A DNA stretch of 64,000 nt from Collinsella sp. An307 (GTDB lineage: Bacteria; Actinomycetota; Coriobacteriia; Coriobacteriales; Coriobacteriaceae). Made by a program: the position numbers and the translations under genes. The stretch is taken from positions 124,001-188,000 of the forward strand of contig NZ_NFIP01000002.1 in the NCBI RefSeq assembly GCF_002161805.1, written 5' to 3'. Within the stretch, counting starts at the first letter, position 1; each line of letters starts with the position of its first letter. Under the pieces are notes generated by a model. The model did not search any database. It was not told the DNA's origin and saw only the letters and a list, made by a program, of their open reading frames with translations. Of the stretch, positions 1 to 64,000 are shown piece by piece.

Positions 1-930
1 GTCCACCATTACCTGGAGCATCACGCCAATCCTGCTTTCCTCTTCACGCCCGATGCGGAGTTTCCGCTCTGCAATGCCGAGAAGGGCCTCTTTGGGGCGA
101 CGTTTGTGAGCGGTGCTATCGAGGACGGGCGCATCCTCAGCTGGACGGGCGCTGAGGCAACGAACGCCATTCCGAGCGAGTCGATCTGCGAGGTCGCCGT
201 CGACGCCGCCGAGCTGCCCGCGCCGTGCGCGAATGCGGACCGCCTTGCGATCGAAGCCGTTCGCCCGGGTGTCGCCCGTATCGTCGCGCACGGCATCGGC
301 GGTCACGCCGCAATGCCCGAGGGATCGCTCAACGCCGTCGGCCTCATCGTGGGCTACCTGCGCGAGCTCGAGGGCGTTCTTGCGCCTGCCGAGGAGCGCT
401 TCCTCGAGCTTCTTGCCCTCATCCACGCCGACACCGCCGGCGAGGCGATGGGCATTGCGAGTGCGGACGAGGCCTTCGGTCCACTTACCTCCAACGCCGG
501 TGTGGTCGCTGTCTCAGACGGCCACATCACCCAGTCGCTCGACTGCCGCTGCCCGGCAAGCATCACCGCCGAGGAGATCACCGCGACGCTTACCGAGCTC
601 GCGGGTCGTTTTGGCGCAACCATCACCGATATCAGCACCAAGGTTCCCTTCTCGGTCGATGTCTCGCATCCCGCGGTCCAAGCGCTCATCAACGTCTACC
701 GCGATGTGACGGGCGACACGGAGGCCAAGCCCTTCTCCATGGGAGGCGGCACCTATGCGCGCAACTTTGCGTGCGCGGTGTCCTTTGGCCCCGAAGAACC
801 CATGGCAAACGCTCCTGCATGGGTCGGCCCCATGCACGGCCCCGACGAGGGTGCGAGCGAGGAGGCACTGCGCCGGGCGCTCAAGATCTACATTCTAGCG
901 CTGCTAAAGCTGCAGGAGATTGACCTGTAG
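1..930 (+). CDS. M20 family dipeptidase (PepV/Sapep type), 5' truncated
   Basis: The open frame enters from the left edge, so the N-terminal part is missing and 309 residues remain. M20 metallopeptidases of the Sapep/PepV group are di-zinc enzymes that cleave dipeptides and small peptides, usually in the cytoplasm. Visible hallmarks are FLFTPDAEFPLCNAEKG near the left edge, a long lid-domain region in the middle, and a C-terminal SMGGGTYARNF segment followed by GPMHGPDEG, which carries the late metal/substrate histidine of this family. The lid and the C-terminal catalytic part look intact. A hairpin followed by a T run lies 123 bp downstream, so this is probably the last gene of its transcript. 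Confidence 0.85.
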   Translation, partial: VHHYLEHHANPAFLFTPDAEFPLCNAEKGLFGATFVSGAIEDGRILSWTGAEATNAIPSESICEVAVDAAELPAPCANADRLAIEAVRPGVARIVAHGIGGHAAMPEGSLNAVGLIVGYLRELEGVLAPAEERFLELLALIHADTAGEAMGIASADEAFGPLTSNAGVVAVSDGHITQSLDCRCPASITAEEITATLTELAGRFGATITDISTKVPFSVDVSHPAVQALINVYRDVTGDTEAKPFSMGGGTYARNFACAVSFGPEEPMANAPAWVGPMHGPDEGASEEALRRALKIYILALLKLQEIDL

Positions 931-1052
931 GGTGTTGGGCCCGGCGGCGGGCGAGCGCCGCATTGCCGCATGGTTCGTCAGCCGATGCTGACGAGTGCCG
1001 TGCGTTTGTAAACCCACCGTAAGCCCGCCGTAGCGGTGCGGTAACGTTTGAT

Positions 1053-1099
1053 AAGAGGTGCGTAATGGCTGTCGATTGCAGCCTGCGCACCTCTTTTTT
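1053..1099 (+). terminator. Rho-independent terminator after the dipeptidase gene
   Basis: A perfect 10-bp stem, AAGAGGTGCG (1053-1062) with CGCACCTCTT (1086-1095), runs into six T residues on the + strand. It separates the dipeptidase gene from pstS. Confidence 0.85.
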
Positions 1100-1221
1100 C
1101 GGGCGTACTCTACCTTCCGAAGTTCAGACGGGGATGATTCCGCGGCAATGGAGCCGCCCTCCCCGCGGTACAGCTCCGCGGCGCCCCGCCTGATGCATTT
1201 CGTGTTCTTGGAAGGAGAACC

Positions 1222-2148
1222 ATGCTCGCATTCGATTGCTCTCGTCGTCAGTTCCTCGGTCTCGCCGGTGGCCTCGCTGCCTTCGCCGGCCTCGGTCTCG
1301 CCGGTTGCGGCGGCACCACCGCTCCCGCTGGCTCCACCGCCGCCGACGCCGCCCTCACCGGCACCGTGACCTATGACGGCGCCTCCTCGTTCCAGGCCCT
1401 CGTTGAGGCCGCTGCCGAGCAGTTCATGAACGATAACCCCGATGTCTCCATCACCGGTTCCGGCAATGGTTCGGGCACCGGCCTTACCGCCGTGGCCGAT
1501 GGCACCGTGAACATCGGTAACTCCGACGTCTTCGCCGAGACCAAGCTCGAGGCCGATCAGGCTGCGACCCTCGTCGATCACGAGGTCGCCGTCGTGGGTA
1601 TGGGCCCCGTGGTCTCCCTGAACGTCACCGTCGACGACCTCACCCTCGAGCAGCTCGCCGGCATCTTCTCTGGCCAGATCACCAACTGGAGCGAGGTCGG
1701 CGGCGAGGATGCCGAGATCCACGTCCTCAACCGCAAGGCCGGCTCCGGTACCCGCGCCACGTTTGAGGCCGCCGTCTTTGGCGCCGACGTGCCCGACTTT
1801 GCGGGCGAGGCTGAGCTCGACAAGTCCGGCGACGTCCAGACCCAGCTCGGCAGCACCGACAACGCCATCTCCTACCTCGACTTCTCGCACTTCGACGAGA
1901 CCAAGTTCAAGGCCATCAAGGTCGGCGGCGTCGAGCCCACCTCCGAGAACGTCACCGACAACTCCTTCCCCATCTGGGCGACCGAGCACATGTACTGCCA
2001 GGAGGACGCCGACGAGGTCACCAAGGCCTTCCTCGAGTACATGCTCTCTGACGATGTCCAGGGCTCGCTCGTTGAGGAGCAGGGCTTCATCCCCGTGTCC
2101 CAGATGACCGTCGTCAAGGACGCCGAGGGCAACGTCACCGAGAAGTAA
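1222..2148 (+). CDS. pstS: Phosphate ABC transporter substrate-binding lipoprotein PstS
   Basis: This 308-residue protein should capture inorganic phosphate outside the membrane and deliver it to PstCA. Its leader has twin arginines (SRRQFL, residues 7-12) and a lipobox LAGC at 26-29, so C29 is the likely lipidated residue. The combination suggests a Tat-compatible lipoprotein. The mature part has PstS-type motifs: YDGASSF, SGNGSGTGL, and VLNRKAGSGTRATFE. The start has a strong GGAAGGAG ribosome-binding site. It heads pstS-pstC-pstA-pstB. No phoU or two-component regulator lies within the window, and I could not recognise a Pho box in the 120 bp between the upstream terminator and the start codon. 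Confidence 0.95.
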   Translation: MLAFDCSRRQFLGLAGGLAAFAGLGLAGCGGTTAPAGSTAADAALTGTVTYDGASSFQALVEAAAEQFMNDNPDVSITGSGNGSGTGLTAVADGTVNIGNSDVFAETKLEADQAATLVDHEVAVVGMGPVVSLNVTVDDLTLEQLAGIFSGQITNWSEVGGEDAEIHVLNRKAGSGTRATFEAAVFGADVPDFAGEAELDKSGDVQTQLGSTDNAISYLDFSHFDETKFKAIKVGGVEPTSENVTDNSFPIWATEHMYCQEDADEVTKAFLEYMLSDDVQGSLVEEQGFIPVSQMTVVKDAEGNVTEK

Positions 2149-2202
2149 TCGAACTTCGCCGAGACTTACGCCTGTACGTAACAACTGTTCGAAAGGTGCG
2201 CC

Positions 2203-3114
2203 ATGGCAAAGCAAATGCCAAAACGCAACCTTGAGAAGGTCGGCTTGAGTGTCACGGGCGCCTGCGTTGCGCTCGTGACACTTGTCGTTGTAGCGCTCAT
2301 CTTCATGGTTGCGCAGCGCGGCCTCTCCACCTTCTTCAAGGACGGCGTTTCCATCGCAGAGTTCTTCACCAGCACGCGCTGGAATCTCGCGATGACCAAC
2401 GAGGAGACCGGTCTTCCCTTCACCGGTGCCCTGCCGCTTATCGTCACCTCGTTTGCGGTCACGATCTTCTCGACCGTCATTGCCGTGCCGATCGCCATCG
2501 GCGCCGCCATCTACGTGGTCGAGATTTCGCCCAAGTTTGGTCAGAAGTACTTCCAGCCGCTCATCGAGCTTCTCGTGGGCATCCCCTCGGTCGTCTTCGG
2601 CCTCATCGGCTTCCATGTGATCGTGCGCGCGGTGCGCGTGATCTTCAACGTCGAGCTCGGCCTCGGCATCCTCCCCGGCTCCATCGTGCTTGCGCTCATG
2701 ATCTTGCCGACCATCACCACGCTTTCCATCGACGCCCTGCGCGCCGTGCCGCAGAGCTACCGTGAGGGTTCGCTTGCGCTTGGCTATACCCGCTGGCAGA
2801 CCATCTGGCACGTGGTGCTTAAATCCGCCACGCCTTCGCTCATGACTGCGGTCATCCTCGGCATGACGCGCGCCTTTGGCGAGACGCTCGCTGTGCGCAT
2901 GGTCATCGGCGGCGTGGAGACCATGCCGACGAGTCTGCTCGACTCCGCGTCCACCATCACCACCACGCTCACGACCTCTATGGCGGTTTATGCGACGGGC
3001 TCCGTGCAAAACGATGCTCTCTGGACGCTCGGTCTGCTCCTTATGGGCATGTCGCTCATCTTTATCATGATCATTCACCTCATCGGTGCAAAGGGGGCGA
3101 AGGCTCGTGGCTAA
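2203..3114 (+). CDS. pstC: Phosphate ABC transporter permease PstC
   Basis: A 303-residue inner-membrane permease with six or so hydrophobic segments, the first at about residues 17-40. It carries the PstC-type stretch LLVGIPSVVFGLIGF and the EAA-like loop region around ALGYTRWQTIWHVVLKSA, which contacts the ATPase. It starts 54 bp after pstS with an AAAGGTG ribosome-binding site, and its stop codon overlaps the likely start of pstA. Function follows from family and operon position. Confidence 0.95.
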   Translation: MAKQMPKRNLEKVGLSVTGACVALVTLVVVALIFMVAQRGLSTFFKDGVSIAEFFTSTRWNLAMTNEETGLPFTGALPLIVTSFAVTIFSTVIAVPIAIGAAIYVVEISPKFGQKYFQPLIELLVGIPSVVFGLIGFHVIVRAVRVIFNVELGLGILPGSIVLALMILPTITTLSIDALRAVPQSYREGSLALGYTRWQTIWHVVLKSATPSLMTAVILGMTRAFGETLAVRMVIGGVETMPTSLLDSASTITTTLTTSMAVYATGSVQNDALWTLGLLLMGMSLIFIMIIHLIGAKGAKARG

Positions 3115-4063
3115 CGCAACGTCTGTCACCACGGCAACCTCCGGCGCGCACGCGCCCGAGCAGGAGGGCCGCATCCGCCGCTCCATGCGCAACGACAAGC
3201 TCGCGACCGGTATTCTCGCGGCGATCGTTGCCATCGTCATGCTGATCGTCGTGGCTATGGTCGTCTATATCCTCTTCCAGGGTATCGGCATGATCTTCCA
3301 GCCGGGCTTCCTCACCGAGGCCTCGCGTTCCAACGGTACCGAGGGCGGCATTGCCTATCAGCTGTTCGACTCGTTCTACCTGCTGATTCTGACGCTCATC
3401 ATCTCGCTGCCCATCTCGCTGTTTGGCGCGGTGTTCCTCGTGGAGTACGCGCCCGACGGACCCGTCACCAAGATTGCTTCGACGGCCATCGAGACGCTCT
3501 CGAGTCTTCCGTCGATCGTGGTCGGCATGTTCGGCTTCCTTATGTTCTCGGTGAACTTTGGGTGGGGCTACTCGCTCATCTCGGGCGCCATCGCGCTCAC
3601 GATGTTCAACATCCCCATTCTGACCCGCGTCATCACCCAGGCGCTCGAGGACGTTCCCTCGAGCCAGCGCGACGCGTGCCTGGCGATGGGCCTCACGCGC
3701 TGGGAGACGACCCTTCACGTCCTCATTCCGGCTGCTATGCCCGCTATCGTCACGGGCGTGGTGCTCTCCGCCGGCCGCGTGTTTGGCGAGGCGGCGGCCC
3801 TGCTCTTCACCTCCGGCATGTCGAGCCCCGCGCGCCTGAACTTCTTCTCCCTCAACTTTGCGAGCCCCACATGCGCGTGGAACATCTTCCGTCCCGGTGA
3901 GTCGCTCGCGGTGCACATCTACAAAATCTACGGCGAGGGTTCGCCCGAGGCCCAGCACATCGTCTGGGGTACCGCCGCGGTCCTTATGATCTGCGTGCTT
4001 TTGTTCAACGTGCTTTCCCGTATCGCCGGCAAGGCCCTCGCGAGGAGGATGACCGCAGAATGA
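3107..4063 (+). CDS. pstA: Phosphate ABC transporter permease PstA
   Basis: The second permease subunit, about 318 residues. The preferred start is GTG at 3107, which overlaps the pstC stop by 8 bp and has AAGGGGG about 10 bases upstream. A GTG at 3086 in the same frame would add seven residues and is the alternative. The EAA-like loop is AMGLTRWETTLHVLIPAA, and PSIVVGMFG matches the PstA family. A long hydrophilic N-terminus of about 25 residues precedes the first membrane segment. The stop overlaps the pstB start as ATGA, indicating translational coupling. Confidence 0.94.
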   Translation: MANATSVTTATSGAHAPEQEGRIRRSMRNDKLATGILAAIVAIVMLIVVAMVVYILFQGIGMIFQPGFLTEASRSNGTEGGIAYQLFDSFYLLILTLIISLPISLFGAVFLVEYAPDGPVTKIASTAIETLSSLPSIVVGMFGFLMFSVNFGWGYSLISGAIALTMFNIPILTRVITQALEDVPSSQRDACLAMGLTRWETTLHVLIPAAMPAIVTGVVLSAGRVFGEAAALLFTSGMSSPARLNFFSLNFASPTCAWNIFRPGESLAVHIYKIYGEGSPEAQHIVWGTAAVLMICVLLFNVLSRIAGKALARRMTAE

Positions 4064-4896
4064 CCAACGACACCGATCAGTTTCTCGCGAGCGTCGAGAC
4101 AAGCGAGCGCACGCCGCGCGTGACGGGCCGGGCGATCTCTAACGAGGTCATGCTCGAGACCCATGACGTGAACGTCTACTACGGCGACAATCATGCGCTG
4201 CACGACACCTCGCTCAAGTTCCACACCGGCGAGATCACGGCCCTCATCGGCCCGTCCGGTTGCGGCAAGTCGACCTTTTTGCGCTCGCTCAACCTCATGA
4301 ACCGCGAGATTCGCGGCTGTCGCGTGACCGGCGAGATCATCTACCGTGACCACAACATCAATACCTCGACCGAGAATCTCTACGAGCTCCGCAAGTCGAT
4401 TGGCATGGTGTTCCAGCAGCCGAACCCGTTCCACAAGTCCATCCGCGAGAACATCACCTTTGCGCCCAAGCGCCACGGCCTGCGCGACAAGGACGCCCTC
4501 GACGAGCTTGTGGAGGAGAGCCTGCGCGGTGCCGCGCTTTGGGACGAGGTGAAGGACAAGCTGGACGAGAGCGCCTTCGCCCTTTCCGGCGGCCAGCAGC
4601 AGCGTCTGTGCATCGCCCGCACGCTTGCCATGCGCCCGGACGTGATTCTCTTTGACGAGCCCTGCTCGGCGCTCGACCCCATCTCGACGCTTGCCATCGA
4701 GGACCTCATGCTCTCCATCGTTGAGAACCGCGCCATCGTTATCGTGACGCACAACATGGAGCAGGCGTCGCGCGTGTCCAACCGCACGGCGTTCTTCTAT
4801 ATGGGCGACATGGTCGAGTACGGCGAGACCGACCAGATCTTCCAGCGTCCCAACGACAAGCGCCTGAACGACTATCTCACCGGTATGTTCTCGTAG
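4060..4896 (+). CDS. pstB: Phosphate ABC transporter ATP-binding protein PstB
   Basis: A 278-residue ATPase that energises PstCA. Walker A is GPSGCGKST (residues 64-72), the Q-loop lies in FQQPNPF, the signature is LSGGQQQ (175-181), and Walker B is VILFDE (195-200), followed by the PstB-typical PCSALDP. An N-terminal extension of about 25 residues precedes the core domain. It overlaps pstA by four bases (ATGA) and ends the operon. A strong hairpin 72 bp downstream probably terminates the transcript. Confidence 0.97.
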   Translation: MTNDTDQFLASVETSERTPRVTGRAISNEVMLETHDVNVYYGDNHALHDTSLKFHTGEITALIGPSGCGKSTFLRSLNLMNREIRGCRVTGEIIYRDHNINTSTENLYELRKSIGMVFQQPNPFHKSIRENITFAPKRHGLRDKDALDELVEESLRGAALWDEVKDKLDESAFALSGGQQQRLCIARTLAMRPDVILFDEPCSALDPISTLAIEDLMLSIVENRAIVIVTHNMEQASRVSNRTAFFYMGDMVEYGETDQIFQRPNDKRLNDYLTGMFS

Positions 4897-4968
4897 CTCG
4901 CGCTTTATCTGCGTGTTATCCGGTCAGCGCGCGCCTTTTCCTGCGCCGCTGCGCGCACGTCTCCTTCC

Positions 4969-5008
4969 AAACGGGCGATTCGTATCACGCGGGTCGCCCG
5001 TTTTGTTT
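4969..5008. terminator. Bidirectional terminator between pstB and the ABC-F gene
   Basis: Stem AAACGGGCGA (4969-4978) with TCGCCCGTTT (4994-5003) is a perfect 10-bp pairing with A residues on the left and TTTTGTTT on the right. It sits between two convergent genes, so it can serve both strands. Confidence 0.85.
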
Positions 5009-5028
5009 GGGTCTGGTTGAGCTGCAGG

Positions 5029-6897
5029 CTAGCCTTCGAGTTGCTCGGAGACCTCGAGCCATTGGGTCTCGAGGTCGTCGACCGCCGCGCGGGCCTCGCT
5101 GATCTTGGCCTGCTGGTCTTGGAGCGCCTGATAGTCGGTGGGGTCGATAGTGGCCATGGCCGCTTCGAGCTCTTCGGCACGCTTGCGCGCCGTGTCGATG
5201 CGTCGCTCAAGCGATGCGGCCTCTTTGCGCAGGCGCTGGCGCTCCGCATTGGTGAGGCCGCTGGTCTCCGCGTGTTTAGGGGAAGCGGCCGCAGGCGATG
5301 GGGTCCCGGTAGCGGCCCCGGCAGCGGCGTCGGTGGCATGGCGCGACGCGCGGCCGCCCTCCGCAAGCCGCAGGTACTCGTCGACCCCGCCCGGCACATG
5401 GCGCAGGTGCCCGTCGATGATGGCGTACTGCTGGTCGGTCACACGCTCCATGAGGTAGCGGTCGTGGGTGACGAGAATGAGCGTCCCCGGCCAGCCGTCG
5501 AGCAGGTCCTCCACGATGGCGAGCATATCGGTGTCGAGGTCGTTGCCCGGCTCGTCCAGGATAAGGACGTTGGGTTCCGAGAGGATGGTGAGCAGAAGCA
5601 TGAGGCGGCGGCGCTGTCCGCCGGAGAGGTCGCCGATGCGACTCCAAAGCTGCTGCGTGGTGAAGCCCAGGCGCTCGAGGAGCTTCTCGGGACTCGTCTC
5701 CTTGCCGTCGATAACGTAGCTGCGTTTGTAGGTCGAGAGCACCTCGCGGATCGTGCTGTCGAGGTAGGGGGTGAGCTCGTCGAGCTGCTGTGAGAGCACG
5801 CCAAAGCGCACCGTCTGCCCGATTTTCACGCGGCCCGAGAGGGGGGCGAGCTTGCCCTGGATGACGTCGATCAACGTCGACTTGCCCGCGCCGTTCTCGC
5901 CGAGGAGGCCAAAGCGGTCACCGGCGCCGATGAGCCAGGTGACATCGGTAAGCACGGGTGCCCCCGAGGTGGCCGCTGTGCCCGACGGGGTGTCCGCCGA
6001 GCCCTCGGGATAGCCTGCGGTGACATCGATTACGTCGATGACCTGCTTACCGAGGCGCGCTACCGCAAGACGCTTGAGCTCGAGCTCATCGCGCAGCGGG
6101 GGCACGTCGGCGATGAGCTCGCGCGCCGCCTCGACGCGGAACTTAGGCTTGGTCGAGCGCGCTTGCGCCCCGCGGCTGAGCCACGCGAGCTCCTTGCGCG
6201 CCATGTTACGGCGCCGCTCCTCGGCGACGGCGGCTAGGCGGTCGCGCTCCACGCGCTGCAGGATGTAGGCGGAGTAGCCGCCCTCAAACGGTTCCACCCG
6301 CTGGTCGTGAACCTCCCACATGGACTCGGCCACCTCGTCGAGAAACCAGCGGTCGTGCGTGACCAGAAGGAGCGCGCCGGCGCCTGGTTGCCAGCGCGAC
6401 TTCAGGTGGCCGGCGAGCCAGTTGATGGTACGGATGTCAAGATGGTTGGTGGGCTCGTCGAGCATGAGGACGTCCCAGTCGCCGATGAGCAGGCGCGCGA
6501 GGTCCACACGGCGGCGCTGGCCGCCCGAGAGCTCGCCCACACGGGCCTCCCAGGGCACGTCGGAGATGAGGCCGTCCAAGATCGAGCGCACGCGGGGCGA
6601 TGCGGCCCATTCGTACTCGGGGGTAACTCCCACAACCGCATGATGGACCGTGTCGGCGGCATCGAGCGCGTCACGCTGCCCCAGAAGGCCCACGCGCACG
6701 TCGCGCCGGTGCGTAACGCGTCCCGCGTCGGGCTCGACCGTGCCGGCGAGCAGCGCGAGCAGCGTTGACTTGCCGTCACCGTTCTTGCCGACGATGCCTA
6801 TGCGGTCGCCCTCCGAAACACCGAGGGTGACATTGCGAAACACCTGCTTGGTGGGGTAGTCAAGAGACAGGCCGTCGCAGCCCAGTAAGATCGCCAT
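5029..6897 (-). CDS. ABC-F family ATPase (Uup-like)
   Basis: A 622-residue soluble protein with two ABC domains and no membrane segments, as in ABC-F translation factors. The first Walker A is GKNGDGKST (37-45) and the second lies in GLLGENGAGKST. Both halves have LSGGQRRR signatures, followed by DVLMLDEPTNHLD and NVLILDEPGNDLD. The C-terminus is a charged helical stretch of about 75 residues predicted to form a coiled coil, which suggests the Uup branch over antibiotic-resistance ABC-Fs. An Ala/Pro/Thr-rich linker joins it to the second domain. The start is ATG at 6897 with AAAGGA upstream; a TTG codon just before it is the alternative. Confidence 0.88.
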   Translation of the reverse strand: MAILLGCDGLSLDYPTKQVFRNVTLGVSEGDRIGIVGKNGDGKSTLLALLAGTVEPDAGRVTHRRDVRVGLLGQRDALDAADTVHHAVVGVTPEYEWAASPRVRSILDGLISDVPWEARVGELSGGQRRRVDLARLLIGDWDVLMLDEPTNHLDIRTINWLAGHLKSRWQPGAGALLLVTHDRWFLDEVAESMWEVHDQRVEPFEGGYSAYILQRVERDRLAAVAEERRRNMARKELAWLSRGAQARSTKPKFRVEAARELIADVPPLRDELELKRLAVARLGKQVIDVIDVTAGYPEGSADTPSGTAATSGAPVLTDVTWLIGAGDRFGLLGENGAGKSTLIDVIQGKLAPLSGRVKIGQTVRFGVLSQQLDELTPYLDSTIREVLSTYKRSYVIDGKETSPEKLLERLGFTTQQLWSRIGDLSGGQRRRLMLLLTILSEPNVLILDEPGNDLDTDMLAIVEDLLDGWPGTLILVTHDRYLMERVTDQQYAIIDGHLRHVPGGVDEYLRLAEGGRASRHATDAAAGAATGTPSPAAASPKHAETSGLTNAERQRLRKEAASLERRIDTARKRAEELEAAMATIDPTDYQALQDQQAKISEARAAVDDLETQWLEVSEQLEG

Positions 6898-7047
6898 CAA
6901 AGGTCCTTTCCGTTACGGTAGGGACTATCCTATCACGCGCGCGGACGCGTAACGCCCGCGCGGGCACTTGCGCGCATGGTACACTTGAGCTCGCGTAACA
7001 AGCGGCAGAGCATACGGGCACTGCCGCGTCGCACGAAGGGAATCCCC

Positions 7048-7818
7048 ATGATCAAGGCCGCGTTTTTTGATATCGACGGCACGCTGCTGAGTTTTACGAC
7101 CCATACCATGCCCACCTCGACGGTCGAGGCGCTCAAGCGCCTGCGCGCGCGGGGCATCAAGACCGTTATCTCATCGGGCCGGCCTACCTATCAGCTGCCC
7201 CGCGAGCTGCAGGAGGGTTTTGACGCTTACGTCACGCTGAACGGCCAGCTCTGCTACGACGGCGAGGGCGTTTACCGGAGCCTGCCCATCGACGAGGCGG
7301 ACGTGCGCACCATTGTGGACCAGGTGAAAGACGGCCTCTACGACGTGCTCGTCCTCCAGCGCGAGCGCTCCTTTGTGAACGCGCTCACGCCCCGCGTGGA
7401 GGCGACCGCCAAGCAGGCGAACCTCGTGTACGAGCCCGACGACATCGACCGCGCCTTCGATGCGCCGGTCTACCAGTTCTGCGCGTTTGTGGGGACGGGG
7501 GAGGAGCGCGTGTTATTGGACCGCACCGCCTCCGTTGCGGCCACGCGCTGGACCGACCTGTTCTGCGACGTGGTGCCCCGCGAGGGTGGTAAGGCCTTTG
7601 GTGTCGCGGCAACGCTTGAGCGCTACGGGCTCTCTCCCGAGGAGGCCGTTGCCTTTGGCGACGGCGAGAACGACCTCAGCATGTTCGATGCGGTGGGGAC
7701 GAGCGTGGCGATGGGAAACGCTTGGGACGTCGTCAAGGACCGTGCCTCGCTCGTCACGACTGACGTGGACGACGACGGCATCTGGAAGGCCTGCGAGCGG
7801 CTGGGGCTGCTGGGGTAG
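7048..7818 (+). CDS. HAD-superfamily hydrolase, Cof type
   Basis: A 256-residue cytoplasmic phosphatase of the Cof/YbiV group, which typically acts on sugar phosphates or similar small phosphoesters. Motif I is FDIDGTLL near the N-terminus with the nucleophilic Asp, motif II is ISSGRP, and motif IV is FGDGENDLSM near the C-terminus; the C2-type cap lies between. ATG at 7048 has GAAGGGAA upstream and starts exactly before motif I. An in-frame ATG 72 bases earlier would add a nonsense extension and has no clear ribosome-binding site. The actual substrate cannot be read from the sequence. Confidence 0.88.
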   Translation: MIKAAFFDIDGTLLSFTTHTMPTSTVEALKRLRARGIKTVISSGRPTYQLPRELQEGFDAYVTLNGQLCYDGEGVYRSLPIDEADVRTIVDQVKDGLYDVLVLQRERSFVNALTPRVEATAKQANLVYEPDDIDRAFDAPVYQFCAFVGTGEERVLLDRTASVAATRWTDLFCDVVPREGGKAFGVAATLERYGLSPEEAVAFGDGENDLSMFDAVGTSVAMGNAWDVVKDRASLVTTDVDDDGIWKACERLGLLG

Positions 7819-7900
7819 CGCCGATCAAATCTTTCCGTGCTCGCGTCGCCGTGGTTTGATTGGCCTTCGATTGGCGTCTCCCCAACGCGCGTACGCAAGG

Positions 7901-7960
7901 AAGAATCCGTATGTTTCTGACGAAAGGAGTCCCCTAAACGTCAGAGACATACGGATTCTT
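7901..7960. repeat. Long hairpin, 22-bp arms
   Basis: Arms 7901-7922 and 7939-7960 pair over 22 bases with one mismatch and enclose a 16-base loop containing AAAGGAG. It lies between convergent genes for the HAD phosphatase and the DedA protein. The right arm ends in TTCTTC rather than a clean T run, so a terminator role is possible but not certain. A second, weaker inverted pair (ATCAAA near 7825 and TTTGAT near 7855) lies just before it. Confidence 0.75.
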
Positions 7961-8076
7961 CTACAGAAATGCGCTATGCCCTGCTCCGTGCGGGGGTGCG
8001 GACACCGGGTGCGCCGGATCGCCCCGAAAGAGGAGCGCCGCAGTCGCGTGCGAGGGGGCTTCGGTCACGGAGGCGG

Positions 8077-8742
8077 TTACTTCAGGTGCGTGGGGCGGTG
8101 GCCGTCGTCTTCGCCATTGCCGCGCTTGAGGTTGGGGATGATGCGCTTCACGATCCAGAAGATCGCGACGATGATAACGAGCGCAATGATCACGTACTTC
8201 ACGATGTCAGAGATCCACTCGGCCTGCTCGGAGACCTGCATCCAGGCACTGCCGGCGGCGGCGCCGAGCGAGCAGAGGATGGTGTTCCACACGGCGGAGC
8301 CCACGAGCGTGAACAGCGTGAACTTTGCCGGGTTCATGCGCGCGGTGCCGGCGGGGATGGATATGAGGCTGCGCACGACGGGGATGCAGCGGCAGATGAG
8401 GACCGTCGCCTGGCCCTTGCGGTCAAACCAATCGACGGCGCTGGCGATGTCGGTGCCCTTGAAGCCAAGCAGGCGCATGGGGCGCGTCTCGAAGAAGCGC
8501 ATGAGGCGTTCGCGTGAGAGCACGTAGCCGATGCCGTAGAGGATGTAGGCGCCGAGCACCGAGCCCGCCGTGGCAGACGCGATAACAAGCGGCAGTACCA
8601 TATCGGTCGTGGTGGTGAAAAAGCCCGAGAGTGGCAGGATGACCTCGCTCGGGATGGGCGGGAAGACGTTCTCGATGAAGATGAGGGCGCCCACGGCGAA
8701 GTAGCCGAACTGATTGATGAAATCGTAAAAGAGCGTGTCCAT
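8077..8742 (-). CDS. DedA family membrane protein
   Basis: A 221-residue integral membrane protein of the DedA/VTT superfamily. Members are linked to lipid flipping, including undecaprenyl phosphate recycling, and to membrane homeostasis. Visible are the N-terminal IENVFPPIPSEVILP motif with its conserved E and prolines, and the later FDRKGQATVLICRCIPVVRS segment ending in SIPAG, both diagnostic for DedA. The chosen ATG at 8742 has AAGGAG at good spacing. An upstream ATG in the same frame would add 12 residues without a better signal. The C-terminus ends in a basic hydrophilic tail after the last membrane helix. Confidence 0.9.
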   Translation of the reverse strand: MDTLFYDFINQFGYFAVGALIFIENVFPPIPSEVILPLSGFFTTTTDMVLPLVIASATAGSVLGAYILYGIGYVLSRERLMRFFETRPMRLLGFKGTDIASAVDWFDRKGQATVLICRCIPVVRSLISIPAGTARMNPAKFTLFTLVGSAVWNTILCSLGAAAGSAWMQVSEQAEWISDIVKYVIIALVIIVAIFWIVKRIIPNLKRGNGEDDGHRPTHLK

Positions 8743-8860
8743 GGGGCTCCTTAGCAAAAGCGGATGATCGGTGGGCACGGACGTGCCGCTAGCTCGGAAA
8801 AGTGTAGCGCAAAGGGCGCGGACCGTGCCGCTTTACACCGGATGGGCATAGCGTCGGCGC

Positions 8861-9934
8861 TCAGCACCCGCCCCGCGGAGCGATCCAGGAGTGCTTGAGC
8901 AGGAGCGTAAACGGGCGCTCGAGCGGCTTGAGCGCCGTGAGCGCCGTTATTCCCGCGCTAAGGGCGAGGATGGCAAGAAACCCCGGGAGGGGAGCGAGGA
9001 GCAGCGGTATGTCGTAGAAGCTCGTGTGGAAGGTGAGCCACGCGCGGATGAGGCGGTGGAGCACGTAGACCGGCAGCGTTCGCCGGCCGAGGGCGGTGAG
9101 GCGCGACGCGCCGCGCGGAACGAGTTTGAGGACGGCGAGCGAGAAGACAGCTGCCACGGCGAGCGTGAGGAGCTTGAGAAGCGACCCCGCGGCAAGAGCC
9201 ACGAGCGGCCGCGCCGCGGGTGCGACCGCATCGAGGAGCGCAAGGTCGGTGTAGGGGTTGTCGCCGTACACCAAGGGGAAGAACGCGTCGTAGGCATGGG
9301 CGTCGAGGACGCGCGCGAGTGCGATGGCACCCGCCGCGGCAACGGCGAGCCAGAGCGCGGGGCGCTGCTTGAGAAGCTCGATACTCTGTGGGCGCGCGTA
9401 GTAGCCGAAGGCAAAGCATGGAAGGAAGGCGAACGTGCGGCTGAGGGCCAGAAAGCCGTCGGAGAGGTCGACGCAGCCCCAAGCAAGGGAGAGCGCGGTC
9501 GCGAGCGCCATGCCCCTCCTAGGGCCCAGATGGGCGAGAGCGGGCGTGGCGAGGTACCACCAGCTCATGGCGATGAGGTACCACGGCGCCGAGGTGAAGA
9601 GCAGCATGCGCCCGGGATGGGAGAGGAGCACCCCGTTTATCGCAAGCAGTGCGGCCTGGTAGGCGAGGCCGAGCACGACAAACGAGATGACACGGTTGAG
9701 GTTGAGCCGGCCGTCGCGCCACGCGCCCTTGGCGAAGAGGCCGGAGACCAGAACGAACAGCGGCATGTGGAAGAGGTAGATGATATCGAAGGCGCAGCTG
9801 AGCGCGGGATTGTCGTTATGGATGGGGTGCATGACGTGCCCAAAGACCACGAGCGCGATGAGTACGCCTTTAAGGTTGTCAAAAAGCGCGATGCGCTCCC
9901 GTGACGCGTCCGCCCTCGCCTGCTCCCCCTGCAT
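8861..9934 (-). CDS. Acyltransferase 3 family membrane protein
   Basis: A 357-residue multi-span protein of the acyltransferase-3 family, which O-acetylates or otherwise acylates cell-surface sugars. Motifs include LFDNLKGVLIALVVFGHV near the N-terminus with the family's conserved His, and YLFHMPLFVLVSGLF in the second segment. About ten hydrophobic segments follow. ATG at 9934 has GGGGAGG upstream; the open frame runs further upstream but that portion overlaps the luxS promoter and looks noncoding. The acceptor is unknown. It is divergent from luxS. Confidence 0.85.
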   Translation of the reverse strand: MQGEQARADASRERIALFDNLKGVLIALVVFGHVMHPIHNDNPALSCAFDIIYLFHMPLFVLVSGLFAKGAWRDGRLNLNRVISFVVLGLAYQAALLAINGVLLSHPGRMLLFTSAPWYLIAMSWWYLATPALAHLGPRRGMALATALSLAWGCVDLSDGFLALSRTFAFLPCFAFGYYARPQSIELLKQRPALWLAVAAAGAIALARVLDAHAYDAFFPLVYGDNPYTDLALLDAVAPAARPLVALAAGSLLKLLTLAVAAVFSLAVLKLVPRGASRLTALGRRTLPVYVLHRLIRAWLTFHTSFYDIPLLLAPLPGFLAILALSAGITALTALKPLERPFTLLLKHSWIAPRGGC

Positions 9935-10072
9935 CGGACCTCCCCTTGCCAGTAATCGGCGCAACGTCCGTCGGCTTTCTGTGTGCGCCGGGTGGGGTTC
10001 GCAGTGCCCCCTCCCGTGCGAGTCGTTATCATAGCAAGGACCAGAATCGCCTGACTCGAGAAAGGACCGCCC

Positions 10073-10558
10073 ATGGAGAAGATTGCGAGCTTTACCGTCG
10101 ATCATCTGACCCTTGAGCCGGGTCTCTACGTGTCGCGCGTCGATCGCGACCCTGCGACGGGCGCTGTGGTAACGACCTTTGACATCCGCCTTGTCGCCCC
10201 CAACCGGGAGCCGGTGATGAATACGGCCGAGGTGCATACCATCGAGCACTTGGGCGCCACCTATGTGCGCAACGACCCTGCGTGGGCATCGCGCGTGGTC
10301 TACTTTGGTCCCATGGGATGTCGTACGGGGTTTTACCTCGTAGTTTTTGGCGAGGTAACCTCTCGCGAGGTGTTGCCGCTCGTGCGCGGGCTCTTCAAGT
10401 TTGTGGCGGATTTTGAGGGCGACATCCCCGGCGCCGCGCCCGAGGAGTGCGGAAACTACCTCGACCAGAATCTGCCCGCCGCGCGCTGGTGGGCGCGCCG
10501 CTACCTCGCGCAGACGCTTGAGGTGATCGACGACGCGCACCTTGCCTATAGCGCGTAG
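10073..10558 (+). CDS. luxS: S-ribosylhomocysteine lyase LuxS
   Basis: A 161-residue enzyme that splits S-ribosylhomocysteine to homocysteine and DPD, the AI-2 precursor, within the activated methyl cycle. The metal-binding HTIEH (55-59), the catalytic-cysteine region GPMGCRTG with C83, and the third metal ligand in EECGNY (C126) are all present, so it should be active. Length is typical. It has GAAAGGA upstream of its ATG. Its stop abuts the stop of the convergent phosphatase gene with no space for a separate terminator. Confidence 0.97.
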   Translation: MEKIASFTVDHLTLEPGLYVSRVDRDPATGAVVTTFDIRLVAPNREPVMNTAEVHTIEHLGATYVRNDPAWASRVVYFGPMGCRTGFYLVVFGEVTSREVLPLVRGLFKFVADFEGDIPGAAPEECGNYLDQNLPAARWWARRYLAQTLEVIDDAHLAYSA

Positions 10559-11086
10559 CTAGACGGCGGGACCGTCGATAAAGGAGATGAGGGCCGCTGC
10601 GCCCTCAGCCACCTCGTCAGGAAGGACGATGAGGGCCGCTGCACCTGGCGTGAAGGCGACCTCCTCGCCGGTGAGCCAGGTGCAGATGCGGTTCATAAAG
10701 GGGATGTGTCCGCAGGCGACGATGCTTGTTGCCTGCGCCTGGGCGAGCTCGGCGAGAAACGCGGCGTCGTCCTGCTCCCAGAGCGAGGTGTGTTCAACAG
10801 GGGCGCTCACGCTGCGGCCGAGCCGCTCGAGTGCGCCGCGGGCCTCGTCCGCGGTCTGGTGTGCGCGCACGGCAGGGCTCGTCCACAGGGCGATGGACTG
10901 GCCCTCGGGCGCAAGGTCGAGGCCCGCCCCCTCGGCGTCGGCCAGAAGCTCGGTAAAGGTAGTCTCAAAACCGGTTGGCGCGGCGAGCGCGGCGCGACCG
11001 GCGGGCGTGAGCTCGCGCAGGGCGTCGGGCTTACCGGTGCCGGTGGGCTCGGGCTTACCGTGGCGAATGAGGATGAGCTGCTTCAT
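10559..11086 (-). CDS. Histidine phosphatase family protein (SixA-like)
   Basis: A 175-residue member of the histidine phosphatase (phosphoglycerate mutase-like) superfamily. The N-terminus MKQLILIRHGKP contains the RHG signature with the phospho-accepting His. A second conserved His lies in VACGHIPFM. The compact size resembles SixA, which dephosphorylates phosphohistidine on signalling proteins, but other substrates are possible. ATG at 11086 has AGGAGC upstream. It lies 56 bp downstream of upp on the same strand, so the two are probably cotranscribed. Confidence 0.82.
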   Translation of the reverse strand: MKQLILIRHGKPEPTGTGKPDALRELTPAGRAALAAPTGFETTFTELLADAEGAGLDLAPEGQSIALWTSPAVRAHQTADEARGALERLGRSVSAPVEHTSLWEQDDAAFLAELAQAQATSIVACGHIPFMNRICTWLTGEEVAFTPGAAALIVLPDEVAEGAAALISFIDGPAV

Positions 11087-11142
11087 AGTTGCTCCTGTCA
11101 GAAAATGTGCCGCGCGCCGGGCACCACGCGGTGACGTAGCGC

Positions 11143-11790
11143 CTAGAGGGTGCCAAAGATGCGGTCGCCCGCGTCGCCAAGGCCGGGCACGATGTAGGCG
11201 TTCTCGTTCAGGCACTCGTCGATGGCGCAGGTATAGATGTGGATATCGGGGTCGTCGGCAAGCACTGCGGCGAGTCCCTCGGGCGCAGCGATAAGGACGG
11301 CGAGCTTGAGGTCGCGCGCGCCGCGGGCCTTGAGGGCGTGGATGGCGTCGATGGCTGACCCACCCGTGGCGAGCATGGGGTCGACGATGATGGAGGTGCG
11401 CTCGTTGATGTCGTGCGGGACCTTGAAGTAGTACTCGCGCGGCTCGTGCGTGGTCTCGTCGCGCTCCATGCCGATGTGGCCCACGCGGGCGGACGGGATG
11501 AGGTCGAGCATACCGTCGACCATGCCGAGGCCGGCGCGCAGGATGGGGACGATCGCGACCTTACGGCCCGAGATCTCCTTGCCCACCGTGCGGCAGATGG
11601 GGGTCTCGACCTCACGGTCGGCGAGCGGGAAGTCGCGCGTGACCTCGTAACCCTCAAAGAGAGCCAGCTCGCGCACGAGCTCGCGGAACTGCTTGGTGCC
11701 CGTGTTCTTGTCACGCATGATGGTGAGCTTATGCTGGACGAGCGGGTGGTCGACGACGGTAACGCGCGATGCGTCGTAGCTGATGGCCAT
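11143..11790 (-). CDS. upp: Uracil phosphoribosyltransferase
   Basis: A 215-residue pyrimidine-salvage enzyme that makes UMP from uracil and PRPP. The PRPP-binding motif appears as [14 protein letters not shown], and [13 protein letters not shown] and the C-terminal [14 protein letters not shown] match the family well. The start has AGAAGGAGA at ideal spacing. It is divergent from the YbaK-like gene and precedes the histidine phosphatase gene. Confidence 0.96.
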
Positions 11791-11935
11791 AAGGCGTGTC
11801 TCCTTCTGTGCGGACCCTGCGGTTGCCGGGTGCCTCTCGGTAACCGATTGCTTACGTACCCGATTATCGCACGCGCGGGCACGTGGGTTCTGCTATATCT
11901 GCTAACGGATAGATTTGGTTGAGAAAGGGGTTGCC

Positions 11936-12403
11936 ATGGCAATCGAGCGTGTGAGGGCCTACTTTGCCGAGCAGGGGATAGCGGAGCGCATTTTGGAGTT
12001 TGAGACCTCGAGCGCCACGGTGGAGCTGGCGGCAGCAGCCGTGGGCTGCGAGCCCGAGCGCATCGCCAAGACGCTCTCGTTTCATGTGGGAGAGCGCGTG
12101 GCTCTCATCGTGGCCGCCGGCGACGCGCGCATCGACAACCCCAAGTTCAAGGCGCAGTTTCACACCAAGGCCAAGATGCTCTCGGCCGCGGAGGCGGAGC
12201 CGCTCATCGGCCACGCCGTGGGTGGGGTGTGCCCCTTTGCCGTGAACGACGGTTGCGACGTGTACCTGGACGAGAGCCTGCGCCGCTTTGACACAGTCTA
12301 CCCGGCCTGCGGCAGCGCCAACAGCGCCATCGGGCTCACGCTCGAGGAGCTCGAGCGCTACGCGCACCCGGTCGCATGGATCGACGTCTGCAAGCTGCCG
12401 TAG
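11936..12403 (+). CDS. YbaK/EbsC-type aminoacyl-tRNA deacylase
   Basis: A 155-residue YbaK/ProX-domain protein. This family hydrolyses mischarged aminoacyl-tRNAs, for example Cys-tRNA(Pro), in trans. The YbaK-like features include a KTLSFHV strand, a GDARIDN/KFK segment with the conserved Lys, the G-H-A-V-G-G-V-C-P-F loop, and a C-terminal ACGSANSAIGLT stretch. ATG at 11936 has GAAAGGGG upstream. Substrate specificity cannot be decided here. Confidence 0.85.
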   Translation: MAIERVRAYFAEQGIAERILEFETSSATVELAAAAVGCEPERIAKTLSFHVGERVALIVAAGDARIDNPKFKAQFHTKAKMLSAAEAEPLIGHAVGGVCPFAVNDGCDVYLDESLRRFDTVYPACGSANSAIGLTLEELERYAHPVAWIDVCKLP

Positions 12404-12442
12404 AATCACTTCTAATTGCAAGAATAGGTGCCGAGCACATGA

Positions 12443-12515
12443 GGGCGGGAGGCCCTTCCCGTTGCGCGATTTCTCGCAGAGCTGAGCGCAAGGGGAAGGG
12501 CCTCCCGCCCTTCTT
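12443..12515 (+). terminator. Very stable terminator after the YbaK-like gene
   Basis: Perfect 18-bp arms at 12443-12460 and 12493-12510 are extended inward by TTGCGC/GCGCAA and followed by TTCTTT on the + strand. The stop codon of the convergent P-type ATPase gene is 16 bp away. Confidence 0.85.
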
Positions 12516-12525
12516 TGGGAACGAT

Positions 12526-14430
12526 TTATTTCTCGATATGCAGGCAGCGCATAGCGTTCAGGATCGCAATCATCGCCACGCCCACGTCGCCAAAGACGGC
12601 GAGCCACATGTTGGCAAGGCCGAAGGCGGCAAGCACGAGAATGAGGATCTTGACGCCAATGGCAAAGACGATGTTCTGCCACACGATTGCCATGGTGCGG
12701 CGTGCGATGCGCATGGCCTTGGCGATCTTGGACGGTTTGTCGTCCATGAGGACCACGTCTGCCGCCTCGATGGCGGCGTCCGAGCCCATCGCGCCCATGG
12801 CGATGCCAACGTCGGCGCGCATGAGCACGGGCGCGTCGTTGATGCCGTCTCCCGCAAAGGCGAGCTTGCCGCCCTCGGGCTCGGTGGCAAGCAGGCGCTC
12901 CACCTGGGCGACCTTGTCCTCGGGTAAGAGCTGGGCGTGGAACTCGTCAATGTTGAGTTTCGTGGCCACGGCGCGTGCCACGTCCTCGCGGTCCCCGGTG
13001 AGCATGACGCAGCGTTTGACGCCCGCCGCGTGGAGTGCGCTGATGGTCTGGGCGGCGTCGTCTTTCACCACGTCGGCGATGACGATGTGTCCCACGTAGG
13101 TGTTATCGATAAGCACGTGCAGGATGGTGCCGGTAAGCTCGCAGTCGGGAGCGTTCGCGCCATGGGCGCGCATGAGCTTGTCGTTGCCCACTACCACGAC
13201 GTGCTCGTTCACGCGGGCAGAGACGCCGTGCCCGGACTCCTCGCGCGCCTCGGTGATGCGCGCCTGGTCGATCTCGCCTGAATAGGCGGCGCGCACGCTC
13301 ACAGCGATGGGGTGGTCCGAGAACGCCTCGGCATATGCCGCCATGGAGAGCACGTAATCGGCGTCGACGCCCGACTCGGGGTGCACGGCGACCACGTTGA
13401 ACGTGCCCGAGGTGAGGGTTCCCGTCTTGTCAAAGACCACGGTGTCCACGTGGGACAGAAGCTCGAGGTAGTTGGAGCCCTTGACGAGGATGCCCTCGCG
13501 CGATGCGGCGCCGATGCCACCGAAGAAGCTGAGCGGGACCGAGATTACGAGCGCGCAGGGGCAGGAGACCACAAGGAACGTGAGGCCGCGGAGCACCCAG
13601 TCGGTCCAAGGGCCGAGCCCAAGGAGCGGCGGTACAATGGCGAGCACCACGGCAGAGATGGTGACGATGGGGGTGTAGACGCGGGCGAAGCGCGTGATGA
13701 AGTTCTCGGTCTTGGCCTTCTTCTCGCTCGCGTTCTCCACGAGCTCCAAGATGCGCGACACGGTCGACTCGCCGAAGGGCTTGGTGGTCTTGACGTGCAG
13801 AAGCCCCGTCATGTTGATGCAGCCGGAGATGACGTCTGCGCCCACCTCCACGTGGCGCGGCACGCTCTCGCCCGTGAGCGCAGCGGTGTCGAGCTGGCTC
13901 ACGCCCTCTACGACGATGCCGTCGATGGGTACGCGCTCGCCGGGTTTGACGACGATGACGTCGCCCACGGCGACCTCGTCCGGATCGACCTCTACAAGCT
14001 CGCCATCTTGCTCGATGTTGGCGTAATCGGGCGCGATGTCCATCATATCGGCGATGGACTTGCGGCTCTTGCCCACGGCATAGCTCTGAAAGAGCTCGCC
14101 CACCTGGTAGAAGAGCATGACCGCGCAGCCCTCAGCAGACTGCGGCTCCGTCTCGGGGAAGAGGATCGTCGCAAAGGCGCCGAGAGTCGCGACCGTCATA
14201 AGGAAGGCCTCGTCAAAGGGGTCCCCGCGCCGGATGTTATTCCACGCCTTTACGAGGACGTCGTGGCCGGCGATAAGGAACGCCACAAAGTAGAGCGCAA
14301 AGGCGGCGTAGACCTCCGCCTCGCCAAAGAGGGTCCCGAGTGCGCCCGTCTTCTCGGTGACCATGACGGCGAAGAAGAGAGCGATGGCGATAAGGATGCG
14401 GTTGCGCCATTTGATTTGCTTCTTGTTCAT
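12526..14430 (-). CDS. Heavy-metal P1B-type ATPase, Zn/Cd/Pb type
   Basis: A 634-residue efflux pump. It has the transmembrane SCPCALV metal site, the phosphorylation motif DKTGTLTSG, the conserved HP in SDHPIAV, the hinge AFAGDGINDAPVL, and a last-helix GDVGVAMIAILNAMR. The Asp in that last helix together with CPC is characteristic of ZntA/CadA-type pumps for Zn2+, Cd2+ and Pb2+ rather than copper. It lacks an N-terminal HMA domain; a separate HMA gene lies just upstream in the operon. The third gene after the SmtB-like repressor, it is separated from the HMA gene by a long hairpin. Confidence 0.93.
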   Translation of the reverse strand: MNKKQIKWRNRILIAIALFFAVMVTEKTGALGTLFGEAEVYAAFALYFVAFLIAGHDVLVKAWNNIRRGDPFDEAFLMTVATLGAFATILFPETEPQSAEGCAVMLFYQVGELFQSYAVGKSRKSIADMMDIAPDYANIEQDGELVEVDPDEVAVGDVIVVKPGERVPIDGIVVEGVSQLDTAALTGESVPRHVEVGADVISGCINMTGLLHVKTTKPFGESTVSRILELVENASEKKAKTENFITRFARVYTPIVTISAVVLAIVPPLLGLGPWTDWVLRGLTFLVVSCPCALVISVPLSFFGGIGAASREGILVKGSNYLELLSHVDTVVFDKTGTLTSGTFNVVAVHPESGVDADYVLSMAAYAEAFSDHPIAVSVRAAYSGEIDQARITEAREESGHGVSARVNEHVVVVGNDKLMRAHGANAPDCELTGTILHVLIDNTYVGHIVIADVVKDDAAQTISALHAAGVKRCVMLTGDREDVARAVATKLNIDEFHAQLLPEDKVAQVERLLATEPEGGKLAFAGDGINDAPVLMRADVGIAMGAMGSDAAIEAADVVLMDDKPSKIAKAMRIARRTMAIVWQNIVFAIGVKILILVLAAFGLANMWLAVFGDVGVAMIAILNAMRCLHIEK

Positions 14431-14460
14431 GATGGTTCCTTAGTTTGTGACGAACCTGCG

Positions 14461-14546
14461 GCGGGGCGCCCACCATTTCTCGCTGCTCAAACAGTCCTCG
14501 CGCTTCGCGCTGCGGAACTCGCGACGAGAAATGGCGGACGCCCCGC
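14461..14546. repeat. Long hairpin inside the metal-efflux operon
   Basis: Arms 14461-14482 and 14525-14546 pair over 22 bases with two mismatches, around a 42-base GC-rich loop. It occupies most of the 126 bp between the HMA gene and the ATPase gene. There is no T run, so it is more likely an RNA stability or processing element, or an inserted repeat, than a terminator. Confidence 0.75.
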
Positions 14547-14556
14547 GCGCGTGCTT

Positions 14557-14775
14557 TTACCGGACAATCTCGCAATCGGGTTCGATCTTGCTGGTGAGGG
14601 CGACGACCTTCTCGAGCACCTCGTCAAACGCGTCATCCGCGGCGGTGAGCGTGAGCTTTTGCGTTAGGAAGTTGACGCGGGCGCTCTCGACGCCGTCGAT
14701 CTTGTTGAGGGCGTCCTCGAGCTTCTGCGCGCAGTTGGCGCAATCGATCTCGTCGAGTTTGAATGACTTGCGCAT
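14557..14775 (-). CDS. Free-standing HMA-domain metallochaperone
   Basis: A 72-residue single-domain protein of the heavy-metal-associated ferredoxin-like fold. The metal-binding CANC motif (residues 12-15) follows an acidic DEID stretch; acidic residues next to CxxC are typical of Zn/Cd rather than Cu domains. It probably delivers metal to, or substitutes for, the N-terminal domain missing from the downstream ATPase. The start has GGAAAGGAA upstream. It is second in the arsR-HMA-ATPase operon. Confidence 0.88.
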   Translation of the reverse strand: MRKSFKLDEIDCANCAQKLEDALNKIDGVESARVNFLTQKLTLTAADDAFDEVLEKVVALTSKIEPDCEIVR

Positions 14776-14815
14776 GGTGGGTTCCTTTCCCTCGGTGCCC
14801 TTTGGGGCGTGGCTG

Positions 14816-15145
14816 TTACTCGCAGATGTGGTTCATGCCCTGGGCGAGCATGGTGTGGACGTGGTCGTCGGCAAGTGAGTAGATGATGCTGCGGCCGTCG
14901 CGGTCGAAGCGCACGAGCCTCGCCTGCTTTAGGATGCGCAGCTGATGGCTGACGGCGCTTTGCGTGGCGCCGATGGTCTCAGCGATATCGCCCACGGCGC
15001 GCGGCTGGTCAAACAGCGCGTAGAGAATCTTGATGCGGGTGGTGTCGGAAAAGACCTTGAACAGGTCGGCAAGGTCGTAGAGCAGCTCCTCGTCGGGCAG
15101 GCAGGGCTCGTCTGCGACAGGGGAGGTTTCGGCGTCGGCAGTCAT
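14816..15145 (-). CDS. ArsR/SmtB-family metal-responsive repressor
   Basis: A 109-residue winged-helix repressor. The recognition helix lies around QSAVSHQLRILK. The last helix carries D93, H95, H106 and E109 in an exact DxHx10HxxE pattern, the alpha-5 zinc site of SmtB/CzrA. Metal binding should release it from DNA. It leads the operon that also encodes the HMA protein and the efflux ATPase, and two palindromes overlap its promoter, so autoregulation is very likely. The start has GAAGGGAG upstream. Confidence 0.92.
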   Translation of the reverse strand: MTADAETSPVADEPCLPDEELLYDLADLFKVFSDTTRIKILYALFDQPRAVGDIAETIGATQSAVSHQLRILKQARLVRFDRDGRSIIYSLADDHVHTMLAQGMNHICE

Positions 15146-15169
15146 GGTGCTCCCTTCGACTCTTTAACG

Positions 15170-15227
15170 TATGAACAAGTGTTCATATATCTGAGTATGA
15201 GTATATGAACGTATGCTCATATGTCAA
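15170..15227 (-). promoter_or_regulatory. Promoter and paired ArsR-type operators of the metal operon
   Basis: On the - strand TTGACA (15222-15227) and TATACT (15200-15205) are spaced by 16 bases. Operator 2 (15203-15222), ATATGAAC-GTAT-GCTCATAT, fills the spacer and touches both hexamers. Operator 1 (15170-15187) is the perfect palindrome TATGAACA-AG-TGTTCATA just downstream of the -10. The centres are 34 bp apart. Both resemble SmtB/CadC sites. Confidence 0.82.
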
Positions 15228-15389
15228 GAGATTCTTATGCGAATTCTCCGAAAGGTGTCCGTTTTCCGCGAACGGCGCCGGAGCCCGGCGCAATATACGC
15301 GCCGCTCGTTGTCGGAGCGATGCGGTAGGATAACAGGCGAAGATCGCAAAACGCACCGGCGCCTCATCGTCGGTAGAAACGGAGCAGCT

Positions 15390-16295
15390 ATGATCATCGA
15401 GGAGCATGCCCTCTGGGGCGAGGAGCCCACGCCCGAGCACCCTGCAACCTATAGAGCCTACTTGGCTGATGCGCTCACCTCGGCACCCGACGCCAAGCGT
15501 CCGGCCATGGTGGTCTGCGGTGGCGGGGGATTTCACCACGTGGTGTCGCACGAGAAGGAGCCGGTAGCGCTTGCGTTTCTCGACCGGGGCTACCAGGTGT
15601 TTGTGCTCGACTACGTGACAACCTCAACGGGCGACGTGTCCTATCCCCATCCCGAGGCGGATCTTGCCAAGATGGTCGCCACGGTGCGTGCCAACGCCGA
15701 CGCTTGGCGCGTGGACCCGGAGCGCGTGGCCGTCATCGGGTTCTCAGCGGGCGGCTTTGTCTGCGCGGCGCTCGCCGCCGGATGGAAGTCCGGTCCCTTT
15801 GCGGCGCTCGCCGGCGCGCGCCCCGATGCCATCCGTCCCGATGCGGCGGTGCTTTGCTATCCGTTGCTCGATCTGCGCGTGGTGCGCGACGAGCAGCTGC
15901 GCGACCCACGCATCGACCTGCGCGTTCCCAAGACGGGCGGCAAGACCGGGCGCGATTTGGTGATGGACTATCTCGGCGCGGTCGCGGGCGGTGAGGGCGA
16001 TGACGAGCGCCTGACCGAGATTGCCCCGGTGAGCCATGTCGACCGTACCATGGCGCCGACCTTTGTGTGGGGAACCGCCGACGACAAGACCTGTCCTATC
16101 GTGCAGGTGCACGACCTTGCCGCCGCCATGGCGCGCGCCGGCGTGCCGCATGAGGTGCACGTCTTTGACCAGGGCGGGCACGGCCTCTCGATGGCAAACG
16201 TCAACACGCGCACGGATAACGAGGCGGAACAGGCGGTCGTGCGCCCCTGGTTCGATCTGGCGTGCGCTTTCCTCACGCGCCGAGGCGTCGCGTAG
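15390..16295 (+). CDS. Alpha/beta hydrolase (acetyl-esterase/lipase type)
   Basis: A 301-residue hydrolase of the BD-FAE/Aes-like group. The nucleophile elbow is GFSAGG with the catalytic Ser; the oxyanion strand contains VVCGGGGFHHV; the acid region is VWGTADDKTCP, and the catalytic His lies in DQGGHGLSM. Substrates in this group are small acyl or carbohydrate esters. ATG at 15390 has ACGGAGC upstream; the open frame reaches back into the metal operator region but that part looks noncoding. No signal peptide is visible, so it should be cytoplasmic. Confidence 0.85.
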   Translation: MIIEEHALWGEEPTPEHPATYRAYLADALTSAPDAKRPAMVVCGGGGFHHVVSHEKEPVALAFLDRGYQVFVLDYVTTSTGDVSYPHPEADLAKMVATVRANADAWRVDPERVAVIGFSAGGFVCAALAAGWKSGPFAALAGARPDAIRPDAAVLCYPLLDLRVVRDEQLRDPRIDLRVPKTGGKTGRDLVMDYLGAVAGGEGDDERLTEIAPVSHVDRTMAPTFVWGTADDKTCPIVQVHDLAAAMARAGVPHEVHVFDQGGHGLSMANVNTRTDNEAEQAVVRPWFDLACAFLTRRGVA

Positions 16296-16353
16296 CGGCG
16301 CGTAGTCATTTGCCGGCGTGTTCGGGGTATGGTAGTCGCAGGGAGGTGGTGAC

Positions 16354-17376
16354 ATGGAACGTGTTTGGTCGGTGCGCTCGGAGGTGTTGGCGGCCGGTTC
16401 TGTCACACAGGCGGCTGGGTCGCAAAACGCGGCGGGGCGCGTAACGCTCGTCTCCGCGGCGGAAGCGGCGGAGCGCTTTCCCGACGCCCTTACCGTGGAG
16501 GTGCTGGAGTCGCTGCCGCATGCCGCCGTGTCCTATATCGAGCGCGACGCGGCGTGCGCGGCGGGCATTGTCGTCATTCCCACGGCGCGGCGCCCGCAGC
16601 GCGAGGCGCGCCGGTTCGCGTTCATCGTACTTCCCGGCGAGCTTGTGCTAGTTGAGGATGGCTCGACTTGCGCAGAGCTTCTCGCTCAGCTCCAAGCTGA
16701 GAAGGCGCCGGTGGGAAGTGCACACGGCGCCCTGGTCGCGCTCGTGCGGCTGCTTCTGCGCGATCACCCCGCCAAGCTGTCGCGCGTGCGCGAGGACTTC
16801 GAGCTCATCGAGGAGCTCATTCTAGAGGGCCGCGAGCGCGTGAACCGCTCGCTCATGCGCGAGGACGCGCGCCGCCTGCTCGGCCTCGATGGATTCTACC
16901 AAGGGCTTACCGATATCTTGGGCGAGCTAGCCGACGAGGGCGAAGGGCTTATCGATCCCGCCGTGCGCCCGCGCCTCGCCGCGCTCGCACGGCAGGTGGA
17001 GCGCCTCTCCACGCGCCTGGAGGCGCTGCAGGACTACTGCCTGCAGGTTCAGGCGCTCTATCAGGAGAGCATCGATATCCGGCAGAACAACGTTATGCAG
17101 TGGCTCACCGTGGTGACGACCATCGCCATGCCGCTTACCTTTATCACCGGCTGGTACGGTATGAACTTCCCGCACATGGCGCTGTTCGATGTGCCCTGGG
17201 GCTATATCGCGGTCGTTGCGGTGTGCGCGGCGATCGTTGCTCTCGAGATCGCGTTCTTCCATCGCCAGGGCTGGTTGAGTTTTGGCGGACGCGTGCGCCG
17301 TGACGCTCACGGGGCACGGCGACGCGCAAAGCGCACGACCGGCACAGGTGCGGCCCGCCACGGGGAGGACGCGTAG
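16354..17376 (+). CDS. CorA family Mg2+/divalent cation channel
   Basis: A 340-residue protein with a long acidic and basic cytoplasmic N-terminal domain, a helical region, and two C-terminal membrane segments. The first segment ends in GWYGMNF, the CorA selectivity signature. The C-terminal tail is strongly basic. The start has GGGAGGTGG upstream. Whether it carries Mg2+, Co2+ or other ions cannot be told from the sequence. Confidence 0.9.
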   Translation: MERVWSVRSEVLAAGSVTQAAGSQNAAGRVTLVSAAEAAERFPDALTVEVLESLPHAAVSYIERDAACAAGIVVIPTARRPQREARRFAFIVLPGELVLVEDGSTCAELLAQLQAEKAPVGSAHGALVALVRLLLRDHPAKLSRVREDFELIEELILEGRERVNRSLMREDARRLLGLDGFYQGLTDILGELADEGEGLIDPAVRPRLAALARQVERLSTRLEALQDYCLQVQALYQESIDIRQNNVMQWLTVVTTIAMPLTFITGWYGMNFPHMALFDVPWGYIAVVAVCAAIVALEIAFFHRQGWLSFGGRVRRDAHGARRRAKRTTGTGAARHGEDA

Positions 17377-17390
17377 GCCACCTAAGGCGG

Positions 17391-17396
17391 TATACT
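17391..17396 (+). promoter_or_regulatory. Candidate -10 box upstream of the GH13 gene
   Basis: TATACT followed by GTT lies 41 bp before the GH13 start. No convincing -35 hexamer is seen at 16-18 bp. The same TATACTGTT string precedes the small membrane protein gene at 55735. Confidence 0.4.
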
Positions 17397-17437
17397 GTTC
17401 AAGATGACGATTTGTCAACATGGACAGGAGCTGCGTT

Positions 17438-18823
17438 ATGTGGGCTTTCGAGAGCGTCTTCTACCAGATTTTTCCCTTGGGGTTCTGCGGTGCGCCGCAC
17501 GAGAACGACGGCGTGGTGGTACCGCGTATCCGGCGTGTGGCGGAATGGGCGGACTACCTTGAAGAGCTCGGGGTCGGTGCCGTCCTTCTGAACCCGGTCT
17601 TCGAGTCCTCGGTCCACGGGTACGACACGCGCGACCTCACGCGCGTCGACTGCCGACTCGGTACGAACGAGGACCTCTCCGAGGTGGTGCGTGAGCTGCA
17701 CGCGCGCGGTATCCGCGTCGTGCTCGATGCGGTCTTTAACCATGTGGGGCGCGACTTCTGGGCGTTTCGCGATGTGCGCGAGCGGCGCTGGGACTCGCCC
17801 TATAAGGACTGGTTCTGCCTGAACTTCGACGGAGACTCCGCGTTTGGCGACGGTTTCTGGTACGAGGGCTGGGAGGGCGTGTACGACCTCGTGAAGCTGA
17901 ACCTCAAAAACCCTGCAGTCGTCGATTACCTGCTCGACGTGGTGCGCGCGTGGCGCCGGGAGTTTGCAATCGACGGCCTCAGGCTCGATGTGGCCTACTC
18001 GCTCGACCATGATTTCCTGCGCCGTCTGCACGGCGTCGCCCGTGAGCTCTCGGGCGAGATGCCCGCTGCCGCGCCCGTTGCGGGCGAGCATGCGGGGGAT
18101 GTGACCTTTGTCCTCATCGGCGAGACGCTTCATGGCGATTACAGCCAGCTCGTGAACGCCGACATGCTCGACTCCTGCACCAACTACGAGTGCTACAAGG
18201 GGCTCTACTCGAGCTTCAACAGCCAGAACATGTTTGAGATCGCCCATTCGCTGCACCGCCAGTTTGGTGGCGACCCCTGGTGCATCTACCGAGGGCTCCA
18301 TCTGCTGAGTTTTGCGGACAACCACGACGTCACGCGTCTGGCGTCCATCTTGAGTGACCCGGCGTGCATCCGCCCCGCCTACGGCTTGCTCTTTGGCATG
18401 CCGGGAATTCCGTGCCTCTACTACGGCAGCGAGTGGGGTGCCACGGGAACCAAGGGTGGCGGAGACGACTGGGCGCTTCGCCCCGCTTTCGAGCACCCGG
18501 AGCCTAACGACCTTACGGGCTATATCGAGCAACTGGTGCAGGCGCGCACGGCAGGTGCGGGCGCCCGGGCGCTTTGCTACGGCGCCTACCGGAACGTGCA
18601 GATCCAAAACAAGCAGCTGCTCTTTGAGCGCGCGGTCGAGGCGTCTGCCGAGGGTCCCGCCGAGCGAGTCCTTGTGGCGGTAAACGCCGTGGCCGAGCCG
18701 TTCGATTTCTCGGCAGGCGAGCTTGCGGGTGCGTTTTGCGATCTGCTTACGGGCGAGGACGTCGAGCTCGCGGGCACGCTCCACCTCGAGCCCTACGAGG
18801 TCCGCTACCTGCTTCAGCGCTAG
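17438..18823 (+). CDS. Glycoside hydrolase family 13 (alpha-amylase type)
   Basis: A 461-residue cytoplasmic (no signal peptide) enzyme with the GH13 barrel. Conserved regions are DAVFNH, GLRLDVAYSLD with the nucleophilic Asp, LIGETLHGD with the acid/base Glu, and FADNHDVTR with the third Asp. A beta-sandwich C-terminal part is short. It probably cleaves alpha-glucans or maltodextrins; resemblance to neopullulanase or cyclomaltodextrinase is in the motifs, but the N-terminal domain of those enzymes is lacking. The ATG at 17438 has ACAGGAG at proper spacing. An upstream ATG at 17420 is less likely. Confidence 0.85.
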   Translation: MWAFESVFYQIFPLGFCGAPHENDGVVVPRIRRVAEWADYLEELGVGAVLLNPVFESSVHGYDTRDLTRVDCRLGTNEDLSEVVRELHARGIRVVLDAVFNHVGRDFWAFRDVRERRWDSPYKDWFCLNFDGDSAFGDGFWYEGWEGVYDLVKLNLKNPAVVDYLLDVVRAWRREFAIDGLRLDVAYSLDHDFLRRLHGVARELSGEMPAAAPVAGEHAGDVTFVLIGETLHGDYSQLVNADMLDSCTNYECYKGLYSSFNSQNMFEIAHSLHRQFGGDPWCIYRGLHLLSFADNHDVTRLASILSDPACIRPAYGLLFGMPGIPCLYYGSEWGATGTKGGGDDWALRPAFEHPEPNDLTGYIEQLVQARTAGAGARALCYGAYRNVQIQNKQLLFERAVEASAEGPAERVLVAVNAVAEPFDFSAGELAGAFCDLLTGEDVELAGTLHLEPYEVRYLLQR

Positions 18824-18837
18824 CGGGGCGCGCGGTC

Positions 18838-19458
18838 GTGGCGGGAAAGAGCACAATCTCGAGCCGAGGTCTTGCCCGGCGCGTCCTTCTTGCCGCCGCG
18901 GCGGTGGCGGCGCTTGTGCTTGCCGTCTTTCTGGTGACGGCAGTGCGCATCGGGGCGTTTGGGATGGTCGACGAGACGCGGCCGGCGGATACGGCCATCG
19001 TGCTCGGTGCGGCGGTTGTGGGCGACGAACCCACACCGGTCTTTGCCGCGCGCATCGACCATGCGATCGGCCTCTATCGGGAGGGGATGGTGGACACCAT
19101 CATCTTCACGGGCGCGAGAAGCCCAGAGGACGAGCTCAGCGAGGCCGAGGCGGCGCGTCGCTACGCGCTTGCCCGCGGCGTGCCCGCCGATGCCATCCTC
19201 ACCGAGGAGGCGTCGCGCATCACGAGCGAGAACATCGCAAACGCCGCCCAGATTATGCGTCGGTACAACCTTGAGAGTGCGCTGGTGGTGAGCGACCCTC
19301 CGCATATGCTCCGCTCGGTCCGCATGGCGTGCGATGCCGGAATCGACGCGGCGAGCTCGCCCACGCCAACGTCGCGCTACCAAACGCTTGCCACACAGTT
19401 CCCCTTCATCGCGCGTGAGACGGTGCTCTACCTGGGCTACCTGCTTTTTGGTATGTAG
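18838..19458 (+). CDS. YdcF/SanA-like DUF218 protein, membrane-anchored
   Basis: About 206 residues from a GTG start chosen because it follows the GH13 stop by 15 bp. The frame could begin earlier within the GH13 gene, but that part is a shadow. A single N-terminal hydrophobic segment is followed by the DUF218 core with AIVLGAAV, a catalytic-type EEASRITSENIANA segment, and VVSDPPHMLR. Such proteins (YdcF, SanA) are linked to envelope functions and peptidoglycan precursor handling; the exact reaction is unsettled. The weak ribosome-binding site suggests translational coupling to the upstream gene. Confidence 0.78.
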   Translation: MAGKSTISSRGLARRVLLAAAAVAALVLAVFLVTAVRIGAFGMVDETRPADTAIVLGAAVVGDEPTPVFAARIDHAIGLYREGMVDTIIFTGARSPEDELSEAEAARRYALARGVPADAILTEEASRITSENIANAAQIMRRYNLESALVVSDPPHMLRSVRMACDAGIDAASSPTPTSRYQTLATQFPFIARETVLYLGYLLFGM

Positions 19459-19490
19459 CGGGCGCGCGTACTCGGGGCGCTCTGGGGCAC

Positions 19491-21719
19491 TCACATGACG
19501 CGGGTGTCCTCGAGCCTGCGCTCGATCCAACCGTTCGCACGGGCGAGGTGCCGGCGCAGGATAAGGCCCAGGACAAGAGCGGGAACAAGGTAAGCCGCGA
19601 GCCTGCCCATCGCGAGTCCGTAGTCGCCTCCGTAGATGCCAAACATCGCCGCGCGGAAGGCGTCCTCGGCGTGCACGAAGGGGAGCCACCGGTAGATGAC
19701 CTGGAAGGCCTCCGGGAGCATCTGGGGCGGGAAGGTGCCGCCCGAACCGGCGACTTGGATGACCATGAGCACGACGGCGATGGCCTTGCCCACATCGCCA
19801 AACGCCGCGGTGAGCGCGAAGATGATGTTCACGAAGACAAACGACGCGAGCCAGCCTGTTGCAAAGAACAGGAGCGGATGCGCGCACTGCACGCCAAGGT
19901 AGTAGAGGTCGCCGGCGCAGATGAGCGACGCTTGGGCGAGGCCGATGGCGGCGAAGAAGGCGAGGCGGCCCACATACGCCTGCCCGATCGAGGCGCCCGC
20001 CGCCGTACGGGTTTTGCTGCTCGGCGCGATCTTGGTAAGCGCCGCGAGGACCACGCCGCCGATCCAGATGGCGAGCGTGGTATAGAACGGCGCCATGGCG
20101 GACCCGTTGTTCTCGACGGGAAAGACCGCGGTGCGATCGAGCACAACCGGGGACGCCATGAAGGCGGCGAGCTTGCTCGGTCCGGCGGAGAGGATCTGGC
20201 GGATTTGGGAGACGTCCTCAGAGGCAAGAGCGTCCGAGAGGCGTCCGTGTAGCTCGTCCAGCTGCGCTGCCGCCGCCTCAAGGGCGTCTGCCGTGCTTGT
20301 GAGCGTGCTCGAGCCATCCGCGACGGCATCGGACGCAGACGTGGCGGCGTTGTCTACAGCGTCAAGTGTTGCGCTCAGGCTTTGTGCGAGGGTCTGCGCA
20401 TCGGTGGCTCCGCGGTCGATCTCGGCGGCGAGGGCGTCTAAGGATGAGATGGCGTTTTGGGTCGCCGTGCCTCTGAGTGCGGAGAGCCCGCCTGCGGCAT
20501 CGCTGACAAGGCCGTCGAGCTCCTCGTGCGCCGTGCTCGCGTCTGTCGCCCCCTGCGCGAGGTCGCCTGCGGTCTTTTCGAGCGTGCCGGAGAGCTCGCT
20601 GAGCTCGGTGCTAAGTCCCTCGACGCGCGCCTTCACGCTCTCGAGGTCGCCCACAACGCGGTTGAGTGCGCCGGCAAGCGCGCTTCCCGCCTCCGCCTTG
20701 CCCGCAAGCTCGCGGGCAAGCGCGATTTGCGCGTCGAGTGCTGAGGAGAGCTCGCCCACCTGCGCCGCCTCCTCGTCCACGATAGCCTTTGCCTGGGTAA
20801 GCGCGCTGGTGAGGTCCTTTGTCTGGGCACCTGCGGCGGTAAAGGCACGATCGATGGCAGCGGACACGTCGCCCATGGCAGACGATCCGGCATCGAGGGC
20901 GTCGTCAAGTGCGCTCGATGCGCCTGCGAGCGCGTCCGCAACGTCGCGCACGCCCGCTGCGGTGCCGTCGAGCGCCTGCGCGGCGGTAAGGGCGGGGTCT
21001 CCGGCGGCATCGAGCGCATCCCCGCCTGAGCCGAGCAGCTGCGCGCAGGACGAGAGCAGCCCCGCATAGGAGCGGGCGTCTCCCGCGGCGCCGCGCAGGG
21101 CCGCCCCAGCGCTCACCACGGCCTGGTCGAGGCTGCCCGCGACCGAGGCGACCTCGTTATCGTCGAGTGCGCTCGAAAGCTCGTCGAGTGCGCCCGCGCC
21201 CACATCGGTCACGGCGGCGGCAAAGCTCTGGTCGATGTCGGCGCGCACGGCGTTTGCCGCCTTGTCCGTCACAATCTCGGCGATGGCGTTCGCCTTCTGG
21301 TTCTGCAGGAAGGTGACCTCGGCGGCGTCCGCGCCGGCGGAAAAGCCGGTGAGCAGCCGCTCGGAGAAATCCTCGGGGATGATGAGGGCGGCGTAGTAGG
21401 CGCCCGACCGCACGCCCTCGCGCGCATCCTCCTCCGTGGTGGTGACATACCCGATATTCTCTGAGGCGCGCAGCCGGTCCACGATGCGGTCTCCCAAGTC
21501 GAGCTTTACCGGTACGAGCTCGCCCTCATAGCCGCGGTCGTTGTTGGCGACGGCGACCTCGAGGTTCTTCGTGTTGCCGTACGGGTCCCAGCTCCCCGCG
21601 ATGTTGAACCAGGCGTAAAACGACGGCACCACGATCATGCCGATTACAACTACGAGCATGATGGCGTTTTGCGACGCCTGGCGTGCGTCGTGGCGGATGA
21701 TGCGCCAAATGGCCTTCAT
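19491..21719 (-). CDS. YhgE/Pip-type membrane protein, second of a pair
   Basis: A 742-residue protein with an N-terminal membrane segment after a short basic start, a large extracytoplasmic domain of Ala/Asp/Ser-rich helices, and five or so C-terminal membrane segments. The N-terminal PSFYAWFNIAGSWDPYGNT matches the Pip/YhgE family (phage infection protein of lactococci, EsaA-like). The family is associated with ABC-2 exporters and type VII-like secretion, but the substrate is unknown. Its ATG overlaps the stop of the preceding YhgE gene as ATGA, so the two are coupled. Confidence 0.87.
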   Translation of the reverse strand: MKAIWRIIRHDARQASQNAIMLVVVIGMIVVPSFYAWFNIAGSWDPYGNTKNLEVAVANNDRGYEGELVPVKLDLGDRIVDRLRASENIGYVTTTEEDAREGVRSGAYYAALIIPEDFSERLLTGFSAGADAAEVTFLQNQKANAIAEIVTDKAANAVRADIDQSFAAAVTDVGAGALDELSSALDDNEVASVAGSLDQAVVSAGAALRGAAGDARSYAGLLSSCAQLLGSGGDALDAAGDPALTAAQALDGTAAGVRDVADALAGASSALDDALDAGSSAMGDVSAAIDRAFTAAGAQTKDLTSALTQAKAIVDEEAAQVGELSSALDAQIALARELAGKAEAGSALAGALNRVVGDLESVKARVEGLSTELSELSGTLEKTAGDLAQGATDASTAHEELDGLVSDAAGGLSALRGTATQNAISSLDALAAEIDRGATDAQTLAQSLSATLDAVDNAATSASDAVADGSSTLTSTADALEAAAAQLDELHGRLSDALASEDVSQIRQILSAGPSKLAAFMASPVVLDRTAVFPVENNGSAMAPFYTTLAIWIGGVVLAALTKIAPSSKTRTAAGASIGQAYVGRLAFFAAIGLAQASLICAGDLYYLGVQCAHPLLFFATGWLASFVFVNIIFALTAAFGDVGKAIAVVLMVIQVAGSGGTFPPQMLPEAFQVIYRWLPFVHAEDAFRAAMFGIYGGDYGLAMGRLAAYLVPALVLGLILRRHLARANGWIERRLEDTRVM

Positions 21720-24277
21720 CGAGCATCGCCTCCCTTCCGGGCGTGTGCACCCAAGGCATGTGTTCTCTCACTATCTGCGACGGCGACGACGGCGTCAGCG
21801 CGGTCCTTTAGGTACTCGATAACGATGAGGTAGGTCGAGAGCGCCACGAGCGAGACGATCCAGCACATGAGGAGGGCAAACTTAGCCGGCAGGATGAACA
21901 GCAGGCCGAGGAGCGCTAGGGGAACGGCAACGAGCGCGACAAGTCCGCGGCGCACGAGTGTGGGATAGCTTGTGCGGAACCGTCGGGTGCGTGCGAGTAC
22001 GGCGCTTCTGCGGTCGGGGGAGGAGAGGAGCGCGCGGGCGAGGACGATGGGGCGCGCTGTGGCGGCGCCCGCGGCCTCGCGCTCTGCCACCATGAGGTCG
22101 GTTGCGGCGAGGCGCCGGTCAAAGAGGGTGTTTACGGAGAGGAGGTAGCGGCGGATGCCGATGCCAATGATTGCGGAGGGGATGATGAAGACGAGCAACA
22201 TAGCGAGGTTTTTGAGGTAGTAGCCGTCGTAGAAGCCGGCGACCGCCTCGCGCATGGCGTTGATGCCGTACGTGAAGGGCAGCAACGGTCCGAGCGCGCG
22301 GAAAAAGCCGGGTTGCATCTGAATGGGGTAGAGTCCGGATGCTCCGGGGATCTGGAGCACCACGATAAGCACGGCGAGCGCCTTGCCGATGTGCTTGAAC
22401 GCAACCGCGAGGGCGTAGACGAACAGCACGTAGACAGCGGACGCCACCATGCCCGCAAAGACAAACGCAGCAGGCGCTACGCATTGGATGCCGAGTACGA
22501 TGTCGCCGATGCAGCAGATGAGCGCCTGCACCTGGCCGAGTGCGGCGAGCAGAAGCCACCTGCCGAGAAAGCTCTGCCAAGGGGCGATGACCCCTATGCC
22601 CTCAGGGTCCACCTCGAGCTTGTAGATTGCAACGAGTACGAACCCTCCGACCCAAAGCGCGAGGTTGGTGTAGAAGGGGGCGACGCCGGAGCCGTAGTTA
22701 GCAACGGGGAAGACCGCCTCATCGGCCATCTTGACAGGTGAGGAGGCATAGGTGCCCACCGTCGCAGGGTCGAGCTTGAGGATGTCCGCGACGGCGTCGG
22801 CGTCTCGAACCGACCCGAGCGCGGCGAGCTCTGCGGCGAGCCGGTCCATATCGTCTGCAGCGCTTTCCACCGTCTCCGAGGTGGTGCCCACCGCACCGCT
22901 GGCCTCGTCGAGCATCCCGTCGAGCACCTCGAGCGTGCCGTTCGCCTGGGAAAGCAGGGCGGAGACCGTCTCCGCCGCGCCTGCGACGTCGCCGCCCGCA
23001 TCGGCAAAGGCGTCAAGCCCGGAGGCGAGCGCGGGCGCCGTGTCGGTAAGCAGGCTCGATTGCAAACCAGCGAGCTCAGAGGTCGCGGTGCCGATGGCGT
23101 CCGAGACCGTGGTAGAAAGGTCGCGCACGCTGTCGGCGGACTCCTTGAGGTTATCCGAGATGCCCTGGAGTCGGTCGAGTTCGCCCTTAAGCGTATTGAT
23201 AAAGGTGTCCAGCTGGGCGATGCTCGCATCGAGTTTCTCGCCGAGGCCTCCCTGGGTGCCCGCGCCCGCCGCCTTCACGTCGTCGCGGGCGTTCTTGAGC
23301 GCCTGCAGCAGGTTCTCGAGGGTGGTAAGCGTGCCGCGAAGCTCCGCGAGAGCGCGGTCAACCTGCCCTTGCGCCGCACCCGCGTCTCCGGCAAGCTCGC
23401 CTATGTCATAGGCAGCGGTCGACGAGATGCGCGCGATGGCCGCCGAGCCGTTCCCGAGCGCCGCGGCGAGTGAGCCCGCGGTGCTTTGTACGGCGGAGCG
23501 GGTTTGGCCCAGATCGTCGAGGGCGCCTGAGAGCGTGGTTTTGAGGTTGGATGCGGTGCCGGCGAGCTCGCCCGTTGTTTCGCGTGCCGCTGCGACCGCC
23601 GTGCGTGAGGCTCCGATGGTGTCAGAGGTCTTGTCGAGCGTGCCCGCAAGGTCGCGCAGCAGCGAGGCGCTCTGCGTGAGGCTCTGCTCGACCGTTCCCC
23701 TGGCGTCGTCCGCCTCGTCAGCTGCCGTGTTGACTGCCCCTTTGAGTTTTTCGGTCACCGCGCCGCCCGCCACGGAGACAAACTGGCTTGCGATCTCATT
23801 CTCAAGCGTGGTGGCGCCCGTGTCGGTTACCTTGGGCGCGACGGCGTTGAGCTTCTCGTTGACCAGGTAGTCGATGTGCGCGGGCTCCGGCGTGCCCTCA
23901 AGCACGCCTGCGAGGCGCTGGGTGAAGTCGCGCGGGATGATAAAGGCGGCGTAGTACTTCCCGGCTGAAAGGTCGTACTTGGCTGTTTCCTCATCATCTA
24001 CGAAGGTCCAACCGAGTTGGTGGTTCTCCTTCAAGCGGTCGCGCACCATCGCGCCGGCGTTCATCTCGCCCATCCCCGGGACGTCCGCCCCCTCGTCCGT
24101 AATGACGACGGCTATAGGCACCGTCGCGGTGTTCTCGTAGGGGTCCCAGTTGGCGAGGATGTTCGTCCACGCATAGAGCGAGGGGATGATGCAGACCCCA
24201 AGGGTGATGACGATGGCGACAGGATTTGTGAGGATGCGTTTGAGGTCCCGCAGAAAGATATGGAAGACGGTTTGCAC
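21716..24277 (-). CDS. YhgE/Pip-type membrane protein, first of a pair
   Basis: An 853-residue paralogue of the adjacent protein. It begins FLRDLKRILTNPVAI and carries PSLYAWTNILANWDPYENT, the family signature; a long Ala-rich helical extracytoplasmic region follows, then about six membrane segments. It differs from its partner by a C-terminal extension with two more hydrophobic segments and a charged tail. The pair probably forms a heteromeric membrane complex. It is divergently transcribed from a TetR-type regulator, which is the obvious candidate controller. Confidence 0.87.
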   Translation of the reverse strand: MQTVFHIFLRDLKRILTNPVAIVITLGVCIIPSLYAWTNILANWDPYENTATVPIAVVITDEGADVPGMGEMNAGAMVRDRLKENHQLGWTFVDDEETAKYDLSAGKYYAAFIIPRDFTQRLAGVLEGTPEPAHIDYLVNEKLNAVAPKVTDTGATTLENEIASQFVSVAGGAVTEKLKGAVNTAADEADDARGTVEQSLTQSASLLRDLAGTLDKTSDTIGASRTAVAAARETTGELAGTASNLKTTLSGALDDLGQTRSAVQSTAGSLAAALGNGSAAIARISSTAAYDIGELAGDAGAAQGQVDRALAELRGTLTTLENLLQALKNARDDVKAAGAGTQGGLGEKLDASIAQLDTFINTLKGELDRLQGISDNLKESADSVRDLSTTVSDAIGTATSELAGLQSSLLTDTAPALASGLDAFADAGGDVAGAAETVSALLSQANGTLEVLDGMLDEASGAVGTTSETVESAADDMDRLAAELAALGSVRDADAVADILKLDPATVGTYASSPVKMADEAVFPVANYGSGVAPFYTNLALWVGGFVLVAIYKLEVDPEGIGVIAPWQSFLGRWLLLAALGQVQALICCIGDIVLGIQCVAPAAFVFAGMVASAVYVLFVYALAVAFKHIGKALAVLIVVLQIPGASGLYPIQMQPGFFRALGPLLPFTYGINAMREAVAGFYDGYYLKNLAMLLVFIIPSAIIGIGIRRYLLSVNTLFDRRLAATDLMVAEREAAGAATARPIVLARALLSSPDRRSAVLARTRRFRTSYPTLVRRGLVALVAVPLALLGLLFILPAKFALLMCWIVSLVALSTYLIVIEYLKDRADAVVAVADSERTHALGAHARKGGDAR

Positions 24278-24375
24278 GATGCTGCCCTTCTCATGAGGAT
24301 TCGGCAGCGATAATACCCAAAGAGAGATTAAACAACACTTGTGGAATAATTAACGGTGTCTATGCAATGGAGTGA

Positions 24376-24387
24376 CCCCACTTGGGG
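24376..24387. promoter_or_regulatory. Candidate operator in the YhgE/TetR intergenic region
   Basis: CCCCA-CT-TGGGG is a 5-2-5 palindrome 23 bp before the TetR start and within the 133-bp divergent promoter region. A TetR site is the natural guess, but 10 paired bases are few. Confidence 0.35.
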
Positions 24388-24410
24388 ATTATGGGACAAA
24401 GGAACGCGAT

Positions 24411-25079
24411 ATGCGGATGAGTGCAGATGCAGGGGGCGCCATAAGGCAGGACCGGCGCGTGGTGCGGAGTCGTCGTGCCATTGTCCAAGCGTTTGAGCAG
24501 CTGCTTGCCGAGCGCCCGCTCGACAAGATTACCGTGAGCGCAATCGCGCAGCGCGCAGACGTCGACCGTAAGACGTTTTATCAGCACTATGGGAGCATCT
24601 CCGGGTTGTTGGACGCTATCGCCTGGGACTTTGCCGCGCGCGTGCTCGATGAGGTGGAGCGTACCTGCGCCGCGAACGGCCGCACCGACGCCGCTCCCGA
24701 GATGCTGCGCGCCTTCTTCCACGCGCTTGCGGGCAACCTCAGTGCGAACATGGCGCGCGAGCGCGGATTTTTCGAGCACGTTCCCACCGAGGTGCTTTAC
24801 GAACGCCTGCGCGCGCCCTTTGAGCGCCAGATCGTGGACCGCGGCCTCATTGCGGGCATCATCGCAGACGATATCCGCGAGCCCGCCCTCGCCTTCGTTC
24901 TGGGCGGTATGCTCGCGCTCATGCGCGACTGGCTGGAAGACGGTGATGCGCGCGCTATCGACGAGGTCGTTTCGCTTGCCTGTGCGCTTACCGAGCGCGG
25001 CCTCGCCGGCATCGCGCTGGGCGATGGCGACGAGGCCGCAGGTAGTGCCTTGATGTCCGAGCGGTCGGGCGTGTCTTAA
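24411..25079 (+). CDS. TetR family transcriptional regulator
   Basis: A 222-residue one-component regulator. The N-terminal helix-turn-helix contains ITVSAIAQRADVDRKTFYQHY, with the T-x-Y-x-H-like signature of the family; the C-terminal ligand domain has no informative motif. ATG at 24411 has AAAGGAA upstream. It is divergent from the YhgE pair and so likely represses it. Its stop overlaps the stop of the convergent DAHP synthase gene by two bases. Confidence 0.9.
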   Translation: MRMSADAGGAIRQDRRVVRSRRAIVQAFEQLLAERPLDKITVSAIAQRADVDRKTFYQHYGSISGLLDAIAWDFAARVLDEVERTCAANGRTDAAPEMLRAFFHALAGNLSANMARERGFFEHVPTEVLYERLRAPFERQIVDRGLIAGIIADDIREPALAFVLGGMLALMRDWLEDGDARAIDEVVSLACALTERGLAGIALGDGDEAAGSALMSERSGVS

Positions 25080-26104
25080 GCGCGGTCGGCGAGGTCCAGG
25101 ATGAGCTGCGCGGTCTTTGCCCAACCGAGGCACGGGTCGGTGATCGACTTGCCCCAGACGCCGCCATCGACCGCCTGGTTGCCGTCCTCGAGGTAGCTCT
25201 CCACCATAAAGCCCTTCACCAGGCCTCGAATCGCATCGTTGCGGCGGCAGGAGTCGAGCACCTCCTTGCAGATGCGAAGCTGCTCGAGCGGGCGCTTGCC
25301 GGAGTTGTCGTGGTTGCAGTCCACGATAACGGCGGGGTTGGCGTACTTGTCCGCCGTGTAGTTTTGGGCGAGTCGCTCGAGATGCTCGTAGTGGTAGTTG
25401 GGGTAGGTACGCCCGTCGAGGCCGATGTAGCCGCGGAGCACCGCATGGGTGAGCGGGTTGCCCGGCGTCTCGACCTCCCAGTTGCGGTAGATGAACGCCT
25501 GCTCCGCCTGGGCGGCGTAGATGGAGTTCAGCATGACGCTCGTGGATCCAGCGGTGGGGTTCTTCATGCCGACAGGTACCGACACGCCGGAGGCGACGAG
25601 GCGGTGCTCCTGGTTCTCGACCGAGCGCGCACCCACGGCAACGTAGGACAGAAGGTCGATGAGGTACTGAAAGTTGGTGGGGTAGAGCATCTCGTCGGCG
25701 GTGAACATGCCCGTCTCCTCGATGACGCGCAGGTGCATGCGGCGGATGGCTTTCACGCCCTCGAGCAGATCGTCCGGCGCCTCGGGGTCGGGGTTGTGCA
25801 GAAGCCCCTTGTAGCCCGTGCCCTTGGTGCGGGGCTTGTTGGTGTAGACGCGCGGGATGATAACGATCTTCTCGCGCACCTCCTCAGCGATGGCGGCGAG
25901 GCGCTCCATGTAGTCGAGAACCGAGTCCTCGCGATCTGCCGAGCACGGGCCGATGATGAGGACCTTGCGCGGGTCCTCGCCGGTGAAGATGCGCGCTACC
26001 TCGGCGTCGAACGCGGCCTTCTTGGCCGTTATCTCCGGGGAGAGCGGCATCTCCTCGCGGATGTCCTTGGGGATGGGAAGCAGGCGCTTGAACTTCATCG
26101 ACAT
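25076..26104 (-). CDS. 3-deoxy-7-phosphoheptulonate synthase (class I DAHP synthase)
   Basis: A 342-residue enzyme catalysing the first step of aromatic amino acid biosynthesis from PEP and erythrose 4-phosphate. The AroFGH-type motifs are IIGPCSADREDS, PRVYTNKPRTKGTGYKG, GARSVENQEHR, and DCNHDNSGKRP. It lacks an obvious extra regulatory domain, so it is a simple type Ia enzyme. The ATG at 26104 has AAAGGAACCACC upstream. A terminator-like hairpin lies 46 bp upstream on the same strand, which could end the previous operon or attenuate this gene. Confidence 0.93.
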   Translation of the reverse strand: MSMKFKRLLPIPKDIREEMPLSPEITAKKAAFDAEVARIFTGEDPRKVLIIGPCSADREDSVLDYMERLAAIAEEVREKIVIIPRVYTNKPRTKGTGYKGLLHNPDPEAPDDLLEGVKAIRRMHLRVIEETGMFTADEMLYPTNFQYLIDLLSYVAVGARSVENQEHRLVASGVSVPVGMKNPTAGSTSVMLNSIYAAQAEQAFIYRNWEVETPGNPLTHAVLRGYIGLDGRTYPNYHYEHLERLAQNYTADKYANPAVIVDCNHDNSGKRPLEQLRICKEVLDSCRRNDAIRGLVKGFMVESYLEDGNQAVDGGVWGKSITDPCLGWAKTAQLILDLADRA

Positions 26105-26149
26105 GGTGGTTCCTTTGTTCGGTCGGACTCGTGCGATGGGGGAGATGCT

Positions 26150-26188
26150 AACAAAAGGCCGCGCTCCCGCATGTGAGACGCGCGGTCC
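26150..26188 (-). terminator. Terminator-like hairpin ahead of the DAHP synthase gene
   Basis: On the - strand CCGCGC (26180-26185) pairs with GCGCGG (26159-26164), extended by two G-C pairs across a one-base bulge, and TTTTGTT follows. It could terminate the polysaccharide deacetylase transcript or act as an attenuator. No aromatic-rich leader peptide was seen. Confidence 0.6.
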
Positions 26189-26221
26189 GTAACCGTTTGT
26201 TTTCACGTGCCGCGTGTGGCG

Positions 26222-26311
26222 TTTGGGGACGGGGTCGTTTTGTGCGCTCAATTGGGGACGGGTTCGTTTTGTGCGTCACGTGCACAAAACGAACCCGTCC
26301 CCAATTGAGCG
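26222..26311. repeat. GGGGACGGG repeat: perfect 30-bp hairpin plus one direct partial copy
   Basis: Perfect 30-base arms at 26245-26274 and 26282-26311 enclose a 7-base loop. Each arm contains TTGGGGACGGGTTCGTTTTG or its complement. A direct, slightly diverged copy of the same unit lies at 26222-26245. It sits directly after the stop of the deacetylase gene. A further copy is at 57791-57819. Confidence 0.9.
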
Positions 26312-26315
26312 TTGG

Positions 26316-27614
26316 CTACTCTGTCACGAGGGACTTGTAGCCGTCGATCGTGTACTCGCCCGAGATGCGCACGCGCGGGAGCGACCGCACGTCGTCACCC
26401 GGCTCTGCCCAGCGGTTCTCGGTCGTGAAGGCGCAGAGGATGCCCGCGTCATCCACAGCGGCGCGCGCGTCATCGGTCACATCGCCATAGGGGTAGGCGA
26501 GCGCCTCGCTCGTGCCGACCACCGCCTGCGCCTGCTTGAGGTCGTCTGCAATCTCCTCTCGGCTGAGCGCAGAGACGATGCCGCCGTGGCCGATGGTGCC
26601 GCCTGCGCGGTGCATGTTGTAGGAATGCGACTGGAAGCTCACGTACGGGCTTGCGTTCGCCACGACGCGATCCGCGGCGTCTGCCTCGCTTGCGATGATG
26701 AACGAGGTCGCGGGGACCTTGTACTCCTCCAGAAGCTCGATGCCGCGCGAGAGGAAGCCCGCCTCGCCATCGTCAAAGGTGAGCACGATGCTTTTTGCGG
26801 GCAGGCTGTGCGTGCCCTCAAGGTAGGCACGGACCTCCTGGTAGGAGGGGAAGTAGAAGTCGTTCTCGGTGAGGTAGGCCAGCTGCTCGGCAAGCTTGGT
26901 GTCGAGCAGGTAGTTGCCGTTCAGGTTCTCGGGCGGGGCGTCTTGCGTATAGACGTAGTGGTACATGAGGACAGGGACGCCCGTTTGCATGGTGTCCATC
27001 TCGTCCACCACGTGCACGTGGCGCTCGGCCGTGGCCGTGCCGCCGTCGGGGTCGGCAACGGAGTAGGTGACGGTGTAGTCGCCCGCGCGCGATGCGTCGA
27101 CGTCGCCCGTGACCTCTATTGCATCGTTCAAGATGCCGTGGACGGGGTCGGTGGCGTGCGCGCCCGCCTCGAGGTAGTTCTCACCGGCGAGCACAAAGGT
27201 ATCGGCGTCGCCGTTGAGGCCGATGACGATGTCGCTTGTTGTTGCTGCGGAGTCCTCGATGATGGCGCTGTCGCCGGCGCTCGGGGTGACGGCGCTGGTG
27301 ATACCGCCCACGATGGCGCCCGCAAGAGAGATAACACCCCAGAGGGCGATTCCCGCGAGGGCGAGCGCGCCGAGCGCGAAAAGCCAGGTGGCGCGCGACG
27401 ATCGCCGTGCCGATGCCTGCGGTGCGCGGCGCCGTGCCTGCACGCGTGAGGCGCTACTTGCTGTAGCGCACCGGGGTTGCGTGCGCGCTGCGGAACTCGG
27501 GCTGCGCCGCGCGGTGGCGGCGTGGCGATTTGCGGAGGGCGCCGCTCCCGGGGCGCGCCTCATGTGGGGGCGCGTGCCTCCGCCTTGCGTGCTCGGAGTC
27601 CGTCTCTCGGCCAT
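26316..27614 (-). CDS. Membrane-anchored polysaccharide deacetylase with Ig-like domain
   Basis: A 432-residue surface protein. A long Arg/Ala/Pro-rich cytoplasmic N-terminus of about 75 residues is followed by one membrane segment, an Ig-like (DUF5011-type) domain ending in VHVVD, and a NodB-homology domain. The NodB motifs are PVLMYHYV, VLTFDDGEAG with the catalytic Asp pair, and SFQSHSYNMH. Such enzymes deacetylate peptidoglycan or other N-acetylated glycans; the specific target is not clear. The ATG at 27614 follows the exonuclease stop by 50 bp, so they are likely cotranscribed. Confidence 0.88.
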   Translation of the reverse strand: MAERRTPSTQGGGTRPHMRRAPGAAPSANRHAATARRSPSSAARTQPRCATASSASRVQARRRAPQASARRSSRATWLFALGALALAGIALWGVISLAGAIVGGITSAVTPSAGDSAIIEDSAATTSDIVIGLNGDADTFVLAGENYLEAGAHATDPVHGILNDAIEVTGDVDASRAGDYTVTYSVADPDGGTATAERHVHVVDEMDTMQTGVPVLMYHYVYTQDAPPENLNGNYLLDTKLAEQLAYLTENDFYFPSYQEVRAYLEGTHSLPAKSIVLTFDDGEAGFLSRGIELLEEYKVPATSFIIASEADAADRVVANASPYVSFQSHSYNMHRAGGTIGHGGIVSALSREEIADDLKQAQAVVGTSEALAYPYGDVTDDARAAVDDAGILCAFTTENRWAEPGDDVRSLPRVRISGEYTIDGYKSLVTE

Positions 27615-27664
27615 ACTATCTCCCCCTAACGCCGCTGCGGTGCAATGAGCGCACACGCTGCCTG

Positions 27665-28636
27665 CTATTTTGCGAACATGCTCTTGAGGTTGAACTCCGC
27701 TTGGACGGTACGCAGCATAAGGTCGGTGTCGTCAAGACCAAGATGGCGCTCCGCCTCGTCCTGAGAGAGGGTGCCGCGGCGGCGCGCCCAGTTCTCGAGG
27801 CTCGCCGGGGCGGACTCGCGGGGCAGCGAAGATACCTCGCTGTCGAGCTTTCGGCAGATGTCGCGCGAGTCGACGACCACGATCTTACCGGCGCGGCGCG
27901 CCTCGGCATACCCGTCGAGGTGAAGCATGAACCACGAGTCCTCAAAAGCGGCGTTGTGTGCCATAACGGGGTAGCGCTTCATAAGGCGCAGAAGCTTTGC
28001 CTGGAGCTTTTTGCTCTCACGGAAGGGTGTCTTGCCCTCGATGTCCGCCCACGTGATGTGGTGGATGTGCTCGAGGGGCACGCCCGCGGTCTTGTAGGGG
28101 TCCTCGGGAATGCCAAAGAACTCCGCCTCGCCGTCGCGCGGGACGGCGTCGCTCGTGAGGTCCATGAGCTCCCAGCCGACGTTTAAGATGTAGCCGCGCT
28201 CGGGGGCGGTGCCGGTGGTCTCGATATCGATGCCGAGCACGCAACCCTTGATGGGTTTGCGCACGTAGGCTACGGCATAGGCGTTGCGGTCGCCGCGCAC
28301 CTCGCGGGCGACGGAGGCGGCGGAGCGCTTCTGCAGGGCGCCGATGCCCGCACAGAGGTCCTCATCTGACAAAGCGCGCGAGAGAAAGCCGCTCGAGAGG
28401 TTGCGCAGACGCGACTCGCCGATGGCGTCGCACACGGCGCGGTTGCGGTCTCCGAGTTCGCGCACGAGGTCATAGGAGAAGGGCTCCTCCTCGGCGGCGC
28501 GCCACTCGGTATCAAGTGTCTTCATGGCGTCCTCGCCCTTCAGGCGCTCGGCCTCGACGACCTCGTAGCCGCTGCCAAAGATGAGCTCGGGAAAGTAATA
28601 GGAGTTGGCGTAGTCGAGTGCGTCCTGGACCTTCAA
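27665..28636 (-). CDS. DEDD-type 3'-5' exonuclease domain protein
   Basis: A 323-residue protein. The first 125 residues are a helical region without clear homology. The rest is a DnaQ-like exonuclease fold: GIDIETTGT gives the first DxE, VMAHNAAFEDSWF the second Asp, and HLGLDDTDLM the last. The start is TTG with GAGAGGAGAG upstream. Its upstream neighbour is the divergent metal exporter. A DNA repair or RNA processing role is plausible but cannot be decided from the sequence. Confidence 0.82.
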   Translation of the reverse strand: MKVQDALDYANSYYFPELIFGSGYEVVEAERLKGEDAMKTLDTEWRAAEEEPFSYDLVRELGDRNRAVCDAIGESRLRNLSSGFLSRALSDEDLCAGIGALQKRSAASVAREVRGDRNAYAVAYVRKPIKGCVLGIDIETTGTAPERGYILNVGWELMDLTSDAVPRDGEAEFFGIPEDPYKTAGVPLEHIHHITWADIEGKTPFRESKKLQAKLLRLMKRYPVMAHNAAFEDSWFMLHLDGYAEARRAGKIVVVDSRDICRKLDSEVSSLPRESAPASLENWARRRGTLSQDEAERHLGLDDTDLMLRTVQAEFNLKSMFAK

Positions 28637-28715
28637 GGGATCTCTCCTCTCGGCGCGTCGCGCGTCCTGTGTGCGCGGCGTGCGAATTGTTTGCTATATG
28701 AAACTCGTGTAGTAC

Positions 28716-28764
28716 CATACCTTCGCCGCCACACAGTGCAACCGCTCGCGGCAAGAAGGGTATG
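28716..28764 (+). promoter_or_regulatory. Imperfect leader hairpin before the metal exporter gene
   Basis: CATACCTTCGCCGC (28716-28729) pairs with GCGGCAAGAAGGGTATG (28748-28764) with small bulges, making a long stem around an 18-base loop in the 5' leader, 38 bp ahead of the start codon. I saw no match to known manganese or NiCo riboswitch cores. Confidence 0.45.
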
Positions 28765-28802
28765 AACCCCACACATCCAACCATGATAGGAGATTTCTTC
28801 CT

Positions 28803-29897
28803 ATGGAGCTCATCGAGCACATCGTATTTCACAGCATCGAGGACACGCTCTCGTTGGTGCCGTTTCTCTTTATCACCTACCTCGTCCTCGAGGCGCTCGA
28901 GCATATGGCGGGCGACCGCGCTGGTGCCCTGGTGCGCCGCGCCGGCGCGGCGGGGCCGGTCATCGGTGCTGTTCTGGGGATTGTTCCGCAATGCGGTTTT
29001 TCCGCCATGGGTGCTACGCTCTACGCCGGTCGCGTCATCACGCTGGGCACGCTTGCGGCGGTGTTTCTCTCCACTTCCGACGAGATGCTTCCTCTGCTTG
29101 TTGCCGAGCAGGTAGATGCAGCTACGGTCGTGCAGATTCTGCTCGTGAAAGCCGTTATCGCAGCGGTGGTTGGCCTTGCTGTGGACGCGTGTTTGCGTGC
29201 GCTTCGCAAGAACGCCCGCGCCCACGAGGCGCTTCGCCGCGGGGTGCTCGGACAGGCGGCGGGGGCCTCCTCAGGCGCGCCCGATCTGATTGACGAGCTT
29301 TCTGAGGCGGGGGAGGGCGCTGGCCACATCCACCGTCTTTGCGAGCGCGACCACTGCGGCTGTGAGGATGCGGAGCCGAACGGCGCCGATCGCGCCTCCT
29401 TCGAGCCCGGTGACGATGCGCGCCCCGTTTCTGCGACGGCTGCGCATGCGCATGACCATGAGGGTGGGGAGGGGTTGCACGAGCACCACCATCATCACGG
29501 CGGCGCACTCGCTATCGTGCGTAGCGCCCTTTCCCATACGGTTCAGGTGACCATCTTCATCTACGCCGTTACCCTGTTGCTCGTTGCGGTGCTCGAGACT
29601 GTCGGCGAGCCCGCGCTCGCGGCGTTTCTCGCCGGTAACGAGGCGCTTGCCGTTATCGCCTCTGCGCTCGTGGGCCTCATCCCCAACTGCGCGGCGAGTG
29701 TGGTCGTAACGCAGCTCTATCTCGAAGGCGTGCTTTCCTTCAACGCGATGATCGCCGGCACGCTTGTGGGCGCGGGGACTGGTTTTCTCGTCCTGTTCCG
29801 TACGAACAGAAGCGCGCGCGAGAACCTCGTCATCCTTCTTCTGCTGCTTGCGGTCGGTGTGGCGAGCGGCTTTGCGCTCGGGCTTGTTGGCTTCTAG
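28803..29897 (+). CDS. Putative 10-TM heavy-metal exporter (ArsP_2/putative manganese transporter family)
   Basis: A 364-residue membrane protein of two homologous halves. Each half has a P-x-C motif in a membrane helix: IVPQCGFSAMG (60-70) and LIPNCAASVV. They are joined by a cytoplasmic or external loop rich in metal ligands: H175, H177, C180, H184, C185, C187, H215, H217, H219, and a run of histidines at 227-232. The family is annotated as a predicted metal exporter, often manganese. The ribosome-binding site is ATAGGAG. It is followed by the composite repeat at 29930. Confidence 0.82.
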   Translation: MELIEHIVFHSIEDTLSLVPFLFITYLVLEALEHMAGDRAGALVRRAGAAGPVIGAVLGIVPQCGFSAMGATLYAGRVITLGTLAAVFLSTSDEMLPLLVAEQVDAATVVQILLVKAVIAAVVGLAVDACLRALRKNARAHEALRRGVLGQAAGASSGAPDLIDELSEAGEGAGHIHRLCERDHCGCEDAEPNGADRASFEPGDDARPVSATAAHAHDHEGGEGLHEHHHHHGGALAIVRSALSHTVQVTIFIYAVTLLLVAVLETVGEPALAAFLAGNEALAVIASALVGLIPNCAASVVVTQLYLEGVLSFNAMIAGTLVGAGTGFLVLFRTNRSARENLVILLLLLAVGVASGFALGLVGF

Positions 29898-30428
29898 GCG
29901 AGCGCAGTCTTACGCTGGCTGTTTCACGAGGCAAAATCCGAGGTAATGAACCCGCGAGGCACCTCATGCAAGAATCGAAGTAGTGAACCCGCGAGGCGAA
30001 TCTTGCAATAATTGAGGTAGTGAACCCCAAAATGCGCGATTCGGCGCCTTTCTTGACGTCGGGTTCACTACCTCAATTATTGCAGGCCTTCTATCTGCGC
30101 TTCTTTCGCGAGTTCTTTCTCGGGTTCACTACCCGGGTTCACTACTTCGATTTTTGCATGAAACGTGGCGCCAAGCACATGGGGCGCGGTGCCAGGCACA
30201 TAAAGCAAGGCGCCGGGTGCATGGGACACGGCGCTCTTTACGGTTTGCTTACGGCTGCTTTTCCGCTGCTCGCCTAGGAAAACCGGTCCTGCTGCCCGTG
30301 CTTTGCCCTCTTCGGCGCATGCGCAACCCTTACCGTTTCCCGGCAACCGATGACGCACCTTTTACGGATGTATGACACGCGAGCCTCACCATGGCGAGTG
30401 TTCGAATCCGTGAAAGGAGAATCGCATC
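29898..30428. repeat. Composite repeat locus A (core 29930-30158), no gene
   Basis: This 531-bp intergenic stretch contains no believable gene. Units of about 25 bases (TGCAa.. plus GAGGTAGTGAACCCG) lie forward at 29930, 29967 and 30004, then inverted at 30060 and 30134, with a 12-base partial unit at 30121. Starts differ by 37, 37, then 74 bases (2 x 37) between the two full inverted units. The pair 30004-30027 and 30061-30084 forms a perfect 24-bp inverted repeat around a 33-base loop. Next to it lies the 21-bp tandem repeat. 30235-30428 holds nothing I recognise beyond the GAAAGGAG ribosome-binding site of the next gene. Confidence 0.9.
30167..30229. repeat. 21-bp tandem repeat, three copies
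   Basis: GGCGCCAAGCACAT, GGTGCCAGGCACAT and GGCGCCGGGTGCAT start at 30167, 30188 and 30209, a regular 21-bp period. A truncated fourth GGCGC follows. An 85-residue open frame across the region is only a product of the repeats. Confidence 0.8.
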
Positions 30429-31232
30429 ATGCTCAACGACTGCTCAATGACGCAGGTCGCCGGCACCATCGCGGCGCTCATGGGTGTCGAGGCGCCTGCG
30501 GCCGCCGCTGAAGCTTACCCGTTGCCGCACGCCCTCATGACCGCCTCGGGTATCGATCGCGCCGAGCGCGCGCTTATCTTCTGCCCCGATGCGGTGGCGA
30601 TGTGGCTCTATCAGCGCTACACCTCGTGGTACGCGCCCGTACTTGCGCATGCGCCGCTCGCCCTGCCGGTGCGCACCGTCCTTCCCTCGGTCACGCCCGT
30701 CTGCTTTGGGACCATGTTTACCGGCGTCACACCGCACGTGCACGGCATCGAGTGTTACGACAAGCACGTCCTTGCGCAGGACTCCCTTTTCGATGCGTTC
30801 GTGCGTGCCGGCAAGCGCGTGGCGCTCGTTGCCGTCGCCGATTCGAGTTTTGACATCCTGTTCTCCGATCGCGCCATCGACCGGCACATCCTGCCTTACG
30901 ACGGAGAGGTGAACGAGCGTGCCAAGGAGCTCATCGAGGCGGACGAGCACGATGTCATCGTGGTCTATAACCAGCAGTTCGACGACGTGATGCACGCGAC
31001 CTATCCCGAGTCCAAGCCCGCGCTCGAGGCGCTCCGCCGCCACATCGCCGCTTTCGACGAGCTTGCTTCCGTTGCGGATGCCGCCTGGGCGGCTCACGAT
31101 CGCCTGGTGGCGTGGCTTCCCGACCACGGCGTGCACATTGCCGACAACGGCCACGGCCAGCATGGCTCGGACCGCGAGGACGACCTCAACACGCTGCATT
31201 TCTACGGTTTCAGTCCCGCTCGTCGGGCGTAG
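30429..31232 (+). CDS. Alkaline-phosphatase-superfamily protein (nucleotide pyrophosphatase/phosphodiesterase type)
   Basis: A 267-residue protein related to type I phosphodiesterases. The region TVLPSVTPVCFGTMFTG carries the Thr/Ser nucleophile typical of nucleotide pyrophosphatases; ITPHVHGI-like TGVTPHVHGIECYD follows, and late metal ligands appear in DHGVHIADNGHGQHG. No signal peptide is visible, so it seems cytoplasmic. GAAAGGAG is upstream. It stands 43 bp before ugpC and probably is the first gene of the transporter operon, so it may cleave the imported phosphodiester or phosphonate-like substrate. Confidence 0.8.
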   Translation: MLNDCSMTQVAGTIAALMGVEAPAAAAEAYPLPHALMTASGIDRAERALIFCPDAVAMWLYQRYTSWYAPVLAHAPLALPVRTVLPSVTPVCFGTMFTGVTPHVHGIECYDKHVLAQDSLFDAFVRAGKRVALVAVADSSFDILFSDRAIDRHILPYDGEVNERAKELIEADEHDVIVVYNQQFDDVMHATYPESKPALEALRRHIAAFDELASVADAAWAAHDRLVAWLPDHGVHIADNGHGQHGSDREDDLNTLHFYGFSPARRA

Positions 31233-31275
31233 CGGGCGCACGCAGCGGCGTCCCACATTCGCAAGGAGTTAGGTA

Positions 31276-32448
31276 ATGGCAAAAATCGTATGCAAGGACC
31301 TTAAGAAGAGCTACGACGGCAAGACCGAGGTGCTCGGGGGCATCAACCTCGAGATAGAGGAGGGCGAGTTCTTTATCCTCGTCGGGCCCTCCGGCTGCGG
31401 CAAGTCGACGCTTCTGCGCATCATCGCCGGCCTCGAGGGCGTTTCCTCCGGTGAGCTCATCATGGACGGCGAGCTCGCCAACGAGATGCTGCCGCGCGAG
31501 CGCAACCTCACCATGGTGTTTCAGAGCTACGCGCTCTACCCGCACCTCACGGTCCGCGACAACATCCTCTTCGGTCTCGACGTCAAGAAGGTGCCGAAGG
31601 CCGAGCAGGAGCAGCGCCTTGCCGAAGCTGCCGAGATACTCGGCCTCACCGACTACCTCGACCGCAAGCCCCGTGCGCTGTCGGGCGGTCAGCGCCAGCG
31701 CGTGGCCCTCGCCCGCAGCGTCTGCAGCCACGCGCCGCTCTGCCTTATGGACGAACCGCTCTCCAACCTCGACGCTAAGCTCCGTGCGTCCATGCGCGTT
31801 GAGATCCGCCGTCTCCAGCAGCAGCTCGGCCTCACGGTCATCTACGTCACGCACGACCAGGTTGAGGCGATGACCATGGGAGACCGCATCGCGGTGCTCT
31901 CGGCCGGGCGCATCCAGCAGCTGGGCACGCCGCTCGAGCTCTACAACCACCCGGCGAACGAGTTCGTGGCGACCTTCATCGGCACGCCGCAGATGAATAT
32001 GGCGGTTGCCGAGGTGGCGCCCGAAGGCTTGGTTCTCAACGGCGGCCTCACGGTCCCGCTCTCCGAGGCGGACCGGGCAAAGCTTCCCATGGGGCAGCGC
32101 TGGAAGATCGGCTTTAGGCCCGAGCAGGTGTATCCGGCGACGGCGACGAGCGTGCATGACACGGAGGTCACCGTGGTGAGCTCCGAGATGATGGGCAACG
32201 AGACCCTCATCTTCTTCGATGTCGCGGGAACCCTCTTTACCGCTCGCTGGCAGGGTCAGCACCGCATCGCCGATGGCGCCACGCTCCATGTGAGCCTGGA
32301 CCCGCGCTACGCGCACTTCTTTGACGTGAACACCGGTTCGCTCCTGCGCGCCGCCGAGGACTTGGACGAGCTCGGTGTGCGCAGCACGTCTGCCGCGGGC
32401 GCCGCTGCGGCGGCGCATATCGAGGCCGCGCCCGCAGCGGCGGAGTAG
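31276..32448 (+). CDS. ugpC: ABC importer ATP-binding protein, UgpC/MsmX/MalK family
   Basis: A 390-residue carbohydrate-type ATPase. Walker A is GPSGCGKST, the signature LSGGQRQR, Walker B LCLMDEPLSNLD, and the switch His is in VTHDQVEA. A C-terminal OB-type regulatory domain (about residues 240-365) follows as in MalK/UgpC. An Ala-rich tail ends the protein. The gene precedes two permease genes and a UgpB-like lipoprotein; the symbol reflects that context, since ATPases of this family are shared among sugar importers. Confidence 0.88.
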   Translation: MAKIVCKDLKKSYDGKTEVLGGINLEIEEGEFFILVGPSGCGKSTLLRIIAGLEGVSSGELIMDGELANEMLPRERNLTMVFQSYALYPHLTVRDNILFGLDVKKVPKAEQEQRLAEAAEILGLTDYLDRKPRALSGGQRQRVALARSVCSHAPLCLMDEPLSNLDAKLRASMRVEIRRLQQQLGLTVIYVTHDQVEAMTMGDRIAVLSAGRIQQLGTPLELYNHPANEFVATFIGTPQMNMAVAEVAPEGLVLNGGLTVPLSEADRAKLPMGQRWKIGFRPEQVYPATATSVHDTEVTVVSSEMMGNETLIFFDVAGTLFTARWQGQHRIADGATLHVSLDPRYAHFFDVNTGSLLRAAEDLDELGVRSTSAAGAAAAAHIEAAPAAAE

Positions 32449-32457
32449 GGGGCTGCC

Positions 32458-33396
32458 ATGTCTAAACATTCTGTCGCCCCCAAGGCCGTGCCCGCTGCGA
32501 CGGCCGTTCCGCCCCGCGAGGCGCCCGGCGAGCGAAGAACCCTCGCCGGCTGGGTGTACCTGCTCCCCTCGGTCGCCATCTTTGCGATCTTTGTCATCTA
32601 CCCGTTCGGCCGCACCATCATAACGAGCCTTTTTGCCACCACGCCGGCGGGCGGCCTCACGCAGTTTATCGGCATCGATAACTTTGTCACCCTCCTCACC
32701 GATCCGCTCTACACCCAGGCGATTGTCAATACGCTCGTCTACGTGCTCCTAACGGTACCGGCGACCATCGTGATCGCGCTTTTGCTCGCCGTGCTCACTG
32801 CGCAGGACCTGCCCGGCATGGGGGTCTTCCGCACGATCTTCTCGGCCACGATGGGCATTTCGGTCGCCGCGGCCGCCGTCTTCTGGAATCTGCTCTTCAA
32901 CGCCAACTCCGGCGTACTCAACCGCATCATCGAGTTCTTTGGTGGCGAGGGCGTCGGCTGGCTCATCGACCAGAATGTCGCGCTCCTCTCGGTCTCGATC
33001 ATCTCCATCTGGATGAACATCGGCATGGCCTATCTCATCCTGCTCGGGGCGATCAAGAGCATCGACGATTCGTATTACGAGAGCGTCGAGATCGTGGGCG
33101 GCGGGTTCTGGTATCGCCTCCGCCGGGTCACGGTGCCGCTCATCTCGCCGTCGCTGTTCTTTGTGCTGACCATCACCGTCATCGGTGCGTTCCAGTCCTT
33201 CGGCCTTATCGACATGCTCACGCAAGGCGGACCCAACAACGCCACGGTGCTGCTCATCTACCGTCTCTACCGCGATGCGTTCGTGAACTTCCGCATCGGG
33301 TCGGCGTCCGCCCAAGGCGTGATCCTCTTTGCGGTGATCTTTGTTATCTCCTACATCCAGACCAAGCTTACCGAGGACAAGGTGACCTACCAATGA
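32458..33396 (+). CDS. ugpA: ABC importer permease, UgpA/MalF-like
   Basis: A 312-residue permease with a hydrophilic Pro-rich N-terminus and six membrane segments. The EAA loop YYESVEIVGGGFWYRLRRVT contacts the ATPase. GLIDMLTQGGP near the C-terminus is a family hallmark. It starts 9 bp after ugpC and overlaps ugpE by four bases. Confidence 0.88.
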   Translation: MSKHSVAPKAVPAATAVPPREAPGERRTLAGWVYLLPSVAIFAIFVIYPFGRTIITSLFATTPAGGLTQFIGIDNFVTLLTDPLYTQAIVNTLVYVLLTVPATIVIALLLAVLTAQDLPGMGVFRTIFSATMGISVAAAAVFWNLLFNANSGVLNRIIEFFGGEGVGWLIDQNVALLSVSIISIWMNIGMAYLILLGAIKSIDDSYYESVEIVGGGFWYRLRRVTVPLISPSLFFVLTITVIGAFQSFGLIDMLTQGGPNNATVLLIYRLYRDAFVNFRIGSASAQGVILFAVIFVISYIQTKLTEDKVTYQ

Positions 33397-34259
33397 TGCC
33401 CTTCTCCAAGAAATCGTCCGGTCGTGTGGCGGGCTCCGGTCTGCGCACGAGTAAGTCCGGGCTCGTTGCGACCTACGCGGTCTTGACCATCGCTGCCGTG
33501 GCGATTGGCTTTCCCATCCTGTTTTCCATCTCGCTGTCGTTCACCCCGCTCGAGGACATCATCAACGGCGTCTTTATCCCCACGTCGCTGTTTCTCGACA
33601 ACTACGTGAACGCCTTCGAGGCGCAGCCCTTCGCCCAGTTCATCGTCAACTCCGTGGTCGTGGGCGTGGCCGGCACGGCGCTGCAGATCCTCTTCTCCAT
33701 GCTCGCTGCCTATGCGCTCGTGTTCATCCCCTTTGGCGGTAAGCGCATCATCTTCCTCGTCATCATGGCGACCATGATGATTCCCGCCGAGGTCCTCGTG
33801 GTCACGAACTTTCAGACCATTCGCGCCATGGGTCTCATCGACACCTACGCTGGTCTTATCCTGCCCGGCGTGGCCACCACGTTTGGCATCTTCCTCTACC
33901 GGCAGAACATGATGCAGATTCCCTCCGAGCTCAAGGAGGCAGCGGACGTGGCGGGGCTTTCCCGCTTCCAGTTCTTCGTCCGTGTGGTGGTGCCCATGGT
34001 CATGAACACCACGGTGACGCTTGCAATCTACTTCTTCCTGGTGACGTGGAACGCCTACCTGTGGCCGCTCGTCTCCACCACCAACAACACGGCGCGTACG
34101 GTGCAGATTGGCCTGCGTACCTTAAACAGCTCCGAGGGTCTCTCCGACTTTGGCATGATGGCTGCCGGCGCCGTGATCACGTCCATCCCCACGCTCCTGC
34201 TCATCTTCTTTGGCCAGAAGCGCCTGCAGGAGGGCATGACCAAGGGCGCGCTCAAGTAG
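33393..34259 (+). CDS. ugpE: ABC importer permease, UgpE/MalG-like
   Basis: A 288-residue permease partner with six membrane segments. The EAA loop is ELKEAADVAGLSRFQFFVRV, and PAEVLVVTNFQTIRAMGLIDT matches the UgpE/MalG group. The start ATG overlaps the ugpA stop (ATGATG; the second ATG three bases on is equally possible). A weak terminator-like hairpin and a palindrome separate it from ugpB. Confidence 0.88.
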   Translation: MMPFSKKSSGRVAGSGLRTSKSGLVATYAVLTIAAVAIGFPILFSISLSFTPLEDIINGVFIPTSLFLDNYVNAFEAQPFAQFIVNSVVVGVAGTALQILFSMLAAYALVFIPFGGKRIIFLVIMATMMIPAEVLVVTNFQTIRAMGLIDTYAGLILPGVATTFGIFLYRQNMMQIPSELKEAADVAGLSRFQFFVRVVVPMVMNTTVTLAIYFFLVTWNAYLWPLVSTTNNTARTVQIGLRTLNSSEGLSDFGMMAAGAVITSIPTLLLIFFGQKRLQEGMTKGALK

Positions 34260-34316
34260 CGCCTGTCCGCTCGGCGTCGCGCGGCTCGTTGCCCCGCGCC
34301 CTGCGGCGCCTCGTTC

Positions 34317-34360
34317 GCTGCGCCCGGAGCCCGCTATCGGGTGTGCAGCGCCTCGTTTTT
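34317..34360 (+). terminator. Weak intra-operon terminator before ugpB
   Basis: GCTGCGCCCG (34317-34326) pairs imperfectly with CGGGTGTGCAGC (34338-34349), and GCCTCGTTTTT follows. It may limit read-through so that ugpB is transcribed largely from its own promoter. Confidence 0.4.
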
Positions 34361-34368
34361 GCTACCCG

Positions 34369-34382
34369 GTGCGTATACGCAC
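34369..34382. promoter_or_regulatory. Palindrome upstream of ugpB
   Basis: GTGCGTATACGCAC is a perfect 14-bp palindrome 52 bp before the ugpB start, just downstream of the weak terminator. It may be a regulator-binding site. No regulator gene is adjacent. Confidence 0.4.
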
Positions 34383-34434
34383 GGTAGATAGTCCGGTTTG
34401 GACCCCAATTGTTGGTAACACGAAAGGAAACCCC

Positions 34435-35769
34435 ATGATTCAGCAGAACCTTACCCGCCGCTCGTTTCTGACCCTCGCCGGCCTCGGCATCGCCGGCACC
34501 GCCCTTGCCGGTTGCTCCGGTGGCGGTGGCGCCGCCGCCGAGACCACCGAGGACGGCAAGACCGTAATCCTCTTCTGGAACTCCATGGACGGCAGCCGCG
34601 GCGACGCCCTTCAGAAGGTCGTCGACGGTTTCAACGCGCAGTCTGACGAGTTCGAGGTGCGCTCCGAGTACCAGGGCAGCTACGACGAGTCCACCGGTAG
34701 CTTCTTCAACATGGCAAACGGCGCGGGCGCACCGGCGATTGTGCAGATCGGCGAGCAGAACCTCCAGGCCATGATCGACTCCGGGCTCGTTGCCAATGTC
34801 TCCGAGCTCATTTCCGCCCAGAGCTTTGACGATTCCGACCTCCTCGAGCAGGCCGTGAACTTCTACACCTACGACGGCGCGATGTACGCCATGCCGTTCA
34901 ACTGCTCCTGCCCGGTCGTCTACTACAACCAGGACGTTCTCGACGCTGCCGGCGTGACCGAGCTGCCGACCACGTTCGAGGGTCTCACCGCTGCGGCCGA
35001 GGCCATTGCCGCATCGAGTGACGTCACGCCCGTCGGCCTCTACGCGTACGGCTATGCCCTCGACCAGATGGTCACCAACATGGGCGGCTACGTGGTCAAC
35101 AACGAGAACGGTCGCAAGGAGCGCTGCACCGAGGTCGCCTACCGCGATCAGATGGCGGTGATCTTCAACTGGGTCAAGTCCCTGAACGACGCCGGGCAGT
35201 TCAGCCCGTTTAGCTCGGGCGACGACGCCATCAGCGGCTTCTCGCAGCAGCAGTGCGCCATCTACATCGACACCTCTGCCTCCGCGCGCCAGATCATCGA
35301 CGCTTGCTCGTTCAACGTGAGCATCGGCTTTCTGCCGGTCGAGGAGGGGACTGAGGCTATGGGCATCTACGCGGGTGGCGGCGCCCTCTGCATCGCCGAC
35401 GGCCTTTCCGAGGACGTTGCACGCGGCGTGATGGAGTTCTGCGCCTACGCGACCTCTCCGGACGTCCAGGCAACCTGGGCGGGCGACACCGGCTACTTCC
35501 CGATTTCCAACGGTGCCTACGAGACCGAGACCCTCTCGGCGGTGTATGGCGAGTACCCGCAGCTCCAGGTTTCCGCCGAGCAGCTGCGCAGCTCTAAGGT
35601 GAATAACATCACCGCGGGCCCGCTTTGCTCGCAGCTTCCGCAGCTGCGCACCGACCTCCAGACGGCGCTGCAGTCTGTCTTCAACGGCGGCGATGTGGAC
35701 GAGGCGCTCGACACCGCGGTGCAGTCCACCAACACCGCCATCGAGAGCGCCAACCAGGGTGTGGCGTAG
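34435..35769 (+). CDS. ugpB: ABC importer substrate-binding lipoprotein, UgpB-like
   Basis: A 444-residue extracellular solute-binding lipoprotein. The leader has TRRSFL at 7-12 and the lipobox LAGC at 24-27 (C27 lipidated). UgpB-like segments include FWNSMDG, APAIVQIGEQN, MPFNCSCPVVYYNQD, and a late TGYFPISNGAYE and LPQLRTDLQTAL. These resemble the E. coli glycerol-3-phosphate binder, so glycerol-3-phosphate or glycerophosphodiester uptake is favoured, though a sugar cannot be excluded. The gene is last in the operon, unusual but not rare, and has GAAAGGAAA upstream. Confidence 0.88.
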   Translation: MIQQNLTRRSFLTLAGLGIAGTALAGCSGGGGAAAETTEDGKTVILFWNSMDGSRGDALQKVVDGFNAQSDEFEVRSEYQGSYDESTGSFFNMANGAGAPAIVQIGEQNLQAMIDSGLVANVSELISAQSFDDSDLLEQAVNFYTYDGAMYAMPFNCSCPVVYYNQDVLDAAGVTELPTTFEGLTAAAEAIAASSDVTPVGLYAYGYALDQMVTNMGGYVVNNENGRKERCTEVAYRDQMAVIFNWVKSLNDAGQFSPFSSGDDAISGFSQQQCAIYIDTSASARQIIDACSFNVSIGFLPVEEGTEAMGIYAGGGALCIADGLSEDVARGVMEFCAYATSPDVQATWAGDTGYFPISNGAYETETLSAVYGEYPQLQVSAEQLRSSKVNNITAGPLCSQLPQLRTDLQTALQSVFNGGDVDEALDTAVQSTNTAIESANQGVA

Positions 35770-35804
35770 CCTGCTGATTCGTGCGCGTTAGAGGATCCTT
35801 TGCG

Positions 35805-35830
35805 GGGCCGGTCTTAGGACCGGCCCTTTT
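35805..35830 (+). terminator. Terminator after ugpB
   Basis: GGGCCGGTC (35805-35813), loop TTAG, GACCGGCCC (35818-35826), then TTTT. Perfect 9-bp stem. Confidence 0.88.
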
Positions 35831-35914
35831 CGACCGATCCGTTTTCTTGTTTTGGGCGCTAGACAAAGCGGCGCGCTCGTTTGTGCCCAGCCGCCTTGCG
35901 CGCTTCGAGGCCCC

Positions 35915-36195
35915 GGCGCCGCGCTTCATGCAAAAACTGAGGTAGTGAACCCTTGTTACGTTTTTTGCAAAAAATGAGGTAGTGAACCCGGTAATGAATA
36001 CGGGGGCAAACCCACTGGAAGAAGCACTGGTAGAGAGCCTGCAAAAATCGAAGTAGTGAACCCGGTGCCTAGAAAGGTGCTAAATCACGCATTATCGGGT
36101 TCACTACCTCAATTCTTGCAAGATTCGCCTCGCGGGTTCACTACCTCACTTTTTGCATGAAACTAAGAAGCGGGTTCACCACCTCGACTTTTGCC
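35915..36195. repeat. Composite repeat locus B (core 35966-36195), no gene
   Basis: The 542-bp gap between ugpB and the DUF1015 gene holds a terminator at each end and this repeat. Units lie forward at 35929, 35966 and 36040 and inverted at 36096, 36133 and 36171; start differences are 37, 74, then 37 and 38. Read on the + strand, the 230-bp core matches locus A read on the - strand: the same unit order, a 33-base central loop (23 of 33 identical by eye), the same spacer AGATTCGCCTCG, and a matching 49-base interval. Both cores are flanked by GGCGCC.CG.TTCATGCA. Confidence 0.9.
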
Positions 36196-36205
36196 TGGGG
36201 CGCAA

Positions 36206-36246
36206 CAAAGTGGGCCCGGGAGGCAATCCCGGGCCCACTGCTTTGT
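36206..36246. terminator. Terminator after the DUF1015 gene
   Basis: TGGGCCCGGGA (36211-36221) pairs perfectly with TCCCGGGCCCA (36227-36237), extended by ACAAAG/CTTTGT. On the - strand TTTGTTG follows. Confidence 0.8.
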
Positions 36247-36311
36247 CTCAAACTTGATGCAGCTTGGCGCGCACCCGCGCAACTAAGCGCGCAACTGCGC
36301 AGCCTAGAGGC

Positions 36312-37568
36312 TCAGCGCGCGATGCGGTGGATGAAAAGGCCGCTGCGCAGCTTGGGTTCAAACCAGGTCGACTTGGGCGGCATCAGAAGGCCGGCGTCCG
36401 CCACGGCGAGGAGCTGGTCGATCGTCGTGGCGCACATCGAGAACGCAACGCCGTCTGCGCCTGCGCGGCGCTCAAGCTCGGCGGTGCCGCGGATGCCGCC
36501 GACAAAGGAGATGCGGGCGTCCTCGCGCGGGTCGCCGATGCCGAGGATGGGGCCGAGCACGCGGTCCTGCAGAACCGACACGTCCAGAGACTCGACCGGT
36601 CCCGCCTGCGCAACGGCAGAGGCGAGTTCGGGCGTGAACGAGAGACGGTACCAAGACCCTGCCGTGAAGAGGCCCATCACGCCAACCTCGGTGGATTCGA
36701 CCGGCTCGGACGATGGCTCAACGGTAAAACCAGCCTCGTGGATGCGGGCGATGAGCTCGTCTACGCTCAGGCCGGCGCGGTCGGACACAACACGGTTGTA
36801 GGGGAGGATCGTGAGCTCGCTTGCCGGGAAGAGGACGGACAGGAAGTAGTTGAAGGGCTCCTTGCCGGTGTAGGTGCCCGCCTCCTGCGCAGCGGCGCGC
36901 ATCTCGTGCGCCACGCGCATGGCGGAGGCGGTGCGGTGGTGCCCGTCGGCGATATACGCGCAGGGTACGCGGGCGAACATCTCGCGTATGGCCTCAACGC
37001 TCTCGGGGCGGCGCACTTCCCAGACGCGTTGGTGCACACCCTCCGCATCGGTAAAGTCGTACAGGGCCTGACCGGTCTTCACCTGCGCGAGGATAAACGA
37101 GAGCACCGGCTCGTCGCGGTAGGTGAGAAAGATGGGGCCGGTCTGACAGCCAAGCGCGCGGATATGCTCGATACGGTCGCGCTCCTTCTCGGCGCGCGTG
37201 TTCTCGTGCTTCTTGATGATGCCGCTGTCGTATTCGTCAACCGAGCAGATGGCGACGACGCCCGTCTGTGTGCGCCCGTTTTGCGTGAGCTCGTAGAGGT
37301 AGTAGCTCATCGATGGGTCTGCCTGGTAGACGCCTTCATCAATGCGCTCGTGCAAAAGCTCGGCGCCACGGGCGTAGACCTCGGGCGCGTACATGTCCGC
37401 GTCGGGGGCGAACTGCGTCTCGGGGCGGTCGATAGCAAGAAACGACAACGGGTGGTTGGCCACGTAGGCGGCAGCCTCGGCGCGGTCGAAGACGTCGTAG
37501 GGGAGCGCGGCCACCTCGGCTGCCCGCTCGGGCACCGGGCGGATGCAGGGGAACGGCAAAACCTTCAT
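36312..37568 (-). CDS. DUF1015 family protein
   Basis: A 418-residue cytoplasmic protein of the DUF1015 family. Typical elements are PFPCIRPVPERA and ALPYDVFDR at the N-terminus, FLAIDRPE, and YIADGHHRTASAM in the middle. No reaction is established for the family. The gene lies 188 bp downstream of serA on the same strand. DUF1015 genes are often found next to serine biosynthesis genes in anaerobic Firmicutes and Actinobacteria, so a link to phosphoserine metabolism is an inference from context. The start has AAAGGATCACC upstream and a GCCGGTGC hairpin (37592-37613) just before that. Confidence 0.85.
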   Translation of the reverse strand: MKVLPFPCIRPVPERAAEVAALPYDVFDRAEAAAYVANHPLSFLAIDRPETQFAPDADMYAPEVYARGAELLHERIDEGVYQADPSMSYYLYELTQNGRTQTGVVAICSVDEYDSGIIKKHENTRAEKERDRIEHIRALGCQTGPIFLTYRDEPVLSFILAQVKTGQALYDFTDAEGVHQRVWEVRRPESVEAIREMFARVPCAYIADGHHRTASAMRVAHEMRAAAQEAGTYTGKEPFNYFLSVLFPASELTILPYNRVVSDRAGLSVDELIARIHEAGFTVEPSSEPVESTEVGVMGLFTAGSWYRLSFTPELASAVAQAGPVESLDVSVLQDRVLGPILGIGDPREDARISFVGGIRGTAELERRAGADGVAFSMCATTIDQLLAVADAGLLMPPKSTWFEPKLRSGLFIHRIAR

Positions 37569-37756
37569 GGTGATCCTTTCAGCATGGTGGAGCCGGTGCA
37601 GGGGCGCACCGGCCCATGTACGCCTATTGTACCGTCCGCGCAGGTGGCGCCGGCGGTCTTGTGTCCCTTGCCGCAATCCCTTACGCGGCGATGACCCACC
37701 CCTGCCCGGCGCTTTGCGCGCAGAGCAGCTACTTGCGCGGCGCCTTACGCGTTGCC

Positions 37757-38920
37757 TTACTTGATTACGCGCACGCGGTAGACGGCGGGAATCTTCTTCA
37801 GGGCGTCGATGGTCGATTGGTCGAGGTGCTCGTCGGTATCGAACATGGTGTAGGCGTTCTCACCGGCGCTCTCGTTGACCATGCGCTGCACGTTTGCGTT
37901 GTCCTTGGCGAGCACGGCGGTGATCTGACCGATCATGTTGGGCACGTTGGCGTGCAGGCAGGCGACGCGGCTTGCGGCGCGCGCCTTGCCCATCGAGCAG
38001 GCGGGGTAGTTGACCGAGTGGGCGATATTGCCGTTTTCGAGGTAGTCCTTGAGCTCAGAGATGGCCATATCGGCGCAAAGCGCCTCCGCCTCGCCGGTGC
38101 CGGCGCCGGAGTGCGTGGTGATAAAGGTGTTGGGCATGAGCACCGTCTTGGGCGTGGCAAAGTCGGTGGCAAACCACGCGAGCCCGCCCTTGTGGAGCGC
38201 GGTGTCCACCGCGTCCTCGTCAATGATGGTCTCGCGCGCAAAGTTGATGAGGATGGCCCCGGGGGCGAGAAGCGCGAGTTGCTCGGCGCCGATCATGCCG
38301 ATGGTGTCCGCCTTGGAGGGTACGTGCAGTGTTAGATAGTCGCACCCGCGGCAGAGGTCCTCCAGGGTTCCCACGCGCTGCACGTCGCGCGAGAGCTCCC
38401 AGGCGTGCTCGACGGAGATGAAGGGGTCGTAGCCATAGACGTCCATGCCGAGGTTGACGCAGGCGTTGGCGACTTTGGAGCCCACGTTGCCGAGGCCGAT
38501 GACACCCACGCGCTTGCCGGCGAGCTCGCGGCCGACGAAGGCCTTCTTGGCCTTCTCGGCATCAGCCATGATGTCGGGGTCGCAGGCGTTGTCGCGCACC
38601 CACTGCATCGACTGGACGATGCCGCGGCTGGAGAGGATCATCATGCAGAGGACCATCTCTTTGACGGCGTTGGCGTTGGCGCCCGGCGAGTTGAACACCA
38701 CCACGCCGCGGCGAGCGTACTCCTCGATGGGAATGTTGTTGACGCCCGCGCCGCAGCGCGCGATGGCGCGGATGCCGGCGGGCAGGTCGTAGCCGTGCAG
38801 GTCGGTCGAGCGCATGAGAATGGCGTCGGCGTCGGCGGCGTCCTCCACAAAGTCGTAGCCCTCACCGAACTCGACGTCGCCGTCTTTGGTGATGTCGTCG
38901 ATCGTCTTGATGTGGCGCAT
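37757..38920 (-). CDS. serA: D-3-phosphoglycerate dehydrogenase with ACT domain
   Basis: A 387-residue NAD-dependent enzyme, first step of serine biosynthesis. The Rossmann motif is VGVIGLGNVGSKVA, the substrate-binding loop is RCGAGVNNIP, and the catalytic His-like region is FITTHSGAGTGEAE. The last 75 residues are an ACT domain (NMIGQITAVLAKDNANV), the place for serine feedback inhibition. It lies 9 bp after serC. The start has ATAGGAGATATCC. Confidence 0.92.
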   Translation of the reverse strand: MRHIKTIDDITKDGDVEFGEGYDFVEDAADADAILMRSTDLHGYDLPAGIRAIARCGAGVNNIPIEEYARRGVVVFNSPGANANAVKEMVLCMMILSSRGIVQSMQWVRDNACDPDIMADAEKAKKAFVGRELAGKRVGVIGLGNVGSKVANACVNLGMDVYGYDPFISVEHAWELSRDVQRVGTLEDLCRGCDYLTLHVPSKADTIGMIGAEQLALLAPGAILINFARETIIDEDAVDTALHKGGLAWFATDFATPKTVLMPNTFITTHSGAGTGEAEALCADMAISELKDYLENGNIAHSVNYPACSMGKARAASRVACLHANVPNMIGQITAVLAKDNANVQRMVNESAGENAYTMFDTDEHLDQSTIDALKKIPAVYRVRVIK

Positions 38921-38929
38921 GGATATCTC

Positions 38930-40024
38930 CTATCGATGGTCGTTCTCAAAGTCGCGCATGTAGGCGGCGAGCGCCTCCACGGCTTCAAGAGTGACGGCGT
39001 TGTAGATGCTCGCGCGCATGCCGCCCGTGGAGCGGTGGGCGCGCACGCCCTCGATGCCGCGTTCGCGTGCGCCCGCGATGAACGCCTCGTCGAGCTCGGT
39101 CGTGGCACAGCGGAAGGTCACGTTGGCGATAGAGCGGGACGCGGGCTCGGCGTGCGAGCGGAAGACGTGGCTTTTGTTGAGCAGGTCGTAGAGGATGGCC
39201 GCCTTCTTGCGGTTGCGCGCCTCGAGCGCCGCAAGGCCGCCCTCGGCCTCCGCCCAGCGGAAGACCTTGCCCGAGAGGTAGATGCCAAAGGTGTTGGGCG
39301 TGTTCATCATCGAGCGCGCATCCGCCTGGCGCCGGTAGCTCATATAAGAGGGGCAGTACGCCTTGGCAGGGCCGTCGCCAACAAGGTCGTCGCGCACGAT
39401 GATGACGGTCACGCCCGCAACGCCGCCGTTCTTTTGCGCTCCGGCATAGATGAGCCCGTAGCGGCTCACGTCGATGGGCTCCATTAGAAAGCAGCTCGAC
39501 ACGTCGGCAACAAGCGGCGTCTCACCGGTATCAGGCAGTTCGTGGAACTGCGTGCCGTAGATCGTGTTGTTCTGGCAGATGTAGACGTAGTCGAGTTCCG
39601 TCTCGCGGCAGCGCTCGGCAACCGGTGCGAGGTCGGGGATGCGGTCGTGGCCGTTCGCCTCGCTCGTGGCGAGCACCTCGATCTCGCCGTACTTTTCGGC
39701 CTCTTCCTTGGCGAGGCGCGAGAAGAGCCCCGTCACCAGATACCCCGCGCGCCCGCGACGCATGAGGTTCATGGGGATGCCGGCAAACTGGAGGGTAGCC
39801 CCGCCCTGGAGGAAGAGCACGCGGTAGTTGTCGGGGATAGCCATAAGGCGGCGAAGCGTTGCCTCGGCATCCTCGATGATGTCGGTGTAGGCGGCGGAGC
39901 GATGGCTCATCTCCAGGACCGACATGCCCGCACCGCGGTAGTCGAGAAGCTCGTCTTGAACCTCGGTGAGGATGCTTTCGGGAAGTGTCGAGGGGCCGGC
40001 GGAGAAGTTGTAAACGCGCGCCAT
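38930..40024 (-). CDS. serC: Phosphoserine aminotransferase
   Basis: A 364-residue PLP enzyme that makes phosphoserine from 3-phosphohydroxypyruvate. YNFSAGPSTLPESIL is the class-defining N-terminus; FLQGGATLQFAGIPMNL and YAGAQKNGGVAGVTV, whose Lys binds PLP, match SerC. The chosen ATG at 40024 has AAGGAGC upstream; the open frame's further extension is noncoding. It heads serC-serA-DUF1015. Confidence 0.94.
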   Translation of the reverse strand: MARVYNFSAGPSTLPESILTEVQDELLDYRGAGMSVLEMSHRSAAYTDIIEDAEATLRRLMAIPDNYRVLFLQGGATLQFAGIPMNLMRRGRAGYLVTGLFSRLAKEEAEKYGEIEVLATSEANGHDRIPDLAPVAERCRETELDYVYICQNNTIYGTQFHELPDTGETPLVADVSSCFLMEPIDVSRYGLIYAGAQKNGGVAGVTVIIVRDDLVGDGPAKAYCPSYMSYRRQADARSMMNTPNTFGIYLSGKVFRWAEAEGGLAALEARNRKKAAILYDLLNKSHVFRSHAEPASRSIANVTFRCATTELDEAFIAGARERGIEGVRAHRSTGGMRASIYNAVTLEAVEALAAYMRDFENDHR

Positions 40025-40244
40025 ATCGGATGCTCCTTGAATCGCTTTGCGCTGCCCCGCGGGGTCGCGCCTAAAGTCAAACGCTGTGGGTCGTACCATA
40101 GCATAGTAGACGGCGCGCATGCGCAGGTGCCGCGCAATCCCGACCAATGCAGTCAGATTAACGCGGCGGAAACGCAACCCCCATAAGAACGCAAGCGATG
40201 CGGCGCGGGCGCCTTTATAATGGAGGGGATGGGAAGGAGGCCCC

Positions 40245-41084
40245 ATGGCGATCTTTGTTACCTCTGATGCGCACGGGCACGTACGCGCACTCGACCAGGC
40301 GCTCGAGCTTGCGTCGCCCTCGACAGACGACACCATCTATGTGCTGGGCGACATGACCGATCGCGGGCCGGACCCCATGGGTGTGGTCAAACTGGTGAGA
40401 AGCCTTCCCAACGCGCGTGTCCTTATGGGCAATCACGAGCGCATGCTGCTCGACGTTCTCAACGAGACGGGGGATTTCGACAGCTTCACCTGGTCGCTGA
40501 ACGGCGGCCTTACCACGGCGACGGGTCTCGATAGCCTTCCGCACGAGGAGTTTATCGACACGCTGGACTGGATCGGCTCCCTGCCGTTGTTCGATATCGT
40601 CCATACCGACGAGCGCACCTGGATCCTCGTTCACGCCGGGATCGATGCGCTGGAGGCACGCGCCTATCTGGCGACCGCGGGGGTGGACGTGTCAGATGGC
40701 GCCGGCGCCGCTGCCGCCACGGAGGAGGTCCTGCGCGCGATGATGGAGCAGCAGGACCCCGAGACGCTCCTGTGGACGAGGGCTGAGTTTTGGGGCGCGC
40801 CCACCGGGCTTGTCGGAGCGGACGGGAGCGGTCCTGTGGTGGTGGCGGGTCATACGCCGTCGATCTACATCGCGCGCTATGCGGACCTGCCCGATTCAGA
40901 CGGCGTTACCGCCGAGGGCCTGGGGCGCATCGTGCATGTGGGCGCCCGCGAGGCGACGGGAGGCGTGGCCGACCGCATCGACATCGACTGCTCCGCCGCG
41001 GCGGGCGCGGGCCAGGGCCGCGTGGGCGTCATGCGTCTCGACGACGGCGAGATGTTTTACGCAACCATCAAGAGCGGCGAGTAG
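40245..41084 (+). CDS. Metallophosphoesterase (PP2A/ApaH-like)
   Basis: A 279-residue calcineurin-like phosphoesterase. Metal-binding motifs: SDAHGH at 7-12, GDMTDRGPD, GNHERM, and late GHTPSIY. This order is typical of bacterial protein phosphatases and ApaH-type hydrolases. The substrate is unknown. It is divergent from serC and has a GGAAGGAGG ribosome-binding site. A TTATAAT string just upstream may be its -10. Confidence 0.86.
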   Translation: MAIFVTSDAHGHVRALDQALELASPSTDDTIYVLGDMTDRGPDPMGVVKLVRSLPNARVLMGNHERMLLDVLNETGDFDSFTWSLNGGLTTATGLDSLPHEEFIDTLDWIGSLPLFDIVHTDERTWILVHAGIDALEARAYLATAGVDVSDGAGAAAATEEVLRAMMEQQDPETLLWTRAEFWGAPTGLVGADGSGPVVVAGHTPSIYIARYADLPDSDGVTAEGLGRIVHVGAREATGGVADRIDIDCSAAAGAGQGRVGVMRLDDGEMFYATIKSGE

Positions 41085-41110
41085 CGCGCCGGCATGCTGC
41101 TGCCGCGCGC

Positions 41111-42586
41111 TTAGCGGTCGAGAAACGGGTTGCGGTCCCGTGCGATGGCGTGCTGGATGCGGATGTACTCGAGCACAAGAAGCACGAGCAGAAGCACCAT
41201 GGTGCCAAGATAGCTCGCCACGGCTCCGGTGAGGCCGATGAGGTTCACGAGCACAAGCGAGAGCGCGAGCGAGGCCGCCGTTGCGATGAGATAGAGTTTC
41301 ATCACGCCCTCCTGCCGGCGCAGGATAGTGATCACCGCGTAGAGAAAGTCGATGGCTGCCGTCACGCCGCCGGCGATGACCATGAGGGTCGCGAGCACGG
41401 CAAAGCGCCCAAAGTCCACGCCGTAGAGCACGCTCATGACAGGAAGTCCCAGCCCCTGCATGAAGAGGGCCATGACAATGGTGATGAGGGCGATTACGCC
41501 CATCACTGCGGCGACGATGAGATTGAAGCGACGCCGCCGGCGTGGGCTCGCCCAGATGCTCGTCAGGCGCAGGAGCTGAGGCTTGTAAAGTGCGCCCACC
41601 GTGAGGAGGATTCCCTGCGCGGGGAAGTAGAGAGCGTTGAAGTAGAGCTGGTTCTCGTAGGCAAGAGCGCCTTCCATCACGAACTTGGGGATGCTCTCGA
41701 TGAGGTTGAAGAGGAAAAGCGCGCAGAACAGGGGGAAGCACTGGCGGAAGAGGAGTGTGACCTCGTCGGTGTGCGGCGGCCGCGACTTCTCGGTCTCGAG
41801 TAGGGCGAGCGGGGCGGTAAGAAGCGCAAAGCTCGCCACCGCGACGATGGCCATCACAACCGAGGCCACGCCGAGGTTGCGCGTCACAAAGAGGGCGAGG
41901 GCGAAGGCGCCCACCGTAGCGGCGGAGCGCACGGTTTGCGAGATGCCGGCGAGGTAGAGTTTGTCGGCCTGCTGGAGCCTGCCCTCGTAGACGTCGGCCA
42001 CGCCGTCGATGAGCTTGTAGATGAACACGCCGAGGCAGATGGTTGCCATGTAGCCGTCGTAGCCGCGAAGGGAAACGTAGGCAACACCTGCCACGCCCGC
42101 GAGTATCGCCACCAGCCAGCGGTGAATCTGGTAGGAGGAGAAGGCGCACGCCTCGTCGAGGTCTGAGACCTGGAAGTTGCGCACGCCGTAGTAGGTAGCG
42201 ATCATAAGGAGGGTGCCCACGATGAAGGCCATCGAGAACATGCCCGCCTCCTCGACGCCGGCGAGCTGCGTGGCAACCACGGTGAGGAAGGGGAACGTGA
42301 GGCCCCAGACGGACGTGCCCACGGTGTTCCAGACGTAGTCGCGCCGGGTGCTATGCGACTCGTAGAGCTCCTCCTGCTCGCTGAGCGAGCCCTGGTAGAC
42401 GGACTCAAGCAGGCGCGTCCACCATTGGTTGGCAAGACGGGCGAGGTAGGGCGCCTCGTCGCGGCGGCGCGGGCGCGCTGGTGCGTTCGCAGCGCTTCTA
42501 CGCCCGTTGCCGGCAGAGCGTTGCTCTCGCTTCCGAGAGGGTGCGTCGCCTGCGATGCGCTTACGGATGTTGGACAAAGGATTCAA
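41111..42586 (-). CDS. Polysaccharide biosynthesis/flippase-type membrane protein
   Basis: A 491-residue protein with a basic hydrophilic N-terminus of about 75 residues and about 12 membrane segments, consistent with the MOP/oligosaccharide-flippase superfamily. No glycosyltransferases are adjacent, so what it exports is unclear. The start is TTG with AAGGAG about 10 bases upstream. It stands 123 bp downstream of the MGMT-family gene on the same strand. Confidence 0.72.
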   Translation of the reverse strand: MNPLSNIRKRIAGDAPSRKREQRSAGNGRRSAANAPARPRRRDEAPYLARLANQWWTRLLESVYQGSLSEQEELYESHSTRRDYVWNTVGTSVWGLTFPFLTVVATQLAGVEEAGMFSMAFIVGTLLMIATYYGVRNFQVSDLDEACAFSSYQIHRWLVAILAGVAGVAYVSLRGYDGYMATICLGVFIYKLIDGVADVYEGRLQQADKLYLAGISQTVRSAATVGAFALALFVTRNLGVASVVMAIVAVASFALLTAPLALLETEKSRPPHTDEVTLLFRQCFPLFCALFLFNLIESIPKFVMEGALAYENQLYFNALYFPAQGILLTVGALYKPQLLRLTSIWASPRRRRRFNLIVAAVMGVIALITIVMALFMQGLGLPVMSVLYGVDFGRFAVLATLMVIAGGVTAAIDFLYAVITILRRQEGVMKLYLIATAASLALSLVLVNLIGLTGAVASYLGTMVLLLVLLVLEYIRIQHAIARDRNPFLDR

Positions 42587-42709
42587 GGTCGCACTGCTCC
42601 TTGGATGAGGTTTCGCAATTTCGCGACATTATACCCGGGGGAGAGAGGCCATGCCTCTCGTGAGCCGATCGGGACAACAGGGTTTCACCCTGTCCTTTAC
42701 AGCCTCCGC

Positions 42710-43030
42710 TCAGATGCCTGCCGGCCAGCGGCAAGTGGCAAGGTCGACCTTGCCCGCGGGCGTGAAGCGGACGCCCTCCTCCTCAAGAAGGCCTCGCTGA
42801 ACATCGATGCCACCGAAAGCAAAGCCCTCGCAGAGGCTTCCGTCTGCGAAGACGACGCGATGGCAGGGGACGATACCCGGCCGCGGGTTGGCGTGCAGGG
42901 CAAAGCCTACGTAGCGTGCGCGACGCGGTTCTCCGATGAGGCGCGCAATCTGGCCGTAGGTAGCGACCATGCCGCGGGGAATCTGCTCCACCATCGTATA
43001 CACGCGCTCGAAAAACCCTTCGCGATCCAT
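42710..43030 (-). CDS. MGMT-family protein (short Ogt-like alkyltransferase domain)
   Basis: A 106-residue protein consisting only of the DNA-binding and active-site domain of O6-alkylguanine-DNA alkyltransferases. The motif PCHRVV retains the acceptor Cys, unlike alkyltransferase-like proteins, which replace it with Trp. The helix-turn-helix part is GMVATYGQIARLIG. It lacks the N-terminal domain of Ada/Ogt, so whether it repairs alkylated DNA or marks lesions is uncertain. ATG at 43030 has GGTGGAGC upstream. Confidence 0.8.
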   Translation of the reverse strand: MDREGFFERVYTMVEQIPRGMVATYGQIARLIGEPRRARYVGFALHANPRPGIVPCHRVVFADGSLCEGFAFGGIDVQRGLLEEEGVRFTPAGKVDLATCRWPAGI

Positions 43031-43224
43031 ATGCTCCACCTCATACGCGCTCGATTGTGCCAAACGGTATCTTGATTGTACCGATTGGGCAGGCGATGGT
43101 ACCGATAAGGCGCCCAGCCGCACAACGAGCGGGAGTATCTGCCGGCTAATCTGCGGCGCACCCCCGGGTGTCATTGTGCGGTATCCTTCTGGTGTCTTTT
43201 GCCTCTTCTCATCTGGGAGCTTAT

Positions 43225-44835
43225 ATGGATGTCCTGTCCTTTATCCTTGCGCTCGCGCCGATTCTTTGGCTCGTGGCCGTCTTGCTCGTGCTCAAATGGC
43301 CGGCTTGGCGCGCGGCTGCCGGGTCGCTTGTCATAGCATGCCTTCTGGCAGCGACATGGTGGGGCCTTCCCGTGGATAACGTTGCCACGGCGGCTCTCGA
43401 GGGTTTTCTCATGGCGCTTTGGCCCATCGTCGTGGTCATTATCGCGGCGGTCTTCACCTATAACCTGTGCGTGCGCACGGGTGCCATGGACACCATCTCG
43501 CGTATGATCACCTCCATCTCAAGCGACCGGCGCATCCTCGCACTGCTCGTTGCCTGGTGCTTTGGCGGCTTTATGGAGGGAATGGCGGGCTTTGGCACCG
43601 CGGTGGCAATACCTGCGGGCATGCTCGCCGCGCTCGGCTACGCGCCCCTTCCCGCCGTGCTCATGTGCCTTCTCGCCAACGGCGTGCCCACGCCCTACGG
43701 CTCCATCGGCATCCCCACGGTCTCGCTTGCCGACCTGGTGGGGCTCGATGCTTCTTCGCTCGCATTCACGCAGATGATCCAGCTTGCCCCCTTCTTTATC
43801 GTCGCGCCGTTTCTTATCGTTGCCGTTGCAGGCAAGGGTGCGGAGCCCGATGCGGGCACCCCGTCGCTTGCCGCGCGCTTCCGCGGCGTTTCGCTGGTGG
43901 CGCTCGCAGCCGGTGTGTCCTTCACCGTGCCGGCGCTCCTTGTGGCCGCGTTCGTCGGCCCGGAGCTTACCGTCGTGGTGGGCAGCATCTGCTCGCTCGG
44001 CGTGACCGCCGCCCTCGCACGGCGTGCGGAGAAGTCGGGTACACTCGATGCGGCGTATCGCATGCAGCTTGCCGCGCCGAAAACCGAGGCTGTATCAGCG
44101 GATGGCGCGGGAGGGGAGACCGCGCTCACACTGGCAGCCGCCCTGCGCGCCTGGTCGTGCTTCATTCTGATCTTCGTGCTTTTGCTGAGCACCTCCAAGC
44201 TCGTTGCGCCCGTGAACGCCGCCCTCGCCCCGCTCTCTTCGACGGTTACCGTCTACAACGGGGCAGACCCGGGCACGCTTTCCTTCAGCTGGGTCAACAC
44301 GCCGGGCGTGCTGATCTTTATCGCCGCCCTTATAGGGGGCCGTATCCAGGGTGCGACCCTGAGCGTTATGGCGGAGGTCCTTGTGGCGACGGTCCGGCAG
44401 ATGATGCCGACGGTGGCCACCATGCTCTCGGTGCTCGGTTGCGCAAAGGTCATGGGGTACGCCGGTATGATCTCGGACATCTCGGCGTTTTGTATCGCCG
44501 TCGCCGGTGGCCTTTACCCGGTGCTTGCGCCATGGATCGGCATGGTGGGTACCTTCGTTACCGGCTCGGGTACAAGCTCGGGCATGCTGTTTGGACAGGT
44601 TCAGGCCGAGGCCGCGGCCGCTCTTGGCATGAACGAGGTCTGGACGGTCGCGCTCAACTCACTCGGTGTGGCCGCGGGCAAGATGCTCTCGCCCCAAACG
44701 CTCGCCATCGGGCTTGCCGCGGTGCGCGTGCGCGGTAAGGACGCCGAGCTTCTGGGAGCGGTGCTGCCCTTTGCCCTCGGGTTTCTCGTAATCATGTCCG
44801 CCATCGCCATGGCGGGCGCCTACCTGATGCCGTAA
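43225..44835 (+). CDS. L-lactate permease family transporter
   Basis: A 536-residue protein with about 13 membrane segments, of the LctP family of lactate/glycolate:proton symporters. Diagnostic pieces are FGGFMEGMAGFGTAVAIPA, LLANGVPTPYGSIGIPTV, and GTFVTGSGTSSGMLFGQ with the late conserved NSLGVAAGKM. ATG at 43225 has GGGAGC upstream. It is divergent from the MGMT-family gene and ends near a strong bidirectional terminator. Confidence 0.92.
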   Translation: MDVLSFILALAPILWLVAVLLVLKWPAWRAAAGSLVIACLLAATWWGLPVDNVATAALEGFLMALWPIVVVIIAAVFTYNLCVRTGAMDTISRMITSISSDRRILALLVAWCFGGFMEGMAGFGTAVAIPAGMLAALGYAPLPAVLMCLLANGVPTPYGSIGIPTVSLADLVGLDASSLAFTQMIQLAPFFIVAPFLIVAVAGKGAEPDAGTPSLAARFRGVSLVALAAGVSFTVPALLVAAFVGPELTVVVGSICSLGVTAALARRAEKSGTLDAAYRMQLAAPKTEAVSADGAGGETALTLAAALRAWSCFILIFVLLLSTSKLVAPVNAALAPLSSTVTVYNGADPGTLSFSWVNTPGVLIFIAALIGGRIQGATLSVMAEVLVATVRQMMPTVATMLSVLGCAKVMGYAGMISDISAFCIAVAGGLYPVLAPWIGMVGTFVTGSGTSSGMLFGQVQAEAAAALGMNEVWTVALNSLGVAAGKMLSPQTLAIGLAAVRVRGKDAELLGAVLPFALGFLVIMSAIAMAGAYLMP

Positions 44836-45008
44836 TAAGGTAAACCAAGGCTAACTTATGGAGAGGATGTGAATCGCACTGGCGAGCGTCTCCCATACAG
44901 AGAGTTTGCTAAAGTTAACTCAACGACAGGGCGGGTACCAGGCGATGAAAGAACCTCCCTTGTCCAGTTGATATCGCATCGCTCCCCTCTGTGCGATCAA
45001 CGGTGCAT

Positions 45009-45046
45009 ACGAAAAGGCCCGCCGCAGATGCGACGGGCCTTTTCGT
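45009..45046. terminator. Bidirectional terminator between the lactate permease and SH3-protein genes
   Basis: ACGAAAAGGCCCG (45009-45021) and CGGGCCTTTTCGT (45034-45046) form a perfect 13-bp stem with A and T tracts on each side. The 170 bp between it and the permease stop holds no recognisable element. Confidence 0.9.
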
Positions 45047-45069
45047 TGTTATAGGTGCGCCTGTGTCGG

Positions 45070-45891
45070 TTAGTTCAGGTAGCCGGAGTAGACCCAACCT
45101 TGGGTGCCGTTGTAGTCGATGAGCACCCAGCCGTCGGCGGACTGGTCGAGTGGGCTCACCTGTGTGTCCTTGGCGAGCACGCCGATGCGGCGACCGCTGT
45201 TGCGCGGCTCGGCGCGCACGTTAAGGGGAGCGGTGGTGGTGAGCTTGTTCATGGTGCTCGAGGTGCCGCCGGCAACCTCATCGTTCATGACATTCTTGCC
45301 CACGGTGTCGCCCGGGTCGGATGCCTCGTCGTTCATGACGTTCTTACCGGCGGTGTCGTTGGGGTCGTCGTAGCCGCCCTTGGTGAAGGAGAGGTACTCG
45401 CCGTAGCAGTAGCCGGTCTGGCCCTTGTACTCGACGCGGAACCAATGGTTCTCCTTGTGGGTGACCGCCACGGCCTCATCGGTGTTGAGAACGCCGATGA
45501 CCTTGCCGTGCATATCGGCCTCGCTGCGGACGTTTAGCGGGCAGATGGCAAACATCTCGGTCTGCTTGCCGTCGTGGACGGTGCTCTCGGCCGTGCCCTC
45601 GAAGTTGAGCCAGCGGTAGTAGCAATAGCCCTCGGTGCCGTTGTAGTTGACGTGGTACCAGCCGTCACGGCTCATGCCGTAGACCTCGACCGAGGTGCCC
45701 TGGGGCATAACGGCAACAACCTTGCCCTGCATGGAGGCGTCGGCGCGGAGGTTGAGCGCGGCGGTGGTCGCCATGGTGCAGACGCCCTCGGCGGCGAAGG
45801 CGGTGGCGGGGGTGCCGAGCGAGAGGCCGGCGGTGAGAAGGGCGGACGCCGCGATGGCGCCGAGCACGATCTTGGGTGAACGCTTGAGCAT
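45070..45891 (-). CDS. Secreted protein with three bacterial SH3 domains
   Basis: A 273-residue exported protein. A signal peptide (basic start, hydrophobic core, ATAFAAEG region) is followed by three SH3b repeats of about 60 residues, each with LNLRA/LNVRS/LNVRA near the start and an ending such as GYCYYRWL, GYCYGEYL, GWVYSGYL. SH3b modules usually bind peptidoglycan. Between the second and third lies a tandem 16-residue repeat of the form DPxDTxGKNVMNDExx. No enzymatic domain is present, so it may be a wall-binding or adhesin-like protein. The start has GAAAGG upstream. Confidence 0.88.
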   Translation of the reverse strand: MLKRSPKIVLGAIAASALLTAGLSLGTPATAFAAEGVCTMATTAALNLRADASMQGKVVAVMPQGTSVEVYGMSRDGWYHVNYNGTEGYCYYRWLNFEGTAESTVHDGKQTEMFAICPLNVRSEADMHGKVIGVLNTDEAVAVTHKENHWFRVEYKGQTGYCYGEYLSFTKGGYDDPNDTAGKNVMNDEASDPGDTVGKNVMNDEVAGGTSSTMNKLTTTAPLNVRAEPRNSGRRIGVLAKDTQVSPLDQSADGWVLIDYNGTQGWVYSGYLN

Positions 45892-45957
45892 GGGGTACCT
45901 TTCTGTTTCGTGTCTATGGTGCGGATGCACCGCGGGCAAGTCTATCAAAGGTCCCAG

Positions 45958-45994
45958 GCAAAACGGCGGCCGTCCACTTGGGATGACCGCCGTT
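45958..45994 (-). terminator. Terminator after the second HAD gene
   Basis: AACGGCGG (45962-45969) and CCGCCGTT (45987-45994) pair perfectly; on the - strand TTTT follows. Located 50 bp past the HAD stop. Confidence 0.65.
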
Positions 45995-46043
45995 CAACAA
46001 GCAGTTAAGGGAATATGGATAACCTGCGGTTACCTTGTTGTGA

Positions 46044-46880
46044 TTATGCGTGCTCCGGCTCGATTACGCGCCTCACGAGCTCCTCGAAAGCGCCTGCCTC
46101 GCAATCGGTATCGAGGACGAGGTCGCACCAGGGGCGCACGTCGTCGGTGACGTTGGCCACGCCCACACCGAGCCCCGCCGCCTGGATCATGGCGAGGTCG
46201 TTTGCTGAGTCGCCGACGCCGATGGTGTCGGCCATGTCGATGCCGAGGACGCGGGCAAGATGCGCAAGCCCCGTGCCCTTGTCCACGCCGGCGGGCATGC
46301 ACTCGACGTAGCGGTTGGAGGAGTAGGTGATGTCGAGGGGAGCCCCCGCGAAGCGCTCGCCGAGCTCGGCGCCCAGGCGCTTTGCGACGGAGAAGTCGGG
46401 GTCCATGAGAATCATCTTCACGATGGGCTCGTCGCCTGCAAAACTAAGGTCGCTCCAGCTATCGTCGATAAACTCCACACCGGCGATGCCCTCGACCTTC
46501 TGGCGCTCAAACTCGGGCGCAAACTGGATGAGGATACGCCCGCTCGGCGTGTAGGCGTGCACGCACTGGCGGCGTTCGAGGGCGAAGGAGTAGATGCCCT
46601 CTGCGATGGTGCGGTCGAGCGTGGTGGAGATGATCGGCTCGTCCTCGTCGAAGCGGTTGACGAAGCCGCCGTTGTAGGAGATCACATAGGTGTCGCGCAT
46701 GAGCTCGGGGTCCACGCCCGAGAAGCTTGCCACGATGGATTGGTAGGGGCGGCCCGAGCACGGCACAAAGAGCACGCCGAGCTCGCGCATGCGCGCAAGG
46801 GCGCGCACGTTGGCCTCGGGCAGGCGGTGCCCGGCACCGAGGAAGGTCTCGTCCATATCGCTGGCGATAAGGCGGTACAT
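46044..46880 (-). CDS. HAD-superfamily hydrolase, Cof type (second)
   Basis: A 278-residue Cof-type phosphatase. Motif I is ASDMDETFL at the N-terminus, motif II PCSGRPY, and motif IV GVGDSANDLAM near the C-terminus; the C2 cap lies between. It is 87 bp downstream of trpS on the same strand. The start ATG at 46880 has ATAGGAG. Substrate unknown. Confidence 0.87.
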   Translation of the reverse strand: MYRLIASDMDETFLGAGHRLPEANVRALARMRELGVLFVPCSGRPYQSIVASFSGVDPELMRDTYVISYNGGFVNRFDEDEPIISTTLDRTIAEGIYSFALERRQCVHAYTPSGRILIQFAPEFERQKVEGIAGVEFIDDSWSDLSFAGDEPIVKMILMDPDFSVAKRLGAELGERFAGAPLDITYSSNRYVECMPAGVDKGTGLAHLARVLGIDMADTIGVGDSANDLAMIQAAGLGVGVANVTDDVRPWCDLVLDTDCEAGAFEELVRRVIEPEHA

Positions 46881-46967
46881 GGCTCTCCTATCTCGTGGGG
46901 CTCGAAAAGAACGTCGGCGGCGGCGCAAATCGCCGCGCAAGGACAGGCGGGCGACGCGATGCGCGCG

Positions 46968-48017
46968 CTAGTACACCATGCCCATGGCCTCGCGCACCTC
47001 GTTAAGCGTTGCCTCGGCAATCTCGTTGGCGCGGCGGTTGCCCTCGTGGAGGACGTCCTTGACGTAGTCGAGGTCCTGTTCAAAGCGACGACGGCGCTCG
47101 CGGATGGGCTCAAAGTAGCTGTTGACCGCCTCGGTCACGTACTTCTTGAGCGCGCCGGCGCCGCTCATGCCAATCTCCTCGGCAATCTCGACTTCGCTGC
47201 GGCCGGTGCAGATGGCAGCAGTAGAGAGGAGGCCGGACACGCCGGGGCGCGCCTCGGGATCGAAGGTGATCATGCGCTCGGGGTCGGTCTGGCTCTTCTT
47301 GATGCGCTTGGCGGTCTCCTCGGCCGTCATGGAGATGGAGATGGCGTTGCCGTAGGACTTGCTCATCTTGCGGCCGTCGAGGCCGGGCAGAAGCGGCGTG
47401 TCGGAAAGCAGGGCGTCAACCTCGGGGAAGACCGTGCCGTAGCGGTTGTTGAACTTGCGGGCGATAAGGCGGGTGAGCTCGATGTGCGGCAGCTGGTCGC
47501 GGCCGACCGGCACGACGTTGCCCTTGCAGAAGAGGATGTCGCACGCCTGGTGCACCGGGTAGGTGAGCAGAAGGCCCGTGAGCTCGTGGCCCGAGGCCTC
47601 CATCTCCGCCTTGACGGTGGGGTTGCGCTGGAGCTCCGCCTCAGAGACGAGCGAGAGGAAGGGGAGCATGAGCTGGTTGCACGCCGGGACCGCAGAGTGC
47701 GCGTAGATCATGGTCTTCTTGGGGTCGATGCCGCAGGCAAGATAGTCCATAACCATGTTGTAGACGTTGTCTTGGATGTGCTCGGTGGTGTCGCGGTCGG
47801 TGATGACCTGGTAGTCGGCAATGAGCACAGCGGTGTTGACGCCCATGTTCTGCAGCTCGACGCGGCGCTTGATGGTACCAAAGTAATGGCCGAGGTGAAG
47901 GCGGCCGGTGGGACGGTCGCCGGTGAGCATGCGATAGGCACTCGGGTTCTTCTCGAGGTCGGCAGCGATCTCGTTGCTGCGGCGCAAAGCGGTCTCGTAG
48001 CTGCGTTCGTTGGGCAT
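46968..48017 (-). CDS. trpS: Tryptophan--tRNA ligase
   Basis: A 349-residue class I aminoacyl-tRNA synthetase. HIGH-like HLGH (41-44) and KMSKS (217-221) are both intact. GDRPTGRLHLGHYFG, VPVGRDQLPHIELTR and PVHQACDILF match TrpS. It follows the wecA-like gene after 42 bp. No T-box or trp-attenuator-like leader was seen in that short gap. Confidence 0.96.
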   Translation of the reverse strand: MPNERSYETALRRSNEIAADLEKNPSAYRMLTGDRPTGRLHLGHYFGTIKRRVELQNMGVNTAVLIADYQVITDRDTTEHIQDNVYNMVMDYLACGIDPKKTMIYAHSAVPACNQLMLPFLSLVSEAELQRNPTVKAEMEASGHELTGLLLTYPVHQACDILFCKGNVVPVGRDQLPHIELTRLIARKFNNRYGTVFPEVDALLSDTPLLPGLDGRKMSKSYGNAISISMTAEETAKRIKKSQTDPERMITFDPEARPGVSGLLSTAAICTGRSEVEIAEEIGMSGAGALKKYVTEAVNSYFEPIRERRRRFEQDLDYVKDVLHEGNRRANEIAEATLNEVREAMGMVY

Positions 48018-48059
48018 GTTCGTGCTCCTTGTCTTTGTCTGACGGCCGGGGGAGGGCCC

Positions 48060-49298
48060 CTACTGGTCGTCGTGAAGGTGCGTGTGGATGCGGTGGATTT
48101 CCTCGCGGATCTCCTCGCGATGCTCGGCGCGCTGGCGCTCCTCGGCCTCTTCCTCCTCCTGGAAGGCGGGGTCGTCCGGGGTTACGAGCTCGTCGGTGTG
48201 CGTCTTAGGATTGTAATGGTGGCGCAGCACCGGTTCAAACAGATGCAGGCGCATAGCAAACGCGGCGGAGCAGACGAGAAGGAGGATGAAGATGAAGATG
48301 CGCGCCTCGACGGTGACCTGGTTGATGACCGTCGCGCCGAGGGCGAGCAGGATGCACCACGCATAGATGAGAAGGACCGCCTGACGCTGGTCGTAGCCCT
48401 CTTGGATGAGGCGGTGGTGGATGTGGCCTTTGTCGGCCTGGCCGATGCTCACATGCGCGCGTTTGCGGCGAACGATTGCCGAAAGCGTGTCCAGAATGGG
48501 CACGCCCGCCACGATGAGCGGGATAAGAAGCGAGGTCAGCGCGGCGGTGCGGCTCACCGAGAGCAGCGAGATCGTGCCAAGCGCAAAGCCGAGGAGAAGC
48601 GACCCCGCATCGCCCAAGAAGATGGACGCCGGGTGGAAGTTGAAGCGCAGGAAGGCGAGGGTTGAGCCAAAGAGTGCGATAGACAGCGCAGCGGCGTCAC
48701 CTCGGCCGGAAAGCGCGGCGAAACCGAACATCGCAAAGGCGGCGATGGCGGAGATGCCGGTGGCGAGGCCGTCGAGCCCGTCGATGAGGTTGATGATGTT
48801 GGCAAAAGCAACGAGGTACACGACCGTGATGGGGTAGGCAAACCAGCCGAGGTCGATATAGGCCCCCGGTACGAAGGGGTTTACAACAGATCCGATGACA
48901 AGGCCGCCAGCCGCGGCAACGGCGGCGGCAACGATCTGGCCGGCGAGCTTGGCGCGCGGACGGAGCGAGACAACATCGTCGATAGCGCCCACCGCCGTGA
49001 TGAGGCAAAACGAGACGGCGAGCATGGGATAGTTGAGCGACATGCTCGGGTGCGGCACCAGAGCGGACGGCCAGCCCCAGTTCCACGTGCCGACAATCTG
49101 GAGGATGCAGGCGACTACAAGGCCCGCAAAGACCGCGAGACCGCCCATACGCGGGATGGGGCGCGTGTTGATACGGCGCTTCGAGGGGTAGTCGACGGCG
49201 TCGAGACGTATGGCGAGCCGTTTCACCACGGGGACGAGCACATAGGTGGTCGCGAACGCCGCGGCAGCGAGGCATATGTAGGGTAGAAGCGAATCCAT
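48060..49298 (-). CDS. Undecaprenyl-phosphate sugar-1-phosphate transferase (MraY/WecA family)
   Basis: A 412-residue membrane protein with about 11 membrane segments, belonging to glycosyltransferase family 4. It transfers a sugar-1-phosphate, commonly GlcNAc-1-P, onto undecaprenyl phosphate for wall-polymer or capsule synthesis. Signatures: IPRMGGLAVF, LIDGLDGLATGIS with catalytic acidic residues, FLGDAGSLLLGF, and VPILDTL plus DKGHIHHRL. The C-terminus is a long Glu/Arg/His-rich tail. ATG at 49298 has only a weak ribosome-binding site. It leads the run wecA-like, trpS, HAD. Confidence 0.88.
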   Translation of the reverse strand: MDSLLPYICLAAAAFATTYVLVPVVKRLAIRLDAVDYPSKRRINTRPIPRMGGLAVFAGLVVACILQIVGTWNWGWPSALVPHPSMSLNYPMLAVSFCLITAVGAIDDVVSLRPRAKLAGQIVAAAVAAAGGLVIGSVVNPFVPGAYIDLGWFAYPITVVYLVAFANIINLIDGLDGLATGISAIAAFAMFGFAALSGRGDAAALSIALFGSTLAFLRFNFHPASIFLGDAGSLLLGFALGTISLLSVSRTAALTSLLIPLIVAGVPILDTLSAIVRRKRAHVSIGQADKGHIHHRLIQEGYDQRQAVLLIYAWCILLALGATVINQVTVEARIFIFILLLVCSAAFAMRLHLFEPVLRHHYNPKTHTDELVTPDDPAFQEEEEAEERQRAEHREEIREEIHRIHTHLHDDQ

Positions 49299-49831
49299 GT
49301 CTGGTGACCGCCGTGAATCGGGAGCGAATAAGCTGCGACGGTGACCGGCCGGCGGGGACGGCACCAAATCACACACATGATACTTGAACGCGCAGGATTC
49401 GCGGGCGCAAAGCGGCCAAGAACACGGTCACACCAGATAAGTTTTCACGCGGGAAACACCGCGCACCTCGGCGGGCGTGATTAGGCAACAATATAGGCTT
49501 TTATATGGAGAAATGTTTCGTTCAGACGAACACTCCCATCATCCGACAGCGGCTCGGATAAGTCAAGACTAGTAATAGATTTCCCGTCGCGTATGATGAA
49601 GGTGTTCCGCCCCCCCGCGGAGCAACTGGGTGAACCGTCGCGTTTTTCTAGGGAGCCCACACAGTCGCGCCAGTACAGGTATCCTTCGTTGTTAAGGACG
49701 CTGGAAGAGGCGATGAGGGCGCCCACCTTGCAGAGGTGGGTTCATTATGGCAAAGCGGGGGGCGGTTTTTTTTGCCGCGTTATCCCGTTTCCCTCAAATT
49801 GATTCCCGCATGCGCATCGCCTGCGCATGCC
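49299..49831. other. 533-bp region between the wecA-like and GntR genes
   Basis: Contains one weak 81-codon frame (listed separately), a perfect CCCACCT-TGCAG-AGGTGGG hairpin (49722-49740), and a run of eight T residues near 49767. A perfect 9-bp GCATGCGCA hairpin (49808-49830) directly follows the GntR stop, possibly its terminator though no T run follows on the - strand. The composition is less GC-rich than its surroundings between about 49480 and 49600. Confidence 0.5.
49481..49726 (-). pseudogene. Possible gene remnant, 81 codons
   Basis: A short - strand frame (starts GTG) with no ribosome-binding site and no recognised motif. It contains GYLYWRDCVGS and RNTFIIRDGKSIT, which look protein-like, and codon use is mixed. 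It may be the C-terminal remnant of a lost gene, or chance. Confidence 0.25.
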
Positions 49832-50554
49832 CTATACGGTGCTGCGGACGGCGGTGTCGTGGAAGCAAAACATATCGGGATGATGGCGCGATACCGTGAA
49901 CTCGAACATGATGCCGTCGCTGTCGAACGTCCGGCTCGTCATAACGGCGACGTAATCCGCCCCGGCAAGGTCGAGAAGCTCGCGGTCGCGGGCGGTCGCG
50001 CGCTCGACGGTGATGGTCCGTTTGCTTGTCGAGACCTCGACGCCGAGCTCGCCTTCAAGGTAGTCGTAGATGGAGCCAGCGGCGATCTCTGGTGTAAGGC
50101 CAGGAACAGCCTCGGCGAGAAACCAGCTCCGATCCAGAATGACAGGGCGCCCATCAAGCTCGCGTACGCGTTCGACGTAGATAACCTCTGACCCCACCTC
50201 GTGGCCGGTTCTCTCGGCAAGGTCCGCGTCTGCGGCCAGCGTCTCGAAGGCAGTCACGCGGGTGGACGCCGCGAGATGGTTGCGAGCGGCCGTCTCGCGA
50301 AAAGACTCGATGCCGCCCACCTCAAACATCGTCCGCTCCTGCGGCCGCCATATCACGCGGACCCCCTTGCCGTGCACGGGTTGCACAAAGCCCTTCTCTT
50401 TGAGCAGGCCGAGCGCGCGGCGAAGCGTGTTGTGCGAGCAGGTGTAGCGCGCGGTAAGCACACTTTCGGAGGGGAGCATGCTTTGGTAGGGGTAGGCGCC
50501 GCTCTCTATGAGCGAGAGCAGGTCGCGGTAGATCGCATCGTAGCGCGCTTTCAT
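49832..50554 (-). CDS. GntR/HutC-family regulator with UTRA domain (TreR-like)
   Basis: A 240-residue regulator. The N-terminal winged helix includes LPSESVLTARYTCSHNTLRRAL and the wing VHGKGVRVI; the UTRA ligand domain covers about residues 85-235. In Gram-positive bacteria, TreR of this architecture senses trehalose-6-phosphate. It is divergent from the trehalose PTS gene and two similar palindromes lie between them, so it is almost certainly their repressor. The start has a GGGGGTACC signal. Confidence 0.9.
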   Translation of the reverse strand: MKARYDAIYRDLLSLIESGAYPYQSMLPSESVLTARYTCSHNTLRRALGLLKEKGFVQPVHGKGVRVIWRPQERTMFEVGGIESFRETAARNHLAASTRVTAFETLAADADLAERTGHEVGSEVIYVERVRELDGRPVILDRSWFLAEAVPGLTPEIAAGSIYDYLEGELGVEVSTSKRTITVERATARDRELLDLAGADYVAVMTSRTFDSDGIMFEFTVSRHHPDMFCFHDTAVRSTV

Positions 50555-50590
50555 GGTACCCCCTCAGTCGGTGCCCGTCGGTGTCTCTAG

Positions 50591-50604
50591 CTTATCTAAA
50601 TAAG
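50591..50604. promoter_or_regulatory. Operator O1 for the GntR/TreR-like regulator
   Basis: CTTATCTAAATAAG is a near-perfect inverted repeat, 37 bp before the regulator start. It shares the pattern CTTAT.T.AATAAG-like with O2 and probably mediates autoregulation. Confidence 0.8.
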
Positions 50605-50692
50605 TTGTGCATCGCGTGGAGAATGCCCGGAAAGCGCTCGTTTGCAGAAATCGCAAAGCCCCGCCGAGCGAGCTGCGTCATACTGAGGAAAA

Positions 50693-50706
50693 CTTATTTG
50701 AATAAG
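50693..50706. promoter_or_regulatory. Operator O2 for the trehalose PTS operon
   Basis: CTTATT-TG-AATAAG is a perfect 6-2-6 palindrome. It lies just after a CATACT (50679-50684) that could be the -10 box of the PTS promoter, so bound regulator would block transcription start. Confidence 0.85.
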
Positions 50707-50759
50707 CTGCAGGCGCGTGATGCCGTGCGCCGCAGCAGTAGAAGAGAAGAGGTTGAACG

Positions 50760-52232
50760 ATGGGGGCGTACGCGGAGGATGCTGAACGGCTGCTTGCGGC
50801 CGTGGGAGGGCCCGAGAACATCGTGAGTGTCGCGCATTGCATGACGCGCATGCGCTTCGTGCTGGTTGATACTGCGCGTGTCGATACGGATGCAGCTTCT
50901 GCGCTCGCGTCTGTGAAGGGCACCGTTACCCAGTCTGGCCAGTTCCAGGTGATCATCGGCAACGACGTCGCTCAGTTTTACCGCGATTTTGAGGATGTGC
51001 GCCAAGCGGCGGCGCCCGCAGTCGTGGTGAGCGCTGTCGAAGGAGAGGGCGGCGTAGGGGAGGGTGCCCCTGCGGATGGCGCCGTCGCTGCGGGCGCTGC
51101 CGCCGGTGCGGCGGGTACGCGCCGCAACCCCTGGCAGCGGGCTATGGGCTTCATCGGCGAGGTATTCGCTCCCGTGGTGCCCGCCCTCATCTGCGGCGGC
51201 ATGGTGCTCGGGCTCCACGAGGCGCTGACGCCGGTACTTGCGACGGGTTCGGTACCGGACCTTCTGCTTGCCCTCCACTACCTGCTCGGCATGGTGGGCG
51301 ATGCGGTGTTTGCGTTCCTGCCCGTGGCGATCGCGTGGTCGACCTGCCGGGCGATGGGGACGACGCCCGTTTTGGGCATCGTGCTCGGTCTTGTGCTCGT
51401 CTCGCCCGGCCTTGCCGATGGTGGCCTTGCCGGCTTTGTGCCGAGCGACGGTTTTTGGGGCCTCGCCCTCGGCATGAGCTATGAGGGCACCGCGCTCGCA
51501 CCCTTTCTATCGGCGCTTGTGCTCGCCTACCTTGAGCGCGGCCTTACACGCGTCGTGCCCGAAGAGGTGCGGATGGTGGTGGTCCCGCTCTGCTCGCTTA
51601 TCCCGGCGGTGCTCGTTTCGCTGCTGGTGGTGGCACCTGTGGCGAGCACACTCGGCACGTATGTTGCACTGGCGGTCTCCACGTTGCTCTCGTCCTGGCA
51701 TGGCGTTCTGCTTGCGGGGCTCACCTGCTGCCTGTATCCGCTTCTTGTCATGACGGGGCTCCACCACTTCACGATCATCATCGACCTCGAGCTCATGTGC
51801 CTTACCGGCGGCACGGTGCTCTGGCCGCTTCTTGCCCTCTCCAACATCGCCCAGGCTTCCGCCGCACTTGGCGCGTCGGTGTTTTGCGGGCGAGATTCAC
51901 GCGCGGCAACGTATCGTGCGGCGAGCCTTTCCTGCTACCTTGGCGTTTCCGAGCCCGCTCTCTTTGGCGTGAACCAACCGCTTCGCTACCCGCTTATCTG
52001 CGGTATGGCGGGTGCGGCCATTGCGGGCGCGCTCGCAAACGCGCTTGGGGTGAGCGCGCTTTCCATCGGTGTGGGCGGTTTGCCCGGCATTCTCTCCATC
52101 ATGCCCAGCGCGTGGGGCGGCTTTGCGGCCGCGGCGCTTGTAGCCGTCCTCGTGCCCGTTGTGCTCTGCGGTGCGGTCGGTGCGCGCCGCAGGCTGCCGG
52201 CCGGAGCAGATTCCAACGAGAACGGCAGATAG
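50760..52232 (+). CDS. PTS EIIBC component, trehalose-type
   Basis: A 490-residue phosphotransferase permease. The EIIB domain has HCMTRMRFVL with the phosphorylated Cys at 27, and GTVTQSGQFQVIIG; an Ala/Gly-rich linker precedes an EIIC domain of about ten membrane segments, with GLHHFTIIIDLELM and SEPALFGVNQPLRYP. No EIIA domain is fused, so an EIIA from elsewhere is needed. Trehalose specificity is inferred from the phosphotrehalase gene 7 bp downstream and the TreR-like regulator. Confidence 0.88.
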   Translation: MGAYAEDAERLLAAVGGPENIVSVAHCMTRMRFVLVDTARVDTDAASALASVKGTVTQSGQFQVIIGNDVAQFYRDFEDVRQAAAPAVVVSAVEGEGGVGEGAPADGAVAAGAAAGAAGTRRNPWQRAMGFIGEVFAPVVPALICGGMVLGLHEALTPVLATGSVPDLLLALHYLLGMVGDAVFAFLPVAIAWSTCRAMGTTPVLGIVLGLVLVSPGLADGGLAGFVPSDGFWGLALGMSYEGTALAPFLSALVLAYLERGLTRVVPEEVRMVVVPLCSLIPAVLVSLLVVAPVASTLGTYVALAVSTLLSSWHGVLLAGLTCCLYPLLVMTGLHHFTIIIDLELMCLTGGTVLWPLLALSNIAQASAALGASVFCGRDSRAATYRAASLSCYLGVSEPALFGVNQPLRYPLICGMAGAAIAGALANALGVSALSIGVGGLPGILSIMPSAWGGFAAAALVAVLVPVVLCGAVGARRRLPAGADSNENGR

Positions 52233-52239
52233 GGGAGCC

Positions 52240-53988
52240 ATGGCGATTGACAAGCGCGACCTCGGCAGGACCGTGGTCTATCAGATCTACATCAAGAGCT
52301 TCTGCGACAGCAATGGCGACGGCATCGGCGATTTGCGCGGCATCACCTCAAAGCTCGATTACCTTGCGTATTTGGGCGTCGACTGCGTGTGGATTACGCC
52401 GTTTTTCCCCTCGCCCCAGCGCGACAACGGCTACGACATCTCGGACTACTGCGCCATCGACCCCGTCTTTGGCACGATGGCCGATTTTGACGAGCTCGTG
52501 GCCGAGGCGTGGAGCCGCGGCATTGGCATCATGCTCGATATGGTGCTCTGCCACACCTCGACCGAGCACGCGTGGTTTAAGCGCGCGCTTGCCGGGGACG
52601 AGCGCTACCAGCGCTACTACATCCTCCGCGACGGTCGGGGTTCCGCGGGGCCCGGCGACCCGGGCGAGCCGCCGACCAACTGGCAGAGCGCCTTTGGCGG
52701 CAGCATGTGGGAGTGGGAGCCGCGCCTTGGCAAGTGGTACCTGCACATGCACGACGTGAGCCAGCCCGATCTTGATTGGACGAACCCCGAGGTACGCGCC
52801 GAGCTGGCGCGCGTGGTGCGTTTCTGGCGCGACCGCGGCGTGGCGGGTTTTCGCTTCGACGTGGTGAACCTCATCTCCAAGCCCGATGTATTTGAGGACG
52901 ATCCGGCGGGCACGGGGCGCGCGCTCATTGCCGACGGGCCGCATGTGCACGAGTACCTGCGCGAGCTCGTGCAGGCGTCGGGGATCGACAGCATGCTCAC
53001 CGTGGGCGAGATGGCGGCGACCACCCTCGACAACTGCGTGCGCTACACCAACCCCGCGTACGGGGAACTCGGCATGGTCTTTAGCTTCCACCATCTCAAG
53101 GTCGACTATAAAGACGGCGACAAATGGGCGCTCATGGCGCCCGACATCGACCGCCTGCGTGAGATTCTCGCCACCTGGCAGGAGCGCATGCAGGAGGGCG
53201 GCGGCTGGAACGCCCTGTTCTGGAACAATCACGACCAGCCGCGCGCCATCACGCGTTTTGGCGGTCGCACGGGCGTGGGCGAGCGCGGCGGCAGCTGGGG
53301 GCACGTGGGCAAGGCGCTCGCCGTGTGCGCGCATCTTATGCAGGGGACGCCCTATATCTTCCAGGGCGAGGAGCTCGGCGTGCCCAACGCGGGCTACGCT
53401 TCGATCGACGACTACAACGACGTGGAGAGCGCAAACGCCTACCGCATGCTCTGCGAGCGCGGCGCGAGCCCCGCTGAGGCGCTGCGTGTGGTGGGCGAGC
53501 GTTCGCGCGACAACGGCCGCACGCCCATGCCCTGGGACGGCAGCCCTGCGGCGGGCTTTACGACGGGCACGCCATGGCTCGCGGTGCCCCAGAGCGCCGA
53601 GCGCGTGAACGTGGCCGCCGAACGGGGTGTTGCGGGATCGATGCTCGAGTTCTACCGGGAGCTGGTGCGTCTGCGCCACGAGCTCGCCGTCATCTCGGAG
53701 GGGCGGGTGCGTTTTCTTGCAAAGGACGACGCCGCGCCGCAGGTGATTGCCTTTGAGCGTTGGCTCGAGGGTGAGGCGGAGGCGCGTGCTCGCGAGGCGG
53801 GGGAGCCGACGCACCTGCTCGTTGTCTGTTCGCTCGGCGCTGAGCCGGCCTCACTCGAGCTCCCTGTGCGCTACCGCAGGGCAACGCGTGTGGTGGGCAG
53901 CTACGACGAGGCGCGTATCGAGCGCGGGGTGCTTGCGCTCAGGCCCTTTGAGGCGCAAGTCCTTGTGGAGGGCCAATTTGCCGGTTGA
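52240..53988 (+). CDS. treC: Alpha,alpha-phosphotrehalase (trehalose-6-phosphate hydrolase)
   Basis: A 582-residue cytoplasmic GH13 enzyme that splits trehalose-6-phosphate into glucose and glucose-6-phosphate. Conserved: VYQIYIKSF, GIMLDMVLCHTS, GFRFDVVNL with the nucleophilic Asp, LTVGEM with the acid/base Glu, WNNHDQPR, and FQGEELG. ATG at 52240 has AGGGGAGCC. It is cotranscribed with the EIIBC gene. Its stop codon is embedded in the -35 box of the following tRNA promoter. Oligo-1,6-glucosidase is the close alternative; gene context favours treC. Confidence 0.9.
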   Translation: MAIDKRDLGRTVVYQIYIKSFCDSNGDGIGDLRGITSKLDYLAYLGVDCVWITPFFPSPQRDNGYDISDYCAIDPVFGTMADFDELVAEAWSRGIGIMLDMVLCHTSTEHAWFKRALAGDERYQRYYILRDGRGSAGPGDPGEPPTNWQSAFGGSMWEWEPRLGKWYLHMHDVSQPDLDWTNPEVRAELARVVRFWRDRGVAGFRFDVVNLISKPDVFEDDPAGTGRALIADGPHVHEYLRELVQASGIDSMLTVGEMAATTLDNCVRYTNPAYGELGMVFSFHHLKVDYKDGDKWALMAPDIDRLREILATWQERMQEGGGWNALFWNNHDQPRAITRFGGRTGVGERGGSWGHVGKALAVCAHLMQGTPYIFQGEELGVPNAGYASIDDYNDVESANAYRMLCERGASPAEALRVVGERSRDNGRTPMPWDGSPAAGFTTGTPWLAVPQSAERVNVAAERGVAGSMLEFYRELVRLRHELAVISEGRVRFLAKDDAAPQVIAFERWLEGEAEARAREAGEPTHLLVVCSLGAEPASLELPVRYRRATRVVGSYDEARIERGVLALRPFEAQVLVEGQFAG

Positions 53989-54012
53989 CAGCACGTCGCG
54001 ACTTGCTAGAAT
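53985..54012 (+). promoter_or_regulatory. tRNA-Ala promoter
   Basis: TTGACA (53985-53990) and TAGAAT (54007-54012) are separated by 16 bases, 12 bases before the tRNA. The TGA in the -35 hexamer is the stop codon of treC. Confidence 0.82.
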
Positions 54013-54024
54013 AGGTCTTCGCTT

Positions 54025-54100
54025 GGGGACGTAGCTCAGCTGGGAGAGCGCTGCCGTCGCATGGCAGAGGCCGAGGGTTCGATTCCCTTCGTCTCCACCA
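54025..54100 (+). tRNA. tRNA-Ala, anticodon CGC
   Basis: A 76-base tRNA with encoded CCA. The acceptor stem pairs GGGGACG with CGTCTCC and contains the G3-U70 wobble pair that identifies tRNA-Ala. Anticodon stem CTGCC/GGCAG with loop GTCGCAT gives anticodon CGC, reading GCG. D-arm TAGCTCAGCTGGGAGAGC and T-arm GAGGGTTCGATTCCCTT are canonical. Confidence 0.97.
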
Positions 54101-54110
54101 CAAGCATCGT

Positions 54111-54142
54111 AACGGGCCCCGCTTCGTCGGGGCCCGTTTTGT
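54111..54142 (+). terminator. Terminator after the tRNA gene
   Basis: AACGGGCCCCG (54111-54121), loop CTTCGT, CGGGGCCCGTT (54128-54138), then TTGT. Perfect 11-bp stem. Confidence 0.9.
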
Positions 54143-54208
54143 ATTCGGCACCAGTGGCGCCGCCGGGTGCGTAGCCCAACGTCGCGGCGTCTGTCGATCG
54201 GAGGTTCT

Positions 54209-54754
54209 ATGGGTACCCCTGACTGCGTTGTGCACACGGTTCGCCGTGCGACCGCTGACGACCTGCCCGCCATCGTCGCCCTCTATGAGCGTGTCATCGC
54301 CCATATGCGCGTGAACCCGCCCGACGTGTGGTGGGATATGGACGCGCACCCAACCGTAGAGCGCCTCGAGCGCGAGACGGCGGAGGGCAACCTTTTTGTG
54401 GCGGCTGGCGAGCCGCTCCTCGGCGCCTTCATCATCGACGATAAAGAGGGGGAGGACTACGACCTCGCCCCATGGGATGTTCCCGCCGCTGCGGATGAGG
54501 TGGCCGTACTCCACCTGCTTTGCACCGACCCCTCTGCGCGCGGCCGCGGCGTGGGTCGCTCCCTCATTGCTGCGGCAGCCGCTGAGGCTCGCCGCCGTGG
54601 CGCGATAGCGCTTCGCCTCGACACGTTCGATATCGATGTTCCGGCAGCTTCCCTCTACCGCTCGTGCGGTTTTTGCGACTACGGTATCTTTGACATCGGC
54701 GTCGGCGGCGGGCTCCGTCACGCCTCGCACCTGATGGAGCTCGATCTTAGATGA
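54209..54754 (+). CDS. GNAT family N-acetyltransferase
   Basis: A 181-residue acetyltransferase. The acetyl-CoA site appears as LLCTDPSARGRGVGRSLI, and VRRATADDLPAIVALYERV is a typical first strand and helix. The acceptor is unknown. ATG at 54209 has TCGGAGG. Its stop overlaps the start of the radical SAM gene (ATGA), so they are coupled. Confidence 0.87.
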   Translation: MGTPDCVVHTVRRATADDLPAIVALYERVIAHMRVNPPDVWWDMDAHPTVERLERETAEGNLFVAAGEPLLGAFIIDDKEGEDYDLAPWDVPAAADEVAVLHLLCTDPSARGRGVGRSLIAAAAAEARRRGAIALRLDTFDIDVPAASLYRSCGFCDYGIFDIGVGGGLRHASHLMELDLR

Positions 54755-55695
54755 CAACATCGCTGCTTGACCCCGCCACCCTTACCGCCTGCGAACTTTG
54801 TCCGCGCCGCTGCCGCGCCAACCGTGCGGCCGGCGAGGTCGGCATATGCGGTGCGGGATCTGCGCTCAAGCTCGCCCGCGCGGCCCTTCACTTTTGGGAG
54901 GAGCCGCCCATCTCGGGCGAGGCGGGCTCTGGGACCGTGTTCTTTAGCGGTTGCCCCCTCAAATGCGTCTACTGCCAGAACCACGAGATTTCGACCGGTA
55001 ACTTTGGCCTTGAGGTGGCACCCGAGCGGCTTGCCGAGATTATGCTCGAGCTCCAGGACCAAGGCGCGCTCAACATCAACCTGGTGACCGCTACGCATTG
55101 GGCGCACCTGCTGCCCGAGGCACTTGCCGCGGCGCGTTCGCGCGGGCTTGCGCTACCTGTTGTCTACAACACGAGCGGCTACGAGCGCGTGCGCGCGGTC
55201 CGCGAGCTCGAGGGGCTCGTGGACATCTGGCTTACCGACTTCAAGTACGCCGATGCCGAACTGGGCCGCCGACTCAGCCACGTGCCCAACTACCCAGACG
55301 TTGCCGCTGCGGCGCTGGCGGAGATGGTGCGTCAGGTGCGCGCGACGGGTGGCGTTGCCGCGTGCGCGGACGGTACCTGGACGCGCGGCATCATCGTGCG
55401 CCACCTGGTGCTGCCGGGGCATGCGGAGGACTCGTGCCGCGTGCTCGACCGCATCTGGGAGATAGCGGGTGACGTGCCCATCTCGGTCATGAACCAGTAC
55501 ACACCCAACGCCGCGATGCGCGCCGCGGGCGGTGAGCTCGCCCGCGCGGTGACCGACGACGAATACGAGCGCGTGCTCGACCATGCGGACGATCTTGGTT
55601 TCACGCAGATGTTCTGGCAGGAGGGCGGCGCGGTGGACGAGAGCTTCACCCCGCCTTTCGACACCACCGGCGTGCTTTGCCGCGCTGACGTATAG
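54751..55695 (+). CDS. Radical SAM protein, PflX/PFL-activase-like
   Basis: A 314-residue radical SAM enzyme. The cluster motif is CPLKCVYC, three cysteines in CxxxCxxC. An N-terminal CELCPRRCRANRAAGEVGIC provides a second set of four cysteines. This matches the COG1313 (PflX) group, described as uncharacterised Fe-S proteins similar to pyruvate formate-lyase activating enzyme. Translation is coupled to the upstream GNAT gene. The substrate is unknown; acetylation plus radical chemistry on a common target is only a speculation. Confidence 0.85.
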   Translation: MTTSLLDPATLTACELCPRRCRANRAAGEVGICGAGSALKLARAALHFWEEPPISGEAGSGTVFFSGCPLKCVYCQNHEISTGNFGLEVAPERLAEIMLELQDQGALNINLVTATHWAHLLPEALAAARSRGLALPVVYNTSGYERVRAVRELEGLVDIWLTDFKYADAELGRRLSHVPNYPDVAAAALAEMVRQVRATGGVAACADGTWTRGIIVRHLVLPGHAEDSCRVLDRIWEIAGDVPISVMNQYTPNAAMRAAGGELARAVTDDEYERVLDHADDLGFTQMFWQEGGAVDESFTPPFDTTGVLCRADV

Positions 55696-55734
55696 GCGCG
55701 TTACAAGTCAACGACGCTGCCTGAGGTCGGAGTA

Positions 55735-55740
55735 TACTGT
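55735..55740 (+). promoter_or_regulatory. Candidate -10 box for the small membrane protein gene
   Basis: TATACT followed by GTT, 55 bp before the start codon. No clear -35 hexamer. Confidence 0.4.
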
Positions 55741-55794
55741 TGGGCAATGTATTTTGCCGCATCGCGCGGCGACGAGCATAAGGAGAGGTCCTCT

Positions 55795-56226
55795 ATGGCA
55801 GATCAGGATGCACGCCCGCTGACCGACGAGGAGCGTGCCGAGCTGGAGGCTCTTCGCGCAGAGAAGGCGCGCCGCGAGCGTGCCGAGCTCGAGGCGCTGC
55901 GCGCCGACCAGGCGGCTGCCCCTGCGACTCCGGCACCCGCTCCGGCGGCGAGCACCGCGCCGGCGGCCCCCTCGACCACCGCAGCCGCAGCCCCCGCTGC
56001 CGCACCCGCCCCGCATCCCCGCCCCGTCGCGCCGCAAGACCCCGTTGTTCCCGACGACCCCGCCGAGCGCACCTTTGGCCAGCGCATGGTCCTCTCGTCG
56101 GACGAGGACGAGGACGGCCTGCCCAGCATGCCTCCCGCCCAAAAGATCGTCATCGGCGTGTGCCTGGTGCTCGCCGTGGTCGTTGTTGTCTACGTGGCGC
56201 TCAGCAATGCCGGCATGATCGGATAA
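55795..56226 (+). CDS. Small single-span membrane protein, unknown function
   Basis: A 143-residue protein with no recognised domain. The N-terminal 40 residues are charged helices containing a duplicated ERAELEALRA unit, likely a short coiled coil; a 55-residue Ala/Pro-rich linker follows; the C-terminus has one membrane segment from about residue 119 to 139, ending in a short tail. This layout is that of a tail-anchored protein facing the cytoplasm. AAGGAGAGG precedes the ATG. It lies 43 bp upstream of pncB and may share its transcript. Confidence 0.75.
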   Translation: MADQDARPLTDEERAELEALRAEKARRERAELEALRADQAAAPATPAPAPAASTAPAAPSTTAAAAPAAAPAPHPRPVAPQDPVVPDDPAERTFGQRMVLSSDEDEDGLPSMPPAQKIVIGVCLVLAVVVVVYVALSNAGMIG

Positions 56227-56269
56227 CGTTTCAGCGCATCTGCGCATCCCGCGAGGAAAGGAAGCACCC

Positions 56270-57784
56270 ATGGCACTCACGGACACCGCTTACCCCACCG
56301 ACGTCTCGCTTCTGACCGATCTGTACGAGCTCACCATGGCCCAGGGCCTGTGGGAGAGCGGCAAGCTCGCCGAGGAGGACTGCTTCACGGCGTTTTACCG
56401 CGACAACCCCTTTGGCGGCGTCTTTGCCGTTATGTGCGGCACCTCGGATCTGCCCGATCTGGTCGAGAACCTGCGCTTTACTGAGCAGGACATCGACTAC
56501 CTTGCCTCGCTCGAGGCGCCCGCGGGCGGCGCCCTCTTCAAGCCGGCCTTCCTCGAATACCTGCGCACCTTCCGCGCTCATCTCGATATCGACGCGGTAC
56601 CGGAGGGCGAGCTCGTCTTTCCGCGTGAGCCCATGGTCCGCGTTATGGGCCCCGCGCTCGAGTGCCAGCTCATCGAGACGGCGCTCCTCAACGCCATTAA
56701 CTTCCAGACGCTCGTGGCGACCAAGACCGCGCGCGTGGTGCAGGCGGCGCAGGGGCGCCCCGTGGCGGAGTTTGGCCTGCGTCGCGCCCAGGGCCCCGAC
56801 GGCGGTATGGCCGTGGCGCGCGCGAGCTACGTTGCGGGCTGTGCATCGACCTCCAACGTGCTTGCCGGCCGTCGCTACGGCATTCCGGTCTTTGGCACGC
56901 ATGCCCACAGCTGGGTGATGAGCTTCGACTCCGAGCTCGAGGCCTTCCGCGCCTTCGCGCGCAGCATGCCCAACAACTGCACGCTGCTCATCGATACCTA
57001 CGACGTGCGCGAGGGTGTGGAGAACGCCATCACCGTCGCGCACGAGATGGAGGCTCGCGGCGAGCGTCTTGCCGCCATCCGCATCGACTCCGGTGATCTG
57101 GCAAAGCTCTCGGCCTACGTGCGCGGCCGCTTTGACGAGGAGGGGCTCGACTACGTCAAGATCTCGGTTTCCAACGACCTGGACGAGTACACCATCCAGT
57201 CGCTTCTGAACCAGGGCGCGCCCATCGACTCCTTTGGCGTGGGCACCAAGCTCGCCACATGCTACGACCAGCCCGCGCTCGGTGGCGTCTACAAGCTCGC
57301 CGCGCGCCGCGAAGACGGCGAGCGCGACTGGACGCCCGTGGTCAAGCTCTCCGAGCAGCCCTACAAGCGCACCATCCCGGGCATCCAGCAGGTCCGCCGC
57401 TATGTGGACGAGTCCGGCAGCCCCGTGTGCGACATGATTTATGACGAGACCTATCTTGAGGGCGAGGGGGCCGACCGCGGCAACACGCTCGTTGCCGTGA
57501 ACGACGCGGCGCTCGTGACGAGCGTGGCGGGTATGGATTACCGCGAGCTCCTCGTGCCGGTGGTGCGCGACGGCCGCGCCGTGGCGCCCCGCGAGTCGCT
57601 CGAGGTTGCCCGCGCCCGCTGCTCCACCGCGCTCGACGCGCTCGATCCGGTGTACAAGCGCTTCCTCTACCCGCAGTCCTACGTGGTCGGCATGGAGACC
57701 GGTCTTGCCCGCGTGCGTGACGAGCTCGTGCGCACCCGCATGGCGGAGACCGAGACGGCGCTTCCCTGGAAGGCCCGTCGCTAA
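56270..57784 (+). CDS. pncB: Nicotinate phosphoribosyltransferase
   Basis: A 504-residue NAD-salvage enzyme making nicotinate mononucleotide. LTDLYELTMAQ, EFGLRRAQGPDGG, THAHSWVMSF, and IRIDSGDL are characteristic. The length fits the longer Gram-positive PncB type. The start has GAAAGGAAG upstream. A copy of the GGGGACGGG repeat follows directly after the stop. Confidence 0.95.
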   Translation: MALTDTAYPTDVSLLTDLYELTMAQGLWESGKLAEEDCFTAFYRDNPFGGVFAVMCGTSDLPDLVENLRFTEQDIDYLASLEAPAGGALFKPAFLEYLRTFRAHLDIDAVPEGELVFPREPMVRVMGPALECQLIETALLNAINFQTLVATKTARVVQAAQGRPVAEFGLRRAQGPDGGMAVARASYVAGCASTSNVLAGRRYGIPVFGTHAHSWVMSFDSELEAFRAFARSMPNNCTLLIDTYDVREGVENAITVAHEMEARGERLAAIRIDSGDLAKLSAYVRGRFDEEGLDYVKISVSNDLDEYTIQSLLNQGAPIDSFGVGTKLATCYDQPALGGVYKLAARREDGERDWTPVVKLSEQPYKRTIPGIQQVRRYVDESGSPVCDMIYDETYLEGEGADRGNTLVAVNDAALVTSVAGMDYRELLVPVVRDGRAVAPRESLEVARARCSTALDALDPVYKRFLYPQSYVVGMETGLARVRDELVRTRMAETETALPWKARR

Positions 57785-57790
57785 CGACGC

Positions 57791-57819
57791 ACATTTGGGG
57801 ACGGGGTCGTTTCGTGCAC
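57791..57819. repeat. Single GGGGACGGG repeat unit
   Basis: ATTTGGGGACGGGGTCGTTT and the following CGTGCACT match the units at 26222-26311, with one base change in the GTTTTGTGC part. It lies between pncB and proB. Confidence 0.8.
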
Positions 57820-57862
57820 TAAGGGCTGCCCCGCCCCAACATTCCTCGCGCAAGGAGGTCAC

Positions 57863-59008
57863 ATGGCTGCTGCCCGACCCGCCGCGTCCGGCCGCCCACG
57901 CGTCATGGTGGTGAAAATCGGCTCATCCACGCTCGTCCGCGGGGCGGACGGCCCCGACCGCGCCTTTATCGCCGCGCTCGCCGACCAGGCGGCCGAGCTT
58001 GCCCGTCGCGGCTGGGCTCTCGTGGTCGTGAGCTCGGGCGCTATCGCCTGCGGTGCGCCCGTGCTGGGTTTTGACCGCCGCCCGACCGACATGCCGAGCC
58101 TTCAGGCCTGCGCGTCGGTGGGGCAGTGCGTGCTCTCCGCCGCCTACGACGAGGAGTTCCGCTCACGCGACCTGCTTACTTCGCTCGTGTTGCTCACCCG
58201 TTCGGACACGGCGAGCCGCACCTCTTACCTGCATGCGCGCGATACCCTAACGCGCCTGATCGAGCTCGGCGTCGTGCCCGTGGTGAACGAGAACGACACG
58301 GTGGTGGTGGACGAGATCCGCTTCGGCGACAACGACACGCTGGCAGCGCTCGTGGCCTGCCTTGTTTCGGCCGACCTCTGCGTCACGCTTTCCGATATCG
58401 ACGGTCTTTACACCGCCAATCCCGCACATGACCCCTCCGCCCGCCTGATTCCGTGTGTAGAGCATATCGACGCCGCTATCATCGGTGCTGCTGGCGACTC
58501 CGCCTCGGCGGTTGGGACGGGCGGCATGATCACCAAGGTTCGCGCGAGCCGCATCCTTATGACCGCGGGTATCCCGAGCGTCATTGCAAGTGGCGAGGAG
58601 GAGCGTCCGCTCGTGCGCTTGGCAGACGGCGAGGCGGTGGGCACGATCTTTGTGCCGCCGGCGGACAGGCTCGACATCGCTCCGCGCAAGCTCTGGATTG
58701 CGCTTGGCGATGCCGCCCACGGGCGTCTTACCGTGGATGCCGGAGCTGCCCGCGCGCTTGTCGAGCACGGTTCGTCGCTTTTGCCGGTGGGCATCACAGC
58801 GGTCGATGGAGCGTTCGATGCGGATGCGGTGCTCGATATCTGCGATCCAGATGGGTTCGTGATTGCGCGCGGTCTTGCCGGTGCCAGCTCAGATGAGCTC
58901 GCCCTCGCCTCGGGGCGGCGCCAGGAGGAGCTCGCCGGCAACCGCCTGCTTGCCGCGCTCGCGGAGCGCCCCGCAGTTCATCGCGACAACATGATCGTAT
59001 TCGCATAG
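57863..59008 (+). CDS. proB: Glutamate 5-kinase
   Basis: A 381-residue enzyme that phosphorylates glutamate in the first step of proline synthesis. The amino acid kinase fold shows VVKIGSSTLV, VSSGAIACG, VVPVVNENDTV, FGDNDTLAA, and GTGGMITKV; the last 80 residues form a PUA domain. GGAGGTC precedes the ATG. proA is 1.7 kb further on the same strand rather than adjacent. Confidence 0.95.
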   Translation: MAAARPAASGRPRVMVVKIGSSTLVRGADGPDRAFIAALADQAAELARRGWALVVVSSGAIACGAPVLGFDRRPTDMPSLQACASVGQCVLSAAYDEEFRSRDLLTSLVLLTRSDTASRTSYLHARDTLTRLIELGVVPVVNENDTVVVDEIRFGDNDTLAALVACLVSADLCVTLSDIDGLYTANPAHDPSARLIPCVEHIDAAIIGAAGDSASAVGTGGMITKVRASRILMTAGIPSVIASGEEERPLVRLADGEAVGTIFVPPADRLDIAPRKLWIALGDAAHGRLTVDAGAARALVEHGSSLLPVGITAVDGAFDADAVLDICDPDGFVIARGLAGASSDELALASGRRQEELAGNRLLAALAERPAVHRDNMIVFA

Positions 59009-59114
59009 CCGCTGCATCACGTGCGGCCGCATGGTCGCTGGGCGGCGCTTATCCGCGTAGCTCGTGCGTTCCGCGTGCTTACGTAACAGCCGGGCCGCGC
59101 CTGCCTGTTCTGTG

Positions 59115-60548
59115 CTAGCTACGCAGCGCTCGCTCGAGGTCGCCTCGCTCGAGCGCTTCGGTAAAGAGGTGTGCGAACACCGTGTCACCATGCAGGCCGT
59201 CGTGCTCGAATTCGTTGGTAACCCAGGCGTGGCTCGCGCCCACGCGCGAGAGCGTGTCGAGCTGAAGCTTGGCATCCACGTACATGTCGTCGAAGTAGAC
59301 GGCCGCCTGGAGTGGCACCTCGTTTGCTGCGAGGCGCACCGGGTTGTAAACACGGTCAAACTCGGTATCCGTCATGATGAGCTCCATTGCCGGTGCGAAC
59401 GGTTTAAGCTCGGGCATCTCGGCAAACATCCAGGGGAAGCAGGCCTCGCCGGTGAACAGGAGAGGCCGCGCGCCGGCGTCGAACTCCGGACGCCCTGCGC
59501 GCTCGCGCTCGGCCGCCCAGCCGATGGGCGCGCAGGTGCCGTCGGCGTAGATGAGCTCCTGGAGCGTCCAGTACAGCGGGTTCTGGCGCGTCGTGGTGCG
59601 GTCGAGCACGCCCATGAGGAAGGCGTCAGATAGCTCCGCGCCAGCCGGGTCTGTTGGAATGTTGCCATCGGCCGCCTCAAACGCGTGGTCAAAAAGCCAG
59701 TGCATCCGCTCGAAACTCGGCTTCATGCCAAAGTCGCTGCCCAGAAGCTGCAGGCGCGCCACGGTGAAGGGACTTCCGTCGGGAAGGACAACGTCGCCTG
59801 CGGACAGGCGGTCTGCCATCGCCGCCACGCGCGCCGCGTCCTCGGGATAGCGCTCGTAGTACTGCAGGGTTTTCATGGCCATCCGAGGGAAGGTGTGCGC
59901 ATAGACCTCGCCCGCGCTCGCCGGCACGTGAGGAATCCCTCCCGCGACGAAGGCGGCGCTGATACCCGTGGGGTAGGCCGAGAGGTAGGCGAGCGTGAGA
60001 AAACCGCCGTAGCTCTGCCCGAGCGTCACCCACGGCTTGCCCTTAAAGGCGGTGAGGCGCAGGTACTCTAAATCACGCACGATTGAGGGTGCGAGCAGGC
60101 GCTTGAGGAAATCCGCCTGGGCGCGGGTGGGGTCCGCCCCCGCGGCGCTGGCGCGCTCGCCGAGTGCGGTGATGGTGCGCCCGGAGACGTGGCTCGAACG
60201 GCCGGTACCGCGCTGGTCGGGGAGTATGACGCGGAAGTGCTTGAGGGCCTCGGCAATCCAACCGTCGGCAGTGGGGGAGGTCGGACGCGGACCCTCGCCG
60301 CCGGGGCCTCCCTGGAGAAAGACCAAAAGCGGTAGGTCATCATGCACATGCTCCGGCGCGCAAAGGACGCGGTAGAAGAGTTTCAACGACTCCGGAGCGC
60401 CGGCGATGGGGTCGGGGAAGGCGCCGGCGCGCAGGGTGAGCCCCATGGCCAGGAGCGCTGGCTCGAGCCCTCGCCAGTCGAGGGGAACGTCGATAGCGTG
60501 GTCCTCGACATACATGCCGGGTACGTAATAGCTGGCGAGCTTAGTCAT
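59115..60548 (-). CDS. Proline-iminopeptidase-like alpha/beta hydrolase
   Basis: A 477-residue S33-type peptidase. VFLQGGPGGEGPRP is the oxyanion region, PDQRGTGRSS and GQSYGGFLTLAY with the catalytic Ser follow, and the His is probably in EFEHDGLHGDTV. The family releases N-terminal residues, often proline, from peptides. ATG at 60548 has AGGAGACC upstream. No signal peptide is seen. Its location between proB and proA, on the other strand, is striking and suggests a link to proline supply. Confidence 0.87.
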   Translation of the reverse strand: MTKLASYYVPGMYVEDHAIDVPLDWRGLEPALLAMGLTLRAGAFPDPIAGAPESLKLFYRVLCAPEHVHDDLPLLVFLQGGPGGEGPRPTSPTADGWIAEALKHFRVILPDQRGTGRSSHVSGRTITALGERASAAGADPTRAQADFLKRLLAPSIVRDLEYLRLTAFKGKPWVTLGQSYGGFLTLAYLSAYPTGISAAFVAGGIPHVPASAGEVYAHTFPRMAMKTLQYYERYPEDAARVAAMADRLSAGDVVLPDGSPFTVARLQLLGSDFGMKPSFERMHWLFDHAFEAADGNIPTDPAGAELSDAFLMGVLDRTTTRQNPLYWTLQELIYADGTCAPIGWAAERERAGRPEFDAGARPLLFTGEACFPWMFAEMPELKPFAPAMELIMTDTEFDRVYNPVRLAANEVPLQAAVYFDDMYVDAKLQLDTLSRVGASHAWVTNEFEHDGLHGDTVFAHLFTEALERGDLERALRS

Positions 60549-60630
60549 CAGGTCTCCTGTCGCTACATCTTTGAGCGGGCGCGAGCGCCCCGCGAACATT
60601 TCCATTGTGCTCATGATACCCATAGCGGCG

Positions 60631-60658
60631 CGGTATCGGGTACCATGCGAAGATACCG
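60631..60658. promoter_or_regulatory. Inverted repeat upstream of proA
   Basis: CGGTATC (60631-60637) and GATACCG (60652-60658) are perfect inverted copies, 14 bases apart, in the divergent promoter region between the hydrolase and proA. Candidate operator. Confidence 0.35.
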
Positions 60659-60692
60659 GTTCGGTACAAGCTTCCGTCTGACAGGAGCACCC

Positions 60693-61988
60693 ATGGAAAT
60701 CGCGCAGAATGACATCGCCGCCTACGTTGAGGAGCTCGCCCGTACGGCCAAGGAGGCGTCCCGTCCGCTCGGTTTCGCCTCGGATGAAGCCCGGTGCGCT
60801 GCGGTTCGCGCGATGGCGGGCGCGCTACGCGAGCGCGCCGACGAGATTCTCGCCGCAAACGCGCAAGACATGGACGTGGCTCGCGCGTCCGGCATCAATG
60901 CGGGCCTGCTCGATCGATTGCTGCTCACTTCTGAGCGCATCGAGGGCATGGCGGCGGGGCTCGAGTCTTTGGCAGCGCTGCCCGATCCGGTCGGTCGCGT
61001 GCTCGAGCACCGAACGATTGATTGCGGCCTCGACCTCACGAAGGTAAGCGTGCCGCTCGGTCTTGTCGCGATGGTTTACGAGGCGCGCCCCAACGTCACG
61101 GCCGACGCCGCCGGCATCTGCATTCGCACTGGTAACGCCTGTATTCTGCGCGGCGGCTCCATCGCGCAGCGCTCCTGCGCGGCCATCGCGCACGTGCTCG
61201 CCGACGCCGTTGAGGCGAGCGGTTTTCCGCGTGAGGCAGTTTCTATCATCGAGACGACCGATCGCGCCGCGACAGGTGTCCTTATGGGGCTGCGCGGCAT
61301 CGTGGACGTGCTCATTCCGCGCGGCGGGGCGGGCCTTATCGAGCGCTGCGTGCGCGAGGCATCGGTTCCTGTCATCGAGACGGGAACGGGTAACTGCCAT
61401 ATCTACGTGCACGAAAGCGCTGATTTTGAGCGGGCAAAGGATATCATCGTAAACGCTAAGACCCAGCGTGTTGGCGTGTGCAACGCGGCGGAATCCCTGC
61501 TCGTGGACGAGAGGATAGCCAATCCGTTTCTCACCGAGATGCTTCCTGTCCTGCGAGCGCACGATGTGTTGGTGCACGGTGATGCTGCTACGTGCGATAT
61601 CGCACGCGGTCTTGGCCTCGCGGAGGGTGCCGATTTCGTGCCCGCCACCGAGGACGATTGGGGCCGCGAATATCTTGCCCTGGAGATCTCCGTCAAGGTG
61701 GTCTCTGGTATCGGTGAGGCGATTGCGCACATCAACCGCTATGGAACGCATCATTCGGAGGCAATAGTCGCCGCCGACGAGGCGGCTTGCGAGCGTTTCC
61801 TTACCGAAGTCGATGCAAGCTCGGTCTATGCCAACGCGAGCACGCGCTTCACCGACGGTGGCGAGTTCGGCTTGGGGGCCGAGATCGGCATTTCCACGCA
61901 GAAGCTGCACGCTCGCGGGCCCTTTGCCGCCGAAGCGCTCACTACCTATAAGTACGAAATTCGTGGCACGGGCCAGGTTCGCCCGTAG
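60693..61988 (+). CDS. proA: Gamma-glutamyl phosphate reductase
   Basis: A 431-residue NADPH-dependent enzyme, second step of proline synthesis. It belongs to the aldehyde dehydrogenase superfamily; the active Cys lies in VGVCNAAESLLVDE, and IYEARPNVTADAAG-like VYEARPNVTADAAG, ETGTGNCHIYVHESAD and GGEFGLGAEIGISTQKLHAR match ProA. ATG at 60693 has ACAGGAGC. Confidence 0.95.
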   Translation: MEIAQNDIAAYVEELARTAKEASRPLGFASDEARCAAVRAMAGALRERADEILAANAQDMDVARASGINAGLLDRLLLTSERIEGMAAGLESLAALPDPVGRVLEHRTIDCGLDLTKVSVPLGLVAMVYEARPNVTADAAGICIRTGNACILRGGSIAQRSCAAIAHVLADAVEASGFPREAVSIIETTDRAATGVLMGLRGIVDVLIPRGGAGLIERCVREASVPVIETGTGNCHIYVHESADFERAKDIIVNAKTQRVGVCNAAESLLVDERIANPFLTEMLPVLRAHDVLVHGDAATCDIARGLGLAEGADFVPATEDDWGREYLALEISVKVVSGIGEAIAHINRYGTHHSEAIVAADEAACERFLTEVDASSVYANASTRFTDGGEFGLGAEIGISTQKLHARGPFAAEALTTYKYEIRGTGQVRP

Positions 61989-62061
61989 CACCGCAATGCG
62001 CTGTCGCGCCGCAACCTCAGCCGGGATATAGCGCAGCTTCCCTCGAACGGGGGGTTAATCT

Positions 62062-62188
62062 GACATAGTCACGGGAAATAGCGTGCCTTAGAATCACATC
62101 AGTGAGGCTGCGTAGCGCTTACCTGTAATTCTTTGTCGATAAGCGAAGTGCTGAGGCGCATTTTTAAGTTATTTGCCGTGACTATGTC
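62062..62188. mobile_element. MITE-like element with 19-bp terminal inverted repeats
   Basis: GACATAGTCACGGGAAATA (62062-62080) matches the reverse complement of TATTTGCCGTGACTATGTC (62170-62188) at 18 of 19 bases. The 127-bp span has no open frame. No flanking target duplication is obvious. A simple long-range hairpin between the convergent proA and the next gene is the alternative. Confidence 0.55.
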
Positions 62189-62209
62189 TAAGTAACCTCC
62201 TCTCGTTCG

Positions 62210-63397
62210 TTACCAACCGGGATCATTCTTCAGGGCTTTGCCGTGGATGCCGGGGATGGAGAACAGGTCCCTATGCAGACGTTCACGTGCATCGAGGAAC
62301 GAAGCCGTCCGCGGGCAGTGCTTGAGCCCGAGCGGTTCGGCATAGCTTTCCAAAATGATATTGAGCTTATCCAGGTCTTCAATCTGCTCATAGTTTATTT
62401 CTCGGACGACGTAGCCCATCGCCTCGAGCGAGACGCGTCGTCGAGAGGTCCGTGCAAATCCGGTGGGGTCTGCATGATGGCCCATGCTGTTTACCTCAAG
62501 AATCGCCAGCCTGTTATGCCATTCTTGGTCTGCTACGAGATGGTCGCTGTCCTGAATGTTTCGCGCGTTTTCGTTCAGGAGGACCGTTCTGTTCAGATGG
62601 GGAATCTCCCACTGCTCGCCGCCTCTATAGGCGGGCAGAAACTCCAATAGGCACATGGTTGTCTCAAGGGGAGAGCCGGAACCGTCCAGCACAAACGGAG
62701 CCAAGCTTCGCGCCCTGACGATACCGTTGACCTCTTTGATTTCTCTGTACGCGTCCTTCAGCTGCTCATGGGTAGCAAGGGGAGGTCGCTTCCAGAGCGT
62801 TCCCTTGCGAGGGTTCTTGCCCTCACAGTAGCTCCAGCGCTGCGAGCCGGTTTCGTCAAAGGTCAGGGGGATTCCAAATTCGTCGGAGTAGGCAGTAATG
62901 GGGCTACCACTCAGTTGCTCTTGGGGTAGGGATGACAGGACGAGCTGCGCCCGCTTGGTGGGATAGAAGAGCGCATATATTCCGCACGCCTCATACATCA
63001 GGTGGAGAAGCGCCGCATCGGTCCGCCCTCTGGCGGCCTGCGCAATCGCGAGCTCGGGGGATGCCACGAATAGGTCGTTTCCCAAGTCCACGCAAAACGG
63101 CCTGATTGCCGGGGCATTGCCTCGACGAATGGAAACGATGGGGCTGTCGCCGACGCGCTGCATTTCATCGGTGATGATACGTATGGGAAGCGGTATACCC
63201 TTTAAGTCGGATAAAACCCGCCCTCTGATTTTGCGAATCGCCGCCCCGTCATTGGGGCGCTCTCGTGCCAGCCGCTGTGCAACCTTGGTGTCGGGCCGAT
63301 AGGCGTCTGGGAGGTTCGCGAGAGAGATTTCTACGTCGCGAACGCAGGGCGGTGTTCGCCAGTATGCAAGAGCCGATTCCCCAATGATGATGACCAT
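62210..63397 (-). CDS. Uncharacterised protein with possible nuclease-like C-terminal domain
   Basis: A 395-residue protein I do not recognise by name. It starts IIIGESALAYWRTPP, a pattern I associate with a group of hypothetical proteins in Coriobacteriia. The C-terminal part, LAILEVNSMGHH followed by RRRVSLEAMGYVVREI, is reminiscent of DUF559/Vsr-like PD-(D/E)xK endonuclease folds seen in AbiEi-type proteins, but the match is weak. Codon use (many ATA, TTA, AGA, CGG, GAA) is unlike its neighbours, suggesting acquisition or low expression. GGGGGATT precedes the ATG. A MITE-like element lies at its 3' side and repeated CAGATA boxes at its 5' side. Confidence 0.55.
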   Translation of the reverse strand: MVIIIGESALAYWRTPPCVRDVEISLANLPDAYRPDTKVAQRLARERPNDGAAIRKIRGRVLSDLKGIPLPIRIITDEMQRVGDSPIVSIRRGNAPAIRPFCVDLGNDLFVASPELAIAQAARGRTDAALLHLMYEACGIYALFYPTKRAQLVLSSLPQEQLSGSPITAYSDEFGIPLTFDETGSQRWSYCEGKNPRKGTLWKRPPLATHEQLKDAYREIKEVNGIVRARSLAPFVLDGSGSPLETTMCLLEFLPAYRGGEQWEIPHLNRTVLLNENARNIQDSDHLVADQEWHNRLAILEVNSMGHHADPTGFARTSRRRVSLEAMGYVVREINYEQIEDLDKLNIILESYAEPLGLKHCPRTASFLDARERLHRDLFSIPGIHGKALKNDPGW

Positions 63398-63745
63398 GTA
63401 ATCCCCCGATCGCTAGACGGAGCTGTCAGTGCTCCATAGAGATAAGAATCCCATGGACGTCTTACAGATATCCTCATGCCTCCAACAGATACCTGACAAT
63501 CGGTGAAACGTTATCTGCTCACTATCTGACAGGGTTGCAGAACGTAAGAAACAAGCAGGTAGAAGGCCTGATATTTCAATCTCTAGATACGTCTATTGAC
63601 CCGAAGGGGGAAAGAGGGCGCCTCTTTGACACCGCAATTGATTTCGAAATATCGGAAAACAACACAAAACGCCGCCCCATCAGATTGCACTGATAGGGCG
63701 GCGATGGGTTGGACGAAGCTTTGGGCGTGCGGCGCGGGCGCGTGT
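63398..63745. other. 348-bp region upstream of the orphan gene
   Basis: Lower GC than its surroundings. It contains CAGATA at 63465-63470 and 63486-63491 and the inverted TATCTG at 63512-63517 and 63523-63528, plus the terminator of the HD gene. No gene was recognised. Confidence 0.6.
63655..63703 (-). terminator. Terminator after the HD-domain gene
   Basis: On the - strand CGCCGCCCTATCAG (63690-63703) pairs with CTGATGGGGCGGCG (63670-63683) with one mismatch, followed by TTTTGTGTTGTTTT. Confidence 0.85.
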
Positions 63746-64000
63746 CTAGGCGTCCTCTTTGCCGAAAGTGTCGCGGTCAGGCGCGAAGCTCTGCATCGCC
63801 TCGATGGTGCGGGCAAAGAGCTCGTCGAGCTCCCAGCCGAGCATCTCCGCGCCATGGCGAATCGTGTCGCGGTTCACGCCCGCGGCAAAGCGCTTGTCCT
63901 TGAACTTCTTCTTCAGCGATTTGACGTTGAAGTCCATGACGCTCTTGGAGGGGCGCATCACCACGGCAGCGCCGATGAGGCCGGTAAGCTCCTCGCAGGC
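63746..64000 (-). CDS. HD-superfamily hydrolase, C-terminal part only
   Basis: The frame enters from the right edge, so the N-terminus with the HD catalytic motif is outside the window; 84 residues are visible. They begin ACEELTGLIGAAVVMRPSKS and continue through KSLKKKFKDKRFAAGVNRD, matching the C-terminal region of predicted HDIG-type metal-dependent phosphohydrolases (COG2316). Internal GTG or ATG codons near 63964 are not likely starts. Confidence 0.75.
   Translation of the reverse strand, partial: ACEELTGLIGAAVVMRPSKSVMDFNVKSLKKKFKDKRFAAGVNRDTIRHGAEMLGWELDELFARTIEAMQSFAPDRDTFGKEDA

What the first reader, a model, noticed from the sequence alone, without database searches (positions are those of the whole stretch)
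29930..30158. Repeat units lie on a strict 37-bp lattice and are mirror-symmetric
Units with GAGGTAGTGAACCCG start at 29930, 29967, 30004 (steps 37, 37), then inverted at 30060 and 30134 (74 = 2 x 37). Locus B repeats this: 35929, 35966, 36040 (37, 74), then 36096, 36133, 36171 (37, 38). Forward units face inverted ones around a conserved loop, giving nested hairpins, the inner one a perfect 24 bp. Regular phasing (about 3.5 helical turns) with mirror symmetry suggests a protein-binding array or a structured RNA/DNA substrate rather than random REP scatter.
Basis: seen in the sequence. Interest (0 to 1): 0.72.

Follow-up and report, generated by a model that had tools for sequence, protein, structure and literature searches.

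The report
Fixed-length palindromic repeats in gut Coriobacteria
The two repeat clusters in the window are copies of a previously unreported DNA element, exactly 163 bases long here and 154 in a neighbouring genus, that is scattered between genes in many Coriobacteriales genomes, keeps its paired arms by matching changes on both sides, and holds a short near-constant core; what it does is not yet known.

Summary
The units at loci A and B belong to 163-bp oriented elements: U1, a 12/13-bp tandem partial, a linker with GAASCGCAGGTAGA, U2, then U3' (inverted). Step sizes are near-constant: 12/13, 61/62, 46, with optional flanking units at 37/38. The window genome has about 12 loci. Of 67 elements aligned from six species of the genus, 51 are 163 bp and 14 are 162. 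Related elements of exactly 154 bp occur in genus g3 (probably Collinsella), and weaker ones elsewhere in the order. Arms differ between genomes and between paralogues but still pair: covariation is far above shuffled and slid controls. The core AAAACCGCAGGTAGA was identical in all 13 aligned g3 elements. Mismatches show no G·U over A·C excess, so the constraint looks DNA-level rather than RNA. Loci are mostly shared between species, yet copies are replaced in place by other copies, and locus B is inverted in one relative. The resident RAYT transposase is not the driver, because several element-bearing genomes lack it. No Rfam family, phage, plasmid or indexed paper matched. I read it as a new variant of MITE/BIME-like interspersed palindromic DNA, probably a docking site for an unidentified factor.

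The parts
30000..30162 (-). Locus A: complete 163-bp element (orientation set by the linker motif)
   Evidence: R1 covariance model, 166 bits, E 1.3e-53
30134..30158 (-). U1 of locus A (TGCAAAAATCGAAGTAGTGAACCCG), the 5' terminal arm
30121..30135 (-). Partial tandem copy of the unit (GGGTAGTGAACCCG), 13 bp from U1
30090..30103 (-). Conserved core motif GAAGCGCAGATAGA in the linker (family consensus AAAACCGCAGGTAGA)
   Evidence: alignment A1; order-wide motif
30060..30084 (-). U2 of locus A; pairs with U3' over 24 bp
30004..30028 (+). U3' of locus A (inverted unit, closes the hairpin)
29930..29991 (+). Two extra outer units of locus A on the 37-bp step; the outermost is absent in relative G007
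35962..36124 (+). Locus B: complete 163-bp element; present but inverted in relative G002
   Evidence: R1 model, 145 bits; inversion
35966..35990 (+). U1 of locus B
36021..36034 (+). Core motif of locus B (GAAGCACTGGTAGA)
36040..36064 (+). U2 of locus B
36096..36120 (-). U3' of locus B
35929..35953 (+). Outer unit of locus B (37 bp before U1)
36133..36195 (-). Two outer inverted units of locus B (steps 37 and 38)

Best explanation
Loci A and B are copies of an interspersed, intergenic, non-coding DNA element found in several families of Coriobacteriales. Each copy is a fixed-length palindrome (162-163 bp in the window's genus, 154 bp in genus g3): two arms that must match each other, flanking a near-constant core (AAAACCGCAGGTAGA) at fixed distances. 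SHOWN by sequence: fixed length, compensatory arm changes, core conservation, multi-copy intergenic placement, mostly stable loci, occasional element-for-element replacement, one inversion, gain or loss of 37-bp outer units, no strand bias in mismatches. INFERRED: the element acts as DNA. Its inverted arms (as a cruciform/ssDNA hairpin, or as paired protein sites set by helical spacing) and its core are docked by a conserved factor that has not been identified. Copies are homogenised by exchange between copies and template switching in the palindrome; the family probably arose as a non-autonomous, MITE/BIME-like element. Its cellular role (chromosome organisation, transcription insulation, or selfish persistence) is open.
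For: Fixed geometry: 51 elements of 163 bp, 14 of 162, one each of 164 and 170, across six species of the genus, although clades share only about 50% identity; all 50 g3 elements extracted were 154 bp, as were nearly all listed model hits. Compensation: A3 covariation score 0.425 versus 0.198 shuffled and at most 0.105 slid; A1 U2-U3' 0.347 versus 0.170 shuffled and at most 0.139 slid. Core AAAACCGCAGGTAGA invariant in 13/13 g3 elements with differing arms and found with long arms in another family of the order (L220, L221). DNA level: G-U versus A-C mismatches 50:55 and 36:49, about 16:12 on the g3 outer helix (hand count). In-place evolution: orthologous loci; rpsL locus shared by four species with changed arms and kept core. 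Replacement: the G005 locus-B element is 96% identical to G000 L012 but 78% to G000 B. Inversion of B and loss of a 37-bp unit at A.
Against: No binding protein, transposase or excision event was found. Strict length would also fit a rigid RNA. The wobble test has modest power and its copies are related. A-tracts and T-tracts at the hairpin ends of the window copies resemble bidirectional terminators. The order-wide link rests on a short core plus arms, so some distant matches may be convergent.
Confidence: 0.58

Rival explanations
1. Structured RNA: each copy is transcribed (small RNA, 3' UTR module or bidirectional terminator) and the hairpin works as RNA.
For: Compensatory pairing; A-tract/stem/T-tract layout of the window copies; G-U exceeds A-C in the RNAalifold-chosen pairs of A1 and A3 (hand counts about 22:5 and 55:16), but that choice favours G-U by design.
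Against: With pairs fixed by geometry there is no G-U excess (hand count). No gene-orientation bias: divergent and convergent contexts 12 each (crude gene calls). Locus B lies between two likely terminators of its neighbours. No Rfam match.
Confidence: 0.2
2. Decayed non-autonomous transposon (MITE) of a DDE insertion sequence, without function, spread by past transposition.
For: Terminal inverted arms, multi-copy, intergenic, tandem clusters; MITEs can invert (Correia elements, PMC10969869).
Against: No target-site duplications noticed by eye at arm ends of the distant copies printed; arms vary between paralogues in one genome while the inner core is fixed, the reverse of transposase-end conservation; length kept over about 50% divergence; 15 of 17 tested loci shared between G005 and G006 or other relatives.
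Confidence: 0.14
3. REP/BIME repeats mobilised by the resident RAYT (Y1 HUH) transposase.
For: Within the genus the RAYT between gpmI and secG is present in the six genomes with the strong repeats and absent in three others; units contain GTAG.
Against: RAYT is flanked by a different repeat (TTTGGGGACGGGTTC) and carries no element nearby; G003, G027, G071, G075, G077 and G089 have element matches but no RAYT-type protein.
Confidence: 0.05

Closest known systems
Correia elements (Neisseria MITEs)
   Same: About 100-200 bp, terminal inverted repeats, intergenic, internal protein site (IHF), multi-copy, known to invert (PMC10969869)
   Different: In Correia elements the ends are the family signature; here arms vary but match each other, the inner core is constant, and length is fixed to a base or two
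BIMEs / REP and REPINs with RAYT
   Same: Alternating inverted units with defined spacers, GTAG within the unit, mosaic arrays
   Different: No linked RAYT; element much longer; defined by core and length rather than a short GTAG-tagged palindrome
GTAG-/TIR-type palindromic repeats ('TIRtrons', PMC3733652)
   Same: Long TIR repeats spread in genomes that hold RAYT-like genes
   Different: The local RAYT has its own GGGGACGGGTTC repeats, unlike the element arms
ERIC and pneumococcal BOX/RUP elements
   Same: Intergenic imperfect palindromes, modular, clustered
   Different: Compared from general knowledge only; the modules here are fixed in length and the core was found only in this order

Membership tests
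RAYT-mobilised REP/REPIN | Cognate RAYT gene flanked by the same repeats | tested here: not met
   RAYT flanks carry TTTGGGGACGGGTTC; no unit within its locus
RAYT-mobilised REP/REPIN | RAYT present in genomes that hold the repeat | tested here: not met
   Elements without RAYT in G003, G027, G071, G075, G077, G089
MITE of a DDE transposon | Terminal inverted repeats, small, non-coding, multi-copy | tested here: met
MITE of a DDE transposon | Target-site duplication and autonomous partner with the same ends | tested here: inconclusive
   None noticed at arm ends by eye; no systematic search for a partner
Structured non-coding RNA | Covarying stems | tested here: met
Structured non-coding RNA | Wobble excess on one strand | tested here: not met
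   50:55 and 36:49; about 16:12 on g3 outer helix (hand count)
Structured non-coding RNA | Transcription | not testable with these tools
   No expression data held
Known Rfam RNA family | Match at gathering score | tested here: not met
   (only a tRNA in the window; chance hits elsewhere)

The most novel reading that the evidence does not exclude
A Coriobacteriales-wide class of nucleoprotein DNA element: a dedicated, conserved factor recognises an invariant 15-mer together with inverted arms of arbitrary but matching sequence at fixed helical distances, so arm identity can drift freely within a genome while geometry cannot. It could organise the chromosome or serve as a folded recombination substrate.
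Probability: 0.2. Interest if true: 0.82.

Novelty: new variant of a known kind. Interest (0 to 1): 0.55.

Why it matters
Collinsella and relatives are common gut bacteria, yet these repeats, at roughly 10-30 copies per genome where detected, are absent from Rfam and from the papers I could search. The combination of variable but matching arms, a constant core and near base-exact length is unusual for interspersed repeats and points to a conserved recognition system that can be fished for directly. The elements also break assemblies, replace each other between loci and invert, so they bear on genome plasticity and typing.

Tried and rejected
(1) RAYT as driver: perfect co-occurrence within nine genomes of the genus, but a different flanking repeat, and elements without RAYT elsewhere. 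(2) Coding role for the 37-bp linker: an apparent ORF in some copies has stops or frame shifts in others; dropped from inspection. (3) Pure terminator role: copies lie in all gene orientations. (4) Rfam families: none. (5) Phage or plasmid carriage: none in the collections searched; six IMG/VR motif hits have arm scores at background level, so chance. (6) Motif outside the order: none in the phylum sample beyond one g3 genome. (7) My first U1-U3' column register was off by one; the +1 slide is the right one (79.7% paired, score 0.249). (8) Literature searches with the sequence strings and with Collinsella/Coriobacteria repeat terms found nothing relevant.

Full report
CHECK OF THE OBSERVATION. 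Both arrays exist as described. Twelve near-copies of GAGGTAGTGAACCCG lie in the window against 1.6 expected; none of 100 shuffles reached that number. The genome holds 51 copies with two or fewer mismatches, nearly all in about twelve clusters.

WHAT THE UNIT OF ORGANISATION IS. Laid on one register, the clusters share one plan: U1, a 12/13-bp tandem partial, 61/62 bp to U2, 46 bp to the inverted U3', and optional further units at 37 or 38 bp. Extra copies taken from five other species of the genus keep the same steps even where the unit has changed to GCGGCAATGAACCCG. The aligned element is 163 bp (A1). Of 67 elements extracted with model R1, 51 were 163, 14 were 162, one 164 and one 170. 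Between clades the median identity is about 50%, so length is kept far better than sequence.

WIDER FAMILY. R1 also found weak but architecture-like copies in genus g3. The constant part between arms is AACCGCAGGT(A), usually 7 nt before TGCA. With arms located independently, g3 elements are long hairpins carrying AAAACCGCAGGTAGA. Thirteen aligned copies show this 15-mer unchanged while arms differ, even between neighbours in one genome. Model R2 matched 56 of 299 genomes of the order, with strong hits (E below 1e-30) only in g3; only about ten candidates per genome were scored, so copy numbers there are lower bounds. A blast query with one g3 element gave 8-30 matches per positive g3 genome, fragments included. 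All 50 extracted g3 elements were 154 bp. Many g3 copies stand in tandem at 247-252 bp, a few at 259-260, with a conserved spacer of about 95 bp. Two further loci in another family of the order have the core between long arms (L220, L221). In a sample of the whole phylum a strict form of the core was found only in one g3 genome; that pattern also misses most true copies, so it limits but does not settle the range.

COVARIATION. A3: 93.5% of cells paired, 22 of 37 pairs with double changes, covariation 0.425 (shuffled 0.198; slid at most 0.105). A1 U2-U3': 82.9% paired, 0.347 (shuffled 0.170; slid at most 0.139). U1-U3' also pairs (79.7%, 0.249 in the correct register). Related sequences can exceed such shuffles without structure, so the slid controls and the differing arms of neighbouring paralogues carry most weight.

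DNA OR RNA. If one RNA strand were under selection, G-U should exceed A-C among mismatches on that strand. With pairs fixed by geometry the counts are 50:55 for U1-U3' and 36:49 for U2-U3'. For the outer helix of g3 I counted about 16:12 by hand. RNAalifold-chosen pairs gave G-U excesses, but that choice favours G-U by design, so I discount them. This favours DNA-level constraint without proving it. Gene orientation around the elements is not biased (a crude gene caller).

DYNAMICS. Most loci are orthologous among G000, G002 and G007, and most tested G005 loci (15 of 17) have an element in G006 or another relative at the same place. At the rpsL locus four species share the site, with altered arms and a kept core. 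Yet G005's element at locus B is 96% identical to G000's L012 element and only 78% to G000's own B, which indicates replacement by another copy. In G002 the B element is inverted between outer units; at A, G007 lacks one 37-bp unit and G005 lacks the element. Two contigs of the window's genome end inside one copy (56-bp overlap).

DRIVER. The Y1 (RAYT-like) protein between gpmI and secG matches Y1_Tnp, and a RAYT model below its cut-off. It tracks the strong repeats within the genus but carries other repeats at its flanks, and it is missing from several element-bearing genomes. I therefore reject it. No other driver was found; phage and plasmid collections are negative.

INTERPRETATION. The best-supported reading is an interspersed palindromic DNA element whose geometry, self-matching arms and core are selected. 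Docking of a conserved factor is inferred, not shown. RNA and inert-MITE readings remain possible at lower probability.

NOVELTY. Searches for the sequences and for repeats in Collinsella or Coriobacteria found no description, within an open-access library only. It resembles MITEs (Correia, which also invert; PMC10969869) and BIMEs, but differs in its constant core, free but matching arms and fixed length.

Noticed in passing
L067:1200-2260 (G000 C10, between gpmI and secG): Single-copy RAYT-like Y1 transposase flanked by TTTGGGGACGGGTTC repeats; related genes occur in most genomes of the family, often with other GGGGAC-type flanking repeats.
   Followed up: partly
L303, L304, L305, L306 (g3 genomes): Element clusters lie on both sides of a very large repetitive surface protein gene (VWA and Cna-B-like repeats) in L303; similar paired clusters 7-8 kb apart occur in many g3 genomes.
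   Followed up: partly
L239:1590-1933, L305:1153-1496 and others: The ~95-bp spacers between tandem 154-bp elements share a conserved stretch around CGGATCATTTTGG, giving a 247-252-bp composite period.
   Followed up: partly
window 30166-30245: Short GC-rich quasi-repeats (GGCGCCAAGCACATGGGGCGCGGTGCCAGGCACAT...) next to locus A, kept in G002 and G007.
   Followed up: no
G005 C12:190547-200724 (L113): This stretch of G005 is 86-89% identical to the window while the neighbouring stretch is 78%, suggesting horizontal exchange that includes the element at locus B.
   Followed up: no
G000 C13 end and C5 start (L017, L010): Two contigs end inside the same element copy with a 56-bp overlap, so the repeats break assemblies.
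   Followed up: yes
G003 loci L169, L182: About 151-bp palindromes with arms TGTGCAAAAATTGCGGTAGTGCACG and a core-like AAARCGCAGGAT; a related subfamily in a genome without RAYT.
   Followed up: partly
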